Shown piece after piece: positions 1 to 64,000 of a stretch of 64,000 bases of DNA (position 1 is its first letter; the number at the start of each line of letters is the position of its first letter). Origin of the DNA: Streptomyces sp. NBC_00341 (GTDB lineage Bacteria; Actinomycetota; Actinomycetes; Streptomycetales; Streptomycetaceae); the NCBI RefSeq assembly GCF_041435055.1, contig NZ_CP108002.1:8711323-8775322 (forward strand), written 5' to 3'. Under the pieces are notes generated by a model that searched no databases, was not told where the DNA came from, and saw only the letters and a list, made by a program, of their open reading frames with translations. A program made the position numbers and the translations under genes.

Positions 1-602
1 TGCTCGCCCTGAAGGTCGACCCATCGGTCCACCCGGTGGGCGACGGCGTCGCGGTGGCGGTCGCCGACAGGCCAGTCGGTGTAGAAGAGGCTGCGCAGCT
101 CACCGGGGGTCCCGGGACGGCCGAGGTTGGCACCGAGCGGCAGTTCTCCCCGGGTGACCGCCTCCTCCGCGTACCGCTTGGGCAGGTCGGCCCACCACAG
201 CAGATCGGGCTCGGCGAGGGCGGCTCCCGGGCCGAAGACCAGCAGGACGCCGGCCTGCGGGCGTCGCTGGAGAGGCGGCTTCTCGAAGAGGTCGCCCATC
301 GAGAACTCGGCGAGGGGCAGGAAGAACGGGTCCGCGTCCGGGCCCGGGACACAGAGCCGTTCGACGGCCGCCGCGGACCAGAGGTCACGCACGTCGCACA
401 GGGCGACCTCGGTGCCCCGGACGCGGAGGGCGGCGGCGAGGGAGCCCGCGGCCTCCTCCCAGTCCAGTGCGGCGGGCCCGTCGAGGGCGAGGACGGTGGC
501 GGCCGTCGGCAGGGCCGCCGCGGCGGCCGCCCAGCCGGTGACGACGGTTCCGCCGGTGGCGGCGTACCGAGGGTTGCGTTCGTAGGGACGGGGCTGGTGC
601 AC
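1..602 (-). CDS. Class I mannose-6-phosphate isomerase-like protein (5' part only)
   Basis: The first 200 codons of a minus-strand gene that runs off the left edge of the window. The start is GTG at 602, preceded by AGGAG six bases upstream. The translation begins near VHQPRPYERNPRY and contains GVLLVFGPG and FYTDWPVGDRHRD. The latter resembles the 'TDWPV-RH' segment of the long actinobacterial/Firmicutes proteins annotated as class I mannose-6-phosphate isomerases, which carry a nucleotide-binding-like N-terminal half before the cupin isomerase domain. The isomerase half would lie outside the window, so the catalytic metal ligands cannot be checked. It is divergent from a mannoside importer with GH76 and GH38 enzymes, which fits conversion of imported mannose-6-phosphate to fructose-6-phosphate. 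The coding frame is clear from GC3 bias. The family assignment is moderate and rests partly on context. Confidence 0.5.
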   Translation of the reverse strand, partial: MHQPRPYERNPRYAATGGTVVTGWAAAAAALPTAATVLALDGPAALDWEEAAGSLAAALRVRGTEVALCDVRDLWSAAAVERLCVPGPDADPFFLPLAEFSMGDLFEKPPLQRRPQAGVLLVFGPGAALAEPDLLWWADLPKRYAEEAVTRGELPLGANLGRPGTPGELRSLFYTDWPVGDRHRDAVAHRVDRWVDLQGE

Positions 603-638
603 AGATGCTCCTGAGGACGGGGACCGGCAAGCGGCTGA

Positions 639-667
639 ATGGTATCGATAACACTCCACGTGAACAA
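639..667 (-). promoter_or_regulatory. Promoter and operator of the isomerase-like gene
   Basis: Reading the minus strand, TTGTTC (667-662) and TACCAT (644-639) are separated by 17 bases. The -10 is overlapped by a 15-mer that reads ATGGTATCGATAACA on the plus strand (639-653). Thirteen of its 15 bases recur at 750-764, over the -10 of the divergent importer promoter. Overlap with the -10 suggests repression, probably by a LacI/ROK/GntR-type sugar regulator encoded elsewhere. Confidence 0.45.
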
Positions 668-736
668 GGTGGGCGAGATGATGACCAGTAAGTACCCGCC
701 CTGAAGTGCAGATCTGTAGAAGTGCAAGAGAAACCC

Positions 737-765
737 TTGTCTCGACCTCATGGTGTCGTTAACAT
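737..765 (+). promoter_or_regulatory. Promoter and operator of the mannoside importer operon
   Basis: TTGTCT (737-742), a 17-base spacer and TAACAT (760-765) form a plausible housekeeping promoter. The 15-mer ATGGTGTCGTTAACA (750-764) covers the -10 and is the second copy of the motif at 639-653. The two copies suggest one regulator co-controls both divergent units. The leader from here to the ATG at 873 is about 100 bases and shows no other clear structure. Confidence 0.45.
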
Positions 766-872
766 CCTGGCAATCCGGAGCGCGGAGACGAACGGCGTAC
801 GCGCATCCGGTGGATCTCCACACCGCGCCCCGGAGCCACGGATCCCCCGGGGGTCCAGAGGGAAGTGAACCC

Positions 873-2189
873 ATGAGATCAACCGGCGGGACGACAGAGC
901 AGTCGTCTCCCCCGCTCCGCCGACGCACCGTGCTGGCGGGCCTCGGGGCCGGCGCGGCGACCGTGCTGGCCGGCGGCTGCGCGCGGGGCGACAGCACCGC
1001 CTCCATACCGGGCACGACGTCACTGGCCAACGACAACGCGACCTGGGACGCGGGCTATGTCGCGGCCGGACGCGAGCTGAAGAAGCTCACCGGCTACGCG
1101 CTGCGCCCGCTGTCCAACCCGAACCCCACCGCCTACACGCAGGTCACGCAGATCTCCCTGCAGACGACCAAGGCGACGGACCTGATCAAGTGGCAGTCCG
1201 GCTACAACCTCAAGCAGCTCGCCCGCACCGGCAGCCTCAGCGATCTGACACAGGTGTGGGAGGCGTACGAGCGCAAGGGCTGGGTCACCAAGTCCCTGCG
1301 CGACGCGATGTCCTACCGGGGCTCCGTGTACGGGGTGCCCCTCTACCAGTCGTACTACGTGCTGTTCTACAACACGCGGTTGTTCGACAGGCACAGACTG
1401 CGGGCGCCGGAGACCTGGGACGAGCTGCTGCACAACGCGGAGGTGCTCAAGAGGGCCGGCGTCACCCCGTTCGTCGCCACGCAGAGCGGCAACTGGCCCG
1501 CGTACGAGTGGTTCGAGGAGCTCATCAGCAAGGTCGACCCGGTCTTCTACGCCGACCTGATCGCCGGCCGGGCCCGGTACACCGATCCGCAGGCGCACAA
1601 GGCCATGCAGATCTGGCAGGACTTCATGAAGAAGGGCTGGATGACCCCGGCCGACTTCGACCAGAACAACGGACCCGCCGCTCTGAAGACCGGCAAGGTC
1701 GGCATGTTCCTGCACGGCTCCTGGCAGTCGCAGGGACTGGCGGCGGCGGGGATGAAACCGGGAGAGGGCTTCGACGCCTTCGTCCTGCCTCCGGTCGACG
1801 CCTCCACGAAGCGATCCGTGATCACCGAGGCGGGCGTCCTCGCCGTGCCGGAGAAGGCCGTGTCGCGCGACGCCGCCATGGCCAACGCCGCCCACTGGCT
1901 GCACCCCTCCGTCCAGCGGGTGTGGACCGACTTCCTCCAGGACGGCTCGGCCAACCCGCAGGCGGTCACCTCCAATCCGGTGCTCGCCCGCCTCCGGAAG
2001 AGGGCGCAGCGCGAGCACTGGACCGAACTGCCCCGCTACGGACAGTCCGGGCCGCCCAACCTCATGCAGGGAAACACCGATGACCTGGGAGCCTTCATGA
2101 CGCAGGCCATGTCGCCCGAGGCGACGCTGCGCAGTATGGCCGGCCGCGCCTCCAAGGAGTGGGCAGCCTGGAACAAGGACGAATCATGA
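873..2189 (+). CDS. Sugar ABC transporter substrate-binding lipoprotein
   Basis: A 438-residue extracytoplasmic binding protein of the MalE/UgpB type. I chose ATG 873 (GGAAG upstream) over an in-frame start 41 codons earlier because it puts the signal directly at the N-terminus. That signal has twin arginines (residues 16-18), a hydrophobic stretch and the lipobox LAGGC with Cys36 as the lipidation site. The mature region has the usual family segments, for example YGVPLYQSYYVLFYN near the first hinge and W-x-EL after it. The gene overlaps the first permease by 4 nt (ATGA), so translation is coupled. Context (GH76, GH38, mannose isomerase) suggests a manno-oligosaccharide ligand, which is an inference. 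No ATPase gene is present; in Streptomyces such importers commonly share the MsiK ATPase. Confidence 0.9.
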   Translation: MRSTGGTTEQSSPPLRRRTVLAGLGAGAATVLAGGCARGDSTASIPGTTSLANDNATWDAGYVAAGRELKKLTGYALRPLSNPNPTAYTQVTQISLQTTKATDLIKWQSGYNLKQLARTGSLSDLTQVWEAYERKGWVTKSLRDAMSYRGSVYGVPLYQSYYVLFYNTRLFDRHRLRAPETWDELLHNAEVLKRAGVTPFVATQSGNWPAYEWFEELISKVDPVFYADLIAGRARYTDPQAHKAMQIWQDFMKKGWMTPADFDQNNGPAALKTGKVGMFLHGSWQSQGLAAAGMKPGEGFDAFVLPPVDASTKRSVITEAGVLAVPEKAVSRDAAMANAAHWLHPSVQRVWTDFLQDGSANPQAVTSNPVLARLRKRAQREHWTELPRYGQSGPPNLMQGNTDDLGAFMTQAMSPEATLRSMAGRASKEWAAWNKDES

Positions 2190-3127
2190 CATCGGCGGTC
2201 GACCGGCGCCCCACGGCGGCCCCCTCATCCGTCCCGTCGCCCGTACCCCCGGTGCGCACACCTCCACGCAGGCTGAAGGACAGGCTGGCCGGAGCCGGCT
2301 TCCTGGCGCCCGCCGTCCTGTTCGTCGCAGCCCTGCTCCTCACCCCGTTCGCGGTGACGCTGTACCGGAGCTTCTTCAGCGACGGCCGGGTCTCCGGCTT
2401 CGACTGGTTCACCAACTACGGGCTCTTCCTCAGCGATCCGGTCCTCGCGAAATCCATCGAGAACACCCTGATGTGGGTGGTCGGCACGGTCGCCCTGCCG
2501 CTGGTCCTGGGTCTGGGTATCGCCGTCATGACCAACGGATCCGGGTGGTCCCGGGTGGCGCGGCTGCTCGTGGTCCTGCCCTACGCGATCTCCGGCTCCG
2601 CCGTGGCCGTCGTGTGGAACTTCATCCTCACCACGGACGGCGCGGCCAACCAGGCCCTCCAGGCGCTCGGCCTCGGCTCGTTCGCCCAGGGCTGGCTGCT
2701 CGAATGGCCGGGCAACACCCTCGTCATGATCGTCGCCAACACCTGGCAGTCCACCGGTGTGGCCGTGATCCTCTTCCTGGTCGGTCTGCAGACCATCCCG
2801 CCGGAGACCCTGGAGGCCGCGTCCCTCGACGGGGCCGACGGCCTGCGGAAGTTCTGGTACGTCGTCATGCCGCAGCTGCGGACCGTCTCCGTGATCGTCG
2901 TCGGCAGCAGCCTGGTCAACGGGCTCAAGTCGTTCGACCTGATCTGGGTGCTGACGCAGGGCGGCCCCGGCCGCAACTCCGAGACGCTCGCGGTCTCGAT
3001 GTACCAGGAGACGTTCCTCGCGCTGCGTCCCGGCGCCGGGGCGGCGGTCGCCGTCGTCCTCACCGTCATCGTGCTGCTGGCCTCCTGGCTGTATCTGCGG
3101 CGCCAGCTGACCCCGAAAGGCGCATGA
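2186..3127 (+). CDS. Sugar ABC transporter permease, MalF type
   Basis: A 313-residue integral membrane subunit of the importer. The start is ATG 2186, inside the ATGA overlap with the binding protein. The N-terminus is a ~35-residue Pro/Arg-rich cytoplasmic tail, then LAPAVLFVAALLLTPFAVTL as the first membrane helix, with about five more. The ATPase-docking EAA loop is visible as EAASLDGADGLRKFW followed by VVMPQLR. The C-terminus overlaps the next permease by 4 nt. It pairs with the 3124-3960 product to form the channel, and the expected ATPase partner would have to come from elsewhere in the genome. Confidence 0.92.
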   Translation: MTSAVDRRPTAAPSSVPSPVPPVRTPPRRLKDRLAGAGFLAPAVLFVAALLLTPFAVTLYRSFFSDGRVSGFDWFTNYGLFLSDPVLAKSIENTLMWVVGTVALPLVLGLGIAVMTNGSGWSRVARLLVVLPYAISGSAVAVVWNFILTTDGAANQALQALGLGSFAQGWLLEWPGNTLVMIVANTWQSTGVAVILFLVGLQTIPPETLEAASLDGADGLRKFWYVVMPQLRTVSVIVVGSSLVNGLKSFDLIWVLTQGGPGRNSETLAVSMYQETFLALRPGAGAAVAVVLTVIVLLASWLYLRRQLTPKGA

Positions 3128-3960
3128 GCATGTCCACCCGCCGTATCACCGCCGGCACCGCCGTCCGCAACACCGTCCTGGTGCTCGTCTCCCTCCTCTG
3201 GGCCGTGCCGACCTGGCTGCTGGTGGTCAACGCACTGGTGCCCGCCGCCGAGTACGGCGGCAGCCCGCACTGGCTGCCGCACGGGGGATTCGGCCTGTTC
3301 GACAACATGTCCCAGGCGTGGACCCGGGCCAGGCTGGGCCCCGCGATGGGCAACAGCCTGCTGTACGCGGTGACCAGCTCGGCCGCGGCGATCGTGGTCG
3401 CCACGACCGCCGCGTTCGCCACCGTGATCATGCCCGTGAAGCGCAAGGCACTGTGGTTTTGGCTGATCTACTCGGGCACCCTGCTGCCCCTCCAGGTCTT
3501 CCTGCGGCCGCTGTTCCTCGCTTACGCGCGCACCGGCCTCTACGACGCGCAGATCGGCCTGTTCGTGGTCTATGTCGCGGTGGCGATCCCGTTCGCGTAC
3601 TTCATCATGCGCAACTTCGCCCAGACCCTGCCCGGTGAGGTGATCGAGGCCGCGCGGCTGGACGGCGCGTCCTGGTGGCGGGTCTTCTGGCAGATCCACG
3701 TGCCGCTGTCCAGGTCCGCGATGGTCGCCGCGTTCGTCTTCCAGTTCGTCGCCGTCTGGAACGACCTCCTCTTCGGGATCACCCTGTCCACCAGCCGCAA
3801 CATCCGTCCGGTGATGGCCGCGCTCGCCGAACTCCAGGGCAACTACTCCAACGTCGGCCCCCCGGTCGTACTGGGCGGAGCGCTCCTCGTCTCGCTGCCG
3901 ACCGTCGTCCTGTTCTTCTCCGCTCAGCGGTTCTTCGTCAGCAGTCTCAAGCTCGGCTGA
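3124..3960 (+). CDS. Sugar ABC transporter permease, MalG type
   Basis: A 278-residue permease starting at ATG 3124 in an ATGA overlap with the upstream permease stop. About six hydrophobic helices are visible, the first being VLVLVSLLWAVPTWLLVVNAL. The EAA loop reads EAARLDGASWWRVFW with VPLS after it, typical of MalG-type subunits of carbohydrate importers (CUT1). It completes the importer begun by the lipoprotein at 873. A perfect hairpin follows the stop codon and precedes the GH76 gene, which may set the ratio of transporter to hydrolase mRNA. Confidence 0.92.
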   Translation: MSMSTRRITAGTAVRNTVLVLVSLLWAVPTWLLVVNALVPAAEYGGSPHWLPHGGFGLFDNMSQAWTRARLGPAMGNSLLYAVTSSAAAIVVATTAAFATVIMPVKRKALWFWLIYSGTLLPLQVFLRPLFLAYARTGLYDAQIGLFVVYVAVAIPFAYFIMRNFAQTLPGEVIEAARLDGASWWRVFWQIHVPLSRSAMVAAFVFQFVAVWNDLLFGITLSTSRNIRPVMAALAELQGNYSNVGPPVVLGGALLVSLPTVVLFFSAQRFFVSSLKLG

Positions 3961-3969
3961 CCCCGGCCG

Positions 3970-4005
3970 CCGAGGCGGCACGCGACAGCCCGCCCGCCGC
4001 CTCGG
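3970..4005 (+). terminator. Intercistronic hairpin (attenuator or partial terminator)
   Basis: Arms CCGAGGCGGC (3970-3979) and GCCGCCTCGG (3996-4005) are perfectly complementary with a 16-base loop. No T-tract follows, so this is more likely an RNA-processing or attenuation element than a full terminator, because the downstream glycosidases clearly belong to the same locus. Confidence 0.45.
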
Positions 4006-4055
4006 ACCAGCGGCCCCCGCCCCGACGCCCCGAGCCGAACCCGAAAGGCACCCCG

Positions 4056-5231
4056 GTGAAGATCCCCGCCCGCACCGCCCTCGCGCTGGCCGCCGCCCCG
4101 CTGCTGTGCGCCGCCCTGTGCCCCACGCCCGCTGCCGCCGCGCAGCCGGCGGCGAACCCGTGGAAGGACCGCGCGGTCCACACGTACGACGCACTTCAGA
4201 AGCACCTGTACCAAGGGGCGGAGGCGCACGGCCTGTACATGGAGAAGTTTCCGCGCCAGGGCGCCGACAACGCCCACTCCTACCTCTGGCCGATGCGCGA
4301 GGCGGCGGCCGCGACGGTCGATATGGCCGGCCTCCCCGGTGAGGGCGGGACCTACACGGCGGACGCGGCCGAGCGCTTCGCCACCCTGGAGCTCTACTTC
4401 GAGCCCCGCGACGGCCGGCCCGGCTACGACTCGTACCTCCCCGCACCGCTCGGCCAGGGCGGCGACGTCTTCTACGACGACAACTCCGTGGTGGGCCTTT
4501 CGCTGCTGGACCAGTACCGCGCCACCGGGGACACCAGCTACCTCCACCGGGCGGAACTGACCTTCGACATCGTCGGCCGAGGCTGGGACGACGACCCGGC
4601 CAAGGAGTGCCCCGGCGGAATGGACTGGGTCGACTCCCCGGCCAACACCATGCGCGCCGCCAACGTGACGGGCCTCGCCGCGGAACTGGCCGCCCGCCTC
4701 CACCAGGAGACGCACAAGAGCCGCTACCTGACGAGCGCCCAGAAGTGGTACGAGTGGAACTGGTCCTGCCTGCGCGAGTCCCCGGGCCTCTACCGCAACA
4801 GCCGGGGTGACGACGGAACCGTCGACCCCACCCTGTGGAGCTACAACTCCGGTGCCATGGTCGGCGCCGCGACGACGCTCTACCAGGTCACCGGGGACCG
4901 CTCCTACCTCAAGCGCGCCGTGCGGGACGCGGACGGCTCGCTCGCCTACTGGAAGCAGGGCGAGCGTCTGCACGACCAGCCGGCGATCTTCGACGCGATC
5001 TACTTCGACAACCTCCGGATCCTGGCCGCGGTGCACCCCGGCCAGGACTACCGGCAGGTGGAGAAGGCCTACGCCGAGCGCACCTGGAAGGAGAACCGGG
5101 ACCCGTCGAACGGCCTCTTCCGCTTCCAGCCCTCGGGCGGCGGCGACTACGACGCGTCCGCCCCGGCGGAGACCCTCGAACAGTCCGCGATGGTCCAGAT
5201 CTTCGCGGGCCTGGCCACCGACGGCTCCTGA
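4056..5231 (+). CDS. Secreted GH76 alpha-1,6-mannanase-like hydrolase
   Basis: 391 residues from GTG 4056 (GAAAGG upstream). The N-terminus is a secretory signal (KIPARTALALAAAPLLCAAL...AAAA, cleavage near residue 28-30). The mature part resembles glycoside hydrolase family 76, an (alpha/alpha)6 barrel. The paired acidic residues of the active site appear as YDDNSV near residue 141, and WSYNSGAMVGAATTLY is the conserved 'YNxG' segment. GH76 enzymes cut alpha-1,6-linked mannan backbones such as those in fungal and mycobacterial glycans. No carbohydrate-binding module follows. As part of the importer operon it probably produces the oligosaccharides that are imported. The family call is fairly secure; the exact substrate is inferred. 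Confidence 0.8.
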   Translation: MKIPARTALALAAAPLLCAALCPTPAAAAQPAANPWKDRAVHTYDALQKHLYQGAEAHGLYMEKFPRQGADNAHSYLWPMREAAAATVDMAGLPGEGGTYTADAAERFATLELYFEPRDGRPGYDSYLPAPLGQGGDVFYDDNSVVGLSLLDQYRATGDTSYLHRAELTFDIVGRGWDDDPAKECPGGMDWVDSPANTMRAANVTGLAAELAARLHQETHKSRYLTSAQKWYEWNWSCLRESPGLYRNSRGDDGTVDPTLWSYNSGAMVGAATTLYQVTGDRSYLKRAVRDADGSLAYWKQGERLHDQPAIFDAIYFDNLRILAAVHPGQDYRQVEKAYAERTWKENRDPSNGLFRFQPSGGGDYDASAPAETLEQSAMVQIFAGLATDGS

Positions 5232-5309
5232 CCGTAAACCCCGCCGTCCGCCCCACGTCCTGCTACTCGCCCCCGAACCGGCACCACGCCAGAGCGGAGA
5301 AGCCTCTCC

Positions 5310-8300
5310 ATGCCCCGCCCCGACCTGTCCCGCCCCTCCTGGTGGGACTCCGACATCGCCCGCGACATCCTGCGCGACCGTGGCGTGAGCGCCACCGGCG
5401 TCCTCGGCGGACACACCGTCCGGCTCTCCTGCGAGCCACTTCTGCGCCATGACGGCGACGGCGGACTCCTGCAGTCCGTACGCGTACGGGCCGGCCGTCC
5501 CCTCACGCGGGCCCACGTCACCACCCTGTCCGGTACGTCCGTGCGCTGCGAGCTGATACCCGGCCCGGACGGCGACACCCGGCTGCTGGTCCCCGAGGTG
5601 GACTCGCCCCTCGCTGTCCAGGTGGAACTGCCCGAACTGGCGCCGGGCGAGCGCGTCGAGGTGCTGCTGACCCCCCAGCGGCACTGGACCCTGCACCTGG
5701 TGCAGCACGCCCACCTCGACATCGGCTATACGGACCCGCAGGGCACGGTGCTCGCCGAGGGCCGCAAATACCTCGACTCCCTCCTCGAACTGTGCCGCGC
5801 GACGGACGACCGGCCCGACGCCTCGATGTTCCGCTGGGCGGTCGAGGGCTTCTTCAGCTTCGAGAACTGGTCGGCGAACCGTCCGCCCGAGCAGGTGGCC
5901 CGGTTCCTGGAGCGGGTGCGCGAGGGCCGTATCGAGCTGACCGCGATGCCGTTCAACCTGCACACGGAGACCTGCTCCACCGACGAACTGCACGAACTCC
6001 TGCGACCTGTACGGGAGTTGCGTGAGCAGCACGGCATCGACATCACCACGGCGATGCAGACGGACGTCCCCGGTCAGGTCGTCGGGCTGCCCGACGTACT
6101 CGCGGACAGCGGCATCCGCTATCTGTCGGTGGCCCACAACTGGGCCGGGCGGGCGGTACCGCACCACAACGGCGGCGGGGAACTGCCCCGGCTGTTCAGG
6201 TGGCAGGCGCCGAGCGGACGCAGCGTGCTGGTGTGGCGCACGGACACCCCGCACGGGCTGGCGTACATGGAGGGCTCGATCCTGGGCTTCGACGAGTCCT
6301 TCGACCGGGTCGACGACCTCCTGCCCCACTACCTGTCGGCGCTGGCCACCCACCAGTACCCGCACGAGGGGCGCGGCATCCCCGGCTTCCCGGTCCTGGA
6401 CGAGGAGTTCAAGGGCGACCCGTACCCCTGGGACATCCTGCACCTGCGGGTGCTGGGCAAGTTCGCGGACAACGGTCCGCCGCGCCGGGTCATCGCGGAC
6501 ACCGTGAACCGGTGGAACGAGGAGTGGGCCTTCCCCGCCCTTCGCACCTCACGCAACGAGGACTTCTTCGCCGACGCGGAGGCCCGTTACGGCGACCGGC
6601 TGGAGACCTTCGAAGGCGACTGGAGCGACTGGTGGGTGGACGGGGTCGGCGCCGGTGCCGTCCCGCTCGCGGCCACCCGTGACGGCCAGGCGGCGCTGGC
6701 CGACGCCCAGTCGGTGGCCGGTCACGCGGAGATCCTCGGCGCGGCGGGCGCCGGGATCACCGCGGCGGCCCCCGACGTCTACCGGGCGGCCTCCCTGTTC
6801 AACGAGCACACCTGGGGCGGCGGCGACCCGTGGACGCACGGCGATCACGGGCATGCGTCCGGGGAGCGCCAGTGGCACTGGAAATACGCGCAGGCGCTGC
6901 GCGCCCACGACGACGCGAAGACGCTCCTCGACGGTGCCGGTGCGGCCCTCGGCGGCCGGCTCCCGCCGCGTGCGGGCACCCTGGCCGGCTACTACGTCAC
7001 CAACACGTGCAGCTGGACCCGTTCGGAGACGGTCCGGCTCTTCCTCCCCGAGAGCACGGTCCTGCTGGAGGACCCGGTCCGGGTGCTCGACGCGCGCGAC
7101 GGCTCACCGCTGGACCACACCGAGGAGGCGCAGACCAACGAACTGCACCGGGCCGCGGGCCGTTTCCTCCTGTTCCGGCTCGCCGATGTGCCCGCGCACG
7201 GGGCGGTGCGCGTGGACATCGTCGCGGGGGAGGGGACATCACCCGCCGCCGCGACGGACGACGCGCAGTCCACCGTCCTGGAGAACGAGTTCCTCCGGGT
7301 GAGCGTCGATCTGCGGTCCGCGTGGATCGGCTCGGTCACCGACAAGCGCACCGGCCGGGAACTGGTGCGGCAGGACGCCACCCTCGGGCTCAACGGCTAC
7401 ATGTACGACGAGTACGCCACGGCGGGCGGCTTCAACCACCAGTCGAGCAAGACCACCGCGAACGGCTCGATGCACCTCCTCGCCTCCCGCACGGCTGCCC
7501 CGCCGGCCGCGCTGGTGGACCGCTTCCGTGACGCCACCGGCGAGACCCTTGTCTACGAGTGCGCACCGGCCGGCACCGAGCTGCTGCGCGTACGCGTCCA
7601 TCTCCCGCACGGTCAGGCCCGCATCGATCTGGAGAACCGGATCGTGAAGCGCGCGACGCTGACGAAGGAGAGCGCGTTCTTCGCCTTCCCCTTCGCGATG
7701 CGGCAGCCGGCCGTCCGGATGGAGGCCACCGGAGGCATGACGGGCACCGGTCTGCCGACCGTGCCGGGGTCCGCACAGCACATGCGCGCGGTGCGGCGCT
7801 GGGTGAGCTTCGAGGAGGACACCGTGGTCGCCGCGGTGGCCACCCAGGACGCCCCACTGGTGCAGGTGGGCGGGATCGCGATCCCGTACGCGCCCTATCC
7901 GCAGTCGCTCGCCCAGGACGAACCCGGCACCCTCTTCTCCTGGGTCCACAACAACATCTGGGACACCAACTTCCCCTCAGAGCAGGCCTTCGACCACGTG
8001 TTCCGCTACAGCGTGGCCATGGGGGAGGCTCCGCACATCACCGGACCCGAGCTGGGCATGCGCACCGCGGCCGCCGGCAGCCGCCCGCTCCTCGCCGTAC
8101 GCGCCCTGGCCGAGGAGACCGGGGAACCGGCGGCCGGCTACGGACTGCTGACCGTCAGCGACCCGAGGGTCCGTGTCGTCGGGCTCACCGTTCCCGCCCC
8201 CGGACAGGTGCTGGTCAGGCTCCAGTCCTACGCAGAGGAGCCGGTCACCTGCCGGATCACCCCCGGCTTCCCGGTCACGGAGACGGTGGCCGCCGACTAC

Positions 8301-8399
8301 CTCGGCGCCGCCGGTGCGCCCCTGGAGGCGGACGCCGGGGGCGCACCGGCCATCGACGTGCCGACGCTGGGGACCCGGGCGGTGCTCCTGCGCCTGTAG
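5310..8399 (+). CDS. GH38 alpha-mannosidase
   Basis: A 1029-residue protein from ATG 5310 with GGAGAAG upstream, the usual length for bacterial GH38 enzymes. No signal peptide is visible, so it should act in the cytoplasm on imported manno-oligosaccharides. The zinc-binding motif HAHLDIGYTDPQ sits near residue 132 (His and Asp ligands). The nucleophile region reads TAMQTDVPGQ near residue 252, and HNGGGELPRLFRW and FNEHTWGGGDPW match further conserved blocks. The C-terminal half is the beta-rich GH38C region. It retains exo-alpha-mannosidase features throughout with no frameshift. It is the last gene of the operon and is followed by a strong hairpin at 8445-8486. Confidence 0.92.
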   Translation: MPRPDLSRPSWWDSDIARDILRDRGVSATGVLGGHTVRLSCEPLLRHDGDGGLLQSVRVRAGRPLTRAHVTTLSGTSVRCELIPGPDGDTRLLVPEVDSPLAVQVELPELAPGERVEVLLTPQRHWTLHLVQHAHLDIGYTDPQGTVLAEGRKYLDSLLELCRATDDRPDASMFRWAVEGFFSFENWSANRPPEQVARFLERVREGRIELTAMPFNLHTETCSTDELHELLRPVRELREQHGIDITTAMQTDVPGQVVGLPDVLADSGIRYLSVAHNWAGRAVPHHNGGGELPRLFRWQAPSGRSVLVWRTDTPHGLAYMEGSILGFDESFDRVDDLLPHYLSALATHQYPHEGRGIPGFPVLDEEFKGDPYPWDILHLRVLGKFADNGPPRRVIADTVNRWNEEWAFPALRTSRNEDFFADAEARYGDRLETFEGDWSDWWVDGVGAGAVPLAATRDGQAALADAQSVAGHAEILGAAGAGITAAAPDVYRAASLFNEHTWGGGDPWTHGDHGHASGERQWHWKYAQALRAHDDAKTLLDGAGAALGGRLPPRAGTLAGYYVTNTCSWTRSETVRLFLPESTVLLEDPVRVLDARDGSPLDHTEEAQTNELHRAAGRFLLFRLADVPAHGAVRVDIVAGEGTSPAAATDDAQSTVLENEFLRVSVDLRSAWIGSVTDKRTGRELVRQDATLGLNGYMYDEYATAGGFNHQSSKTTANGSMHLLASRTAAPPAALVDRFRDATGETLVYECAPAGTELLRVRVHLPHGQARIDLENRIVKRATLTKESAFFAFPFAMRQPAVRMEATGGMTGTGLPTVPGSAQHMRAVRRWVSFEEDTVVAAVATQDAPLVQVGGIAIPYAPYPQSLAQDEPGTLFSWVHNNIWDTNFPSEQAFDHVFRYSVAMGEAPHITGPELGMRTAAAGSRPLLAVRALAEETGEPAAGYGLLTVSDPRVRVVGLTVPAPGQVLVRLQSYAEEPVTCRITPGFPVTETVAADYLGAAGAPLEADAGGAPAIDVPTLGTRAVLLRL

Positions 8400-8444
8400 C
8401 CGCCAGGTGCGGGTTCGGACCGCTGCCGGAGCACGCCGCCCGGT

Positions 8445-8486
8445 GGGCCGGGGCGTGGACAGTCACCGCTGTCCACGCTCCGGCCC
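8445..8486 (+). terminator. Hairpin terminator after the mannosidase gene
   Basis: An 18-bp stem with one mismatch: the left arm 8445-8462 ends GCGTGGACAG, the loop is TCACCG, and the right arm 8469-8486 begins CTGTCCACGC. It lies 46 bases past the mannosidase stop and 20 bases from the end of the convergent SDR remnant, so it may stop transcripts from both sides. Confidence 0.7.
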
Positions 8487-8505
8487 CTGCCCCGAGAGGC
8501 GGGCA

Positions 8506-9218
8506 TCACCGGTACACGTCCGCGTCCACCGGCTCGTCCGCGTTCTCGGAATCGATCAGGAAGCGCCAGCAGTCCGGGCGCGAGCCGTCCAGGTCGGGTG
8601 AGCGCCACCGCGGTCCCACCGTGCGGCTCCAACTCGTGAGCGAGCACGAACGCCATGCGCAGCACACTGTTCTTGACCAGCTCGTAGAAGTACGAGTTGC
8701 GGTAGCGCGCCGCGTTGTACGCCGATGTTCCATCGGTCATCTCGACCACGAGCCCGCCCGGCCGGCGCACCAGCAGCGGCAGCAGGAAGTGGCTGGTGAC
8801 CGCGTGGTCTCCACGCCCAGCCGGAGCAGCCGCAGCCCGTTGTCGAGGTCGTGTTCCCACACCGGTTCATCGAACGCGAACAGCTTCTCACCGCCCCAGA
8901 TGTCGTTGACCAGGACGTCGAGCCGGCCCTGCTCGGCATCGATGCGTCCGGCCAGCGCACGGACCTCCTCGGCCACCAGATGGTCGGCCGGCACCGCGAT
9001 ACCGGTTCCGCCCGCAGCGGTGACGAGCTCCGCGGTCTCCTCGATCGTCTCGGGCCGGTCGTACTCCGAGCGCCGCTCCCGCGTCGTGCGCCCGGTGACG
9101 TATACGGTGGCGCCCGCGGCGCCCAACCGGACCGCGATGCCGCGCCCCGCGTGGCACCCGCGACCAGGGCGATCTTCCCTTCGAGGTCCGGTTCCGGTGT
9201 TCCGGGCATGAATCCCAT
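8506..9218 (-). pseudogene. SDR-family oxidoreductase remnant (three lesions)
   Basis: The minus strand encodes a recognisable short-chain dehydrogenase split over several frames. It opens at ATG 9218 (PDLEGKIALVAGATRG), then changes frame near 9143-9150. It continues as RGIAVRLGAAGATVYVTGR through LDVLVNDIWGGEKLF, and changes frame again near 8810 by what looks like a single-base loss (VET/HAVTSHFLLPLL). It then runs through VVEMTDGTSAYN and YFYELVKNSVLRMAF to about 8600. There the normal PGWLRSE region and roughly 60-70 residues are missing, and the tail DGSRPDCWRFLIDS is fused directly, ending at 8506. The intact family members are NAD(P)-dependent oxidoreductases common in Streptomyces. 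Two frame changes plus a deletion make a sequencing error an unlikely explanation. Confidence 0.85.
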
Positions 9219-9329
9219 GGAGTTCCCTGTCTGTCCGCACGGCTTGGCCCGCGCTCCGTTGTCGGCGCCGACCGTCCCGCCATGCTCGACCCGAAACCCG
9301 ACATCTTGTGTCGTATATGCCGGGAAGGA

Positions 9330-9357
9330 CCCCCGCGAGTCGTTCTGCTCGCGGGGG
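9330..9357 (-). terminator. Terminator of the GH30 gene
   Basis: Perfect 10-bp arms CCCCCGCGAG (9330-9339) and CTCGCGGGGG (9348-9357) with an 8-base loop, 63 bases downstream of the GH30 stop codon on the minus strand and ahead of the SDR remnant. Confidence 0.7.
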
Positions 9358-9419
9358 CCCTCCGCTCCGGCGGCTGCCGGGCCCGGCCCGATGGCCGTGG
9401 CCCGCCCGGACCGAACGCG

Positions 9420-11324
9420 TCAGCCGCCCAGCGAGAACGCCTGCGCCGATGATCCGTCGCAACTCTGCTGCGACAGCCTGGCCCCGTCGGCGGTGGAGGC
9501 GCCGTCCACGGACAGGCACTTGCCGCTGTTGCGTGCGACGAAGCGGTACCGCCCCGCCGTGCCGGCGGACTCCGCCTTCCACTGCTGGTTGGCGCCTCCC
9601 ACGTACGTCCACAGGTGAACCCTGGTGCCGGCCGCGGTGGCACCGGGGCCGCCGTCGACGTCCCACACCTTGGTGTTGTGCCGGTTGACGACCTGGTAGG
9701 TGCCGTCCCCGACGGGCCGGAACTGCCAGCTCTGGTTGGCTCCGGTGCCACAGCTCCACTGCTGGAGCGCGGTTCCGTCGGCGGTGCCCCAGTCGGCGGC
9801 GTCGAGGCAGGCACCGCTGCCGATGTTACTGACCCGGTACCAGGCGGCCGGATCGATGGAGCCCTCGGCGGGCGGCTCCGTCGTGCCGCCGTCGGTGCCG
9901 CTCCACACGAAGGTGGCGACCGCGCCGGCGGGCAGTGTGTAGACGAGGGACTTCCCGTTGTCGGTCAGCGAGAACCGCTGCGCGCCGGAAGCGGTGTTGA
10001 CGACGTACGCGGCACGGGTGCCGTCAGGGTTCTGGAAGGCGACGTTCTCCACACCGCCGTTGCCCTGGCTGGTGGAGCCGATGCGGGTGGCGCCGGGCCT
10101 GACGAACTTGCTGACGTGGCCGAGGACGTAGTACTCGGCGTTGCGTGTGACGTTGCCGCCCGCGATCTCCACGACTCCGTTGCAGCGATCGGCGCAGCCG
10201 CCCTGGTGCGGGCCGCCGTTCTGGTCCAGGGCGAGGTTCCAGTCGACGACCGTCTCGCCGCCGTTGCGCATGTTCTGCACGACGAGGTTCTCGGCGTGCC
10301 ACTTGAGGGTGTCGGCGAAGGTGGTGGACCGGTCGGCGCTCTCGGTGCCGGAGCACTCGGTGAAGAAGACACGCTTCCCCACGTCGATGACCTGCTGCTG
10401 CGCGGCGGGAGTTCCGCCGTAGCAGTGGAAGGCCGCGCCGATCACCCGGTTGATGCCCTGGGTCCCGTTGAACACGCCGATCGGGTAGTCGGGGTGGTCC
10501 CAGTTGTGGTCGAACGCCAGGAGATTGGTGGGCAGGCCGGCCGAGGTGAGGGCGCGGTCGAGCACCTTGATGAAGTCGGCCTGCTGCGACGACGTCATGG
10601 TCATCGACGGGTAACTCGCCGCGAACTCCGGCTCGTTCTGGACGCTCAGGTCGGTGAGGGTGATGCCCTGCTGCCCGTACGCCTGGATCGCCTTGACCAG
10701 GTAGTCGGCGTATGCCTGATAGCTCTCGGGCTTGAGGCTGCCGCCGTTGAGGGCGTTGTTGGTCTTCATCCAGGCGGGCGGGGTCCAAGGGGTGCCCATG
10801 AAGCGGATCGAGGAGTTGACCGCTGTGGCCTGCTTGAGGACCGGGATGATCTCGGCCTTGTCCCGGTCGATGGAGAAGGACCCGGGCGTGTCCTCGTAGG
10901 TGTAGAGGCTGCTGTCGGCGTTGAAGTCGCTGCTGCCGAGGGGCTGGCGCAGGTAGGTGAGCCCGATGCCGTCACCGCCGGTGGAGAACAGCGAGCCCAT
11001 GAGCGCGTCGCGCTTGTCCTGTGGAAGGCCCTGGATGAGGTGGGCGGAGGCGCCGGTGACCGAGGCGCCGGCCCCGGTGAACCGCTGGCCCTTGCTTGTG
11101 CCGTCGATGCGTATGTCGACGGGCTGCGCCGATTCGTCGAACGGGACGGTGCCCTCTGCGGAGAGCTTCTTTCCGCCGTCGGGGGTGGTGACCCATACCT
11201 GTGCCGTGGGGTCGGCGGCCTGCGCGGCTGTACCGCTGCCGGCCAGGCCGATGGCCGCCGCGGCCATCACGAGGGCGGCGCCTGCGGCGCGCGTCCGGGG
11301 GCGGAGGGGACTGGCGTGGAACAT
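9420..11324 (-). CDS. Secreted GH30 glycosidase with C-terminal ricin-type lectin domain
   Basis: 634 residues from ATG 11324 (GAAGGAGAG upstream). I rejected a start 59 codons earlier because it lies in a Gly/Thr-repeat leader. A signal peptide (residues 1-38, ending near AAQAA) is followed by a GH30 catalytic module. It shows TGAGASVTGASAHLI, the acid/base motif SVQNEPEF (Glu about 231) and the nucleophile region FFTECSGTE (Glu about 323), then the small beta-sandwich that belongs to GH30. After a Thr/Glu/Pro linker (GTTEPPAEG) comes a beta-trefoil with Q-x-W repeats (QSWQF, QQWKA) for glycan binding. GH30 members include beta-1,6-glucanases, glucosylceramidases and xylanases; I cannot tell which applies here. 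It is divergent from a TetR regulator with a palindromic operator between the genes. Confidence 0.88.
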   Translation of the reverse strand: MFHASPLRPRTRAAGAALVMAAAAIGLAGSGTAAQAADPTAQVWVTTPDGGKKLSAEGTVPFDESAQPVDIRIDGTSKGQRFTGAGASVTGASAHLIQGLPQDKRDALMGSLFSTGGDGIGLTYLRQPLGSSDFNADSSLYTYEDTPGSFSIDRDKAEIIPVLKQATAVNSSIRFMGTPWTPPAWMKTNNALNGGSLKPESYQAYADYLVKAIQAYGQQGITLTDLSVQNEPEFAASYPSMTMTSSQQADFIKVLDRALTSAGLPTNLLAFDHNWDHPDYPIGVFNGTQGINRVIGAAFHCYGGTPAAQQQVIDVGKRVFFTECSGTESADRSTTFADTLKWHAENLVVQNMRNGGETVVDWNLALDQNGGPHQGGCADRCNGVVEIAGGNVTRNAEYYVLGHVSKFVRPGATRIGSTSQGNGGVENVAFQNPDGTRAAYVVNTASGAQRFSLTDNGKSLVYTLPAGAVATFVWSGTDGGTTEPPAEGSIDPAAWYRVSNIGSGACLDAADWGTADGTALQQWSCGTGANQSWQFRPVGDGTYQVVNRHNTKVWDVDGGPGATAAGTRVHLWTYVGGANQQWKAESAGTAGRYRFVARNSGKCLSVDGASTADGARLSQQSCDGSSAQAFSLGG

Positions 11325-11502
11325 GTGCGGCTCTCCTTCGGTCGTGTCGCTCGTGTCGCTCGTGCCTGTCGTTCCTGTCGTTCCTGCGGGGAGGCGCGGC
11401 TGCCGTCGGGTTCCGCCGCCGGCCGCGGGCAAGGACATGCCGTATCCCTTCCGGCCGTGGCGGGGCGTGTTCCTGGGGAGGACGGCGATATAGAAGCACA
11501 CC

Positions 11503-11518
11503 TACTAAGTGGTTAGTA
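11503..11518. promoter_or_regulatory. Palindromic operator between the GH30 and TetR genes
   Basis: TACTAA-GTGG-TTAGTA is a 6-4-6 inverted repeat of the kind bound by TetR-family repressors. It lies in the divergent intergenic region 179 bases upstream of the GH30 start and 92 bases upstream of the TetR start. An AT-rich TATA element, an exception in this GC-rich DNA, lies beside it at about 11489-11493. Confidence 0.6.
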
Positions 11519-11609
11519 AGTGGTCGGTCCGGCTTTCCTCCTCCGCCTCGACGGGCCCCTGGTCAGCGGCGCGGGCTCAGCGCCGCACCGAAATTCCAGC
11601 CCTTAAGCT

Positions 11610-12299
11610 GTGCCGGTGAGCAACCAGTCAGCGGGCGGGCGTGGCCGAGCGGCCACGCCCCGCACGCCCCGAAGCCCGGAAGCCCGGAAGCGGCAGCGGG
11701 ACATCCTGCACATCGCGACGGACGCCTTCGCCGCCCGCGGCTACAACAACGCCTCGCTCGCCGAGATCGCCGACCGGGCCGGGCTGACCCAGGCAGGGGT
11801 CCTGCACTACTTCCGTTCCAAGGCGCTCCTGCTCACCAGCGTCCTCGAACTCCGCGACCAGACGGACATCGAGCAACTGGGCCCCGACCGTCCTCACGGA
11901 CTGGAGTTCCTGCGCCACCTGGTCGACACCGCGCTCCGCAACGCCGAACGCGAAGGCATCGTCCGCCTCTACGCAGTCCTGTCGGCGGAGTCCGTCACGG
12001 ACGACCATCCGGCGCAGGACTACTTCCGAGACCGGTACGAGGGTCTGCGAGGGTTCGTCGCCGACGCGCTTCGCGAGGCGTGCGACGTGGCCGACGAGGA
12101 TGCGAAGAGGGCCGACGACGCGGCCAACGCCGTCATCGCCGTGATGGACGGTCTGCAGGTGCAATGGCTGCTGGCGCCCGACACCGTGAACATGGCGGCC
12201 TCGACCGACCTGGTGGTCACGGCCCTTCTGGCGTCGCTCGCGCCCCACAAGTTCGGCCCGAGCGACACCCCGAAGCCGGACAGGGCCGGGTTCCAGTAA
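11610..12299 (+). CDS. TetR/AcrR-family transcriptional regulator
   Basis: 229 residues if the first GTG (11610) is used; a second GTG at 11616 is equally possible and neither has a strong ribosome site. After a basic Pro/Arg N-terminal tail, residues 28-75 form the TetR helix-turn-helix: ILHIATDAFAARGYNNASLAEIADRAGL, then VLHYFRSKALLL. The C-terminal ligand-binding half (IVRLYAVLSAESVTDDHPAQDYF and VIAVMDGLQVQWLL) matches the group of TetR proteins that often sit beside glycosidase genes in Streptomyces. It probably represses the divergent GH30 gene and itself through the TACTAA/TTAGTA site. The inducer would be a product of the GH30 substrate, which is inference only. Confidence 0.9.
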   Translation: MPVSNQSAGGRGRAATPRTPRSPEARKRQRDILHIATDAFAARGYNNASLAEIADRAGLTQAGVLHYFRSKALLLTSVLELRDQTDIEQLGPDRPHGLEFLRHLVDTALRNAEREGIVRLYAVLSAESVTDDHPAQDYFRDRYEGLRGFVADALREACDVADEDAKRADDAANAVIAVMDGLQVQWLLAPDTVNMAASTDLVVTALLASLAPHKFGPSDTPKPDRAGFQ

Positions 12300-12416
12300 C
12301 CCAGTCCGGCCACCCCGACGATGTGTCCGTCCCGCCCGAACCGCCTCCAGCCGGCACTGCCGGCCCTACGCTGGTCCGGGGCGCACCCTCACCGCCCCGG
12401 ACCCTGGGAGACCTCT

Positions 12417-12959
12417 GTGGCACAGCCCGTAGAAGCCGGCCCGACCCCGCCGTCGTATCCGCCGAGAACCCCGCCGCCACCGAAGAAGCCGCCGAACCCG
12501 CCCCGGCCGAATCCGCAGGACCCGAAGAAGGACACCGCGGCCGACACGGTGGTGCCGACAGCGCGGCGCGGCGCGGGCATGCGGAACCGGCGCGGCAGAA
12601 ACTGGGTGCTGGAGTCCGCCCCGTGGGCGGCGGGCAAGGCCCGGCCCGCGGTCGTGGAGCAGTTGGGGTCGTGGGGCTACCGGCCGGCCACGACCGTCCT
12701 GAACGCGGTGGAGGAGGTCACCACACTCCTCGTCGAGGCCGCAGTCGCCGACGGCGGCACCAGCGTGTCCGTACACCTGTCCGACCAGGACGGGCACGCA
12801 TGCATCCTCGCCCTCTCCCACTGCCCCGGGCTCACCACCAGCCTCGACGAAACGGGCCAGGACGTTCTCCACAGCATCACCGCACACCCGCCCGTGACCG
12901 GGTGCGGAACGGACACCGGACCGGACGGCCGCCGCATCTGGGCCGTCCTCACTCTCTGA
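12417..12959 (+). CDS. ATP-binding (HATPase-like) regulatory protein, degenerate
   Basis: 180 residues from GTG 12417 (GGGAGA upstream). The first ~55 residues are extremely proline-rich (PSYPPRTPPPPKKPP and so on) and probably disordered. From about residue 75, the pattern AAGKARPAVVEQLGSWGY, LNAVEEVTTLLVEAAVADGG and VSVHLSDQDGHACILAL resembles the small RsbW/SpoIIE-associated histidine-kinase-fold proteins abundant in Streptomyces. The N-box (E-x2-x-N) reads EEVTTLLVEAA without the canonical Asn, and the G-boxes (DxGxG) are not obvious, so nucleotide binding may be lost. A role in partner-switching or anti-sigma regulation is only an analogy. It stands alone and is convergent with the SDR gene at 13131. 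Confidence 0.6.
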   Translation: MAQPVEAGPTPPSYPPRTPPPPKKPPNPPRPNPQDPKKDTAADTVVPTARRGAGMRNRRGRNWVLESAPWAAGKARPAVVEQLGSWGYRPATTVLNAVEEVTTLLVEAAVADGGTSVSVHLSDQDGHACILALSHCPGLTTSLDETGQDVLHSITAHPPVTGCGTDTGPDGRRIWAVLTL

Positions 12960-13019
12960 CCGGCGCCCCGCCCCGCACCGACCGACAACGCGGGCCACTC
13001 ACCACCCACGCCCCCTACG

Positions 13020-13052
13020 GCCCTGGCTGATCTCCCCCCGGCCCGCCAGGGC
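13020..13052. terminator. Hairpin between convergent genes
   Basis: Arms GCCCTGGC (13020-13027) and GCCAGGGC (13045-13052) are perfectly complementary. A second small hairpin (TCTGC/GCAGA, 13062-13075) follows. They lie between the 12417 gene and the convergent SDR gene, so they may act in both directions. Confidence 0.5.
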
Positions 13053-13130
13053 TTCAGGCCGTCTGCGCACGCAGAGAGAGCCCCCCACCGGAGGCCGCCT
13101 CGTCCGGCGGCGGTCAGCCACCGTGCGTAT

Positions 13131-13871
13131 TCACCAGGGCACTTCGCCGGCGTCCTCGAAGAACTTGCCGGTCGGACCGTCGTCGGGCAGGGTCGCGAGT
13201 TTGATGGCGATCGCGGCGCCCTGCTCCGGGGTACGCACACCGCGGAAGCCGTTGAGGTCGGTCGCGACGTAGCCGGGGCAGCCGGCGTTGATCAGGATGT
13301 TCGTACCGCTCAGTTCCCGGGCGTACTGGAGGGTGACAGCGTTCAGGAACGTCTTCGACGGCGCGTACGCCACGGCCACCGGACCTGTTGTCTGCTCAGC
13401 CGTGGTCCCCGACTGCCGGGTCAGGGAGCCGACACTGCTGGACATGTTCACGATCCGTGGTGAGGCGGAGCGGCGCAGCAACGGCATCATCGCGTTGGTT
13501 ACGCGGATGACGCCGATCACGTTGGCCTCCACGACCGTCCGGATGACGGCGGGATCGACCCGGGTGGGCTCCTGCGGCATGCCGCCGGTGATGGCCGCGT
13601 TGTTGACGAGCACGTCGAGGCGCCCGGCCTGCTCCTCGATCAGCCGTGCGGCGGCGGTCGCGCTCGCGTCGTCGGTCACGTCCAGCGGTACGCCGAACGC
13701 GTCGACGCCGCCCGCGCGCAGCCTCTCCACCGCGGCGCTCCGTCGCTCATCGTCGCGGGCGCCGATGCCGACGCTCCAGCCGAGGGCGCCCAGGCCCGCG
13801 GCGATCTCGTAGCCAATTCCCTTGTTCGCGCCGGTGACCAGCGCAATCGTTCGTTCGCTCATGGGAACCAT
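13131..13871 (-). CDS. SDR-family NAD(P)-dependent oxidoreductase
   Basis: 246 residues from ATG 13871 (GAGG six bases upstream); a second ATG three codons in is possible. It is a classical short-chain dehydrogenase. The cofactor motif TGANKGIG lies near residue 13, and DVTDDAS and LVNNAA follow. The catalytic serine is in NMSSSVGS and the Tyr-Lys pair in AYAPSK. The C-terminal PGYVATDLNGF and PEQGAAI segments are characteristic of carbonyl-reductase-like members often called from Streptomyces genomes. The substrate is unknown. It is transcribed divergently from a LysR gene with a shared 85-base intergenic region containing repeated ATACC half-sites, so it is very probably the LysR target. 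Confidence 0.9.
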   Translation of the reverse strand: MVPMSERTIALVTGANKGIGYEIAAGLGALGWSVGIGARDDERRSAAVERLRAGGVDAFGVPLDVTDDASATAAARLIEEQAGRLDVLVNNAAITGGMPQEPTRVDPAVIRTVVEANVIGVIRVTNAMMPLLRRSASPRIVNMSSSVGSLTRQSGTTAEQTTGPVAVAYAPSKTFLNAVTLQYARELSGTNILINAGCPGYVATDLNGFRGVRTPEQGAAIAIKLATLPDDGPTGKFFEDAGEVPW

Positions 13872-13919
13872 GCTGTCCTCGGAGCTCGGCGGAGTCCAAG
13901 ACCGATCGGGTGGACACCG

Positions 13920-13948
13920 ATACCGACAGGGTATTGATTCCGGATACC
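13920..13948. promoter_or_regulatory. LysR-type binding region with three ATACC/GGTAT half-sites
   Basis: ATACC (13920-13924), GGTAT (13930-13934) and ATACC (13944-13948) form two overlapping inverted repeats with 5- and 9-base spacers. They lie just upstream of the LysR ATG at 13957. This is the expected place for autoregulation and for control of the divergent SDR. Confidence 0.5.
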
Positions 13949-13956
13949 GTGGCGGC

Positions 13957-14805
13957 ATGGAGACCCGGGAACTGCGCTATTTCGTCGCTGTCGCCGAAGA
14001 ATTGCACTTCGGGCGCGCCGCGCAGCGGCTCAAGATCGCGCAGCCGCCTCTGTCACGGGCGATCCAGCAGCTCGAACGCCGCCTCGGTGCAGCGCTGCTC
14101 GATCGGACCAGCCGCACCGTTACGCTGACCGAGGCCGGCTCGGTGCTGTTGGTGGAGGGCAGGGCGGCCCTCGACGCGGTCGACGCCGCCGAACGCCGGG
14201 CCCGCCGCGCCGCACTTTCCGCGACCGGCAGCCCCGGGCTGGTCCTGGTCACGAAAGCCAGTGCGTCCAGAGAACTGCTGGCGAATCTGCTGGACACGTA
14301 TGCCGCCAAACCCGGCGCGGTCCCCATCGACGTCATCCTGTGCGGCCCGTCCGAGCAGCAACGACTCCTGCGCCAGGGCCGGGCCGACGTGGCCCTGCTG
14401 CACCGGCCGTTCGACTCGACGGCCGGGTTCGACGCAGAAGAGCTCGGCACGGAAGGCCAGGTCGTGGTCCTGCCGTCCGGACATCCGCTCACCTCCCGGG
14501 CCCATGTGCGCATGGCCGATATCAGCGATCTGCCTGGCCTGCCCCTGCCGCGCTGGCCCGACCCCGACGGTACCTACCCGCCCGGCCCCGGCCCGCAGGT
14601 CCGCGACCACGCGCAGTTGTTGCAGCTCGTCGCACTCGGTCGTGCTTGCGCGGTCTCACCGGAGTCGTGCCGAGCCCAACTTCACGGCGACCTCGCGGCC
14701 GTGCCCGTGCTGGACGCCCCGACAGTCACCACCGTGATCGCCTGGCCGCCCCACAGCCGGTCCGGAGCCGTCGCCGACCTTGTCCGGACTGCGACGGGTC
14801 TCTAA
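13957..14805 (+). CDS. LysR-family transcriptional regulator
   Basis: 282 residues from ATG 13957. The N-terminal winged helix is textbook LysR: ETRELRYFVAVAEELHFGRAAQRLKIAQPPLSRAIQQLE within residues 2-40, split here only by description, then LGAALLDRTSRTVTLTEAG. The rest is the two-lobed periplasmic-binding-protein-like effector domain (LLANLLDTYAAKPG, RQGRADVALLHRPFD, VVVLPSGHPL). It is slightly shorter than average for the family. It is divergent from the SDR at 13131-13871, and repeated ATACC half-sites lie between them. I infer that it regulates this SDR in response to an unknown small molecule. No frameshift or unusual residue was seen. Confidence 0.93.
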   Translation: METRELRYFVAVAEELHFGRAAQRLKIAQPPLSRAIQQLERRLGAALLDRTSRTVTLTEAGSVLLVEGRAALDAVDAAERRARRAALSATGSPGLVLVTKASASRELLANLLDTYAAKPGAVPIDVILCGPSEQQRLLRQGRADVALLHRPFDSTAGFDAEELGTEGQVVVLPSGHPLTSRAHVRMADISDLPGLPLPRWPDPDGTYPPGPGPQVRDHAQLLQLVALGRACAVSPESCRAQLHGDLAAVPVLDAPTVTTVIAWPPHSRSGAVADLVRTATGL

Positions 14806-15004
14806 GGGCTGCCCCGGCTCACTACCCTGCCCGCCAACTCACGTGCACAGCATGATGAGTTCACTGTTCACTGGACTTTTCGTGCTGCGATGGGAGGCGG
14901 GCCGGTCGGCGAGAGAGGCACGGCGGCGGGGTTCGTAGCTGCACGATGGCGGCGATTCGCGTCCTCGGTGCAACGCGACGTTCCTGCTTGGCTAGGGTGC
15001 AACC

Positions 15005-15544
15005 ATGGCCACCGCCCGCGCCCACGAACCCGTCCTGCTGGACCCCAAGGGTCCGGTGATCACTGCAATCGCGTGCACTGTGGGCGCGGTTCTGTTCCTC
15101 GGTGCGGGAGGGGTCTTCGTCTATGTCACCGTCCGCACTGTCGCCGACCTCGATGAGACCGGCAACGGGTGGGTGTGGGCCGGCGCGGGCCTCGCCCTTG
15201 CAGCGGCGTTCGTCGCCTGCGTCGGGTTGTCCACCATCCTCTTCGCCCGTGAGGAACGGCGGGCCACGCTCCAGCTCGCCGCCCTCGGCGTCGACGCGAC
15301 CGCCCTGGTTCTGGCGGTTGCCTCAGCCCCGCCGACCAACGACTACCACCACCAGGTCCGGCTCCTGATGCGTATCAGCGGCCCCGGTTTCGAACCCTTC
15401 GAGTGCGGCAACGAAGTCCCGAAGTACCGGTTCGGCGGCGCCACGCAGGGGACCGTGCTGCCGGCCCGGGTCAACCCGGTCACCCGCGCGTTCACCATCG
15501 AGCGACCGCCTGCGCCCCCGGCCCCCGCAGCCGGAGACGCATAG
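15005..15544 (+). CDS. Small membrane protein with DUF3592-like C-terminal domain
   Basis: 179 residues from ATG 15005. Two membrane helices are clear: ITAIACTVGAVLFLGAGGVF (about 18-45) and WAGAGLALAAAFVACVGLST (about 58-80). A positively charged loop follows (AREERR), then a soluble domain containing LLMRISGPGFEPFECGNEVP and GTVLPARVNPVTRAF, with a Pro/Ala tail. The pattern 'V-x-V-x-G ... G-x-x-x-x-V-x-x-x-P' is reminiscent of DUF3592 membrane proteins, but this is a weak resemblance. TAGGGT lies nine bases before the ATG and there is no good Shine-Dalgarno, so a near-leaderless transcript is possible. Function unknown; no neighbour suggests one. Confidence 0.65.
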   Translation: MATARAHEPVLLDPKGPVITAIACTVGAVLFLGAGGVFVYVTVRTVADLDETGNGWVWAGAGLALAAAFVACVGLSTILFAREERRATLQLAALGVDATALVLAVASAPPTNDYHHQVRLLMRISGPGFEPFECGNEVPKYRFGGATQGTVLPARVNPVTRAFTIERPPAPPAPAAGDA

Positions 15545-15633
15545 CGGGGACGCGGACCGCTTCCCGTGTTTGGTCGTCGTTTCACATGGCGAGGTGCGAG
15601 CGGCGGCCGGCGGGCAGGGCCTCCGGCCCCGGC

Positions 15634-16458
15634 TCAGCCCTGCGCCAGCTCCGCCACGGGCTGCCACTTCTCCCACACGGCGAGTCGCTGCTCGTAGTCG
15701 GCCTTGGCGATGCCCAGCGGCGCCGCGCCGAAGAAGCAGCGCAGCGGCGGCTCGTCGGCGTCGACGATCTCCAGCACGGCGGCGGCGGACGCCGCAGGGT
15801 CGCCCGGTGTACCGACACGCTTGCGGCGCTGCTCCTGCACCTCCTTGTGGAAGTCGGCGTACGCGGGCAACGGGTCGGACGTGCTCGATGACGAACCCGC
15901 CCAGTCGGTGGCGAAGCCTCCCGGCTCGATCAGCGTGACCTTGATGCCGAACGGCGCCACTTCCTGGGCCAGCGCCTGGCTGATGCCTTCGAGCGCCCAC
16001 TTCGACGCGTGGTAGATCCCGACCAGCGGGAAGGCGCTGATGCCTCCGATGGAAGAGACCTGGAGAATATGGCCGCTACCCTGCTCGCGCAGCAGCGGCA
16101 GTGCCGCCTGGGTGATCCACAGGGCGCCGAACAGGTTGGTGTCCAGTTGTGCGCGCGCCTCGGCCTCGGTGAGTTCCTCGACCAAGCCGAAGTGGCCGTA
16201 ACCGGCGTTGTTGACCACCACGTCAAGACGCCCGAACCGTTCGTGCGCCTGCTGTACGGCGGCGAAGCCGGCGTCACGGTCCGTCACGTCGAGACGTAGA
16301 GGCAGCAGCCGTTCTCCGTACTTCTCGCGCAGGTCACCCAGTGTGGAGAGGTCGCGCGCGGTCGCGGCCACCGAATCGCCGCGTTCGAGGGCGGCGATGG
16401 CCCACTCCCTGCCGAAGCCGCGCGAGGCGCCGGTGATGAACCAGATCTTCTGCGTCAT
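15634..16458 (-). CDS. SDR-family oxidoreductase
   Basis: 274 residues from ATG 16458, with GGAGGAG nine bases upstream. Classical SDR features are the cofactor motif TGASRGFG at about residue 10, LDVTDRDAG, VVVNNAGYGHFG, a serine in VSSIGG and the YHASK catalytic pair. The longer C-terminus (EVQEQRRKRVGTPGDPAASAAAVLEIV) is typical of the SDR group that Streptomyces genomes annotate as 'oxidoreductase, SDR family' next to regulators. The specific substrate cannot be read. It faces away from the NRPS cluster and is separated from it by a 685-base gap, so I do not assign it to peptide biosynthesis. Confidence 0.9.
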   Translation of the reverse strand: MTQKIWFITGASRGFGREWAIAALERGDSVAATARDLSTLGDLREKYGERLLPLRLDVTDRDAGFAAVQQAHERFGRLDVVVNNAGYGHFGLVEELTEAEARAQLDTNLFGALWITQAALPLLREQGSGHILQVSSIGGISAFPLVGIYHASKWALEGISQALAQEVAPFGIKVTLIEPGGFATDWAGSSSSTSDPLPAYADFHKEVQEQRRKRVGTPGDPAASAAAVLEIVDADEPPLRCFFGAAPLGIAKADYEQRLAVWEKWQPVAELAQG

Positions 16459-17143
16459 GGTGTGCTCCTCCAGAAACCCGTCATCCGCTCGGACAACATC
16501 TCCCGCCAGACAACACCTTCGAGTGGACTCGAAGGCAAACGGTTCGGTGCGTGGCGGCCGCCGAAAACGCTGAGATCGGCTGTGCCCCGGCCGACGGCGG
16601 GCCGGTCTCACGCCGTGCGACGGACGCCCCTTTCCCTCACCTTGGCTGGGCGGGGACGGGGCGCAGACGGGGCGCGTACCCGGCGTACGGGAGCGCGGTG
16701 TGATCTGGGTGTGTCAGAACGTCAGCGGGCGTACGCCGCCGGTTATCCAAATTTGAACGGGTCGTATTGAGTGATACTCGCACAATAGGGACATGGGGTG
16801 GCTGAATGTTTCTGTTGTGATCCCACTGGCATATGTCTCGGGGGTGTCTCGGCCGTTGTAGGCCCATTGGGTACTCGCGGGCAATGGGCTGAATTTGCAT
16901 CTTCGGCCGTCGAAGGTCCTCTATTGTGATTGGCGTGAGCGAGCCAAGTCGGGGGAGTCCGGCTCGGTCATCGGTGTAACGTCGGTATCCCGAGGCGTAA
17001 CGAATCTTCGCCCGCGTGGTCGAGATATCGCACCGTGAGGGGCGGGCGGTTCGGCGGGTCGCTGCGGACGTCGATTTGCGGCGCGCCCGAAAAAGGCTGA
17101 TGAACATGCCGTGGAAAGTGTGAGAACAAGTGGGGGGACGGTC
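16459..17143. other. Non-coding region upstream of mbtH
   Basis: 685 bases with lower GC than the surroundings, especially about 16740-16930, and no frame with the Streptomyces third-position bias. The long open frame crossing it on the minus strand has no recognisable protein and is opposed to mbtH, so I treat it as chance. Short AT-rich elements such as TTGAAC near 16755 and CAATAGGGA near 16790 could belong to the promoter that starts the mbtH-NRPS transcript, but no clean -35/-10 pair could be fixed. Confidence 0.4.
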
Positions 17144-17383
17144 GTGACCAATCCTTTCGATGACGAGTCGGGGCGGTTCGTGACGCTGGTGAATGGCGAG
17201 GGTCAGTACTCGCTGTGGCCGGCGCACATCGAAATCCCGGGCGGCTGGAGCGTGGGCGGCCCGGAAGGATCGCGTCAGGAGTGTCTGGACGCGATCGAGG
17301 CCGGGTGGACCGATATGCGGCCCACCAGCCTGGTGCGGATGATGGAGGCCGACGCCGGACAGGGGACGCGTCCGAGCCCTTGA
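17144..17383 (+). CDS. MbtH-like protein
   Basis: 79 residues from GTG 17144 (GGGGGGA upstream). The small family is unmistakable: TNPFDDESGRFVTLVNGEG at the N-terminus, QYSLWP, IPGGW and CLDAIEAGWTDMRP, with the invariant tryptophans present. MbtH proteins bind and activate adenylation domains of nonribosomal peptide synthetases. This one lies 395 bases ahead of the NRPS and on the same strand, so it is the chaperone of the six adenylation domains downstream. The C-terminal ~10 residues beyond MMEADAG are a variable tail. Confidence 0.96.
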   Translation: MTNPFDDESGRFVTLVNGEGQYSLWPAHIEIPGGWSVGGPEGSRQECLDAIEAGWTDMRPTSLVRMMEADAGQGTRPSP

Positions 17384-17778
17384 TGTCGCCGTGGACGGCC
17401 ACCAGGCCGAGCATGTCCGGCGCTCCAGTCCGATCGCCTTCGCTCGCAATCGAGCAGAATCGATCAGGCTGGAGCGGTAATCGTTCACGCATGGCGCATG
17501 AGCGATCATGTTGCCTTTATTTGGCTTTCGTGAATCATTGATGGACTGCCTGGCGGATCGTCCTCGATATGTGAGGTCAGTGGAGTGACTGTCGATGGAG
17601 TGACTGCCGATCCACTGGGTCGGCAGGGGCTCCATCAGTATCGATGCCAAGGGTTCGGCGACGTTTCTCTCTGATTTCATCTGCCCGCTTTCGGCTGAAG
17701 GCGATGCGTCGGCGCGGGCGATTTTGTCGCGCCCTCTTCGTCCCCCCGTAAAAACTCTCCCCGAAGGTGTGATCCGGC
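17384..17778. other. Non-coding leader between mbtH and the NRPS
   Basis: 395 bases without a supported gene, richer in A+T than the flanks. It holds the tandem 15-bp repeat at 17581-17610 and, 100 bases before the NRPS start, several TTTCTCTG/GATTTTGTC stretches that would be open to a promoter. The gap is unusually long for an mbtH-NRPS pair and suggests that the synthetase has its own control. Confidence 0.4.
17581..17610 (+). repeat. Tandem 15-bp direct repeat upstream of the NRPS
   Basis: TGGAGTGACTGTCGA (17581-17595) is followed immediately by TGGAGTGACTGCCGA (17596-17610): 14 of 15 bases are identical. CAGTGGA before it and TCCACTG after it (17611-17617) bracket the pair as an inverted repeat. 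Head-to-tail sites of this kind are typical of cluster-situated regulators such as SARP proteins, although the length differs from the usual SARP heptamers. Confidence 0.55.
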
Positions 17779-20700
17779 ATGCGCGAAAACAACTCCGACT
17801 CCTCAGGCCCTGTTTCCGAAGATTTGTTCGGGGTGACCGCGGCTCAACAAGGGGTCTGGTACGGGCAACTGGTCGATCCACAGAGCCCCAAATACAACAT
17901 CGGGGAATGCGTCGAGGTTCGGGGCGGCCTCGACGAGGTGTTATTCGCCGCCGCGCTCGACCGGGCCGCCGCACTGTGCGACAGCCTCAACACCGTGTTC
18001 GTCACCGAGGACGGCGCGGTCCGCCAGCGTGTCGTCCGCCGCTCCCCGGACGCGACCAGCCTGCTCCGCCGGGTCGACCTGTCCGATGCCGACGACCCCA
18101 TCGGCGCGGTCGAACGCTACCTGGCCGACGACATGGCCGCCGTCGACACGATCGAGGCCCCGTCCCACCACTTCGCCCTGCTCCGCATCAGCGACCGACT
18201 GCACTACTGGTACGTGAGGTTCCACCACATAGCCGTCGACGGCCTCGGCGGCTCCGTTTTCACCCGCACCGTGGCCGACCTCTACGGGCGCGCGGTGCGG
18301 GGCGAGAACCTCGACACGGCCGAGGTGCCCGCCGCGTCCCTGCGCGGTCTCGTCGCCGACGAGGCGGCCTACCTCGAATCGGACCGCTACGAGGCCGACC
18401 GCGCCTACTGGACCGGCCGATTCGCGGACCTGGCCGCCGATCGCGCCGCATCGGACCCCCACGGCACTGCTGACACGCACGCCGGCCGGGCGCTCATCCG
18501 CCGGCGCACCGACGCTCCTGCGCCGGTCACCCTCGACGCACCGGAGATCCGGCTGCACACCGGCGATGCGCTGCCCGTCGCCGTCCTCGACGGCCTGCGC
18601 ACGATCGCCTCCGCCAACCGCACCACGTGGAGCGCCGTCCTCGTGAGCGCGGTCGCCGCCTACATCGGCCGGGCCACCGGAACGCAGGACGTCACCGTGG
18701 GCCTCGCCTCCAACGGCCGTCACAGCGGACTCCGCCACATCGTCGGCATGACCTCCAACATCCTGCCGCTGCGCCTCACCGTCACCCCCGAGATGACGGT
18801 CAGCTCCCTCGTACGCGCCGTCGCCGCCGAGATGCGCGGCGCCCTGCGGCACCGCCGGTTCTCCCGCGAACAGCTGGCGCGTGAGCTGAACATGGCCGAC
18901 GGCGCGGCCCGCCTCACCGGTGTCGTCGTCAACATCATGGGCTACGACTACGACTTGGACTTCGCCGGCAGCCCCGGCGCCTCCCGCGTGCTGTCCGTCG
19001 GACCGGCCGACGACGTGTCCTTCTTCGTCTCGGAACGGGCCGATGACAAAGGGCCGTTGATCGGATTCGACGCCAGCCCGGAGCTCTACGGGATGGAGGA
19101 CGTGCGGCTGCTCCAGCAGGCCGTCGTCTCCTTCCTGTCCGCTCTCGCCGACGCGGACCACGACCTCCCGCTGTGCGACCTGCCGTTCCTCGACGAGGCC
19201 GCCACCGAGGCCCTCCGCGCACAAGGGCGCGGTGCCGCCATGCCGCCGGAGGCCGTGGCATCGAGCCTGCCGGAGGCCTTCGGCGCGCAGGCCCGCCGGA
19301 CGCCCGACGCCCCTGCCGTGGTGGACGGCGCGGACACGCTCACGTACCGGGAGCTGGCCGGAGCGGCGGAGGACCTCGCGGGTGCGCTGGCCGGCTGGGG
19401 CATCGGCGCCGAGGACGGCGTCGGCGTGCTCGTCGGCCGCTCGGCGGCCGTGCTCTGCGCCACGCTCGGCGCGGTCCGCGCCGGAGCGGCGTACGTACCG
19501 ATGGACGCGGCCTGGCCCGGCGAACGGCTCGACCGCGTCAGGGAAGCGGCCCGCGTACGCGCCCTGGTGGCCGACGAGGCGACGGCCCGGCAGCCCTGGG
19601 TGCGGGAGCAGACAGCCGCGGGTCTGCCCCTGATCGTCCTCGACGCGCTCGGCGGTGTCCTGCGCGGCGCCCCGCCGCGGCCGGGACCGCTGCCGCGCAC
19701 GATCCGCGGTGACCGGCTCGCCTACGTGATGTTCACCTCCGGGTCCACCGGACTCCCCAAGGGTGTCGGCGTCACCCACGCCGACGTCCTCGCGCTGGCC
19801 GCCGACAGCACCTGGACGGGCGGCGTCTGCGACGCGGTGCTGATGCACTCGGCGTACGTCTTCGACGCCGCCACCTTCGAGATCTGGGCGCCGCTCCTCA
19901 ACGGCGGCCGCGTGGTCGTCGCGCCCCCCGGCGTCCTGGAGGCACGGGGCCTCCACGACACGGTCGAGCGGCACGGAGTCACCGCGCTGTTCCTGACGAC
20001 GGCCCTGTTCAACGTGATGGCCGAGGCGGACCCGGCCGCGTTCGCCGGGCTCCGCATGGTCGCCGCCGGCGGTGAGGCGGCGACGCCGGACCTGATGCAG
20101 CGGGTGGCCGCCGCGACGCCAGGCACCCGCGTCCTGCACGTCTACGGCCCCACGGAGACCACGACCTTCGCCACCCGCCACCCGGTCGCCCCCGGTATCG
20201 GGGGCGTTCCGCCCATCGGCCGGGCCCTCGACGGGATGCGCCTGTACGTCCTGGACGACACCCTCGCCATGGTGCCGCCCGGTGTCGTGGGGGAGCTGTA
20301 CGTCGGCGGCCACGGCGTCGCCCGCGGCTACCAGGGCAACCCCGCGCTGACGGCCACCCGGTTCGTCGCGGACCCGCACGACGCGTCGGGCCGCCGGATG
20401 TACCGCACGGGCGACCTCGTGCGCTGGAGCGCTCGCGGCGACATCGAGTACGTCGGGCGGGCGGACGGCCAGATCAAACTCCGCGGTTTCCGCATCGAGC
20501 CGGCCGAGACCGAGAACGTCCTGCTGGCCGCCCCGGACGTACGGGCCGCCTGCGTCGTGGTCCGTGAGGACATACCGGGCGACCGCCGGCTCGTCGCCTA
20601 TGTCGTACCGGCTCCCGGTACCCGGCCGGACGCTTCCGCCCTGGCCCGCCGAGTGGGCCGCGCACTGCCCGCGTACATGGTGCCCTCCGCGTTCGTGACG

Positions 20701-23700
20701 CTGGACGCACTGCCCCTGAACCCCAACGGCAAGGTCGACCGGCGCGCTCTGCCCGCACCCCGCGCCGTCACGGCCGGGGGCCGTGCCCCGCGCACCCCCT
20801 ACGAGGAGGTCCTGGCCGGTCTCTTCGCCGACATCCTCGGCGTGGCGGCGGTCGGTATCGACGACAACTTCTTCGCTCTGGGCGGCCACTCACTGCTCGC
20901 CACCCGTCTCACCGGCCGGGTGCGGACGGCCCTGGGCGCCGAACTCGGCCTGGGCACCCTCTTCGACCACCCCACCGTCGCTTCCCTCGCCGCGGTCCTG
21001 GACACCGCCGGTGCGACCCGGCCCGTCCTCTCCCCGCAGCAGCGGCCCGAAGCGGTGCCGCTGTCCTTCGCGCAGCAGCGCCTCTGGTTCCTCAACCGGG
21101 CGGAGGGCCCCGACAGCAGCTACAACGTCCCGCTCGTCCTCGAACTCGACGGCCCCCTGGACGCGGACGCCCTGCGCGGCGCCCTCGCCGACGTGGTCGC
21201 CCGGCACGAGAGCCTGCGCACGGTCTTCGCCGAGCACGACGGCGTCGCCCGCCAGGAAGTCCTGGACGCGGACGCCGCCGCCTCGCTCGTCCCCCTCGCC
21301 GTCGAACAGCCCCGGGCCGACGACAACGCCGGCAGCTGGACCGAGGAGACGGTGCGTCACCTGACCACCGCACCCTTCGACCTCGCGGGCGACACCGCGA
21401 TCCGGGCCCATCTGCTCCGCCTGGGGACCGACCGCCACGTCCTCGTCCTCGTCCTGCACCACGTCGTCGCGGACGGCTGGTCCCTCGCCCCGCTCAGCCG
21501 CGACCTCACAGCCGCCTACCGCGCCAGGAGCGAGGGCACGGGCGGCGGCGGCCCGGACTGGGCTCCGCTGCGCGTGCAGTACGCCGACTACGCCCTCTGG
21601 CAGCGCCGGCTGCTCGGCGACGACAGCGACCCGGACAGCCTGGGCGCCCGACAGGCCGACTTCTGGAAGGAGGCGCTGCACGGCGCCCCCGACCTGCTGG
21701 ACCTGCCCCTCGACCGCCCCCGCCCGGCCGTGCCCAGCCACCGGGGCGACGCCGTCCCCTTCGAGCTGCCCGCCGCCGCGCACGCCGACCTCACCCGGCT
21801 CGCCCGCACCGCCGGCTGCACGCCCTTCATGGTGCTCCAAGCGGCCCTCGCCGTGACGCTTCAGACCCACGGCGCCGGTTCCGACATCCCGCTGGGCACC
21901 GCCGTGGCCGGACGCACCGACGAGGCCCTGGACGACCTGGTCGGGTTCTTCGTCAACACCGTCGTCCTGCGCGCGGACCTGTCAGGCGACCCGCCGTTCC
22001 GGCAACTCCTCGACAGGGTCAAGGAGTTCGACATCGCCGCCCTCAGCCACGGCGACATCCCCTTCGAGCGGATCGTGGAGGCCGTCAACCCCGAACGGTC
22101 CGGCGACCACCACCCCCTCTTCCAGACCATGCTGGTCCTTCAGAACCAGGAGCGTACGAGTCTCGATCTGCCGGGCGTCACCGTCCACGACCGGTCGCGG
22201 CACCGCGGGGGCAGCAAGTTCGACCTGACGTTCTCTCTCACCGAAGTGACGGGACCCGCAGAAGAATCCCGGAGCACGAGATCCGCCGGAGTCACCAGAC
22301 CCGCCGGGACCGGGGGACAGGCCGACCCGCCGCGGAGCGCCGCCACGGGCCCCCTGCCCGGCGCCGCAGACGTCGGCGGAGGCATCCGCGGCTACCTGGA
22401 GTACGCGACCGACCTCTTCGACGCCGCCACCGCGCGCGCCCTGAGCGCCCGGTTCGCCCACGTCCTCACCCTGGCCGTGGCAGACCCGGGCCGGCCCATC
22501 AGCGACCTGGACCCGCTCACCCCCGCCGAGCGGGACCGCCTCCTGGCGCGGGGACGCGGAGCGGAGCGGCCCCTGCCCTCCCGTACCGTCACCGAAGCGG
22601 TCCGGGAACGGGCCGCGCGCGAACCCCGTGCCCTCGCCGTGCGCGACGCGCACACGAGCCTCACCTACGCCGAGCTCGACGCACGCGCCGACACCCTCGC
22701 CCACCTCCTGCGCGAACGCGGCGCGCGCCGTGAGACCAGGGTGGCCATCGCGGCGCCGCCCTCCGTGGACACCGTCGTCGCCATGCTGGCCGTGCTGCGG
22801 GCCGGCGCCGCCTACCTGCCGGTCGACCCGCAGTACCCGGCCGCCCGCATCCGCCACATGCTGGCGGACGCCCGCCCCGTCCTGCTGCTCACCACCACGG
22901 ACGTCCACGCCGAGCTGTCCGACTGCGGCGTACCCTGGCTCGCCCTCGACACCCCGGCCGCTCCGGTCACGGGCCGTGCCGGGCGCATCCTGGACACACC
23001 CCACCCGGCGGACCCCGCGTACGTCATCTACACCTCGGGATCCACCGGCCGCCCGAAGGGCGTGGTCGTCTCGCACGCCGCACTGGCCAACCACATGGCC
23101 TGGATGGCGGGGCACCTGGCGATCACTCCGGACGACAGGGTGCTCGCCCGCACCTCCTCCAGCTTCGACGCCTCCGTGTGGGAGCTCTGGCTCCCGCTGA
23201 TGAACGGCGCCGAAGTCTGCCTGCTGCCGGACGGGGCCAACACCGAACCCCGCGCCCTGGTCTCCTGGATGAGCCGATTCGGCGTCACCGTCGCCCAGTT
23301 CGTCCCCTCCCACCTGACCCTCGTGCTCACCGAGGCGGCGCACGCCGCGCCGCTCCCCGGCCTGCGCGCCGTGCTGTGCGGCGGCGAACCGCTGCCGCGC
23401 GCTCTCGCCGACGAGGTCGCCGAGCTGTGGCGGGCCGAGGTGCACAACCTCTACGGACCGACCGAGGCCACCATCGACGCCACCGCCCACCGGATCGACG
23501 TGCCGGGAGACGGCGGGCACGCGGAGTCCGGCACACCGTACGAGACCGTGCCGATCGGCCGCCCCGTCGACACCATGCGTGTCTACGTCCTCGACGGCCG
23601 GCTGCGGCCCGTCGCTCCGGGCGTCACCGGTGAGCTGTACCTGTCGGGTCCCAACCTCGCCCGCGGCTACCTCGACCGCCCCGGCCTGACCGCCGCGCGA

Positions 23701-26700
23701 TTCGTCGCCGACCCGTTCGACGGGGCGGGCGCGCGGATGTACCGGACGGGCGACCTCGTGCGCTGGAACCACCAAGGTCTGCTCGACTACGTCGCACGCG
23801 CCGACGACCAGGTGAAACTGCGGGGCTTCCGCATCGAGCTGGGCGAGGTCGAGGCCGCACTGCTGGCGATGCCCGCCGTCACCGCCGCCTGTGCCGTGAT
23901 CCGTGAGGACACACCGGGCGTGCGCCGCCTCGTCGCCTACGCCGTCACCGGCGACCCGGCCCAGCGCCCCGTCACCCTGCGCGACGCCCTCGCCGAGAAC
24001 CTGCCGCACTACATGGTGCCCGGTGCCGTCGTCATCCTGGACGACCTCCCGCTCCTGCCCAACGGCAAGGTGGACCGGCGCGCCCTGCCGGAGCCCCCGC
24101 GGGGCTCGGACAACACCGACGGAGCGGGGCGGCACACCCTCCAGGAAGGCCTGCTCGCCGGCATCTTCGCCGACGTTCTGCGGCGGCCCCTGGTGGGTTC
24201 GCACGACAGCTTCTTCGAGCTGGGCGGGCACTCGCTCCTCGCCATGCGCGTCGTCAGCCGCGTCCGCGCCGTCCTCGGTGCCGAGATCGCCGTACGCACC
24301 CTCTTCGAGCACCCGACCGTCGCGGGCCTGGCCCGCGTCCTGGACACCCGGAGCCGGGCCCACCCGCCGGTCGTACCCGCGGCGCGGCGGCCCGATCCGC
24401 TGCCGCTGTCCTTCGCGCAGCAGCGCCTGTGGTTCCTCAACCGGTTCGAAGGACCCAGCTCCGCCTACAACATCCCGCTCGTCCTCGAACTCGACGGGGC
24501 CCTGGACACCGACGCCCTGCGTGCCGCGCTGCGTGATGTCGTGGAGCGGCACGAGGCGCTGCGCACCCTCTTCCCCGAACGCGACGGCGTTCCCCATCAG
24601 GTGGTCCTTCCCACCGGGACCGCCACACCCCGGCTGCCTGTCGTGAGCACGGCACCCGCGGATCTGGAGGCCGCCGTCCTGGCCGCCGTGCGCGAGCCGT
24701 TCGACGTCGTCACGGACCCGCCGCTGCGCGCCCTCCTCCTGCGGTCCGCGCCCGGCCACCACGTCCTGGTGCTCGTCCTGCACCACATCGCGGGCGACGG
24801 CTGGTCCCTCGCCCCGCTCGCCCGCCACCTCGGCGAGGCCTACGAGGCCCGTCTCACGGGCCGGGAGCCCGAACCGGCGGCCGGCACCCCGCTCCAGTAC
24901 GCCGACTACACCCTCTGGCAGCACGCCGCCCTGGGCGACGGCGTCGCACCGCAGAGCGTCCTGCGGCAGCAACTCGACCACTGGCACACCGCCCTCGCGG
25001 GACTGCCCGGCCTCATCGACCTCCCCCTGGACCGGCCGCGCCCGGTCACCACCGACCCCTCAGGAGCCGTCCACACCTTCGACGTTCCGCCCGCCCTCCA
25101 CGCCCGGCTCCTGCGCCTGGCACGGGAGTCGGGAAGCAGCCTCTTCATGGTGCTCCAGGCGGCGGTGGCCACCCTGCTGCACCGGCAAGGCGCGGGGGAC
25201 GACATCCCGCTCGGCTCACCCGTCGCCGGCCGCACGGACGAGGCACTGGAGGAGCTGGTCGGGTTCTTCGTCAACACGCTGGTCCTGCGCACGGACCTGT
25301 CGGGCAACCCGACCTTCCACGAACTCCTGCTGCGCGTGAGGGAATTCGACCTGGCCGCCTACGCGCACCAGGACGTGCCCTTCGAGCGTCTCGTGGAGAG
25401 CGTCAACCCCGTCAGGGCGCGCAACCACCACCCGCTGTTCCAGACCATGCTGGTCCTGCAGAACCAGGAGACCGCCCTCCCCGGCCTGCCCGGCCTCAAC
25501 GTCGAGAGCCGGCTCGTCCACAACGGGCTGAGCAAATTCGACCTCACCTTCGCCTTCGACGAGGAACGCGACGACGGCGGCCTCAGCGCCGGGATCGAGT
25601 ACGCCACCGCCCTCTTCGACCGGTCCACCGTCGAAGCCCTCGCGGACCGCCTGGTCCGGCTCCTGGAGCAGGCGGCCGCGAACCCCGCCCTGCCCCTGAC
25701 GGGCTACGACCTGATGACACCGGACGAGCACGCCCGCGTCACACACCGGGGCACCGGCGGAGCTCTGCCCGCGCACACCGAGGACGCCACCCTGCCCGCG
25801 CTCTTCGCCGCCCAGGCCCACCGCGTACCGGACGCCGTGGCCGTCACCGGCTACGGCGGCGCCCTCACCTACGCCGAACTCGACCTGGCCTCCGCCGACC
25901 TGGCCCGCGCCCTGGCCGGCCTGGGCGTCCGCCCCGAGACCGGGATCGGCGTACTGCTCTCCCGGTCACCGGCGGTCGTGACGGTGTCGCTGGGCGCGGT
26001 CCGCGCGGCCGGCGCGTACGTCCCGCTGGACGCGCGCTGGCCCGCGGAGCGGCTGGAACAGGTGGCCGCAGTGGCAGCCGTGCGGGTCCTCGTCGTCGAC
26101 GAGGACGCCCTCGCCTCTCCCTGGGTGGTACAGACCGCGCGCCGGATTCCGGTCGTGGTCGTGGACCGGCTCGGCCGGATCCTCCGCGGCGCGCCCGAGC
26201 AGCCGGGACACCCCGCAACCGTACGGAGCCCCGGCGCCCTCGCCTACGTCATGTTCACCTCCGGCTCCACCGGCCTGCCCAAGGGCGTCGGAGTCACGCA
26301 CGCCGACGTGGTGGCGCTGACAGCCGACTCCGCCTGGCAGGGCGGCGCCGCCGACGCCGTCCTGATGCACTCGGCGTACGTCTTCGACGCCTCGACGTTC
26401 GAGATCTGGGCCCCGCTGCTGCACGGAGGGACGATCGTCGTCGCACCGGACGGCGTCCTGGAGGCCGGCGCTCTCGGCGATGCCGTGCAGGAGCACGGAG
26501 TGACCGCGGTCTTCATGACGACGGCCCTGTTCAACGTGATCGCCGAAACCGATCCGGGTGCCTTCACCGGCCTCCGCCTCGTCTGCGCCGGAGGAGAACT
26601 GGCCTCACCGGACGCGATGCAGCGGGTCGCGGGCACCGCGTCCGGCACGCGCGTCCTCCATGTGTACGGACCCACCGAGACGACCACCTTCGCCACCCGC

Positions 26701-29700
26701 TACGACGTGCCGGCCGGCCTGCCGTCCGGTCCGCCACCCATCGGGCGCGCCCTGGACGGCATGCGGCTGTACGTCCTGGACGGCTCCCTGGGCCAGGTCC
26801 CGCCGGGCGTCACGGGCGAGCTGTACCTCGCCGGACGCGGCGTGGCACGCGGGTACACCGGCCTCCCCGGCCTGACCGCCACCCGGTTCGTCGCCGATCC
26901 GTTCGACCCGTCGGGCGGCCGCATGTACCGCACCGGCGACCTCGTGCGGTGGACCCGCGACGGACAGATCGCCTACGTGACCCGCGCCGACAGCCAGGTG
27001 AAGCTGCGCGGCTACCGCATCGAACTCGGCGAGATCGAGGGGGTGCTGGCCTGCTGCGAGGGCGTCGCCGACGCCTTCGCCGTCGTCCGCGAGGACACCC
27101 CCGGCGACCGGCGGCTCGTCGCGTACGTGGTGCCCGCGGGCGGGGCGCGCCCCGAACCCGCCGAGCTCGCCCGAGCCGTCGGCCGGTCCCTGCCCGCCTA
27201 CATGGTGCCCTCCGCGTTCGTCCTGCTGGAGGCCCTGCCGCTGACCGTGAACGGGAAGGTGGACCAGGGCGCCCTGCCCCGGCCCGCGCACCACGCGCCG
27301 GTCCGCGGGCGCCCCGCCCGCACCGCGCGCGAGGAGATCCTCTGCGGACTCTTCGCCGATGTGCTCGGCCTCGACGGGGCAGGTGCCGACGACGACTTCT
27401 TCGCCCTGGGCGGCCACTCCCTGCTCGCCACCCGGCTGGCCGCACGCATCCGCACCGCGCTCTCCGTCGAGGTCCAGGTCAAGACCGTCTTCGAGCACCC
27501 CACACCGGCCGCGCTCGCCGCCACACTGGACGGTGCGGAGAAGGCCAGGAACCGGCTGGAGCGTGCTCCGCAGCGACCCGATCCGCTGCCGCTGTCCTTC
27601 GCCCAGCAGCGCCTGTGGTTCCTCAACCGGTTCGAGGGGCCCAGCGCCACGTACAACGTGCCGCTGGTGCTGCGCCTGGACGGCCCGCTCGACGCGGAGG
27701 CCCTGGAGAGCGCCCTCGCGGACGTCGTCGAACGCCACGAGAGCCTGCGCACCGTCTTCCCCGAGACCGACGGCGTGGCGCGCCAGCTGGTCCTCGACGC
27801 CAGTGGTGCCGACCTCGACCTGAGCCCCCGCGACACCGACCCCGCCCGCCTGGACGAGGTACTGACCGCCGAGGTCGCGCACACCTTCGACATCGGCACC
27901 CAACTACCCGTGCGGGCAAGGCTGCTCCGGCTCGACGCCGAATCCCACATCCTCGTGCTGCTCGTCCACCACATCGCGGGCGACGGCTGGTCCCTCGCCC
28001 CGCTCGCCCGCGACCTCGGCGACGCCTACCGGGCACGCGCCGAGGGCGAGGAGCCGGCCTGGACGGAACTCGGCGTCCAGTACGCCGACTACACCCTGTG
28101 GCAGCGCGCGCTGCTCGGCGCCGAGGACGACCCGTCGAGCCAGGCAGCCCGCCAGCTGGACTTCTGGCGCACCGCACTCGCCGGAGCCCCCGACCTGCTC
28201 GACCTGCCGTGCGACCGAACGCGCCCCGCCGTCACGGCGTACGGCGGCGAAGCGTTCGCCTTCCCTGTCGACGCGGACACCCACCGGGCCCTCGCGGAAC
28301 TCGCCCGGTCCCGCGGAAGCAGCCTCTTCATGGTGCTCCAGGCGGCCCTGTCGGTTCTGCTCTCCCGGCACGGCGCCGGTGAGGACATCCCGCTCGGCAC
28401 CGCCGTCGCCGGACGCACCGACGAGGCACTCGACGATCTGGTGGGCTTCTTCGTCAACACCCTCGTCCTGCGCACCGATCTGTCCGGAGACCCCACCTTC
28501 GCCGAAGTCATCGACCGAGTAAGAGAGTTCGACCTCGCCGCCTACGCCCACCAGGACGTGCCGTTCGAACGGCTGGTGGATGCCCTCAGCCCGGTGCGGG
28601 CCCAGAACCACCACCCGCTGTTCCAGACCATGCTCGTCCTCCAGAACCAGGCGGACACCAGCGTCGACCTGCCCGGTCTCACGGTGACCGGGCAGCCTGT
28701 GCACACCGGCATCAGCAAATTCGACCTGACCTTCACCTTCACCGAGACGCGCGACGGCGAGGGCCGGCCCGCTGGACTCGACGGCATCCTGGAGTTCTCC
28801 ACCGAACTCTTCGTTCCCGCCACCGCTCACGCCCTGGCCGCACGTCTGGCCCGCCTCCTGACCGCGCTCTCCGCAGACCCCGGCCGGCGCGTCCACGCGG
28901 TCGAGGTCCTGGAGACGGCCGAGCGGCAGAGCCTGGAGCGGGCCGCACACGGCACCGCCCGGCCCCCGACCGCGCGCACCGCGCCCGAGGCGTTCCGCGG
29001 GCAGTCCGCCAGAACCCCTGCGGCGATCGCCGTGCGGGACGGCGCGCACCGGCTCACCTTCAGTGAACTGGACTCCCTCTCGGACGACTTGGCACACCAT
29101 CTGCACGACCGGGGCATCGGCCGCGGCGACCTCGTCGCCCTCGCCCTGGAAGGCACGGCCGACCAGGCCGTCGCGATGCTGGCGGTGGCCAAGGCCGGGG
29201 CCGCCTACCTGCCGGTCGACCTGGAGTACCCCGAGGCGCGGATCACCTACATGCTCGACGACGCCCGCCCGGCGCTGCTCCTCACCCACGGCACCCGCGC
29301 CGCGCGGTACGCGGCGTCCGTCCCCTGCCTCGCGCTGGACGTCCGCTCAGCCTGGTCCACAGGGCGCGGGGCCCCGCCCGGCGCCGGACCGGCCCCGCTC
29401 GACGCGGCGTACGTCATCTACACCTCGGGCTCCACCGGCCGCCCCAAGGGCGTCGTCGTCACCCACGCGTCCCTGACCAACCACATGGCCTGGATGGCCG
29501 GTCACCTCGCGCTCATCGACGACGACCGGGTCCTGGCACGCACCTCCCCGAGCTTCGACGCCTCGGTCTGGGAGACCTGGCTGCCGCTGCTGCACGGCGG
29601 CTCCACCTGCCCCGTGCCGGTCGCCGCCAACCACGACCCCGCCGCCCTGCTCGCCCGCATGCGCGACGCCGGGGTGACCCTCGCCCAGTTCGTGCCCTCG

Positions 29701-32309
29701 CACCTCTCGGTCGTCCTCACAGAGACCGGCCAGGAGGAGGCGCCCGAGACGCTGCGAGCCGTCCTGTGCGGAGGCGAACCCCTGCCCATGTCCTTGGCCG
29801 AGCGCGCCGGACAGGCCTGGCGGGTCGAGGTGCACAACCTGTACGGCCCCACAGAGACCACCATCGACGCCACCGCCCACCAGCACCGGAGCGGGGAGCA
29901 GGCCACCACGGCGGGGGAGGCGGGCGTGCCGCTCGGGCGCCCCGTCGACAACACCCGCGCCTACGTCCTGGACGCCGGGCTCCGGCCCGTACCGCCGGGC
30001 GTCACCGGAGAGCTCCACATCGCCGGTGAAGGCCTCGCCCGCGGCTACCTGGGTCGCCCGGCCCTGACCGCCACCCGGTTCGTCGCCGATCCCTACGGCC
30101 CCGCCGGCAGCCGCATGTACCGCACGGGAGACCTCGTAAAACGGGACGCAAGCGGCCTGCTCACCTACGTCTCGCGCGCCGATCACCAGGTCAAGCTGCA
30201 CGGCTTCCGCATCGAGCTCGGCGAGATCGAGGCCGCGCTCACCGGGCTCGACGGCGTCGCCGCCGCCTGCGCCCTGGTCCGCGAGGACCGGCCGGGGGAG
30301 CGGCGCCTGGTCGCCTACACCGTTGCGGACCGGCGCGGTGACAGCGAGCCCCTCACGGACAGCGAACTGCGGACCCGGCTCGCCTCCGCCCTGCCGCCGT
30401 ACATGGTGCCCGCCGTCTTCGTCGCCCTCGACGCGCTGCCGCTCCTGCCGAACGGCAAGACCGACCGCAGGGCCCTGCCCGCCCCGGCGCGCCCCGCCGC
30501 CACCCGGCCGGGCGGGCAGCCGCGCACACCGCAGGAACGGGTCCTGTGCGACGTCTTCGCCTCCGTCCTGCGCACCCCGGCCGTCCGCACGGACGACGAC
30601 TTCTTCGCGCTCGGCGGCGACAGCATCCTCTCGATCCAGCTCGTCAGCCGGGTCCGGGAGGCGGGGTTCGGGGTCACACCCCGCGACGTCTTCGTCCACC
30701 GCACCCCCGAGGCCATCGCGGCCGCCGCCACCGCGCTCGACCAGGACACCGCCGCGCAGGCCGACCAGGGCACCGGCGAGATGCCGCCGACACCCATCGC
30801 CGCCTGGCTCCTGGAGCGGCCCGGCACCACGGACGGCTACAACCAGTCCGGAGTACTGAGCACGCCCGTGGGGGCCGAGGAGGACACGCTCGTCGCGGCC
30901 CTCCAACTCCTCATCGACCACCACGACATGCTCCGTCTGCGCATCACCCGCCCGGCCGGGGGCGAACCCGTCCTCGAAGCCCTGCCACCCGGCGCCGTCC
31001 CGGCCCGTCGCCGCTTCACCCGCGTCGACATCGCGGGTCTGGACGCGGCAGCCGCCCGCGCCGCCACCACAGAGGCCGGCGAACAGGTACGCAAGCGGCT
31101 GCGGCCCGCAGAAGGGAACGTGCTCGAAGCCGTCTGGTGCGACGCCGGACCGCACGCCCGTGGCCGGCTGCTGCTCGTCGTGCACCACCTCGCCGTCGAT
31201 GCCGTCTCCTGGCGCATCCTCGCCGCGGACCTGGCCCGCGCGTGGCAGACCCTCACCGAAGCCGACACCGTAGGAGAGAGCCCTGCCGCCGCCCTGCCCG
31301 CCGTCACCACGTCCTACCGAAGCTGGGCGCACCTCCTCGCGTCCCAGGCGCGGAGCACCGAACGGGAAGCCGAACTGCCCCTCTGGCAGGGCGTGCTGAG
31401 CACCCCGGACCCCCAACTGGGATACCGGCCGCTCGACCCACACCTGGACACCGCCGACGGCACCCGCACCCTCGTTACCCACCTGCCCGCCACCTGGACA
31501 CAGTCGCTGCTCACCACCGCCCCCGGCGCCTTCCACGCGGGTGTGGACGACATCCTGCTCACGGGCCTCGCCCTCGCCGTCCGCACCTGGCGGGCGGAAC
31601 GGGACGCGGGCCCCGGCGCGTCCCGGCCCGCCGGCACCGGCGTCCTCATCGACCTGGAGAGCCACGGCCGCGAGCAGATCGCCGACCACATCGACCTCTC
31701 CCGCACCGTCGGCTGGTTCACCAGCCTCTACCCCGTCCGGCTCGACCCCGGACCCGTAGACGCCCGCGGACCAGGAGGCTTCGACGCCGCACTGGTCGAA
31801 CGGGCGGTCAAACGCGTCAAGGAACAGCTGCGGGCCGTGCCCGACCACGGCGTCGGCCACGGAATGCTGCGCCACCTCAACCCGGCGACCCGCCCCCGGC
31901 TGACCACCGGGACAGAGCCCCAGATCGGCTTCAACTACCTCGGACGGTACGCCGCTTCACACGGCGCGCCGGACGGCGGAACGGGCGCCGACTGGGACGT
32001 ACTGCTCGACGGCGGCGGGCCGCGCGGCCAGGACCCGGACATGCCCGTGCACCACGTCCTCGACATCAACGCGCACACCGAGGACCTGCCGGAAGGGCCG
32101 CGACTGGTGACCCGCTGGACCTGGCCCAGCGACCTCCTCAAGGAGGAGGACGTGGGGGTGCTGACCGACGCGTTCACGCGGGCGCTGCGCGCCATCGCGG
32201 ACCACGCCGAACGGCCCGACGCGGGCGGCTACACGCCGTCCGACCTTCCCCTGGTATCGCTCAACCAGGCCCAGATCGACCGACTGCAGAACAAGTGGGG
32301 TGGACGCAA

Positions 32310-32313
<4 letters not shown>
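17779..32313 (+). CDS. Four-module NRPS (C-A-T)x4-E, peptide aldehyde assembly line part 1
   Basis: 4844 residues from ATG 17779 (GAAGGTG upstream). Approximate domain positions: C1 15-460 (HHIAVDG near 149), A1 498-985, T1 Ser 1038; C2 1083-1560, A2 1600-2097, T2 Ser 2152; C3 2208-2650, A3 2668-3160, T3 Ser 3213; C4 3266-3710, A4 3735-4225, T4 GGDSI Ser 4282; E 4340-4800 ([10 protein letters not shown] near 4468). The final residues ([12 protein letters not shown]...) look like a COM donor helix. C1 is an acyl-accepting starter-type domain; C2-C4 have the LCL signature [11 protein letters not shown]. My Stachelhaus readings are A1 DAFFAGVTFK, A2 DAWQLGLIDK, A3 DAFFCGVTFK, A4 DAWQLGLIDK. These suggest Ile/Val, Gln, Ile/Val, Gln, the last epimerised to D. 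C2 carries a Pro/Gly-rich insertion (residues about 1490-1533). It overlaps the next synthetase by GTGA. Confidence 0.95.
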
Positions 32314-39878
<7,565 letters not shown>

Positions 39879-39888
39879 CGGGCGGTGG

Positions 39889-39922
39889 GACGCCGCCTCG
39901 ATGCCCGGGCCGAGGCGGCGTC
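39889..39922 (+). terminator. Terminator of the NRPS operon
   Basis: A perfect 12-bp stem, GACGCCGCCTCG (39889-39900) with CGAGGCGGCGTC (39911-39922) and a 10-base loop, begins 11 bases after the NRPS stop. It separates the synthetases from the glutamate-synthase-like gene. Confidence 0.8.
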
Positions 39923-40032
39923 ACCGTGCCGGAGAAAGCCGGCAGGGGCGGGGCAGACCGTCCGGCGATCTTTTGGACTCTCTTGGGGGAGCCCGGTGGC
40001 GTGAGCTGCCTGGACCGGGCAACCCGACTGTA

Positions 40033-41616
40033 GTGATACGAATCGGTTCTGTTGGTCTGACACTGCTCGCGGCTCTGGGGGCGGGAAGCGCGGCGGTATG
40101 GATTTCACCGTGGTGGTGGACCGCCTCTGTACTGCTCGCTCTCCTGGGCCTGCTCGGGATGTGGGACCTCACCCAGCGCAGACATTCGGTGCTGCGCAAC
40201 TATCCCGTGATCGGTCACGCGCGTTTCCTCCTGGAGAAGATCCGCCCCGAACTCCAGCAGTATTTCGTGGAGCGGAACTACGACGGCCGCCCCTTCGACC
40301 GGGACGTGCGCAGCCTCGTGTACGAACGTGCGAAGGGCACGGACGCGGAGGAGCCGTTCGGTACGGAGCGGGACGTCTACCGGCCCGGCCACGAATTCCT
40401 CGTCCCGTCGATGGCGCCGTGTGAGGTTCCCGAGACACCACCGCGGGTCAGGATCGGCGGCCCCGACTGCACCCAGCCGTACGACATGGCACTGCTCAAC
40501 GTCTCCGCCATGAGCTTCGGCTCACTCTCCGCAAACGCGGTCCTGGCACTCAATACCGGTGCGGCACGCGGCAATTTCGCCCACGACACGGGCGAGGGCG
40601 GCATGTCGGACTATCACCTGCGGCCCGGGGGAGACCTCGTCTGGGAGATCGGCACCGGCTACTTCGGGTGCAGGACCGAGGACGGCGGCTTCGACGCCGG
40701 GAAGTTCGCCGAAAAGGCAGCGCACGACCATGTGAAGTGCGTGTCGCTCAAGTTGTCCCAGGGCGCCAAGCCAGGCATCGGCGGTGTGCTGCCGGGGGCG
40801 AAGGTCAACGCGGAGATCGCCCGGGTACGAGGTGTGCCCCAGGGCAGAACGGTGACCTCGCCCCCGTACCACCGGGTGTTCTCCACACCGCGTGAACTGG
40901 TCCGCTTCGTGGCACGGATGCGGGAACTGGCGGGCGGCAAACCTGCGGGATTCAAGCTCTGCCCCGGCTCGCGGCGGCAGTTCCTCGCCGTGTGCAAGGC
41001 CATGGTGGAGGAGGGGACGACACCTGATTTCATCATCGTGGACGGGGCCGAGGGCGGCACCGGCGCGGCGCCGCTGGAGTTCGCCGACCACATCGGCACG
41101 CCCCTCACCGAGGGTCTGCTCACCGTGCACAACGCCCTGGTCGGCGCCGGACTGCGGGACCGGATCAGGATCGGCGCCAGCGGCAAGATCGCCACCGGGT
41201 CCGACCTGGTCAAGAGGCTCCTGCAAGGCGCCGACTACGCGAACTCGGCCCGCGCGATGATGTTCGCCGTGGGCTGCATACAGGCGCAGCGCTGCCACAC
41301 CAACACCTGTCCCACGGGTGTCACCACCCAGGACCCTCGGCGCGCCCGCGCCCTGAACGTCGCCGACAAGTCGGTGCGGGTCCAGAGGTTCCAGGAGGCG
41401 ACGGTCGCCGGCGCGCTCCAGATCATGGCCTCCATGGGCGTCACGGACCCGGACCACCTGCGTCCGCACATGCTGCAGCGACGCGTCGATCCCTACACGC
41501 TGCGTTCCTTCGACGAAATGTACGAATTGCTGGCGCCGGGAGAGCTTCTTGCCGCGCCCCCTTCGTCCTGGGCTGCCGACTGGAAAGCCGCAGACCCCGA
41601 CCACTTCACAGTCTGA
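40033..41616 (+). CDS. FMN-binding glutamate synthase-like protein with N-terminal membrane anchor
   Basis: 527 residues if GTG 40033 is the start; no strong Shine-Dalgarno marks it, and longer forms are open. An N-terminal hydrophobic hairpin (GLTLLAALGAGSAAVWI and WTASVLLALLGLLGMW) precedes the glutamate-synthase central/FMN domain. That domain shows MSFGSLSANAVLALN, GEGGMSDYHL, KPGIGGVLPG and DGAEGGTGAAP. The 3Fe-4S cysteines have the family spacing C-x5-C-x4-C (CIQAQRCHTNTC, about residue 414). It lacks the glutaminase domain of GltB, as usual for this stand-alone family, whose reaction is not settled. It sits 13 nt ahead of the ThDP enzyme gene, probably as one transcript. Whether it helps supply or process the Gln residues of the adjacent peptide is speculation. 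Confidence 0.85.
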   Translation: MIRIGSVGLTLLAALGAGSAAVWISPWWWTASVLLALLGLLGMWDLTQRRHSVLRNYPVIGHARFLLEKIRPELQQYFVERNYDGRPFDRDVRSLVYERAKGTDAEEPFGTERDVYRPGHEFLVPSMAPCEVPETPPRVRIGGPDCTQPYDMALLNVSAMSFGSLSANAVLALNTGAARGNFAHDTGEGGMSDYHLRPGGDLVWEIGTGYFGCRTEDGGFDAGKFAEKAAHDHVKCVSLKLSQGAKPGIGGVLPGAKVNAEIARVRGVPQGRTVTSPPYHRVFSTPRELVRFVARMRELAGGKPAGFKLCPGSRRQFLAVCKAMVEEGTTPDFIIVDGAEGGTGAAPLEFADHIGTPLTEGLLTVHNALVGAGLRDRIRIGASGKIATGSDLVKRLLQGADYANSARAMMFAVGCIQAQRCHTNTCPTGVTTQDPRRARALNVADKSVRVQRFQEATVAGALQIMASMGVTDPDHLRPHMLQRRVDPYTLRSFDEMYELLAPGELLAAPPSSWAADWKAADPDHFTV

Positions 41617-41629
41617 CCAGGAGGACCTT

Positions 41630-43378
41630 GTGCCCCGTACCGTTGCCCGCGTCATCGTCGACGCACTGAGTGAACTCGGCGTGAACCAGGTGTTCGGCGT
41701 CGTCGGAGACGCGCTCAATCCACTGACAGAAGCCATCCGGCTCACCGAGGACGTGGAGTGGGTGGGCTGCCGCCACGAGGAGGCCGCGGCGTTCGCCGCG
41801 AGTGCCCAGTCCCAGCTCTCCGGCCGCCTCGGCGTCTGTATGGGAACCGTCGGCCCGGGTTCGATCCACCTGCTCAACGGGCTCTACGACGCGGCCAAGA
41901 GCCGCACTCCCGTCCTGGCGATAGCAGGACAGGTGCCGCTGGCGGAGATCGGCAGTGAGTCCTTCCAGGAGGTCGACAACGATGCCCTCTTCAGCGATGT
42001 CGCGGTATTCCGTGCCACGGTCTCCTCCCCCGATCAGCTGCCGCAGCTGCTGGAGGCGGCCGTCCGCAACGCCGTGGGCCGCAAGGGCGTTGCCGTGCTC
42101 ACCGTGCCGGGTGACATCGGCGACCGGAAGCTGAGTACGGACCGCAAGGCCCGCTTCTCCCTGAGCGGGGCGGTGACGCGGCCCGAGGAGTCCGCCGTCC
42201 GGAACGCGGCCGGCCTCCTGGAGCGCGGCGGACGCGTGACCCTCCTCGTCGGCCAGGGCGCCCGCGCGGCCCGCGCGGACGTACTGGCGCTCGCCGACCG
42301 TCTGGCCGCTCCGATGGTGCTGACCCTGAAGGCGAAGGAGGGGTTCGAGGGCGAGGGCAACCCCTTCCAGGTCGGCCAGACCGGGCTGATCGGCAACCCG
42401 GCAGCGGCCTCCGCGATGCAGGAGGCCGACACGCTCCTCCTGCTGGGCACGGACTTCCCGTACCGCGAGTGGTATCCCGAGGGGCGCACGGTCATTCAGG
42501 TGGACACCGAACCCACCCACATCGGACGCCGGGTCCCGGTCCGGGCCGGCCTCGTCGGCGACGTGGCCGCCACGGTCCGCGATCTGCTCACGTGCCTGGG
42601 AGCCGGGGAAGGCCGCGACCGGGGGCACCTGGACAAGGCCCGGAAGGAGTTCGAGACCTGGCGTGACGGCCAGGCCCGGCTGGCCGATCCGAAACACGAC
42701 GAGCGAACGGCCGGGCGGCTCCGCGCGGTGTTCGACAACCCGGAACACGGCATCAGGCCGGAGGCACTCGCCGCGACGGTCGACCGGCTCGCCGCCGATG
42801 ACGCCGTCTTCACCTCCGACACCGGCATGGCCACGGTATGGCTCTCACGGTTTGTGGAGATGCGCGGTGAGCGGCGGCTGCTCGGCTCGTACAACCTCGG
42901 CTCCATGGCCAACGCCATGCCGCACGCACTCGGCGCCCAGTGCCTGGACCGGCAACGGCAGGTGGTCGCGTTCTGCGGCGACGGCGGCCTGAGCATGCTG
43001 CTCGGCGACCTCATGACACTCAAGACCGGCAAGCTCCCCGTCAAGCTGGTCGTCTTCGACAACCGGCGCCTCGGCATGGTCAAGCTGGAGCAGGAACAGG
43101 CGGGACTGCCCGAGTTCGGCACCGAGCTGGACAACCCCGACTTCGCCGCCGTGGCCACGGCCATGGGCATCACCGGCATCCGGGTGACGGACCCCCACGA
43201 GCTGGAGGAGTCGGTACGACGAGCCCTCGACACACCGGGGCCCGTTCTCCTCGACGTACTCACCAACCCCGACGAGATCGCCGTACCGGCCAAACCAACG
43301 GTGGGGCAGGGCTGGGGGTACGCCGTCGCCAAGGTGAAGGAGATCGCTCGCGGCCAGGGGGAGTCCGACCGGAGCTGA
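41630..43378 (+). CDS. ThDP-dependent pyruvate dehydrogenase (quinone)/pyruvate oxidase-like enzyme
   Basis: 582 residues from GTG 41630 with AGGAGGA five bases upstream. It has the three-domain acetohydroxyacid-synthase-like architecture. The N-terminal PYR domain shows HEEAAAFAASAQSQLSG with the catalytic Glu, and GTVGPGSIHLLNGL. The middle FAD-type domain follows, and the C-terminal PP domain has the ThDP signature GDGGLSMLLGDLMTL...FDN near residue 449. GSESFQEVD and DVAVFRATV match PoxB-type pyruvate:quinone oxidoreductases, which convert pyruvate to acetate and CO2 at the membrane. The terminal segment (KPTVGQGWGYAVAKVKEI) resembles the membrane-association tail of PoxB. It is the second gene of a pair with the glutamate-synthase-like gene. 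No link to peptide synthesis is evident. Confidence 0.85.
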   Translation: MPRTVARVIVDALSELGVNQVFGVVGDALNPLTEAIRLTEDVEWVGCRHEEAAAFAASAQSQLSGRLGVCMGTVGPGSIHLLNGLYDAAKSRTPVLAIAGQVPLAEIGSESFQEVDNDALFSDVAVFRATVSSPDQLPQLLEAAVRNAVGRKGVAVLTVPGDIGDRKLSTDRKARFSLSGAVTRPEESAVRNAAGLLERGGRVTLLVGQGARAARADVLALADRLAAPMVLTLKAKEGFEGEGNPFQVGQTGLIGNPAAASAMQEADTLLLLGTDFPYREWYPEGRTVIQVDTEPTHIGRRVPVRAGLVGDVAATVRDLLTCLGAGEGRDRGHLDKARKEFETWRDGQARLADPKHDERTAGRLRAVFDNPEHGIRPEALAATVDRLAADDAVFTSDTGMATVWLSRFVEMRGERRLLGSYNLGSMANAMPHALGAQCLDRQRQVVAFCGDGGLSMLLGDLMTLKTGKLPVKLVVFDNRRLGMVKLEQEQAGLPEFGTELDNPDFAAVATAMGITGIRVTDPHELEESVRRALDTPGPVLLDVLTNPDEIAVPAKPTVGQGWGYAVAKVKEIARGQGESDRS

Positions 43379-43498
43379 GAGGCCGTGGCGGACGCGATGC
43401 CTGCCTCCACAACAGGCGTCGGGCCGTGACTCCCGCGCAGCCCATGGTCTCCACGTACGTCACGCTCGCGAGCGCTGCCGGTGAGTCGCGGTACCAGC

Positions 43499-43882
43499 TC
43501 ACCAGCCCATGTAGAAGCCCGCGTCCCCCTCGTTCGGCTGCAGCGGTGCGAACTGAAGCAGTTCGTTGTCTCGGATCATCCACATACGGAAGAAACCCTC
43601 CTCCTGATCCATCACCAGAAGTTGCACCAGGTTCGGTTCGCGCCACGGCGTCTCAAACACTCGCTCCTTGAAGGCGTCGAGGTCGGCATGGTTGAGGGCA
43701 CCCGCCCACACTTCGCACTCGGGATGCTTCCAGCCACCCCATTGGTTCGTCTCAGGGCCGGTGAGCAGCTTCAAGAAGCCGACCCCATAAGCCTGCGGTT
43801 GGGCACGACGAGGGGCGTCTGTCCGCAACCACTCGCTCAACGCCTCCACACTCGCCCCGTCGGACATGTCAACCGACATCAT
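43499..43882 (-). CDS. Hypothetical protein (127 aa)
   Basis: 127 residues from ATG 43882; other ATGs at 43879 and 43867 are possible, and the ribosome site (GGTGG) is weak. The protein is soluble, acidic and rich in aromatic residues: YGVGFLKLLTGPETNQWGGWKHPECEVWAG, then HADLDAFKERVFETPWREPNLVQLLVMDQE and FFRMWMIRDNELLQF. No membrane segment, signal or metal-binding pattern was seen. The even density of W/F/Y in short beta-strand-like blocks suggests a compact fold of the sort seen in immunity or SMI1-like proteins, but I do not recognise the family. It is convergent with the PoxB-like gene and stands alone. Confidence 0.6.
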   Translation of the reverse strand: MMSVDMSDGASVEALSEWLRTDAPRRAQPQAYGVGFLKLLTGPETNQWGGWKHPECEVWAGALNHADLDAFKERVFETPWREPNLVQLLVMDQEEGFFRMWMIRDNELLQFAPLQPNEGDAGFYMGW

Positions 43883-44113
43883 CACGTTCGCCACCCAGCT
43901 CATACAGATCGTTGTACTGCAGCAGGCAGCACCTACGCCTGACTTTTTCTCGCTGGCTGTCAGGGAGTTGGCTGCCGCCGGAGTCGCAGTGAGCGGTGCC
44001 CCGAACGCAGACGAACACGGCCCCTCGTGGATCATGAAGGTGTCTACGCCTCAAGATCCGCCAGGGTGCCGTGTTCGTTCCGCCGTCAGCCCCGTGCCAC
44101 AACCGCCGTTCGG

Positions 44114-45376
44114 CTACACCGTGGTGGGGGTGGGCCGGGTCTCGGTCAGCGGAAGCTCACCCTTGAGCATGCGCCCGCCGTCGCCGGTCAGCCGCAGGTA
44201 GTAGTCCGAGGAGCAGGTGGTGCCGTCCTCGTCCAGCGCCTTGACCCCGGAGCCGGACGGCACGTCGGCGGCGGTCGCCGCCGTCTTCGCGACCTGGTTG
44301 CCCTCGTTGTACTCGTCGAACATCGAGATGTAGATGCCCTGCGCGCCCACCCGCTTCATGTTGTAGAACTGCCGCCACATGAAGTCCCCGTGGGCCCGAT
44401 GCCCCTCCTGGAGGTCACCGGGCATCACACACGGCTGGTAGTCGATGCCGTGCGTTTCGCAGTCCGCCTGGTCGGGGGTGTTGATGTCGCGGTAGAACTG
44501 GTCGGACTGCTCGGCGCTGCCGATACGGCCCACCATCCACGGCGAGATCATGTGGAAGGCGCGGTAGACGTCCCCGAAGCCGGCCCGCGAGTCCTCGGTG
44601 CCGGTGCGCCAGTGAGTAGGCACCCCACCGATGACGTAACAGCCCTGGTCCTTGAACCAGTTGACGACATCGAGGCACGGGGCCGGGTCGAAGGGGCGGG
44701 CGTCGTCGCTGAACCCGAAGCCCCATACGCACACCACCGGCTTGCCGTTCTGCTGCGCGTAGGCACCGGAGGAGGTGTGCGCCTTCATCTTCTCGGTCCA
44801 GTCCTGCTTGATCTCGGACTGCATCGAGGTCCAGCCGGTGACGTCGTACATGATGTAGAACTTCCGGCCGTTCGCTTCCGCCGCCTGCCGCACCTTCTGC
44901 GCCATGCCGTCGCGCGTGGGGCCCTCCGGGCTGAAGGGGTTGAAGCGCTGGAGCGCGGCGGTGTCGATGTTGTTCTCCCGCATCCACCGGAAGTGGGTGT
45001 CCACGGACTGCTGGTCCCAGGACGAGAACAGAGCGGCCTCGCCGCCGCCGTTCAGGTCCGCCATCGCGGTGGGGTAGGTGTGCGTGTAGTCCGACACGTC
45101 GGGCCAGGACTTGGCGCTGCTCGCACCCTGCGCGGGCGCCTTGCTCATGTCGGGGCTCCAGTGCCACCAACCGTCGATCGGGGCGCTGTCGCCCTTGCAC
45201 GCGAACCAGCCCTGGTAGCCGACGGTTATCTTGCCGACCACATCACCCGCGGGGGAGCCGGCCGGGCCCGCGGCAGGCGCGGGGGACGCGCCGGCCTGCG
45301 TCGCCGCGACACCACCTGCCGCCGCGGCCGCCACGGCGGCGCCGGACAGGACGAAGGAACGTCGGGAGATACTCAT
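44114..45376 (-). CDS. Secreted GH99/GH71-like glycoside hydrolase
   Basis: 420 residues from ATG 45376; I chose this start because it begins a Tat signal (MSISRRSFVLSG followed by an Ala/Gly-rich hydrophobic run, residues 1-40). After a Pro/Ala/Gly linker the mature protein starts VGKITVGYQGWFACKGD, a hallmark of the GH99-like 'xylosidase/arabinosidase' group of actinobacteria. WHWSPDMSK, WDQQSVDTHFRWMRENNIDTAALQRF and IYISMFDEYNEGNQV are further conserved blocks, with acidic candidates in the last. GH99 enzymes are endo-alpha-1,2-mannosidases/mannanases, while the related actinobacterial group is poorly characterised. It lies next to the GH39/ABC sugar locus but on the opposite strand. Substrate unassigned. 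Confidence 0.75.
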   Translation of the reverse strand: MSISRRSFVLSGAAVAAAAAGGVAATQAGASPAPAAGPAGSPAGDVVGKITVGYQGWFACKGDSAPIDGWWHWSPDMSKAPAQGASSAKSWPDVSDYTHTYPTAMADLNGGGEAALFSSWDQQSVDTHFRWMRENNIDTAALQRFNPFSPEGPTRDGMAQKVRQAAEANGRKFYIMYDVTGWTSMQSEIKQDWTEKMKAHTSSGAYAQQNGKPVVCVWGFGFSDDARPFDPAPCLDVVNWFKDQGCYVIGGVPTHWRTGTEDSRAGFGDVYRAFHMISPWMVGRIGSAEQSDQFYRDINTPDQADCETHGIDYQPCVMPGDLQEGHRAHGDFMWRQFYNMKRVGAQGIYISMFDEYNEGNQVAKTAATAADVPSGSGVKALDEDGTTCSSDYYLRLTGDGGRMLKGELPLTETRPTPTTV

Positions 45377-45710
45377 GGGGGATGCCCTCTCGGTCTGCCT
45401 CATCGGCGCGGCCGTCCCCAGGGGCGCGGCCACGCACGGATTCCGCGCCTGCTGGAGTGGGGAGAGGTAAGGCGGCGGCAGTCCGCCCCTCCGTCACCAG
45501 GCGCCCTCGGCAACCTAGCCGGGTCGACGGGTGCACGACAAGGCCCCGGCGCCAGAACAACAGGAGCGCGCCGTAGCCCCAGGCCGTGCCATGACACTTC
45601 CCCTGAGACCGGCCCCGCCCGATGAGATCCCGATGAGATCGGGCCCACTGGCCTTATGTCTATCATTTTGATTTAATGAAGAACCCGCACGCCAGGACGG
45701 AAGGACCATC
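45377..45710. promoter_or_regulatory. Divergent regulatory region of the GH99-like and GH39 genes
   Basis: 334 bases without a gene. CGATGAGATC occurs twice in tandem (45620-45640) and the second copy closes a hairpin, CCCGAT-GAG-ATCGGG (45629-45643). Further right, TTATGTCTAT (45654-45663) runs into an AT-rich inverted repeat, TCATT-7-AATGA (about 45663-45679), about 35 bases before the GH39 start. TTAYGTCTAT recurs at 50295-50304 in front of the ABC importer, which suggests a shared regulator. Confidence 0.5.
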
Positions 45711-47297
45711 ATGCCGGGCGACATCTCCGTCAGCGCCCTCGCGCACGCCCCCGCGACGCCGCTGCCGCACTACTGGAGCCGCGTCGTCGGTGCAGGCCGG
45801 GCCAACGAGGGACTGCGGGCCGACTGGCAGCGCCAGCTCACCGAGGCGCACGCGGCCTGCGGGTTCGAGTACATCCGCTTCCACGGACTCTTCCACGACG
45901 ACATGTTCGTCTACACGGAGACCGAGGACGGCGAACCCGTCTACAACTTCCAGTACGTCGACGCGCTCTTCGACTTCCTGCTCGACCTCGGAATCCGCCC
46001 CTTCGTCGAGTTCGGCTTCAGCCCGCGCGCCCTGGCCCGTGAGACCAACACCGTCTTCTGGTGGGGCGCGCACGGCTCCCCGCCCACGGACCTCGGCAAG
46101 TGGGGCGCCCTCATCGCGCGCATCACCCGCCACTGGATCACCCGCTACGGCCTCGAAGAGGTCCGCTCCTGGTACTTCGAGGTGTGGAACGAGGCCAACC
46201 TCTGGGGCTTCTTCCACGGCACCCGCTCCGAGTACTTCGAGCTGTACGAGGTGACAGCGCGCGCGGTCAAGGACGTGGACGCCCAACTGCGCGTCGGCGG
46301 CCCCGCGACCTCCAACTTCGTGCCCGACGAGCGCTTCGGCGGCGAGTCCGAGGACGTCTCCCGGCGCATCGTGGCCGGCCGCGACGACATCGACGACCTC
46401 GACTGGCGCCCGGTGTGGATGCAGGCGTTCCTCGACTTCTGCGTCGAGCGCGAGCTGCCCGTCGACTTCGTCTCCACCCACCCGTACCCCACGGACTGGG
46501 CACTCGACGAACACGGCCAGGGCGAGAAGCTCACCCGCAGCAAGGACGCCACCCCGGCCGACCTCGCGCTGCTGCGCGAACTGATCGCCAAGAGCGCCTA
46601 CCCGGACGCCGAGATCCACCTCACCGAGTGGTCCTCGTCCTCCTCGCCGCGCGACCACACGCACGACACACTGCCCGCGGCCACCTATGTGACGCGCTCA
46701 CTGCTGCACTCCCTCGACACCGTGCACTCGCTGTCGTACTGGACCTTCACGGACGTGTTCGAGGAGGGCGGAGCCGGCGACGAGCTGTTCCACGGCGGCT
46801 TCGGCATGATCACGCTGCCCGGTATCCCCAAGCCCACCTTCCACGCCTACCGCATGCTGCACGCGCTCGGCGACGAGCTGATCGAACGCGGCGAGGACCA
46901 CGTCCTGACCCGGCACGCGGCCAGTGGCAGGCTCACCGCGCTCGTTCACCACTACCCGCGGGAGGAACCCAAGTCGGTGCCCGCCTCCTTCGACAGCCGC
47001 GAGGTTGCCGAGACCACCCAGGCCAAGGGCACCCCCCGCCGACTCGCCCTCGAACTGGGCGGACTGCCCGCGGGCACCCCCTTCCGGGTGGAGGTGCTGG
47101 ACGCCGAGCACGGCAACGCGATCGGCGCCTGGCACGCGCTCGGCTCCCCGGCAGCGCCCACCCGCGAACAGCTCGCCCACATCGACCGGCAGGCCCGCGC
47201 CACCGACGTGCGCACCGTCCTCGCCGGCCAGGACGGTGTCCTGCGCCTCGACACCGTCCTCACCCCCTGGTCGCTCGCCCTGGTCGAGCAGCTCTGA
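45711..47297 (+). CDS. GH39 beta-xylosidase
   Basis: 528 residues from ATG 45711 with GGAAGGA upstream. No signal peptide, so it should be cytoplasmic. GH39 signatures are clear: FEYIRFHGLFHDDMFVY, WYFEVWNEANLWGFF with the acid/base Glu near 161, and IHLTEWSSSSSPRDHTHDT with the nucleophile Glu near 306. The (beta/alpha)8 barrel is followed by a beta-sandwich ending VLTPWSLALVEQL, the usual length for the family. GH39 enzymes release xylose from xylo-oligosaccharides (a few are alpha-iduronidases). Followed by the ROK regulator and close to a sugar importer and a uronate-type dehydrogenase, it fits intracellular processing of imported glucuronoxylan-like oligosaccharides. Confidence 0.9.
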   Translation: MPGDISVSALAHAPATPLPHYWSRVVGAGRANEGLRADWQRQLTEAHAACGFEYIRFHGLFHDDMFVYTETEDGEPVYNFQYVDALFDFLLDLGIRPFVEFGFSPRALARETNTVFWWGAHGSPPTDLGKWGALIARITRHWITRYGLEEVRSWYFEVWNEANLWGFFHGTRSEYFELYEVTARAVKDVDAQLRVGGPATSNFVPDERFGGESEDVSRRIVAGRDDIDDLDWRPVWMQAFLDFCVERELPVDFVSTHPYPTDWALDEHGQGEKLTRSKDATPADLALLRELIAKSAYPDAEIHLTEWSSSSSPRDHTHDTLPAATYVTRSLLHSLDTVHSLSYWTFTDVFEEGGAGDELFHGGFGMITLPGIPKPTFHAYRMLHALGDELIERGEDHVLTRHAASGRLTALVHHYPREEPKSVPASFDSREVAETTQAKGTPRRLALELGGLPAGTPFRVEVLDAEHGNAIGAWHALGSPAAPTREQLAHIDRQARATDVRTVLAGQDGVLRLDTVLTPWSLALVEQL

Positions 47298-47480
47298 GGG
47301 CGAGGACGCGAACGGGCGCGACCCCCGGCAGGGACGCGCCACCCCAGACGGGCGCAGGGGAGGCGGCACGCAACGGGACGGCGGCACCGGCCCGTGCCAC
47401 CTCCTCTGCGCCATCCACCGGCCGCCGCACGCGGCTGCGCCCCCGGGACCGACCCCGCCCCGGCGCGCGTACGGCGACGG

Positions 47481-47504
47481 CTACCGGCCGACGGCCGGTA
47501 GAAT
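47481..47504 (+). promoter_or_regulatory. Palindrome overlapping a -10 box upstream of the ROK gene
   Basis: Perfect 10-bp arms CTACCGGCCG (47481-47490) and CGGCCGGTAG (47492-47501) around a single A overlap TAGAAT (47499-47504), a good -10 hexamer. The position fits an autoregulatory operator for the ROK gene that starts at 47590. Confidence 0.5.
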
Positions 47505-47589
47505 TCCACCGATTCGACGCACCCGGGGGACGAGAGCACGGACGACCGCGGTCCTCCTCGGGAGCGGGAGACGTCCAGGAGACACCACA

Positions 47590-48801
47590 GTGACGAGCAA
47601 AAGGGCGAGTGCCGGGAAGGCGTCGATCCGGCGCGGCACGAACCTGCCCCGCATGGGCGACTTCAACGAATCCGTCGTCCTCGACGCGATCCGCCGGGAC
47701 CGCGCGGGCCTCAGCCGCGTGGAACTCGCCGAGGCCACGGGGCTGTCCGCGCAGACCGTCTCCAACATCACCCGCCGCCTCATCGACCAGGGCGTCGCCC
47801 ACGAGACCGGCAAGCAGAGCAGCGGCAGCGGCAAACCCCGCACTCTCCTCCAGGTCGCGCCCGGCGCGCGCTACGCCATCGGCGTGCACCTCGACCCCGC
47901 CGTCATCACCTACGTCCTGCTCGACCTGCTCGGCACGGTCGTCGCCCAGCGCAGCGAACCCACCCCGCGCGGCGGCGACACCGACACCGTCATGACGGGC
48001 ATGGCCGCCTCGGTGAGCGGACTGGTCGGCGACTCCGGCGTGGACCGCGACCGGGTCCTCGGCCTCGGCATCGCGGCGCCGGGCCCCATCGACGCGACCC
48101 GCGGGCTCGTCGTGGACCCGCCCGAACTCCCCGGCTGGGGCAGCGTCCCGCTGCGCGACCGGCTCAGCGAGGAGACCGGCTACGCGGCCCTGCTCGACAA
48201 GGACGTCATCGCCGCCGCCGTCGCGGAACGCTGGTCGGGCGCGGCCACCGAGAGCCGCAACTTCCTCTTCTTCTACCTCGGCACCGGCTCTGGCATGGGC
48301 CTGGTCGTGGACGACACGGTGCTGCGCGGCTCCTCCGGCAACGTCGGCGAGGTCGGCGGGCTCGGCGCCGCCTGCTCGACCCGCGCCCTCGTCGAAGAGG
48401 CCATCGAACTCGCCGTACTGGGGCATGAGTTCACGCCAACCGATCCGCAGGACGCGCAGCGCAGCCTCCAGCACCTCGCGTCCCTCGCGGCCGGTGGCGA
48501 GCCGCGCGCCGGCAGCATCATCGACCGCTGGGGCGTGCGCATCGGACGCGGGGTCAGCGCGGCGGCGACCCTGCTGGACTCCGACACCATCGTGTTCGGC
48601 GGCCCCATCTGGGCGCTGCTGGCCGACCGGCTGCTGGCCGTGATCGAACCCATGGTCGCGCAGTCCCCGTTCGTCAAGCAGAGCCATCCCACGACGGTCA
48701 CTTCGACGGCCATAGGCGAGAACGTCGCCGCAGTCGGCGCGGCCTCCCTGGTCCTGGACCGCAGCCTGTCGGCCCAGCCGATGTCCCTGCTGCTGCGCTG
48801 A
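47590..48801 (+). CDS. ROK-family transcriptional regulator
   Basis: 403 residues from GTG 47590 (GGAGAC upstream). The N-terminus holds a MarR/XylR-like winged helix (LDAIRRDRAGLSRVELAEATGLSAQTVSNITRRLI, within residues 35-75, given here in part), followed by the sugar-kinase-like ROK domain (IGVHLDPAVITYVLLD, LGIAAPGPIDATRG, FLFFYLGTGSGMGLVV and GNVGEVGG). The family's zinc site C-x-C-G-x2-G-C is absent: only one Cys remains in LGAACSTRALVEEA. Catalytic kinase activity is therefore unlikely, as usual for regulatory members. It is flanked by GH39 upstream and the importer downstream, and is the obvious sugar-responsive repressor of this locus. A strong bidirectional hairpin ends its transcript. 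Confidence 0.9.
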   Translation: MTSKRASAGKASIRRGTNLPRMGDFNESVVLDAIRRDRAGLSRVELAEATGLSAQTVSNITRRLIDQGVAHETGKQSSGSGKPRTLLQVAPGARYAIGVHLDPAVITYVLLDLLGTVVAQRSEPTPRGGDTDTVMTGMAASVSGLVGDSGVDRDRVLGLGIAAPGPIDATRGLVVDPPELPGWGSVPLRDRLSEETGYAALLDKDVIAAAVAERWSGAATESRNFLFFYLGTGSGMGLVVDDTVLRGSSGNVGEVGGLGAACSTRALVEEAIELAVLGHEFTPTDPQDAQRSLQHLASLAAGGEPRAGSIIDRWGVRIGRGVSAAATLLDSDTIVFGGPIWALLADRLLAVIEPMVAQSPFVKQSHPTTVTSTAIGENVAAVGAASLVLDRSLSAQPMSLLLR

Positions 48802-48824
48802 GCCCGCCGTCGCCTGCCGTGCAC

Positions 48825-48864
48825 ACACGGACCCACGGACCCGTACAGGTCCGTGGGTCCGTGT
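48825..48864. terminator. Bidirectional terminator between the ROK and ManD-like genes
   Basis: A perfect 17-bp stem, ACACGGACCCACGGACC (48825-48841) with its complement (48848-48864), and a 6-base loop CGTACA. It lies 24 bases after the ROK stop and 12 bases before the stop codon of the convergent gene, so it serves both. Confidence 0.85.
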
Positions 48865-48875
48865 GCATACGCGTG

Positions 48876-50240
48876 CTACGGCCGCTGCACGCTGCCGTCC
48901 GTGTTGCGCAGCAGCGCCCAGCGGTCGTGCTCCAGTGGTGCCGTCACCGGGTACTTCGCGGCTGCCGACTCGTCGAAATCCACGCCGAGACCGGGCAGCG
49001 GCGAGGGGTGCAGCCGCCCCCTCTCGGGCACCGGCGTGCCCGGGAAGACCTCGCGCGTCGCCTCCCTGAAGGCCGCCGCCTCCTGGACGCCGAAGGCCGG
49101 GGAGCTGATGTCGAGCGCGAGGTTGGCCGCCATGCCCACCGGGCTCACGTCGCCGGGACCGTGCGGCGCGGTGCGCGCGCCGAACAGCTCGACCGCCGCG
49201 ACCAGCTTCCTGGTCGGGGTCAGCCCGCCCAGCGTGGGGATCCGGATGCGCGCGAAGTCGATGACCCGTGCCTCCAGCAGCGGCAGGTACATCCCGATGT
49301 CGTGGTACAGCTCGCCGACCGCCAGCGGCACCGAGCCGGCTGCCCGCAACTGCCCGAAGTGCGCCGCGTCCTCGGGCGCCAGCGCGTCCTCCAGGAAGAA
49401 CAGCCGCGCGTCCTCGACCTCGTGGACCAGCTCGCGGGCCTGCGAGGGCGCCAGCCGCTCGTGCGCGTCGTGCAGCAACTCGACGTCGGGGCCGACCCGG
49501 TCACGGATCTCGCGCAGGACGGGCGGCACGTGGCGCAGATAGCCCAGCGAGTCCCAGCTGCCCGAGCGCAGCGCCCGGCGGCGCCGTTCGGCCTCGTCGC
49601 GCGGGGCGGTGCCGTAGGTGTCGGTACCGGGGACGGCGACCTGGACGCGGACGTGGCGATAGCCGCCCTCGGCCGCGGCGAGCACCTTCTCGGCGATCTC
49701 CCCGGCCTCGAAGCCGTCGACGTGGGTGTACGCGTCCGCTGCCTGTCGGACCCGGCCGCCGAGCAGCTGGTAAAGGGGCAGTCCTGCGACCTTGCCCTTG
49801 ATGTCCCACAGCGCTACGTCCACCCCGGCCAGCGCGTTCTGTCCGATCGAACCACCCCGCCAGTAGCCGCTGTTGAGCAGCAGCCGGTGCAGGTCCTCGA
49901 TGTCCGAAGGGTCGCGCCCCACGAGCATCGGCCCGTAGTAGTCGTCGACCACCGAGCGGATCGCGCGGGTGCGCTGCGGATCGCTCGCACAGCCCAGGCC
50001 GTACAGTCCGGGCTGGTTGGTCTCGACGCGCACGATGACGTACGGGCAACCCTGTGGGGCGCACAGGAAGGTGCGTACGGCCGTCACGCGTAGCGCGTCG
50101 GGGTCGGCCGAGGCCCACGGCGCGGATGCCAGCACCTCGCCCGGCGCCGGGACAGCACCGGGCGACGTGCCGGCGTCCGGTGAGGGGGACGAGGGGGAGC
50201 GCGGAGTCACCGCGCCCGCTGCTCGTTCCGGTGGAGTCAT
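48876..50240 (-). CDS. Enolase-superfamily sugar-acid dehydratase, ManD/RspA type
   Basis: 454 residues from ATG 50240 with AGGAGG seven bases upstream. After a ~50-residue Pro/Ser-rich extension, the mandelate-racemase/enolase fold begins (VTAVRTFLCAPQG, VIVRVETNQPGLYGLG). Metal and catalytic residues of the mannonate-dehydratase group can be placed: Asp258 and His260 (LLHDAHERL), Glu284 (FFLEDAL), Glu310 (AVGELYHD) and His360 (TAPHGPGD). RVQVAVPGTDTYGTA is also typical. Family members dehydrate D-mannonate or D-gluconate to 2-keto-3-deoxygluconate, some very slowly. The adjacent uronate-dehydrogenase-like gene and importer fit hexuronate catabolism. It is divergent from the importer, sharing the 50241-50390 control region. 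The long N-terminal extension is unusual and may hide a later true start. Confidence 0.88.
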   Translation of the reverse strand: MTPPERAAGAVTPRSPSSPSPDAGTSPGAVPAPGEVLASAPWASADPDALRVTAVRTFLCAPQGCPYVIVRVETNQPGLYGLGCASDPQRTRAIRSVVDDYYGPMLVGRDPSDIEDLHRLLLNSGYWRGGSIGQNALAGVDVALWDIKGKVAGLPLYQLLGGRVRQAADAYTHVDGFEAGEIAEKVLAAAEGGYRHVRVQVAVPGTDTYGTAPRDEAERRRRALRSGSWDSLGYLRHVPPVLREIRDRVGPDVELLHDAHERLAPSQARELVHEVEDARLFFLEDALAPEDAAHFGQLRAAGSVPLAVGELYHDIGMYLPLLEARVIDFARIRIPTLGGLTPTRKLVAAVELFGARTAPHGPGDVSPVGMAANLALDISSPAFGVQEAAAFREATREVFPGTPVPERGRLHPSPLPGLGVDFDESAAAKYPVTAPLEHDRWALLRNTDGSVQRP

Positions 50241-50294
50241 GGAGGTCCTCCTCGAAGGTGACACGGGTGTGGTTTCCAATTGTTTTCCGTGTAG

Positions 50295-50333
50295 TTACGT
50301 CTATTGACATCGTACATCAAGTCGATTTAGATT
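50295..50333 (+). promoter_or_regulatory. Promoter of the second sugar importer operon
   Basis: TTGACA (50304-50309), an 18-base spacer and TAGATT (50328-50333) form one of the best promoter matches in the window, 57 bases ahead of the lipoprotein start. TTACGTCTAT (50295-50304) overlaps the edge of the -35 and matches TTATGTCTAT upstream of the GH39 gene in nine of ten bases. Confidence 0.6.
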
Positions 50334-50390
50334 CCATGTGCTGCTACGGCAGGAGCTGAACGGACAGCTCTCAAGAAAGGCGCTGGGAAC

Positions 50391-51773
50391 GTGAAACGAT
50401 TTCTCCCGACCACGCGCCGCTCCTCGATTCTTGCTTCGGTCGCCGTCATGGGCGTACTGCTCGCGGGGTGCGGGACGAGCGACGGGAATGGTTCCGGGCG
50501 TGGTGAACTTTCCATGTGGACCTTTAAACAGTCCCATGTGGCCGCCCTGCAGGCGGCCGCCAAGAAGTTCACCGCCGAGACCGGGACAAAGGTGAACATC
50601 CAGGCGGTGACGCCGGACGACGCGTTCCTGACCAAGGTCCAGGCCGCCGCCCGTACCAACGACCTGCCCGACGTGCTCGAAGTGCACGCCAACGGCGACG
50701 ACCTGGCCTTCGGCGGCGCGGGACTCCTGGAGGACCTCTCCAAGGACGTCGACCGCACCTGGCTCGACCAGTACCTCCCACAGGTCCTGGCCGACGGCAC
50801 CGTCACCGAGGACGTCTACCGGAACTCGCAGACCGAAGGCTCCAAGACCCAGGGCGTCGAGAAGGGGCAGCGCTTCAGCGTGCCGCTCACCGTCGGCACC
50901 CAGGGCGTCGTCTACATGAACAAGAGCCGCGCCGAAGAGGCCGGCATCACCGAGGCGCCCACCACCTGGGAGGGCTTCGTCGACGCGCTCGCGAAGATAA
51001 AGAAGGCCCACCCGTCCAACGGCGGGATGACCATCGGCGTCAAGCAGCCCTCGACCGCCCTGGAATGGCTGATGCAGCCCATGGCCTACGGGATGCTCGG
51101 CAAGGACAGGTTCGAGGCGCTCTTCGGCCCCGACGCCGCCAAGGGCTGGTCCTCCGCCGACGGTCAGAAGGTCCTGAACACCTACAACCAGGTCACCCCG
51201 TACTGGGTGCCAGGCACCCAGTCCAAGGGCATCGACGAGGCCGACCTCGCCTTCGCCCAGGGCAAGGCGTCCTTCGATATCGGCGGCACCTACACCCTCG
51301 CCTTCCTCGCCGAGAACGGCTACGACGCCGACAACCTCATGACCTTCCCGGTGCCCCCGCCGAAGGACGCCGCGATCCCCCGCCTCCAGCTCTCCCCGTT
51401 CTCCCTGACCGGCCTCTCCGTCACCAAGAAGTCGGAACACAAGACCGAGGCGCTGAAGTGGCTGAAGTTCCTTTCACGTGACGGAATCGCCGCCGACTTC
51501 GGGAAACAGGCACTCGACGTGCCGCCGAACGCTCTCGACAAGAACCAGAGCAAAACGCTCGGACCCGTCCTGAATTCCATGGAAACCGCATTCGGTTCCG
51601 GCGCGAAAGCATACAACGCCGGATATACCGCCTACCGGCCCAGCCTGTACGACCCCGGAAAGGTCGGTGCCGTGCTGGCCCAGTTCACACCGCTGAAATC
51701 GCGCACCGCGAAGAGCACGGGTGCCCAGATGAGTTCGATGATCAAGTCTTACTGGGCGGAGCAGAAGAAATGA
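50391..51773 (+). CDS. Sugar ABC transporter substrate-binding lipoprotein
   Basis: 460 residues from GTG 50391 (AGAAAGG upstream). The lipoprotein signal is clear: twin arginines at 9-10, a hydrophobic core and the lipobox LLAGC with Cys27. The mature protein shows the family segments ELSMWTFKQSHV, VNIQAVTPDDAFLTKVQAAARTNDLPDVLEVHA and VGTQGVVYMNKSRAEEAGI, as in MalE/UgpB-type binding proteins. The stop is inside an ATGA overlap with the first permease. The likely ligand is an oligosaccharide handled by the GH39 and dehydratase products (xylose/uronate-type), inferred from neighbours only. As with the first importer, no ATPase gene accompanies it. Confidence 0.92.
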   Translation: MKRFLPTTRRSSILASVAVMGVLLAGCGTSDGNGSGRGELSMWTFKQSHVAALQAAAKKFTAETGTKVNIQAVTPDDAFLTKVQAAARTNDLPDVLEVHANGDDLAFGGAGLLEDLSKDVDRTWLDQYLPQVLADGTVTEDVYRNSQTEGSKTQGVEKGQRFSVPLTVGTQGVVYMNKSRAEEAGITEAPTTWEGFVDALAKIKKAHPSNGGMTIGVKQPSTALEWLMQPMAYGMLGKDRFEALFGPDAAKGWSSADGQKVLNTYNQVTPYWVPGTQSKGIDEADLAFAQGKASFDIGGTYTLAFLAENGYDADNLMTFPVPPPKDAAIPRLQLSPFSLTGLSVTKKSEHKTEALKWLKFLSRDGIAADFGKQALDVPPNALDKNQSKTLGPVLNSMETAFGSGAKAYNAGYTAYRPSLYDPGKVGAVLAQFTPLKSRTAKSTGAQMSSMIKSYWAEQKK

Positions 51774-52783
51774 CCACAGAAACCGGTACGGTGCGGGGCG
51801 TGCGCCCCGCCGGGAATGGGCACGGGGACGGCAACCGCACCGCGGCCGGGGCGCCCCGCGGCCGCGGACCGCTCGGCAGAATGCGCGAGAAGCGCAAGCA
51901 GGCCGCCTGGGGCTATCTCTTCGTCGCCCCCGCGATCCTCCTGTTCGCCCTCATGGGCGTCTACACGATCGTCTACGGCTTCTCGCTCAGCTTCGCCCAG
52001 TGGAATGGCTTCTGGCCCGAATGGCACTGGAAGGGCTTCAAGAACTACACCGACCTGCTCGGCGGCAGCCCCACCTACTGGCCCATCGTGAAGAAGGCCG
52101 CGACCAACACCCTGTGGGTCGTCATCGGTGTTCCTCTCCTCACGGTCCTCGTCGCCTTCCCCCTCGCCCTCGTCCTCAACTCCGTCAAACGATTCCAGGG
52201 CATCCTGCGCTCCATCTATTTCCTGCCGTACGTCACGACCGGAATCGCCGTGTACTTCGCCTGGAACTACATCCTGGAGCCGGGCGGCGCGATCAACCTG
52301 CTGCTCAAGACCGTCGGCCTCGGATCCCTCCAGGAGCCGCAGGGCTGGCTCGGCAACCCGCACACCGCCCTGCCCACCATGATCGTCGTGATGGTCTGGT
52401 CCGCCGTCCCCGTCGCGATGCTCCTCTACCTGACCGGCCTCCAGTCCCTGGACGGCTCCCTGCTGGAAGCCGCCCAGATCGACGGCGCCGGCTGGCTGCG
52501 CTCCACGACGACCATCGTGTGGCCGCTCATGAAGCCCATCACCGTCGTCGTGATCCTGCTGAACGTCCGCGACTCCCTCCAGGGCTTCCAGTCCTTCCTG
52601 ATCATGACCAACGGCGGCCCCGGCGACTCCACCAGCGTGCTCGGCCTGGAGACGTACCGCCTCGCCTTCCTCAACGAGCTGTCCCCGACGCTCGGTCTGG
52701 CCAGCGCCCTTGGCTGGCTCCTGTTCATCGCGGCCCTCGTCGTCGCCTTCATCAACCAGCGGGCCATGAGGAGGATGGGATGA
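51770..52783 (+). CDS. Sugar ABC transporter permease, MalF type
   Basis: 337 residues from ATG 51770, coupled to the lipoprotein gene by ATGA. A ~45-residue charged, Gly/Arg-rich cytoplasmic N-terminus precedes the first helix (GYLFVAPAILLFALMGVYTIVYG). Five further helices follow. The EAA loop is EAAQIDGAGWLRSTTTI...WPLM. It overlaps the second permease gene by 4 nt. Sequence and order match CUT1-type carbohydrate importers. The N-terminal tail is longer than in most members but contains no other domain. Confidence 0.92.
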   Translation: MTTETGTVRGVRPAGNGHGDGNRTAAGAPRGRGPLGRMREKRKQAAWGYLFVAPAILLFALMGVYTIVYGFSLSFAQWNGFWPEWHWKGFKNYTDLLGGSPTYWPIVKKAATNTLWVVIGVPLLTVLVAFPLALVLNSVKRFQGILRSIYFLPYVTTGIAVYFAWNYILEPGGAINLLLKTVGLGSLQEPQGWLGNPHTALPTMIVVMVWSAVPVAMLLYLTGLQSLDGSLLEAAQIDGAGWLRSTTTIVWPLMKPITVVVILLNVRDSLQGFQSFLIMTNGGPGDSTSVLGLETYRLAFLNELSPTLGLASALGWLLFIAALVVAFINQRAMRRMG

Positions 52784-53676
52784 GCAGCCAAGCGCTCAGC
52801 ACCCCGCGCCGCACCGGCGCCCCGGGCCGCACCGCCCACGCGAGCCGAACCGGAAGCCGCAGGTCCGTCGGCCGGATCGTCGTCGGCGTCGTCCTCGCCG
52901 CCTACGCGGCCGTCAGCGTCTACCCCTTCCTGTGGATGGTGTCCGCGGCCTTCAAGACCAACGCGGAGGTCCAGGAGGGCGGGCACCTCATCCCGCACCA
53001 CCCCACCCTCCAGACCTTCAGCGACACCTGGAACAAGCTCGACTTCTTCGACTACTTCCTCAACAGCGTCAAGGTCACCGTCCTCACGACGGTCCTCGTC
53101 GTGGTCATCTACTCGGCCGCCTCCTACGCCTTCTCGGTGCTGGATTTCCCGGGCAAGAAATGGCTGTACCGGCTGTTCCTCGTGCTCCTCTTCGTTCCCG
53201 GCGTCGTCACCCTGCTGCCGATCGTGCTCCTGGAGAGCAAGCTCGACATCCTCGGCACCCACTGGGGCCTGATCCTGCCCTTCGTGAACGGCAGCGCCCC
53301 CCTCGCGATCCTCATGCTCACCAGCTCCTTCAACTCCGTCCCCACCGAGCTTCGCGAGGCGGCCCGCATGGACGGCGCGGGCGAACTGCGCATCTTCAGC
53401 CGCATCTACCTGCCCCTGGCCCGCCCCGCGATCGTCACGATCGCGCTGCTCACAGCCATCCCGACGTGGAACGAGTACCAGCTCACCCGTATCTCGCTGA
53501 ACGATCCGCACAGCTACACCCTGCCGATCGCGCTCCAGACGATGCAGTCCTCCAACGTCGTGCAGTACAACTCGCTGATGGCAGCGGCACTGATCATGGT
53601 GGTACCCGTGATCGCCCTGTTCCTCTGCGCACAGCGCTACTTCGTGAACGGACTGATGGGAGCGGTCAAGGGATGA
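52780..53676 (+). CDS. Sugar ABC transporter permease, MalG type
   Basis: 298 residues from ATG 52780 in an ATGA overlap. Six helices are visible, starting with GRIVVGVVLAAYAAVSVYPF after a ~28-residue basic tail. The EAA loop EAARMDGAGELRIFSRIYLPLA is intact. It ends in YFVNGLMGAVKG, the usual MalG-type terminus, and overlaps the dehydrogenase gene by ATGA, so transport and catabolism genes are translationally linked. Confidence 0.92.
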   Translation: MSSQALSTPRRTGAPGRTAHASRTGSRRSVGRIVVGVVLAAYAAVSVYPFLWMVSAAFKTNAEVQEGGHLIPHHPTLQTFSDTWNKLDFFDYFLNSVKVTVLTTVLVVVIYSAASYAFSVLDFPGKKWLYRLFLVLLFVPGVVTLLPIVLLESKLDILGTHWGLILPFVNGSAPLAILMLTSSFNSVPTELREAARMDGAGELRIFSRIYLPLARPAIVTIALLTAIPTWNEYQLTRISLNDPHSYTLPIALQTMQSSNVVQYNSLMAAALIMVVPVIALFLCAQRYFVNGLMGAVKG

Positions 53677-54584
53677 GCGAGCGAACCGAACGGACAGCAA
53701 CGGCCGGCACGGGCCCGAAGGCAACCGTCCTGGTGACCGGGGCAGCCGGCGGAATCGGACGAACAGTCGTCGCCCACCTCATCGGCGCCGGCTACCGCGT
53801 CGTCGGAGCCGACCTCGAGCGCGGGGACGCGGACGAGGGCTGCACGGCCTTCGTGACCGGCGACCTCACCGACGCCAAGACCGTCACCGAGTGCTTCGCC
53901 ACCGCCCGGGAAACCGCCGGGGAGGCGGGGCTCGCCGGAGTCGTCCACCTCGCCGCCTACCCGGCACCCGGCATCGTCGCCGAGGACGAGACCCTGCGCG
54001 CCAACGTCCTCGCCGCGTATTTGGTGTACCAGGAGGCGGGCCGCACCGGAGTGCCCCGCGTGGTGGCCGCCTCCAGCGCCTCCGCCGTCGGCCTCGCCTG
54101 GGCCGACCGCGAACTGCACCCCGTCTACGTGCCGGTGGACGAGGACCACCCGAACCTCACGGTCGACTCCTACGGCCTGTCCAAGGTCATGTCGGAAGAG
54201 GCCGCCGCGTTCACCACCCGCCGTTGGGGCACCACCACCGTCATGCTCCGCTTCCCCTTCGTCGGCGCCGATGAACGGCTGCGCGAACGCCTCGACGAGG
54301 TCCACCGCGACCCGGCGGGCAACCGACGCGAACTATGGGGCTGGCTGCACACCGAAGACGCAGCGGCCTCCGTAGCGGCGGCACTGCACGCGGAACTGGA
54401 GGGCCACCACGTCATCAACATCTGCGCACCCGACAGCGCCGCCCTGGAACCGAGCCTCAGCCTGCTCGCCGCACACCACCCGGACACCCGGGTGCGCCAG
54501 GGCTTCGGCGACCACGATGCGTTCTTCGACACGACGCGCAGCCAGGAACTGCTGGGATTCACGGCACGGCACACCTGGCGCTGA
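53673..54584 (+). CDS. NAD-dependent epimerase/dehydratase, uronate-dehydrogenase-like
   Basis: 303 residues from ATG 53673, overlapping the permease stop. Extended SDR: cofactor motif VTGAAGGIG (Gly23-Gly29), acidic residue after the second strand (VVGADLE, Asp47), VVHLAAYPAPG, ASSASAVG, and the catalytic Tyr167-Lys171 in DSYGLSK. The AAYPAP and SSASAVG-type pattern and the length resemble bacterial uronate dehydrogenases, which oxidise D-galacturonate/D-glucuronate to the aldaro-lactone. A plain sugar epimerase is the alternative. Operon position at the end of the importer genes, with the ManD-like dehydratase divergent, supports a sugar-acid route. A hairpin terminator follows. Confidence 0.8.
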   Translation: MSERTERTATAGTGPKATVLVTGAAGGIGRTVVAHLIGAGYRVVGADLERGDADEGCTAFVTGDLTDAKTVTECFATARETAGEAGLAGVVHLAAYPAPGIVAEDETLRANVLAAYLVYQEAGRTGVPRVVAASSASAVGLAWADRELHPVYVPVDEDHPNLTVDSYGLSKVMSEEAAAFTTRRWGTTTVMLRFPFVGADERLRERLDEVHRDPAGNRRELWGWLHTEDAAASVAAALHAELEGHHVINICAPDSAALEPSLSLLAAHHPDTRVRQGFGDHDAFFDTTRSQELLGFTARHTWR

Positions 54585-54665
54585 GCGGCAGCGTGAGGGG
54601 CCCGGTTGTCCGGCAGGGAGTCGGGCGGGGGAATCGTTGCGCGGCTGGCTGTGCAGCGTGGAGTG

Positions 54666-54697
54666 GAGAGGCCGCGTCACAGTAGGCGCGGCCTCTC
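54666..54697 (+). terminator. Terminator of the second sugar operon
   Basis: Perfect 11-bp arms GAGAGGCCGCG (54666-54676) and CGCGGCCTCTC (54687-54697) with a 10-base loop, 82 bases after the dehydrogenase stop. Confidence 0.75.
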
Positions 54698-55163
54698 GCA
54701 CGTTCCGGCGCACGACTACGTCGCCGCCGCCCAGTGGAGTCCGATCAAACCCTGGTGCCCCAGGGAGCCGATGAGCTCGTGCACCAGGTCCTGGTGCACC
54801 TCATGTTCTGCCAACACAGCAAGAAGCTCGCCATCAACGGGACAACAGCGAAGAACTGCCGTGACATCCCGCGAACCCGCGAACCCAGCACACCCTGACG
54901 AACCAACCCAGGAACCCGCCCGGGCGACGCCGCGATCAACCCTCCGGTAAATCCTCACGCTGCGCCAACCGCACCCACATGCGGTACTCCGTACCGTTCA
55001 CCGCCATTTGACCTCCCCTGCCCCGACTGCTGTTGCGACAGCAACGGTATGACGCACGTCACCGAGTGCGGAGACACATGCGAAGACTCAAGCACCCGAT
55101 CACTGAGCTAACGCAAAGAACAGTCGTCTCCACGAAACGGGGGAATTGACAACGCGCGCCCCC
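54698..55163. other. Region without a confident gene; tiny ORF and possible gene remnant
   Basis: 466 bases. On the minus strand a 23-codon ORF (55007-54936, MAVNGTEYRMWVRLAQREDL and so on) has GGGAGG at a good distance before its ATG. Overlapping and past its stop, in another frame, comes a stretch ending DGELLAVLAEHEVHQDLVHELIGS (about 54834-54719), which has protein-like composition. The two could be parts of one broken small gene. The long plus-strand frames show no such pattern. TGCTGTTGCGACAGCA (55029-55044) is a small hairpin. Confidence 0.35.
54936..55007 (-). CDS. Very small ORF (23 aa), possible gene start remnant
   Basis: ATG at 55007 with GGGAGGTCAA directly upstream, 23 codons, stop TGA at 54936-54938. 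The peptide (MAVNGTEYRMWVRLAQRE...) looks like a normal protein N-terminus rather than a random reading, which is why I list it. It may be the front end of a decayed gene whose tail is in another frame to the left. No function can be given. Confidence 0.3.
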   Translation of the reverse strand: MAVNGTEYRMWVRLAQREDLPEG

Positions 55164-56153
55164 TCACCGGCAGTGGTCGGCCAGGGACAGCAGGAGATGG
55201 GCGGACTCCGGCCGCAGATGGTCCGAGTGGGCGCCCGCGGGTCCGTGCCCGCGGACGAACACCTCGCTCGCGTCGACGCTGACGAACCGGTGGTCGAGTG
55301 CCGCCAGGGGATACGCTTCCCCAGGCGGCAGCATACGGATCGCCGAGACCGGCGCGGGCGCGGTGCCGATCCCGGAGTGGCCGATGCCCGCGCGTTTCTC
55401 CGCGCGCAGGTGCCAGAAGCCGTTGGCGCGGTCGTGCCGCGAGTATGTCGCCACGACCGGGCCACGCAAGGGCGCTTCGCCGAGCGCGGTGAACATCGAC
55501 GCGAAGGCGTCGCGCGGTGCCGCCATCTGCAACAGCAGCATCGAGTCCGCAGTGAACGGCCGCCCCGCCGGCTCCGAAGTGTTCCAGCCGAGTGTGAGCG
55601 GCGGGTCGGCCGCCCACTGCACGGCCTCGCACAGGAAACGGCAGCCGAAGGAGTGCCCGACCAGGTGCAGATACTGCCCTTCGCGGTTGGCGAGCACGGG
55701 CGGCGCGGCCGGGTCGGCCCGGTGCGAGTCCACGTAACCGAGCAGCCGCCCGATGACCCTGGCGGCATGTCCCTCCGTACTCATGGCGTGCGCCCGGTCT
55801 CGGATACGGCGGTAGCCACTGAGGGACGGCAGGGAGCGGGACGGCCAGCGGACCAGGACGGTCCAGGGACGCCAGGGCGTCAGCCGGGGGTACCGCTCGG
55901 AGTCGTGCTGGGCGTCCGCAAGCGCGAGCAGCCGTTGGACGGCGTCGAGCGCGGACTCGGGGCTGGTCTGCCAGCCGTGTGCGTAGACGAGCAGGTCGGT
56001 GGCCCATGCGGGCGGGCATAGCGTCTCGGCGAAGTAGTCGGCGAGATGGTTCGCGGGGACGGGGCGGGGGCCGACGGGGGTCTCTTCGAGAAGCCAACCG
56101 TCGGAGCCGAGGTCTACGACGTGGATGTCGCCAGGTACGTCGGCGAGGCTCAT
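55164..56153 (-). CDS. Alpha/beta-hydrolase (esterase/lipase-like), third gene of the STAND-CHAT operon
   Basis: 329 residues from ATG 56153, which overlaps the CHAT stop by ATGA. An alpha/beta-hydrolase fold is indicated by the oxyanion-hole segment LLVYAHGWQ (residues 54-62) and the nucleophile elbow LVGHSFG with Ser168. A candidate acid and His lie in the C-terminal third (for example ATYSRHDRAN, LDHRFV). The insert between the first strand and the elbow is long (about 100 residues), as in serine esterases with lids. No signal peptide or membrane helix. Its tight coupling to a CHAT protease and a STAND NTPase suggests it is the effector, or a substrate, of the protease; the chemistry could be lipid, ester or peptide hydrolysis. 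I know of no described system with exactly this trio, but I could not search. Confidence 0.75.
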   Translation of the reverse strand: MSLADVPGDIHVVDLGSDGWLLEETPVGPRPVPANHLADYFAETLCPPAWATDLLVYAHGWQTSPESALDAVQRLLALADAQHDSERYPRLTPWRPWTVLVRWPSRSLPSLSGYRRIRDRAHAMSTEGHAARVIGRLLGYVDSHRADPAAPPVLANREGQYLHLVGHSFGCRFLCEAVQWAADPPLTLGWNTSEPAGRPFTADSMLLLQMAAPRDAFASMFTALGEAPLRGPVVATYSRHDRANGFWHLRAEKRAGIGHSGIGTAPAPVSAIRMLPPGEAYPLAALDHRFVSVDASEVFVRGHGPAGAHSDHLRPESAHLLLSLADHCR

Positions 56154-57457
56154 GAGGTGGCCTCGACGGGCTCAGCCTTTACCAGGCGGGCGTCCATGCC
56201 GCAGTGCAGGGCGTAGGCGAAGCCCAGCGGGTTGTGCAGGCTGTCGGCGAAGTACCGGGCCACGGCGTGGGCGACCGCGCCCGCAGATTCGCCGCTGTTC
56301 AGGTAGCGGCCGAGGAACTCCAAGGCGTACTCCGCCGCGAAGACCTGGGGCATCTCTATCTGCGGTCCCAGGATGCCGCGCGCGCCGGTCTCGATGAGGG
56401 CGCGCCCGAAGTAGGCGAGGTCGGCGTCGCTGTTGCCGGGGATGCCGGCGTAGCAGGCATTGAGGAGGACGAAGGGGTGGAACGGGGCGCAGTCGCGGCG
56501 GGCTGGGCGGTGCTCGCGGACCGTGTAGGCATCAATGGCAAGCTTGTCCTCCAACTTCACCACGAGATATGGCGGTTCGGTATCGGCCGACTCGAATTCG
56601 CCATGGCACCAGAAGTACATCAGCTGCTCATCGAGCGTCGGGTCCGCGAGAGCCCGCACGAACTCCCTGCGGGTCGTCCGCTCGGCCAGCGTGCCGCCCC
56701 GGGCGAGGACCGCCTTCACATCAGTGGCCCGGGTTCTGCCGCGTGGATCCACGCCGGTGTCGTGGTTGAGGCTCACGGCTGGCACGGCGGGCGGCGGGTG
56801 CTCGCGTCCGTCGGCGATCATCGCGTAGTAACCGCCGGTCTGCTCGATCCGGTGGCGGTGTCCAAGGAAGCGGTGGAAAACCCCCGCGAGCCCAGGCTCA
56901 TCCGTCGCGTCGGGCGGCAGGCACAGCATCGGCCACGGCACGAAGAGGTCCGAATCGAATCGGACGCGCAGCGGTTTCTCCGCGCACAGTGCCTCGGTGA
57001 GGAAGGCACGGAAGAGTCCGACGTCCTGGCTCTTCCCGCCGAGCAGGACGTCGAAGAGCAAATGGGTTCCGTATCCGGCGAGTTCCGACACCGTGGCCAG
57101 CAGTTCGTCCTGCGGCTCGCTTGTCAGGTCGACTAGCGTGGCGTAAGGGAAGTCCGGGCGGCCGGGCGCGGGACGCCGCGACTCGTCGAGCGGTTGTACG
57201 GCGACGAACTCCTCCTTCCACCGACGGCGCAGCCGCCCGGTCACGTGCCGTGCTTCCGAGGGCTTCACCTCCAGAAAGGCTCGGTGCTCGGTGCCGCTCA
57301 GCGCCGGCACTGCAGGGCCGTACATCCGGGCCAGGATGCGGTCGTCGCCGCGTACGTCGAGCACGATGACCAAGTCGGGTGGCGCTACCTGTTGGGGGAG
57401 CCGGGTGAAGCCGAGGCTCGGGTCCTGGACGACATGGACGGGGAGTTCACGGGCCAC
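56150..57457 (-). CDS. CHAT-domain caspase-like protease
   Basis: 435 residues from GTG 57457, four bases past the STAND stop; longer upstream frames are only Pro/Arg-rich read-through. The N-terminal ~190 residues (PPDLVIVLDVRGDDRI, FLEVKPSEARHVTGRLRRRW and LLFDVLLGGKSQDVGLFRAFL) look like the helper region that precedes many CHAT domains. The C-terminal half is a CHAT (caspase HetF-associated with TPRs) protease with both catalytic residues: His285 in YFWCHGEFE and Cys335 in VLLNACYAG. ILGPQIEMPQVFAAEYALEFL and ALHCGMDARL complete the fold. CHAT proteases cleave partner proteins after activation by TPR/STAND regulators or type III CRISPR complexes. The dyad is intact, so activity is expected. 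It is the middle gene of a coupled operon. Confidence 0.85.
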   Translation of the reverse strand: MARELPVHVVQDPSLGFTRLPQQVAPPDLVIVLDVRGDDRILARMYGPAVPALSGTEHRAFLEVKPSEARHVTGRLRRRWKEEFVAVQPLDESRRPAPGRPDFPYATLVDLTSEPQDELLATVSELAGYGTHLLFDVLLGGKSQDVGLFRAFLTEALCAEKPLRVRFDSDLFVPWPMLCLPPDATDEPGLAGVFHRFLGHRHRIEQTGGYYAMIADGREHPPPAVPAVSLNHDTGVDPRGRTRATDVKAVLARGGTLAERTTRREFVRALADPTLDEQLMYFWCHGEFESADTEPPYLVVKLEDKLAIDAYTVREHRPARRDCAPFHPFVLLNACYAGIPGNSDADLAYFGRALIETGARGILGPQIEMPQVFAAEYALEFLGRYLNSGESAGAVAHAVARYFADSLHNPLGFAYALHCGMDARLVKAEPVEATS

Positions 57458-57461
57458 GGGG

Positions 57462-59927
57462 TCAGGCCCCCTGTGCGAAGGCGGGAGTGGGCATGGGCTG
57501 CGGGGCGGCCGAGACGGGAGCGGTGCCGGTGGTGCCGATGACCTCGATCTCCGTCTCCACCTGTTGGAGCACCGAGTTGGATTCGGCGTCCTCGATGGTA
57601 AAGCGGATGCGGTGGCGGCCCGGCTGATACGGGGTGAAACGGAAGAGGGCGGTTCCGTTGACCGGCACGGAGTGCGTCGGGTCGACGTCGGCATGGGTCA
57701 ACGGGGTTGCCCACGCGGTCAGCGGTGGCAGGAGTTCCTCCGACGTAGCCCCGGAGTACTCGCGGCCGGGCTCGACTCGCAGCACGATGCGGGCCTCTCC
57801 TCCAGTGGCGGGAGAGTCGTCGAGGAGGGCGAGACGGACGAAGGCGGCGGGAGACACCTCACCCGGCGGGGCGCCGTCCGGCGAGGCGGCCGTTTCTGGG
57901 AGGAGGTGGCGGACCATGAGCGGGATGGTGTCGAAATCGTCCCACTCCATGTTCTTCAGGACGGGGCGCGGATAGCAACTCGTGAGGGCTCGGACTGCCC
58001 GCGCCCCGCGGCTGGAGCCAGGACCGTCGCGCACGACCGCCACCCACTGCACGCCCGCAGTGTCGTCGAGCGCCTCGAAGCGCGATTGAGCCTCGTCGAG
58101 CTGCGCACGATCGGCGCCGGCCCGGCCTGGACCCTGCAGGAGCAGGGTCCAGGCCGGGCCGTTTAGGCATCCGGTTTCATCGAAGGCGTCCAGGACCCGG
58201 CGGAGTGCTGCCGTGCGGTCGCCCTTCGTCAGCCACGCGAGGTGGTGCCGGGTCCAGGCGATACCCAGCCGGTCCGGCACGCTCTCGAAGAGACGCAACG
58301 TCTGGAGCAGCACATGCGCCGCCGAACCCGGCAAGTCCGCGTCCGCGTACGCCACCCCCTGGAGCAGAGTCGCCCAGGCCTCCCCCCGTACGTCGCCGTG
58401 CTCCCGGTGGGCCAAGGGCGTGGCCTTGAGCTCCAGCATCACTTCCGTTCGGGCGCCGTTCAGCAGGAGTTCGGCCCTGCACAGTTCGGTGCTCGTCCAG
58501 GCCGCTCCCACCACGTCGCCGACATCGCGGAACGCGAACCTCGCCGTCTCGAACCGTTTGAGCGCCTCCTCCGGGTCGCCGCACATCAGCCGCCACCGCC
58601 CGTAGTGGAAGACGGCCCAGGCCTCGCCGCGGCGGTCGCCATGCACCTGGTGGGTCTCGATCGCGCGCCGCAGCAGTCGGCCAACCTCGCGCAGCTCGCC
58701 GCGGTCGGTGCGGATCGAGGCTCGGGTGTGCAGAGCCCAGCCGTCCGGTAAGTCGGCGGGGAGGGCGTCGAGGGGGACCTCGGCAGTGTCCAGTTGTCCC
58801 ATGTGGTGTCGGGCCAGGGCGAGTTCGCGGATGGCGTCTGGGGTGTCGATGCCGGCCAGCGCCTCGGCCGCGGTCTGTGGCTGTCCGGTCTGCCGGACGG
58901 CGGCAGCCAGCGGAACCCTCAGGATGTCCCGGTCGTAGGCCGCATGGCCCAGCCCGGCCCGCAGCATCAGCAGCGGGAGCAGGGCGCCTTCGCCGACTAG
59001 CTGGTGCGCCAGCCATGTGGTGAATTCACGGGAGTTCGCCTCGCGGGACCGGCACAGACGTAGCGCGAGGTCGACGTAGGGCTCGGCAGCATCATCCAGT
59101 GCGCCCGGCTCACGCGGCACGGCCCGGGACAGTGCCGAGTCCAACCGCTGTGAATCGGACCGGAGCTCGTCGGGGGTGTGGTCGGGGACGAGCTGGGCGC
59201 GTAGGGCGGGGCGCAGTTCGTACCACCCGGGGCGGGCTTGTTGCAGCAGACCCTCCTGGTGCAGCCCCTCGACCGCCTCGCGCCACTCGGCGGGGGAGAG
59301 GTCCTCGACGGGCAACGTCATGTCCGGCGAGAACTCCGCGCCCTCCCAGACCGCCAGGGTGCGGAGCAGGGCAGGCGCCCGACGTGCCGTGGACAGCAGA
59401 TCCTGGTATGCCTCGGGCGTCAGGTCCACCTGGTGCTGCGTGACGTCCGAACGGTCGGAATTCGAAGTGCGGATCGCTCGGGTGGTGGTGGCGATCAGCA
59501 CACAACCCGTGTTTTCCAGCAGCCGAACGGCCGTCCGCAGGAGATCCTTGCCGTCGGTGTCCTCGGGCAGGTCGTCGAGCACGATCACTGCCGGGTGGGC
59601 CCGGAAGTGGTTCTGACAGGCCGCCGCGGCCAGGCCGGCCAGAACCTCGGGTGTGCTCAGGAGGGCCGGACCGAGTTCGGTCTGCGCAGCACCCGACGTC
59701 AGCAGCAGCCGCAGCACCAGTCGCTCCGGGGCGGCGGTCCGGACACCGAGCGAGAGCCAGTGGACGGGCAGGCTCAACGTCGCGCCGGCCTCATGGGCCA
59801 ACTCCTCTGCCAGCGCGGACCTACCGGACCCCGGCAGTCCGTACAGCACGAAGACCCTTCGCGTACCTCTCAGCCTCGACATCAGCCGACGTACCTGGAC
59901 GTCCCTATCCATCCACGACTCGCTCAT
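57462..59927 (-). CDS. STAND (NB-ARC-like) NTPase with TPR array
   Basis: 821 residues from ATG 59927 (GGGGTGAG upstream). The N-terminal NTPase has the P-loop GLPGSGRSAL (30-39) and Walker B AVIVLDDLP (Asp118/119), then CVLIATTTRAI as sensor 1. The invariant Walker A lysine is replaced by Arg36. A winged-helix-like segment (EWREAVEGLHQEGLLQQARPGWYEL) follows at about 215-245. From about 330 to 630 the chain is helical TPR-type repeats with alternating small residues (RRGEAWAVFHYGRWRL, VRGEAWATLLQGVAY, GPAWTLLLQGPGR). The last ~120 residues are a beta-rich domain (ARIVLRVEPGREY, TALFRFTPYQPGRHRIRFTIED) and a Pro/Ala tail. No separate effector domain is fused, so the effector activity must come from the CHAT and hydrolase genes that follow directly. 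Confidence 0.85.
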   Translation of the reverse strand: MSESWMDRDVQVRRLMSRLRGTRRVFVLYGLPGSGRSALAEELAHEAGATLSLPVHWLSLGVRTAAPERLVLRLLLTSGAAQTELGPALLSTPEVLAGLAAAACQNHFRAHPAVIVLDDLPEDTDGKDLLRTAVRLLENTGCVLIATTTRAIRTSNSDRSDVTQHQVDLTPEAYQDLLSTARRAPALLRTLAVWEGAEFSPDMTLPVEDLSPAEWREAVEGLHQEGLLQQARPGWYELRPALRAQLVPDHTPDELRSDSQRLDSALSRAVPREPGALDDAAEPYVDLALRLCRSREANSREFTTWLAHQLVGEGALLPLLMLRAGLGHAAYDRDILRVPLAAAVRQTGQPQTAAEALAGIDTPDAIRELALARHHMGQLDTAEVPLDALPADLPDGWALHTRASIRTDRGELREVGRLLRRAIETHQVHGDRRGEAWAVFHYGRWRLMCGDPEEALKRFETARFAFRDVGDVVGAAWTSTELCRAELLLNGARTEVMLELKATPLAHREHGDVRGEAWATLLQGVAYADADLPGSAAHVLLQTLRLFESVPDRLGIAWTRHHLAWLTKGDRTAALRRVLDAFDETGCLNGPAWTLLLQGPGRAGADRAQLDEAQSRFEALDDTAGVQWVAVVRDGPGSSRGARAVRALTSCYPRPVLKNMEWDDFDTIPLMVRHLLPETAASPDGAPPGEVSPAAFVRLALLDDSPATGGEARIVLRVEPGREYSGATSEELLPPLTAWATPLTHADVDPTHSVPVNGTALFRFTPYQPGRHRIRFTIEDAESNSVLQQVETEIEVIGTTGTAPVSAAPQPMPTPAFAQGA

Positions 59928-60076
59928 CTCACCCCGTCTCCGACGAACCCATTACCCCATACCCCTCTCGTCCCGACCTCCACCCCCATGACCTCCCGCA
60001 CATGTCTCCCCGGCACCGTCCCAAGCCGTCAAGGCTGCCAGCCCGCTTCCAGGTTCACACCCATAAGGGGCGGCAG

Positions 60077-60513
60077 ATGTCGGTGGGGCTGTGCGCTGGC
60101 GCCCTCGCAGGATCGCCGGCCGGAGCCCAGGACGCAGGCAAGCTCATCCAGAGCCGCGTCGACAGGGAGTACCTCAGCTGGGCTGGTTACGGCTCTGTGA
60201 CTGAGAACCGATATGTGAGCAACCGGGTGGGTGCTGAAGTCGCCCCAGGGCGCGCCTGCACGGGGTGTACCAGCTCCAGGTACTCGAGAGCGACCAGTGC
60301 GTCACGGCCGAGGACAACAACTACGTCACCCTGGCCGCCTGCGCGGCCAACCCGGGCAAGCCCCAGCGGTGGAAGGTGGACGCCACCGGCGGCTGGAGCA
60401 AGATCGAGAGCCGCGCATTCCCGGGATACGCCCTCGAGAACTCGGGCAGCACGGTCCGGCTCGTCCAAGTCTCCGGAGCGGACACCCAGAAGTGGTCCGT
60501 CGGCCCGGGGTAA
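60077..60513 (+). pseudogene. Frameshifted ricin-type lectin-like secreted protein
   Basis: Two adjoining plus-strand frames make one protein-like sequence. From ATG 60077: MSVGLCAGALAGSPAGAQDA, a signal-like start, then RVDREYLSWAGYGSVTENRYVSNRV, to about 60240. After a frame change near 60240-60258 it continues HGVYQLQVLESDQCVTAED, NYVTLAACAANPGKPQRWKV, GWSKIESRAFPGYALENSG and TQKWSVGPG, ending at 60513. Paired Q-x-W motifs and the 'D-x-C-V...L-x-x-C' spacing resemble a single ricin B/RICIN subdomain. The total span is not a multiple of three. The second frame alone could be read from a GTG at 60265, but it would lack a signal peptide, so I treat the gene as broken. Confidence 0.55.
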
Positions 60514-60787
60514 AGCCTGCGGAGCGAAACGCCCAGAGTGACCTTGATACCTTGCCCCTGCTGGGAGAGGGCTGGGCCGCGGGCAGTACCCCGGTCCGGG
60601 GCACCGTCCGCGTCGAGCCCGTGCGCCAGGAGCAGCTGACCGTAGGCCCCGTGAAGGACTGGAACCTCCCAGGTCCCCCCCCCCGCCGACTGCGCGGGTT
60701 GGCCGGCTGATGATCTGCGGGTTTTTGTCGGTGGTGGTTCGGCATGGCGATGTCAGTGCCCGCCAGTTGCTTGTCCTGTCGGTGTTG

Positions 60788-61075
60788 CTACTCGGTGTGG
60801 GTGGTGATGTGGATGTATTGGACGTCGAGTTGGTTGGCGATGTTGTCGAGGACGTCGGCGAGGGAGCGGACGGTCATGGGCTCAAGTCTGATTCCTGGTC
60901 CGTTATCCGTGGTCAGCACGGGGACGCCGTCCTGCGCGCCGGCTTGCCACGAGCGGGCGATGGACCGCAGGAGCGCGGTGACGTGTTCCGCGGGAACGGT
61001 CAAGCGCCCGTCGGGCTCGACGTTGACCTCAGGTGCCGCGAGCCGCGCTTCGTGTCCCTCATCCCGGGAACTCAT
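60788..61075 (-). CDS. Small protein coupled to the helicase (DUF6213-like)
   Basis: 95 residues from ATG 61075, which overlaps the helicase stop by ATGA. Hydrophilic, with VNVEPDGRLTVPAEHVTALLRSI, LTTDNGPGIRLEPMTVRSLADVL and NIANQLDVQYIHI. The pattern 'DG-LxVPAxxVxxLLR...LxDxLxxxAxxxDVxxI' reminds me of the short Streptomyces proteins grouped as DUF6213, but I cannot verify this. No catalytic motif. Translational coupling to the terminal helicase suggests a partner or regulatory role. Confidence 0.7.
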   Translation of the reverse strand: MSSRDEGHEARLAAPEVNVEPDGRLTVPAEHVTALLRSIARSWQAGAQDGVPVLTTDNGPGIRLEPMTVRSLADVLDNIANQLDVQYIHITTHTE

Positions 61076-63465
61076 GCTGCCCATTCGATTCCGAGTGCGG
61101 CGAGTGCGGTGAGTTTGTCGGCGGTCAACTTGTCCCGGCGGCTCTTCTGGTTCATGGTCCACACTCCGAGCTTGACGAGGTGTTCCTGTCCCTCTACGAC
61201 AATTGCCTCTACGTGAGCTCTGGGGACCTTCACAGAGCCCACGCGGGCCTTGTACTGCGCCAGGGCCGCTACGCCCTTCTCGAAGGCGCTCACGGGCGTC
61301 GTGGACGGATTCGCCGGCGCTTCCAGTTCTGCCGCGATCGGTACGACGCCGATGGCCTCCAGGCGCTCGCGCTGCCCGCCGACCAGGGCGGCCCACACCT
61401 CGGGCTTTCGCTGCTTGGCGAGCCACTTCCCGATGTCCATGCCGTGGACGGTGACCCCGGGTTCGATGTACGCGAGGATGCTTTCCTCCACGAGCATCTC
61501 GCGCACCACGGCGTAATGCCGCTGCCACTCCGGCGGCCACGACGGGTTCCAGTCCTCGTCGACCTCCCTGAGCGCCGTCTCCCACTCGGGGTGCCCCTCC
61601 AGCGCGCCGGGTCGCCGCAAATTCGCGAGCCACATCCCCAACGGCCGGTCCAGCATGGTCGCGGAGCGGGGCGCGCACAGCGTCCAGTGCTGGTCGTAGT
61701 ACGCCTTGGCGGCCTCCAGGTTCTCTTGGAACCGCTCAGCGGCGGGGTTCCAGACCATGCCGAGCTTCTCCAGCCGCTGGGCGCGCTGGCCGGTCATCTG
61801 CCCTGCCCCGTACGCCCGTCGCTGCTCCGCGACCCACTGCCCGAGCGGGTAGGCGCCCTCCTTGTGCCCGTATGGAACCCGGGCGTGCAGCTCCCGCTCC
61901 GCGAACTTCTTCAGCGACGCCCAGCCGCGCGCCCAGTCCTGCTTCTCCGTGTCGATCACGTTGAAGCTCACCCAGTCCGCGACCATCATCGGATCACGCG
62001 GAGCCGCAAAACGCAGCAGGAGACGGGATTCGTCCTCGCCTTCCTCGGGTGGCGGACCGATGTACTCGGACGACTGGACGACGTCCTTCTGAGGCTCCTG
62101 CGGAATCGCGAGCAATTCGATTGCCTCTTCATCATGAGCGCGCAGACCTTCAAGCACCTTCACCAAAGGCCGATACGAACCCGAGGTGAACATATCCTCC
62201 GGATCTTCACCGGGCTGGAGAAAAACCGGCACGATCAAAGAGGCCACCTTGCCCTGTCCGGGCTTCTGACGGAGCGCCCGGCCGATGGCCTGGACGATGT
62301 CGTGCGGAGCGCCCTTGGGGTCCAGGAGGGCCACCGAGTCCACCGCGCGGATGTCGACGCCCTCACCCAGGACCCGACAGTTCGACAGAACGGCCCGCAG
62401 CGCCGTGGCCCCGAAGCCACCCAGCACGCCCCGCCGGCGCTCCGGGACGTGCTCGCCGCACAGCCAGTCCGCCCAGATCCGGGCGGGGTACTTCTCCGGC
62501 TGGTCGGCATGCAGCTTTGCCGCCACCCGCTGAAGACCCTCCGCGTACGCCTGCGCCTCTATCGTCCGGTGGTGGAAGGTGATGCACGCCGACAGGTCGT
62601 GCTGCGCCATCGTGTGCAGCAGCGCGGCCTGGAGCGCCCCGAGCCGCTCACCACGGACCTTCTCGCTGTGCCGCTCCTCGCCCATCAGCCGCTCGGGCGT
62701 GACGACCGGGTCCTGGAGCTCCAGGACGATGATCTGGTACCGCGCCAACAGCTTCCGCGACACGGCCGACGCCAACGAGAGCTTGTAGAGGACCGGTCCG
62801 AAGACCTTCTCGTCGTCCATGGAGGCCGCCATCTCACGTGGCAGCGGGTCACGTACGCCTTCTGCGACCTCACGGTTCAGCCGCTCCTCCCAGATCCGCG
62901 GCGTAGCCGTCAGATACAGCCGCCGGTGCGAGGGGATGACGCCCTGGTTGTGGACGTCCGCCCACGCCTTACCCATCGAGCCACTGGTCCTGTGAGCCTC
63001 ATCGACCACCGTCAGGTCCATCAGGTCCAACTGCTGCCCGTAGGCGCCCTCGAACGCCTCCGCCAGGACACCCAGCGAGGCGTACGTCCCGAAGAGGGTC
63101 ACTGGCCCCGAGCCGTGCCAGAGAGCCAACTGCACAGGATTCGTGGTGGAGCGCACCTGCAGGCTCCACAGCTCCGGGTCGTCGGTGAGGCTGCACACCG
63201 CAACCGCCGGCCCCGTGTGCCCAGCCGAGCGCCACGCCTGCACCGTCTGGGTCAGAAGGTCCAGCGTCGGCACCAGGATGAGAATGCGCCCCTTGGGCAC
63301 AAGCCGCTTTGCCGACGCTGCGGCAATAATGGTCTTTCCCGTGCCACACGCGGCGTGTACCTGCCCGCGCAGGCCATTCACGGGGATACCGCCCGGCGGA
63401 ATATCGAAGCCCCGCACGATGGCGGCAACGGCCTCGATCTGGTGGTCACGCAACTTCACGGCCAT
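61072..63465 (-). CDS. DEAD/DEAH-box helicase with helicase-associated repeats (terminal helicase type)
   Basis: 797 residues from ATG 63465, chosen because AAGGAGAT precedes it; an upstream start would add 33 AT-rich, atypical codons. Superfamily 2 motifs: I (AACGTGKT, Lys44), II (DEAH, 155-158), III (LTATP, near 185), IV-VI (ACITFHHRT, CRVLGEGVDIRAVDSVALLDP, DIVQAIGRALRQK). The C-terminal third has several helicase-associated modules of about 65-70 residues with the pattern W...L..F......HARVP...G...LGQWVAEQRR...G.M...R...LEKLG..W. Helicase-like genes of this type (ttrA-like) are a known feature of Streptomyces chromosome and linear plasmid ends. Its position, 0.5 kb from a telomere-like palindrome array, fits that pattern. 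Role in telomere or conjugal transfer is family knowledge, not shown here. Confidence 0.9.
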   Translation of the reverse strand: MAVKLRDHQIEAVAAIVRGFDIPPGGIPVNGLRGQVHAACGTGKTIIAAASAKRLVPKGRILILVPTLDLLTQTVQAWRSAGHTGPAVAVCSLTDDPELWSLQVRSTTNPVQLALWHGSGPVTLFGTYASLGVLAEAFEGAYGQQLDLMDLTVVDEAHRTSGSMGKAWADVHNQGVIPSHRRLYLTATPRIWEERLNREVAEGVRDPLPREMAASMDDEKVFGPVLYKLSLASAVSRKLLARYQIIVLELQDPVVTPERLMGEERHSEKVRGERLGALQAALLHTMAQHDLSACITFHHRTIEAQAYAEGLQRVAAKLHADQPEKYPARIWADWLCGEHVPERRRGVLGGFGATALRAVLSNCRVLGEGVDIRAVDSVALLDPKGAPHDIVQAIGRALRQKPGQGKVASLIVPVFLQPGEDPEDMFTSGSYRPLVKVLEGLRAHDEEAIELLAIPQEPQKDVVQSSEYIGPPPEEGEDESRLLLRFAAPRDPMMVADWVSFNVIDTEKQDWARGWASLKKFAERELHARVPYGHKEGAYPLGQWVAEQRRAYGAGQMTGQRAQRLEKLGMVWNPAAERFQENLEAAKAYYDQHWTLCAPRSATMLDRPLGMWLANLRRPGALEGHPEWETALREVDEDWNPSWPPEWQRHYAVVREMLVEESILAYIEPGVTVHGMDIGKWLAKQRKPEVWAALVGGQRERLEAIGVVPIAAELEAPANPSTTPVSAFEKGVAALAQYKARVGSVKVPRAHVEAIVVEGQEHLVKLGVWTMNQKSRRDKLTADKLTALAALGIEWAA

Positions 63466-63564
63466 TTCCCGTGATCTCCTTTTCGCGGAATGTCGCGCGT
63501 AATAAAAATGAAAGTTCCCGGCGCGATAGTGTGACCCGGGGTTGTGGAGTCTGATCCCAAACAT

Positions 63565-63836
63565 TACACAGGCACAACCCGCGATGCATCACCCGAGCGC
63601 CATGTATCACCCCCAGAGTGGTACATGACCGAATCTTACCCCGAAGCCTCGGTCGCCCTGCATGCCGGTAGGGTATTGGTGAGCTTGACCGGACGGGTTC
63701 GAGAGTGGGGGAGAGGGCAGGGTGGAGCGCAGCGGAACCCTTCACTCCGGCGCGCGCCGGCGCGACGGACCGTCACATCCATTACAAAGATGGGAGCCAG
63801 AAACCCCAAGCCCTACACAGGCCCGCACGCGATGCA
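63565..63836 (+). repeat. Imperfect direct repeat near the terminus (two copies)
   Basis: The first copy (63565-63588) begins TACACAGGC and ends CGCGATGCA; the second (63814-63836) begins TACACAGGC and ends CGCGATGCA with 5-6 different bases between. The two lie about 250 bases apart. The intervening sequence has no supported gene. Such repeats flank the subterminal part of some linear replicon ends. Confidence 0.5.
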
Positions 63837-63858
63837 CCTCCTCGTATAGCCAGCCCAG

Positions 63859-63997
63859 GTGATCGCGCAAGCGCGATCACTCCAATTCGCGCTTGCGCGG
63901 GTGGATTCCGCTTGCGGAATTCCATTCCCCCGCTTGCGGGGGAATCCGCCTTGCGCTTGCGCAAGGCGGATCACTCTGCAGCGGCTTGCCGCTGCAG
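63859..63997 (+). repeat. Array of six palindromes with a 2-nt centre, telomere-like
   Basis: Six perfect inverted repeats, each with a two-base centre: 63859-63880 (10-bp arms GTGATCGCGC, AA), 63888-63899 (5-bp arms, TT), 63905-63920 (7-bp arms ATTCCGC, TT), 63924-63945 (10-bp arms ATTCCCCCGC, TT), 63944-63971 (13-bp arms ATCCGCCTTGCGC, TT) and 63976-63997 (10-bp arms CTGCAGCGGC, TT). Five of six share the centre GC-TT-GC on this strand; the first reads GC-AA-GC. Closely packed palindromes able to fold as hairpins are the hallmark of Streptomyces telomere 3' overhangs. The archetypal telomere sequence (CCCGCGGAGCGGG...) is not present, so this would be a different telomere type. Confidence 0.75.
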
Positions 63998-64000
63998 TAC

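Follow-up and report, generated by a model that had tools for sequence, protein, structure and literature searches.

A row of CTTG-loop palindromes as the very probable right-hand telomere of a linear Streptomyces chromosome, most likely served by a plasmid-encoded Tap/Tpg pair

Introduction

What does a tight row of palindromes do at the very edge of a Streptomyces sequence and, if it forms a telomere, which terminal proteins would serve it? The question is raised by a 64,000-nucleotide stretch of DNA from Streptomyces sp. NBC_00341 (the whole of which we call 'the window'), corresponding to positions 8711323–8775322 on the + strand of contig NZ_CP108002.1 (hereafter C1). The array at its end is a member of the CTTG-loop class, which Tidjani et al. 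first described in 2020 from a handful of strains (PMC7205883). Our literature search, which was thin on subscription journals, found no account of CTTG telomeres beyond that paper, and nothing in print on the genus-wide spread, TT polarity or covariation of the class. With high confidence we identify the array as the right-hand telomere of a linear Streptomyces chromosome, a CTTG-loop telomere most likely served by a diverged Tap/Tpg pair that is encoded on a second contig, the plasmid C2.

Results

The array closes the chromosome contig

Base 64000 of the window is the last base of C1 (8775322 bases). The initial annotation had placed the end of the window at or very near a replicon end; the agreement is exact, the length of C1 being equal to the window's end coordinate, and no kilobases of coding sequence follow because the contig has no further sequence. 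Nor is the array dispersed internally in other chromosomes: 52 of the 55 places at which it was found in other genomes are within 135 bases of the contig end toward which it points. Together with its position on C1, this rules out an internal array.

The assembly contains two further contigs, C2 (255797 bases) and C3 (32033 bases). C2 carries an array of the C1 kind at both ends and C3 carries a different array at both ends. The two C2 ends match each other at 97% over 763 bases, so that the inverted copy at the other end, which the annotation had proposed looking for, is present for C2; the telomeres of C1 and C2 are 83–84% alike over ~210 bases. The left edge of C1 falls within a 206-codon open frame and has no array, the left chromosome end being absent from the assembly. 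Comparison of the first and last 20 kb of C1, from which the true left end is missing, gave a single internal match of ~1.2 kb at 80%.

The helicase gene that had been noted near the array is present at 61072–63465 on the − strand, reading away from the telomere. Its product matches four helicase-associated domains as well as ResIII, DEAD and Helicase_C, and we presume it to be ttrA-like; the start at 63465 is our own reading of the ribosome-binding site. A homologue adjoins the array in 25 of the 39 loci examined, several of which are too short or distant to tell, and no match to it was found in the last 1.8 kb of either C2 end. Further into the window, two overlapping frames at 56150–59927, one with a CHAT-domain match just under the Pfam cut-off and the other with AAA and TPR matches, are possibly an effector and sensor pair.

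Six palindromes with two-base centres

The array itself is real, with one adjustment to the six perfect palindromes first described: five are perfect (arms of at least 7 bases around a two-base centre) and a sixth has perfect arms of 5 bases, with TT at the centre of four of the five and of the sixth, and AA at the centre of the remaining one. All are given here on the + strand and numbered inward. Palindrome II, the outermost present (63976–63997), has arms of 10 bases and a TT centre, and by its likeness to the archetypal palindrome II (as described in PMC4513846) is the probable Tap-binding hairpin. It is followed by palindromes III (63944–63971; arms of 13, TT), IV (63924–63945; arms of 10, TT) and V (63905–63920; arms of 7, TT). 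Palindromes III and IV share two bases, as had been stated, and the stems of all four are supported by covariation (below). Palindrome VI (63888–63899; arms of 5, TT) has counterparts with 10-base arms at both C2 ends and is therefore a damaged copy, which in comparison with C2 has lost an outer arm as well as the spacer that separates it from palindrome V. Palindrome VII (63859–63880; arms of 10) is C2's innermost palindrome save for its centre, which is inverted (AA rather than TT on the 3′ strand); a template switch inside the hairpin, an idea drawn from PMC8794818, could have been the source of that inversion. The array is flanked on its inner side by a conserved subterminal stretch (63700–63858), with 67 of the 85 matching plasmid records covering at least 80% of 63700–64000, and on its outer side by a TAC junction (63998–64000), at which two relatives run on to complete the archetypal palindrome I.

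Five palindromes with arms of at least 7 bases and a two-base centre compare with a mean of 0.033 and a maximum of 2 in 5000 first-order Markov sequences (last 150 bases), which rules out chance as their source. The + strand has a predicted fold of −59.9 kcal/mol (shuffle mean −32.3, z −9.5), in which palindrome VI is paired with palindrome VII. The opposite strand folds equally well (−60.3, z −9.3), so that the energies do not favour the 3′ strand.

Loop polarity and stem covariation

Since the two strands are inseparable by energy, the polarity of the loops is itself evidence for use of a single strand. Of the 71 telomere sequences that we collected, this genome supplied three, other genomes 53 (from 55 places) and strain AW19M42 two contigs; the rest come from 12 of the 85 plasmid records, one of which was read at both ends. 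Two genomes with short, weak internal matches (G212 and G359, in both of which type I Tpg, defined below, is absent) were excluded from both the loop and the alignment sets. Among the 358 hairpins in these 71 sequences, the two-base centre on the 3′ strand is TT in 339, AA in 8 and something else in 11; with the closing pair included, the tips are CTTG in 317, TTTA in 21, CAAG in 7 and others in 13. A T-A closing pair goes with a TT centre in 21 of 23 hairpins. Within this genome, CTTG tips on the 3′ strand are found at five of the six hairpins in the window and at six of six at each C2 end. Stable DNA mini-hairpins include those with a two-base TT loop and a closing pair of C-G or T-A.

The stems also covary. 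In an alignment of 34 of the 71 sequences, chosen by layout, 60 pairs in six helices are paired in 96.6% of cells, a percentage that is inflated because the structure was drawn from the same aligned sequences; the 30 pairs that are changed on both sides are stronger evidence. The covariation score of 0.236 (0.078 for shuffled alignments) was reached by none of 500 shuffles, and pairing falls to 28–52% when the partners are offset by 1 to 3 columns. In a consensus fold computed without guidance, four of the six hairpins were retained and the remaining two were paired with each other.

The missing tip

The archetypal terminal sequence had been reported as absent. That is true of the 64000 bases, in which palindrome I (CCCGCGGAGCGGG) is not found, but probably only because the contig stops short. 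Palindrome I is complete at 24 of 70 related ends. A search of GTDB contigs for the palindrome II pattern gave three loci, and in both AW19M42 contigs palindrome II is preceded by CCCGCGGAGCGGGTAC, the archetypal palindrome I as found in SAP1. Nine of the 70 ends, including two of this genome, are exactly 12 nt short of the full palindrome I, and six of those nine, from five genomes, are GTAC ends; six further ends are 13 or 14 nt short by our own reading, and the remainder stop elsewhere in or beyond palindrome I, or begin with foldback or other sequence. Because relatives carry palindrome I outside the array, the C1 contig probably stops 12 nt short, which would place the true end ~12 nt past base 64000. 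At archetypal telomeres, Tap and Tpg alone are reported to copy ~13 nt, stopping where palindromes I and II meet, and palindromes II and III are reported as the ones bound by Tap (PMC4513846).

Two contigs in the set (G277:C130 and G060:C43) carry at their ends an inverted copy linked by palindrome I, a structure that could have arisen by folding of the 3′ end at palindrome I and self-primed extension, either in the cell or in library preparation.

Distribution and class membership

The array was matched in 39 of 391 other genomes of the genus (40 of 392 with this one) and in 85 plasmid records, all from Streptomyces; the two collections are not independent, since the AW19M42 relative uw30 is probably from the same genome as G063:C162 and other plasmids may likewise duplicate genomes. 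Three genomes (G031, G108 and G254) have single large contigs with the array at both ends. In another single-contig genome (G172), a CTTG array lies 20 kb inside (C1:20152–20306 of that genome), which is either a misjoin or a fused end. The ends of pS1D4-14.1 and of the S. dengpaensis plasmid match 97% of the query at 70.3% and 69.8% respectively, within ~25 bases of the end of each record. Tidjani et al. report that the S. dengpaensis plasmid has palindrome I, and describe compensatory changes for a different telomere sub-clade (PMC7205883).

The C1 right end gave no match to the SAP1 end at E ≤ 1e-3 and its centres are TT, by which the archetypal class was rejected; the Sg2247-type class was rejected for the C1 array on the lack of a match to the pSGZL and pSCAT ends. 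The description of the window's end as a foldback telomere of non-archetypal kind is thus supported by its contig-end position, by homology within the class and by its TT centres.

A diverged Tap/Tpg operon on C2

A telomere of this kind had been expected to need terminal proteins other than Tap and Tpg, an expectation that our results do not support: C2 encodes a diverged Tap-Tpg operon of a clade that tracks the telomere class. With the Tpg and Tap of the S. dengpaensis plasmid as queries, one full-length pair was found in the genome. The tap gene (C2:234021–236165) encodes 714 aa that are 80% identical to the S. dengpaensis plasmid Tap, and the adjacent tpg gene (C2:236170–236724) encodes 184 aa that are 77% identical to its Tpg. 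Both products pass the NCBIfam cut-offs (Tpg 265.3 against 90 bits, Tap 1111.9 against 600). There is also a partial Tpg-like match on C1, where the adjoining DNA reads N. Searches of solved structures gave no match to Tpg at E ≤ 1 and only weak matches to Tap (E of 0.12 or worse), mostly over the HTH.

Tpg matches at E ≤ 1e-10 are present in 292 of 392 genomes. We defined type I Tpg by a match at E ≤ 1e-60 (82 other genomes) and telomere-positive genomes by an array match at E ≤ 1e-6. Type I Tpg was then found in 35 of 36 telomere-positive genomes versus 47 of 355 others, in a comparison that ignores relatedness and plasmid co-transfer; with a telomere threshold of E ≤ 1e-3 the counts, which again ignore relatedness, are 37 of 39 versus 45 of 352. 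At E ≤ 1e-6, 47 of the 82 genomes with type I Tpg show no array, for which draft ends may be the explanation. The SAP1 end gave many short hits among the 392 genomes, and only those at E ≤ 1e-20 (16 genomes) were counted as archetypal; type I Tpg is present in three of these 16, a background rate that represents neither enrichment nor depletion (p = 1.0). Of the three plasmids that end at the same base as the array, those of NBC_00304 and NBC_01259 encode Tpgs 99% identical to that of C2, and that of NBC_00342 encodes none.

The C2 Tpg is 46–50% identical to eight Tpgs taken as representing the archetypal side, and type I Tpgs separate from the archetypal-side proteins in a midpoint-rooted tree of 46 rows, read without branch supports. 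Two of the 46 rows are the same gene; one genome (G380) was left out of the set, as was another (G075) that has a stop. The threonine at T114, described as the deoxynucleotidylated residue of Tpg (PMC3572947), has a threonine as its equivalent in all 46 aligned rows.

Sg2247-type telomeres and a candidate terminal-protein pair on C3

The ends of C3, a 32-kb linear plasmid, have GTA, GGA and GAA loops and an ACGACGC motif that is also found in pSGZL and pSCAT, two plasmids listed as Sg2247-type by Algora-Gallardo et al. 2021, who call the terminal proteins of that type elusive (PMC8743542). The pSGZL record (NZ_CP003988, our locus L169) is labelled circular despite starting with an Sg2247-type telomere. 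C3 also carries an unannotated two-gene operon on its − strand (L010; 4003–5361 and 3412–3999), in which a 195-aa protein is encoded directly after a 452-aa HTH protein. NCBIfam gave no relevant match to either protein, and a profile comparison of the small-protein family with Tpg (probability 35.7 over 54 columns in the HTH) did not establish homology.

The four plasmids with C3-like telomeres are the small protein's four best matches, in the same order. It is encoded by pSGZL (E 1e-62) and pSCAT (E 3e-55), both of which are without Tpg, and is absent from SAP1, pS1D4-14.1 and the S. dengpaensis plasmid, in which Tpg is present; SAP1 and pS1D4-14.1 give weak C3-protein matches (E ~1e-4), the latter inside its Tpg gene. 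Across the genus sample the family occurs in 147 of 392 genomes: 78 of 100 that lack Tpg and 68 of 291 that have it. At 20 contig ends from carriers of the family we counted 34 GNA-loop hairpins and no TT-loop hairpin. Ten of those 20 ends are without any GNA-loop hairpin, and of six further plasmids with a C3-type gene one has ACGACGC (NBC_01754, right end) and five are without it (not all read at both ends), so that the link between family and telomere is partial. Many of the 120 homologues listed come from S. albidoflavus, and for three of the 120 the locus tag ends in 00005, suggestive of a first gene. For the chromosome of S. albidoflavus J1074, Sg2247-type ends and no known terminal protein are reported (PMC8743542). 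We therefore regard the C3 pair as a candidate terminal-protein pair for the Sg2247 class, and it may correspond to the GtpB-GtpA family of S. griseus named in PMC7205883.

Discussion

By analogy with archetypal telomeres, for which the first step is established, replication from the centre of the chromosome would leave the + strand as a single-stranded 3′ overhang. That overhang would fold into a row of hairpins with two-base TT loops, closed as C-TT-G and sometimes as T-TT-A. The outer hairpins would then be bound by the diverged Tap from C2, which would keep the diverged Tpg in place at the 3′ end, and Tpg would prime synthesis from its T114-equivalent threonine, copy palindrome I and remain as the 5′ cap. 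Of these steps, folding of the single strand in the cell, binding by Tap and the covalent cap are inferred from sequence and precedent. The chromosome would also appear to depend for its ends on plasmid C2. There is a precedent for a plasmid-borne tap-tpg serving a chromosome: loss of pSCL4 from S. clavuligerus was reported to be accompanied by terminal deletions in five of five cured isolates and by circularisation in two (PMC8743545).

Three other explanations deserve consideration. The telomere might truly end at GTAC, in a subtype that has lost palindrome I, as the recurrence of the exact 12-nt shortfall, and of GTAC in six of those nine ends, would suggest. The two AW19M42 contigs, with an identical palindrome II, nevertheless have palindrome I in front of it, 24 of the 70 ends are complete, and shortfalls of 12 to 14 nt are also seen where palindrome II has another sequence. 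Loss of roughly the last dozen bases is common in nanopore reads, which is one guess at a cause that would fit the shortfall. On this balance we consider loss of palindrome I unlikely. It is also conceivable that the array is not the chromosome's telomere at all, but an array of terminator-like or integration type, or else a telomere of a plasmid misassembled onto the chromosome contig. The similarity of the C1 and C2 telomeres, the presence of a single chromosome end and the array inside the contig of G172 could be read in this way; however, the C1 copy differs from both C2 copies, the adjacent C1 helicase gene is unmatched near either C2 end, and the three single large contigs with the array at both ends also argue against it. 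We give this explanation very little weight, the least of the three.

The remaining alternative leaves the telomere in place and assigns it to the 195-aa and 452-aa pair of C3 in place of type I Tap/Tpg. The pair is encoded in the same genome, its family and Tpg have complementary distributions in the genus sample, and Tidjani et al. left open whether GtpAB-like proteins serve CTTG telomeres (PMC7205883). Yet the family is present in only 10 of the 36 telomere-positive genomes, as opposed to 35 of 36 for type I Tpg; it is absent from the published CTTG plasmids of S. dengpaensis and S1D4-14, the weak match in the latter being the one within its own Tpg gene; and the 20 contig ends from carriers of the family gave GNA-loop hairpins and no TT-loop hairpin. 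We regard service by the C3 pair as highly improbable, if slightly less so than the preceding explanation.

The best reading, in our view, combines a constant priming end, exchanged recognition hairpins, a matching Tap/Tpg clade and a plasmid-dependent chromosome. It leads to a broader proposal, on which we are evenly divided, that has two parts. Streptomyces telomeres may be modular in a lock-and-key sense, with the 13-nt priming end and the Tpg threonine held constant while the hairpin tips (Y-TT-R or GCA) and the Tap/Tpg clade are exchanged together; and two systems may operate in this one genome, the chromosome and C2 using CTTG telomeres with type I Tap/Tpg, and C3 using GNA-loop telomeres of Sg2247 type with the unannotated HTH protein pair. 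If that is correct, the C3 pair, already a candidate, would supply the terminal proteins that the Sg2247 class has been missing. The spread of the CTTG array, its covariation, its polarised loop and its association with one Tpg clade make loop recognition by Tap directly testable.

Algora-Gallardo et al. 2021 distinguish six telomere classes, none of which is named for CTTG loops (PMC8743542); of the six, the array was compared by sequence with two, archetypal (SAP1 end) and Sg2247-type, and the CTTG class could coincide with one of the SCP1, Sg13350, pRL1 and pRL2 types. The Sg2247-type telomere is, as described there, likewise a foldback hairpin array at a replicon end. Its three-base GNA loops and ACGACGC motif are unlike those of the C1 array, and it closes C3 of the same genome. 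With the archetypal (Sco) telomere there is more in common: palindrome I is identical in relatives of the array, and Tap and Tpg fall in the same NCBI families, whereas the array's centres are two-base TT and not GCA. The closest relatives are the CTTG telomeres of sub-clade I, represented by pS1D4-14.1 and the S. dengpaensis plasmid. In comparison with these, the C1 copy has one damaged and one inverted hairpin and a different palindrome II sequence, and the sole full-length Tap-Tpg pair found here is plasmid-borne. It shares with them CTTG loops, type I Tap-Tpg, occurrence on both chromosome and plasmids, and a homologous sequence across most of the last 300 bases.
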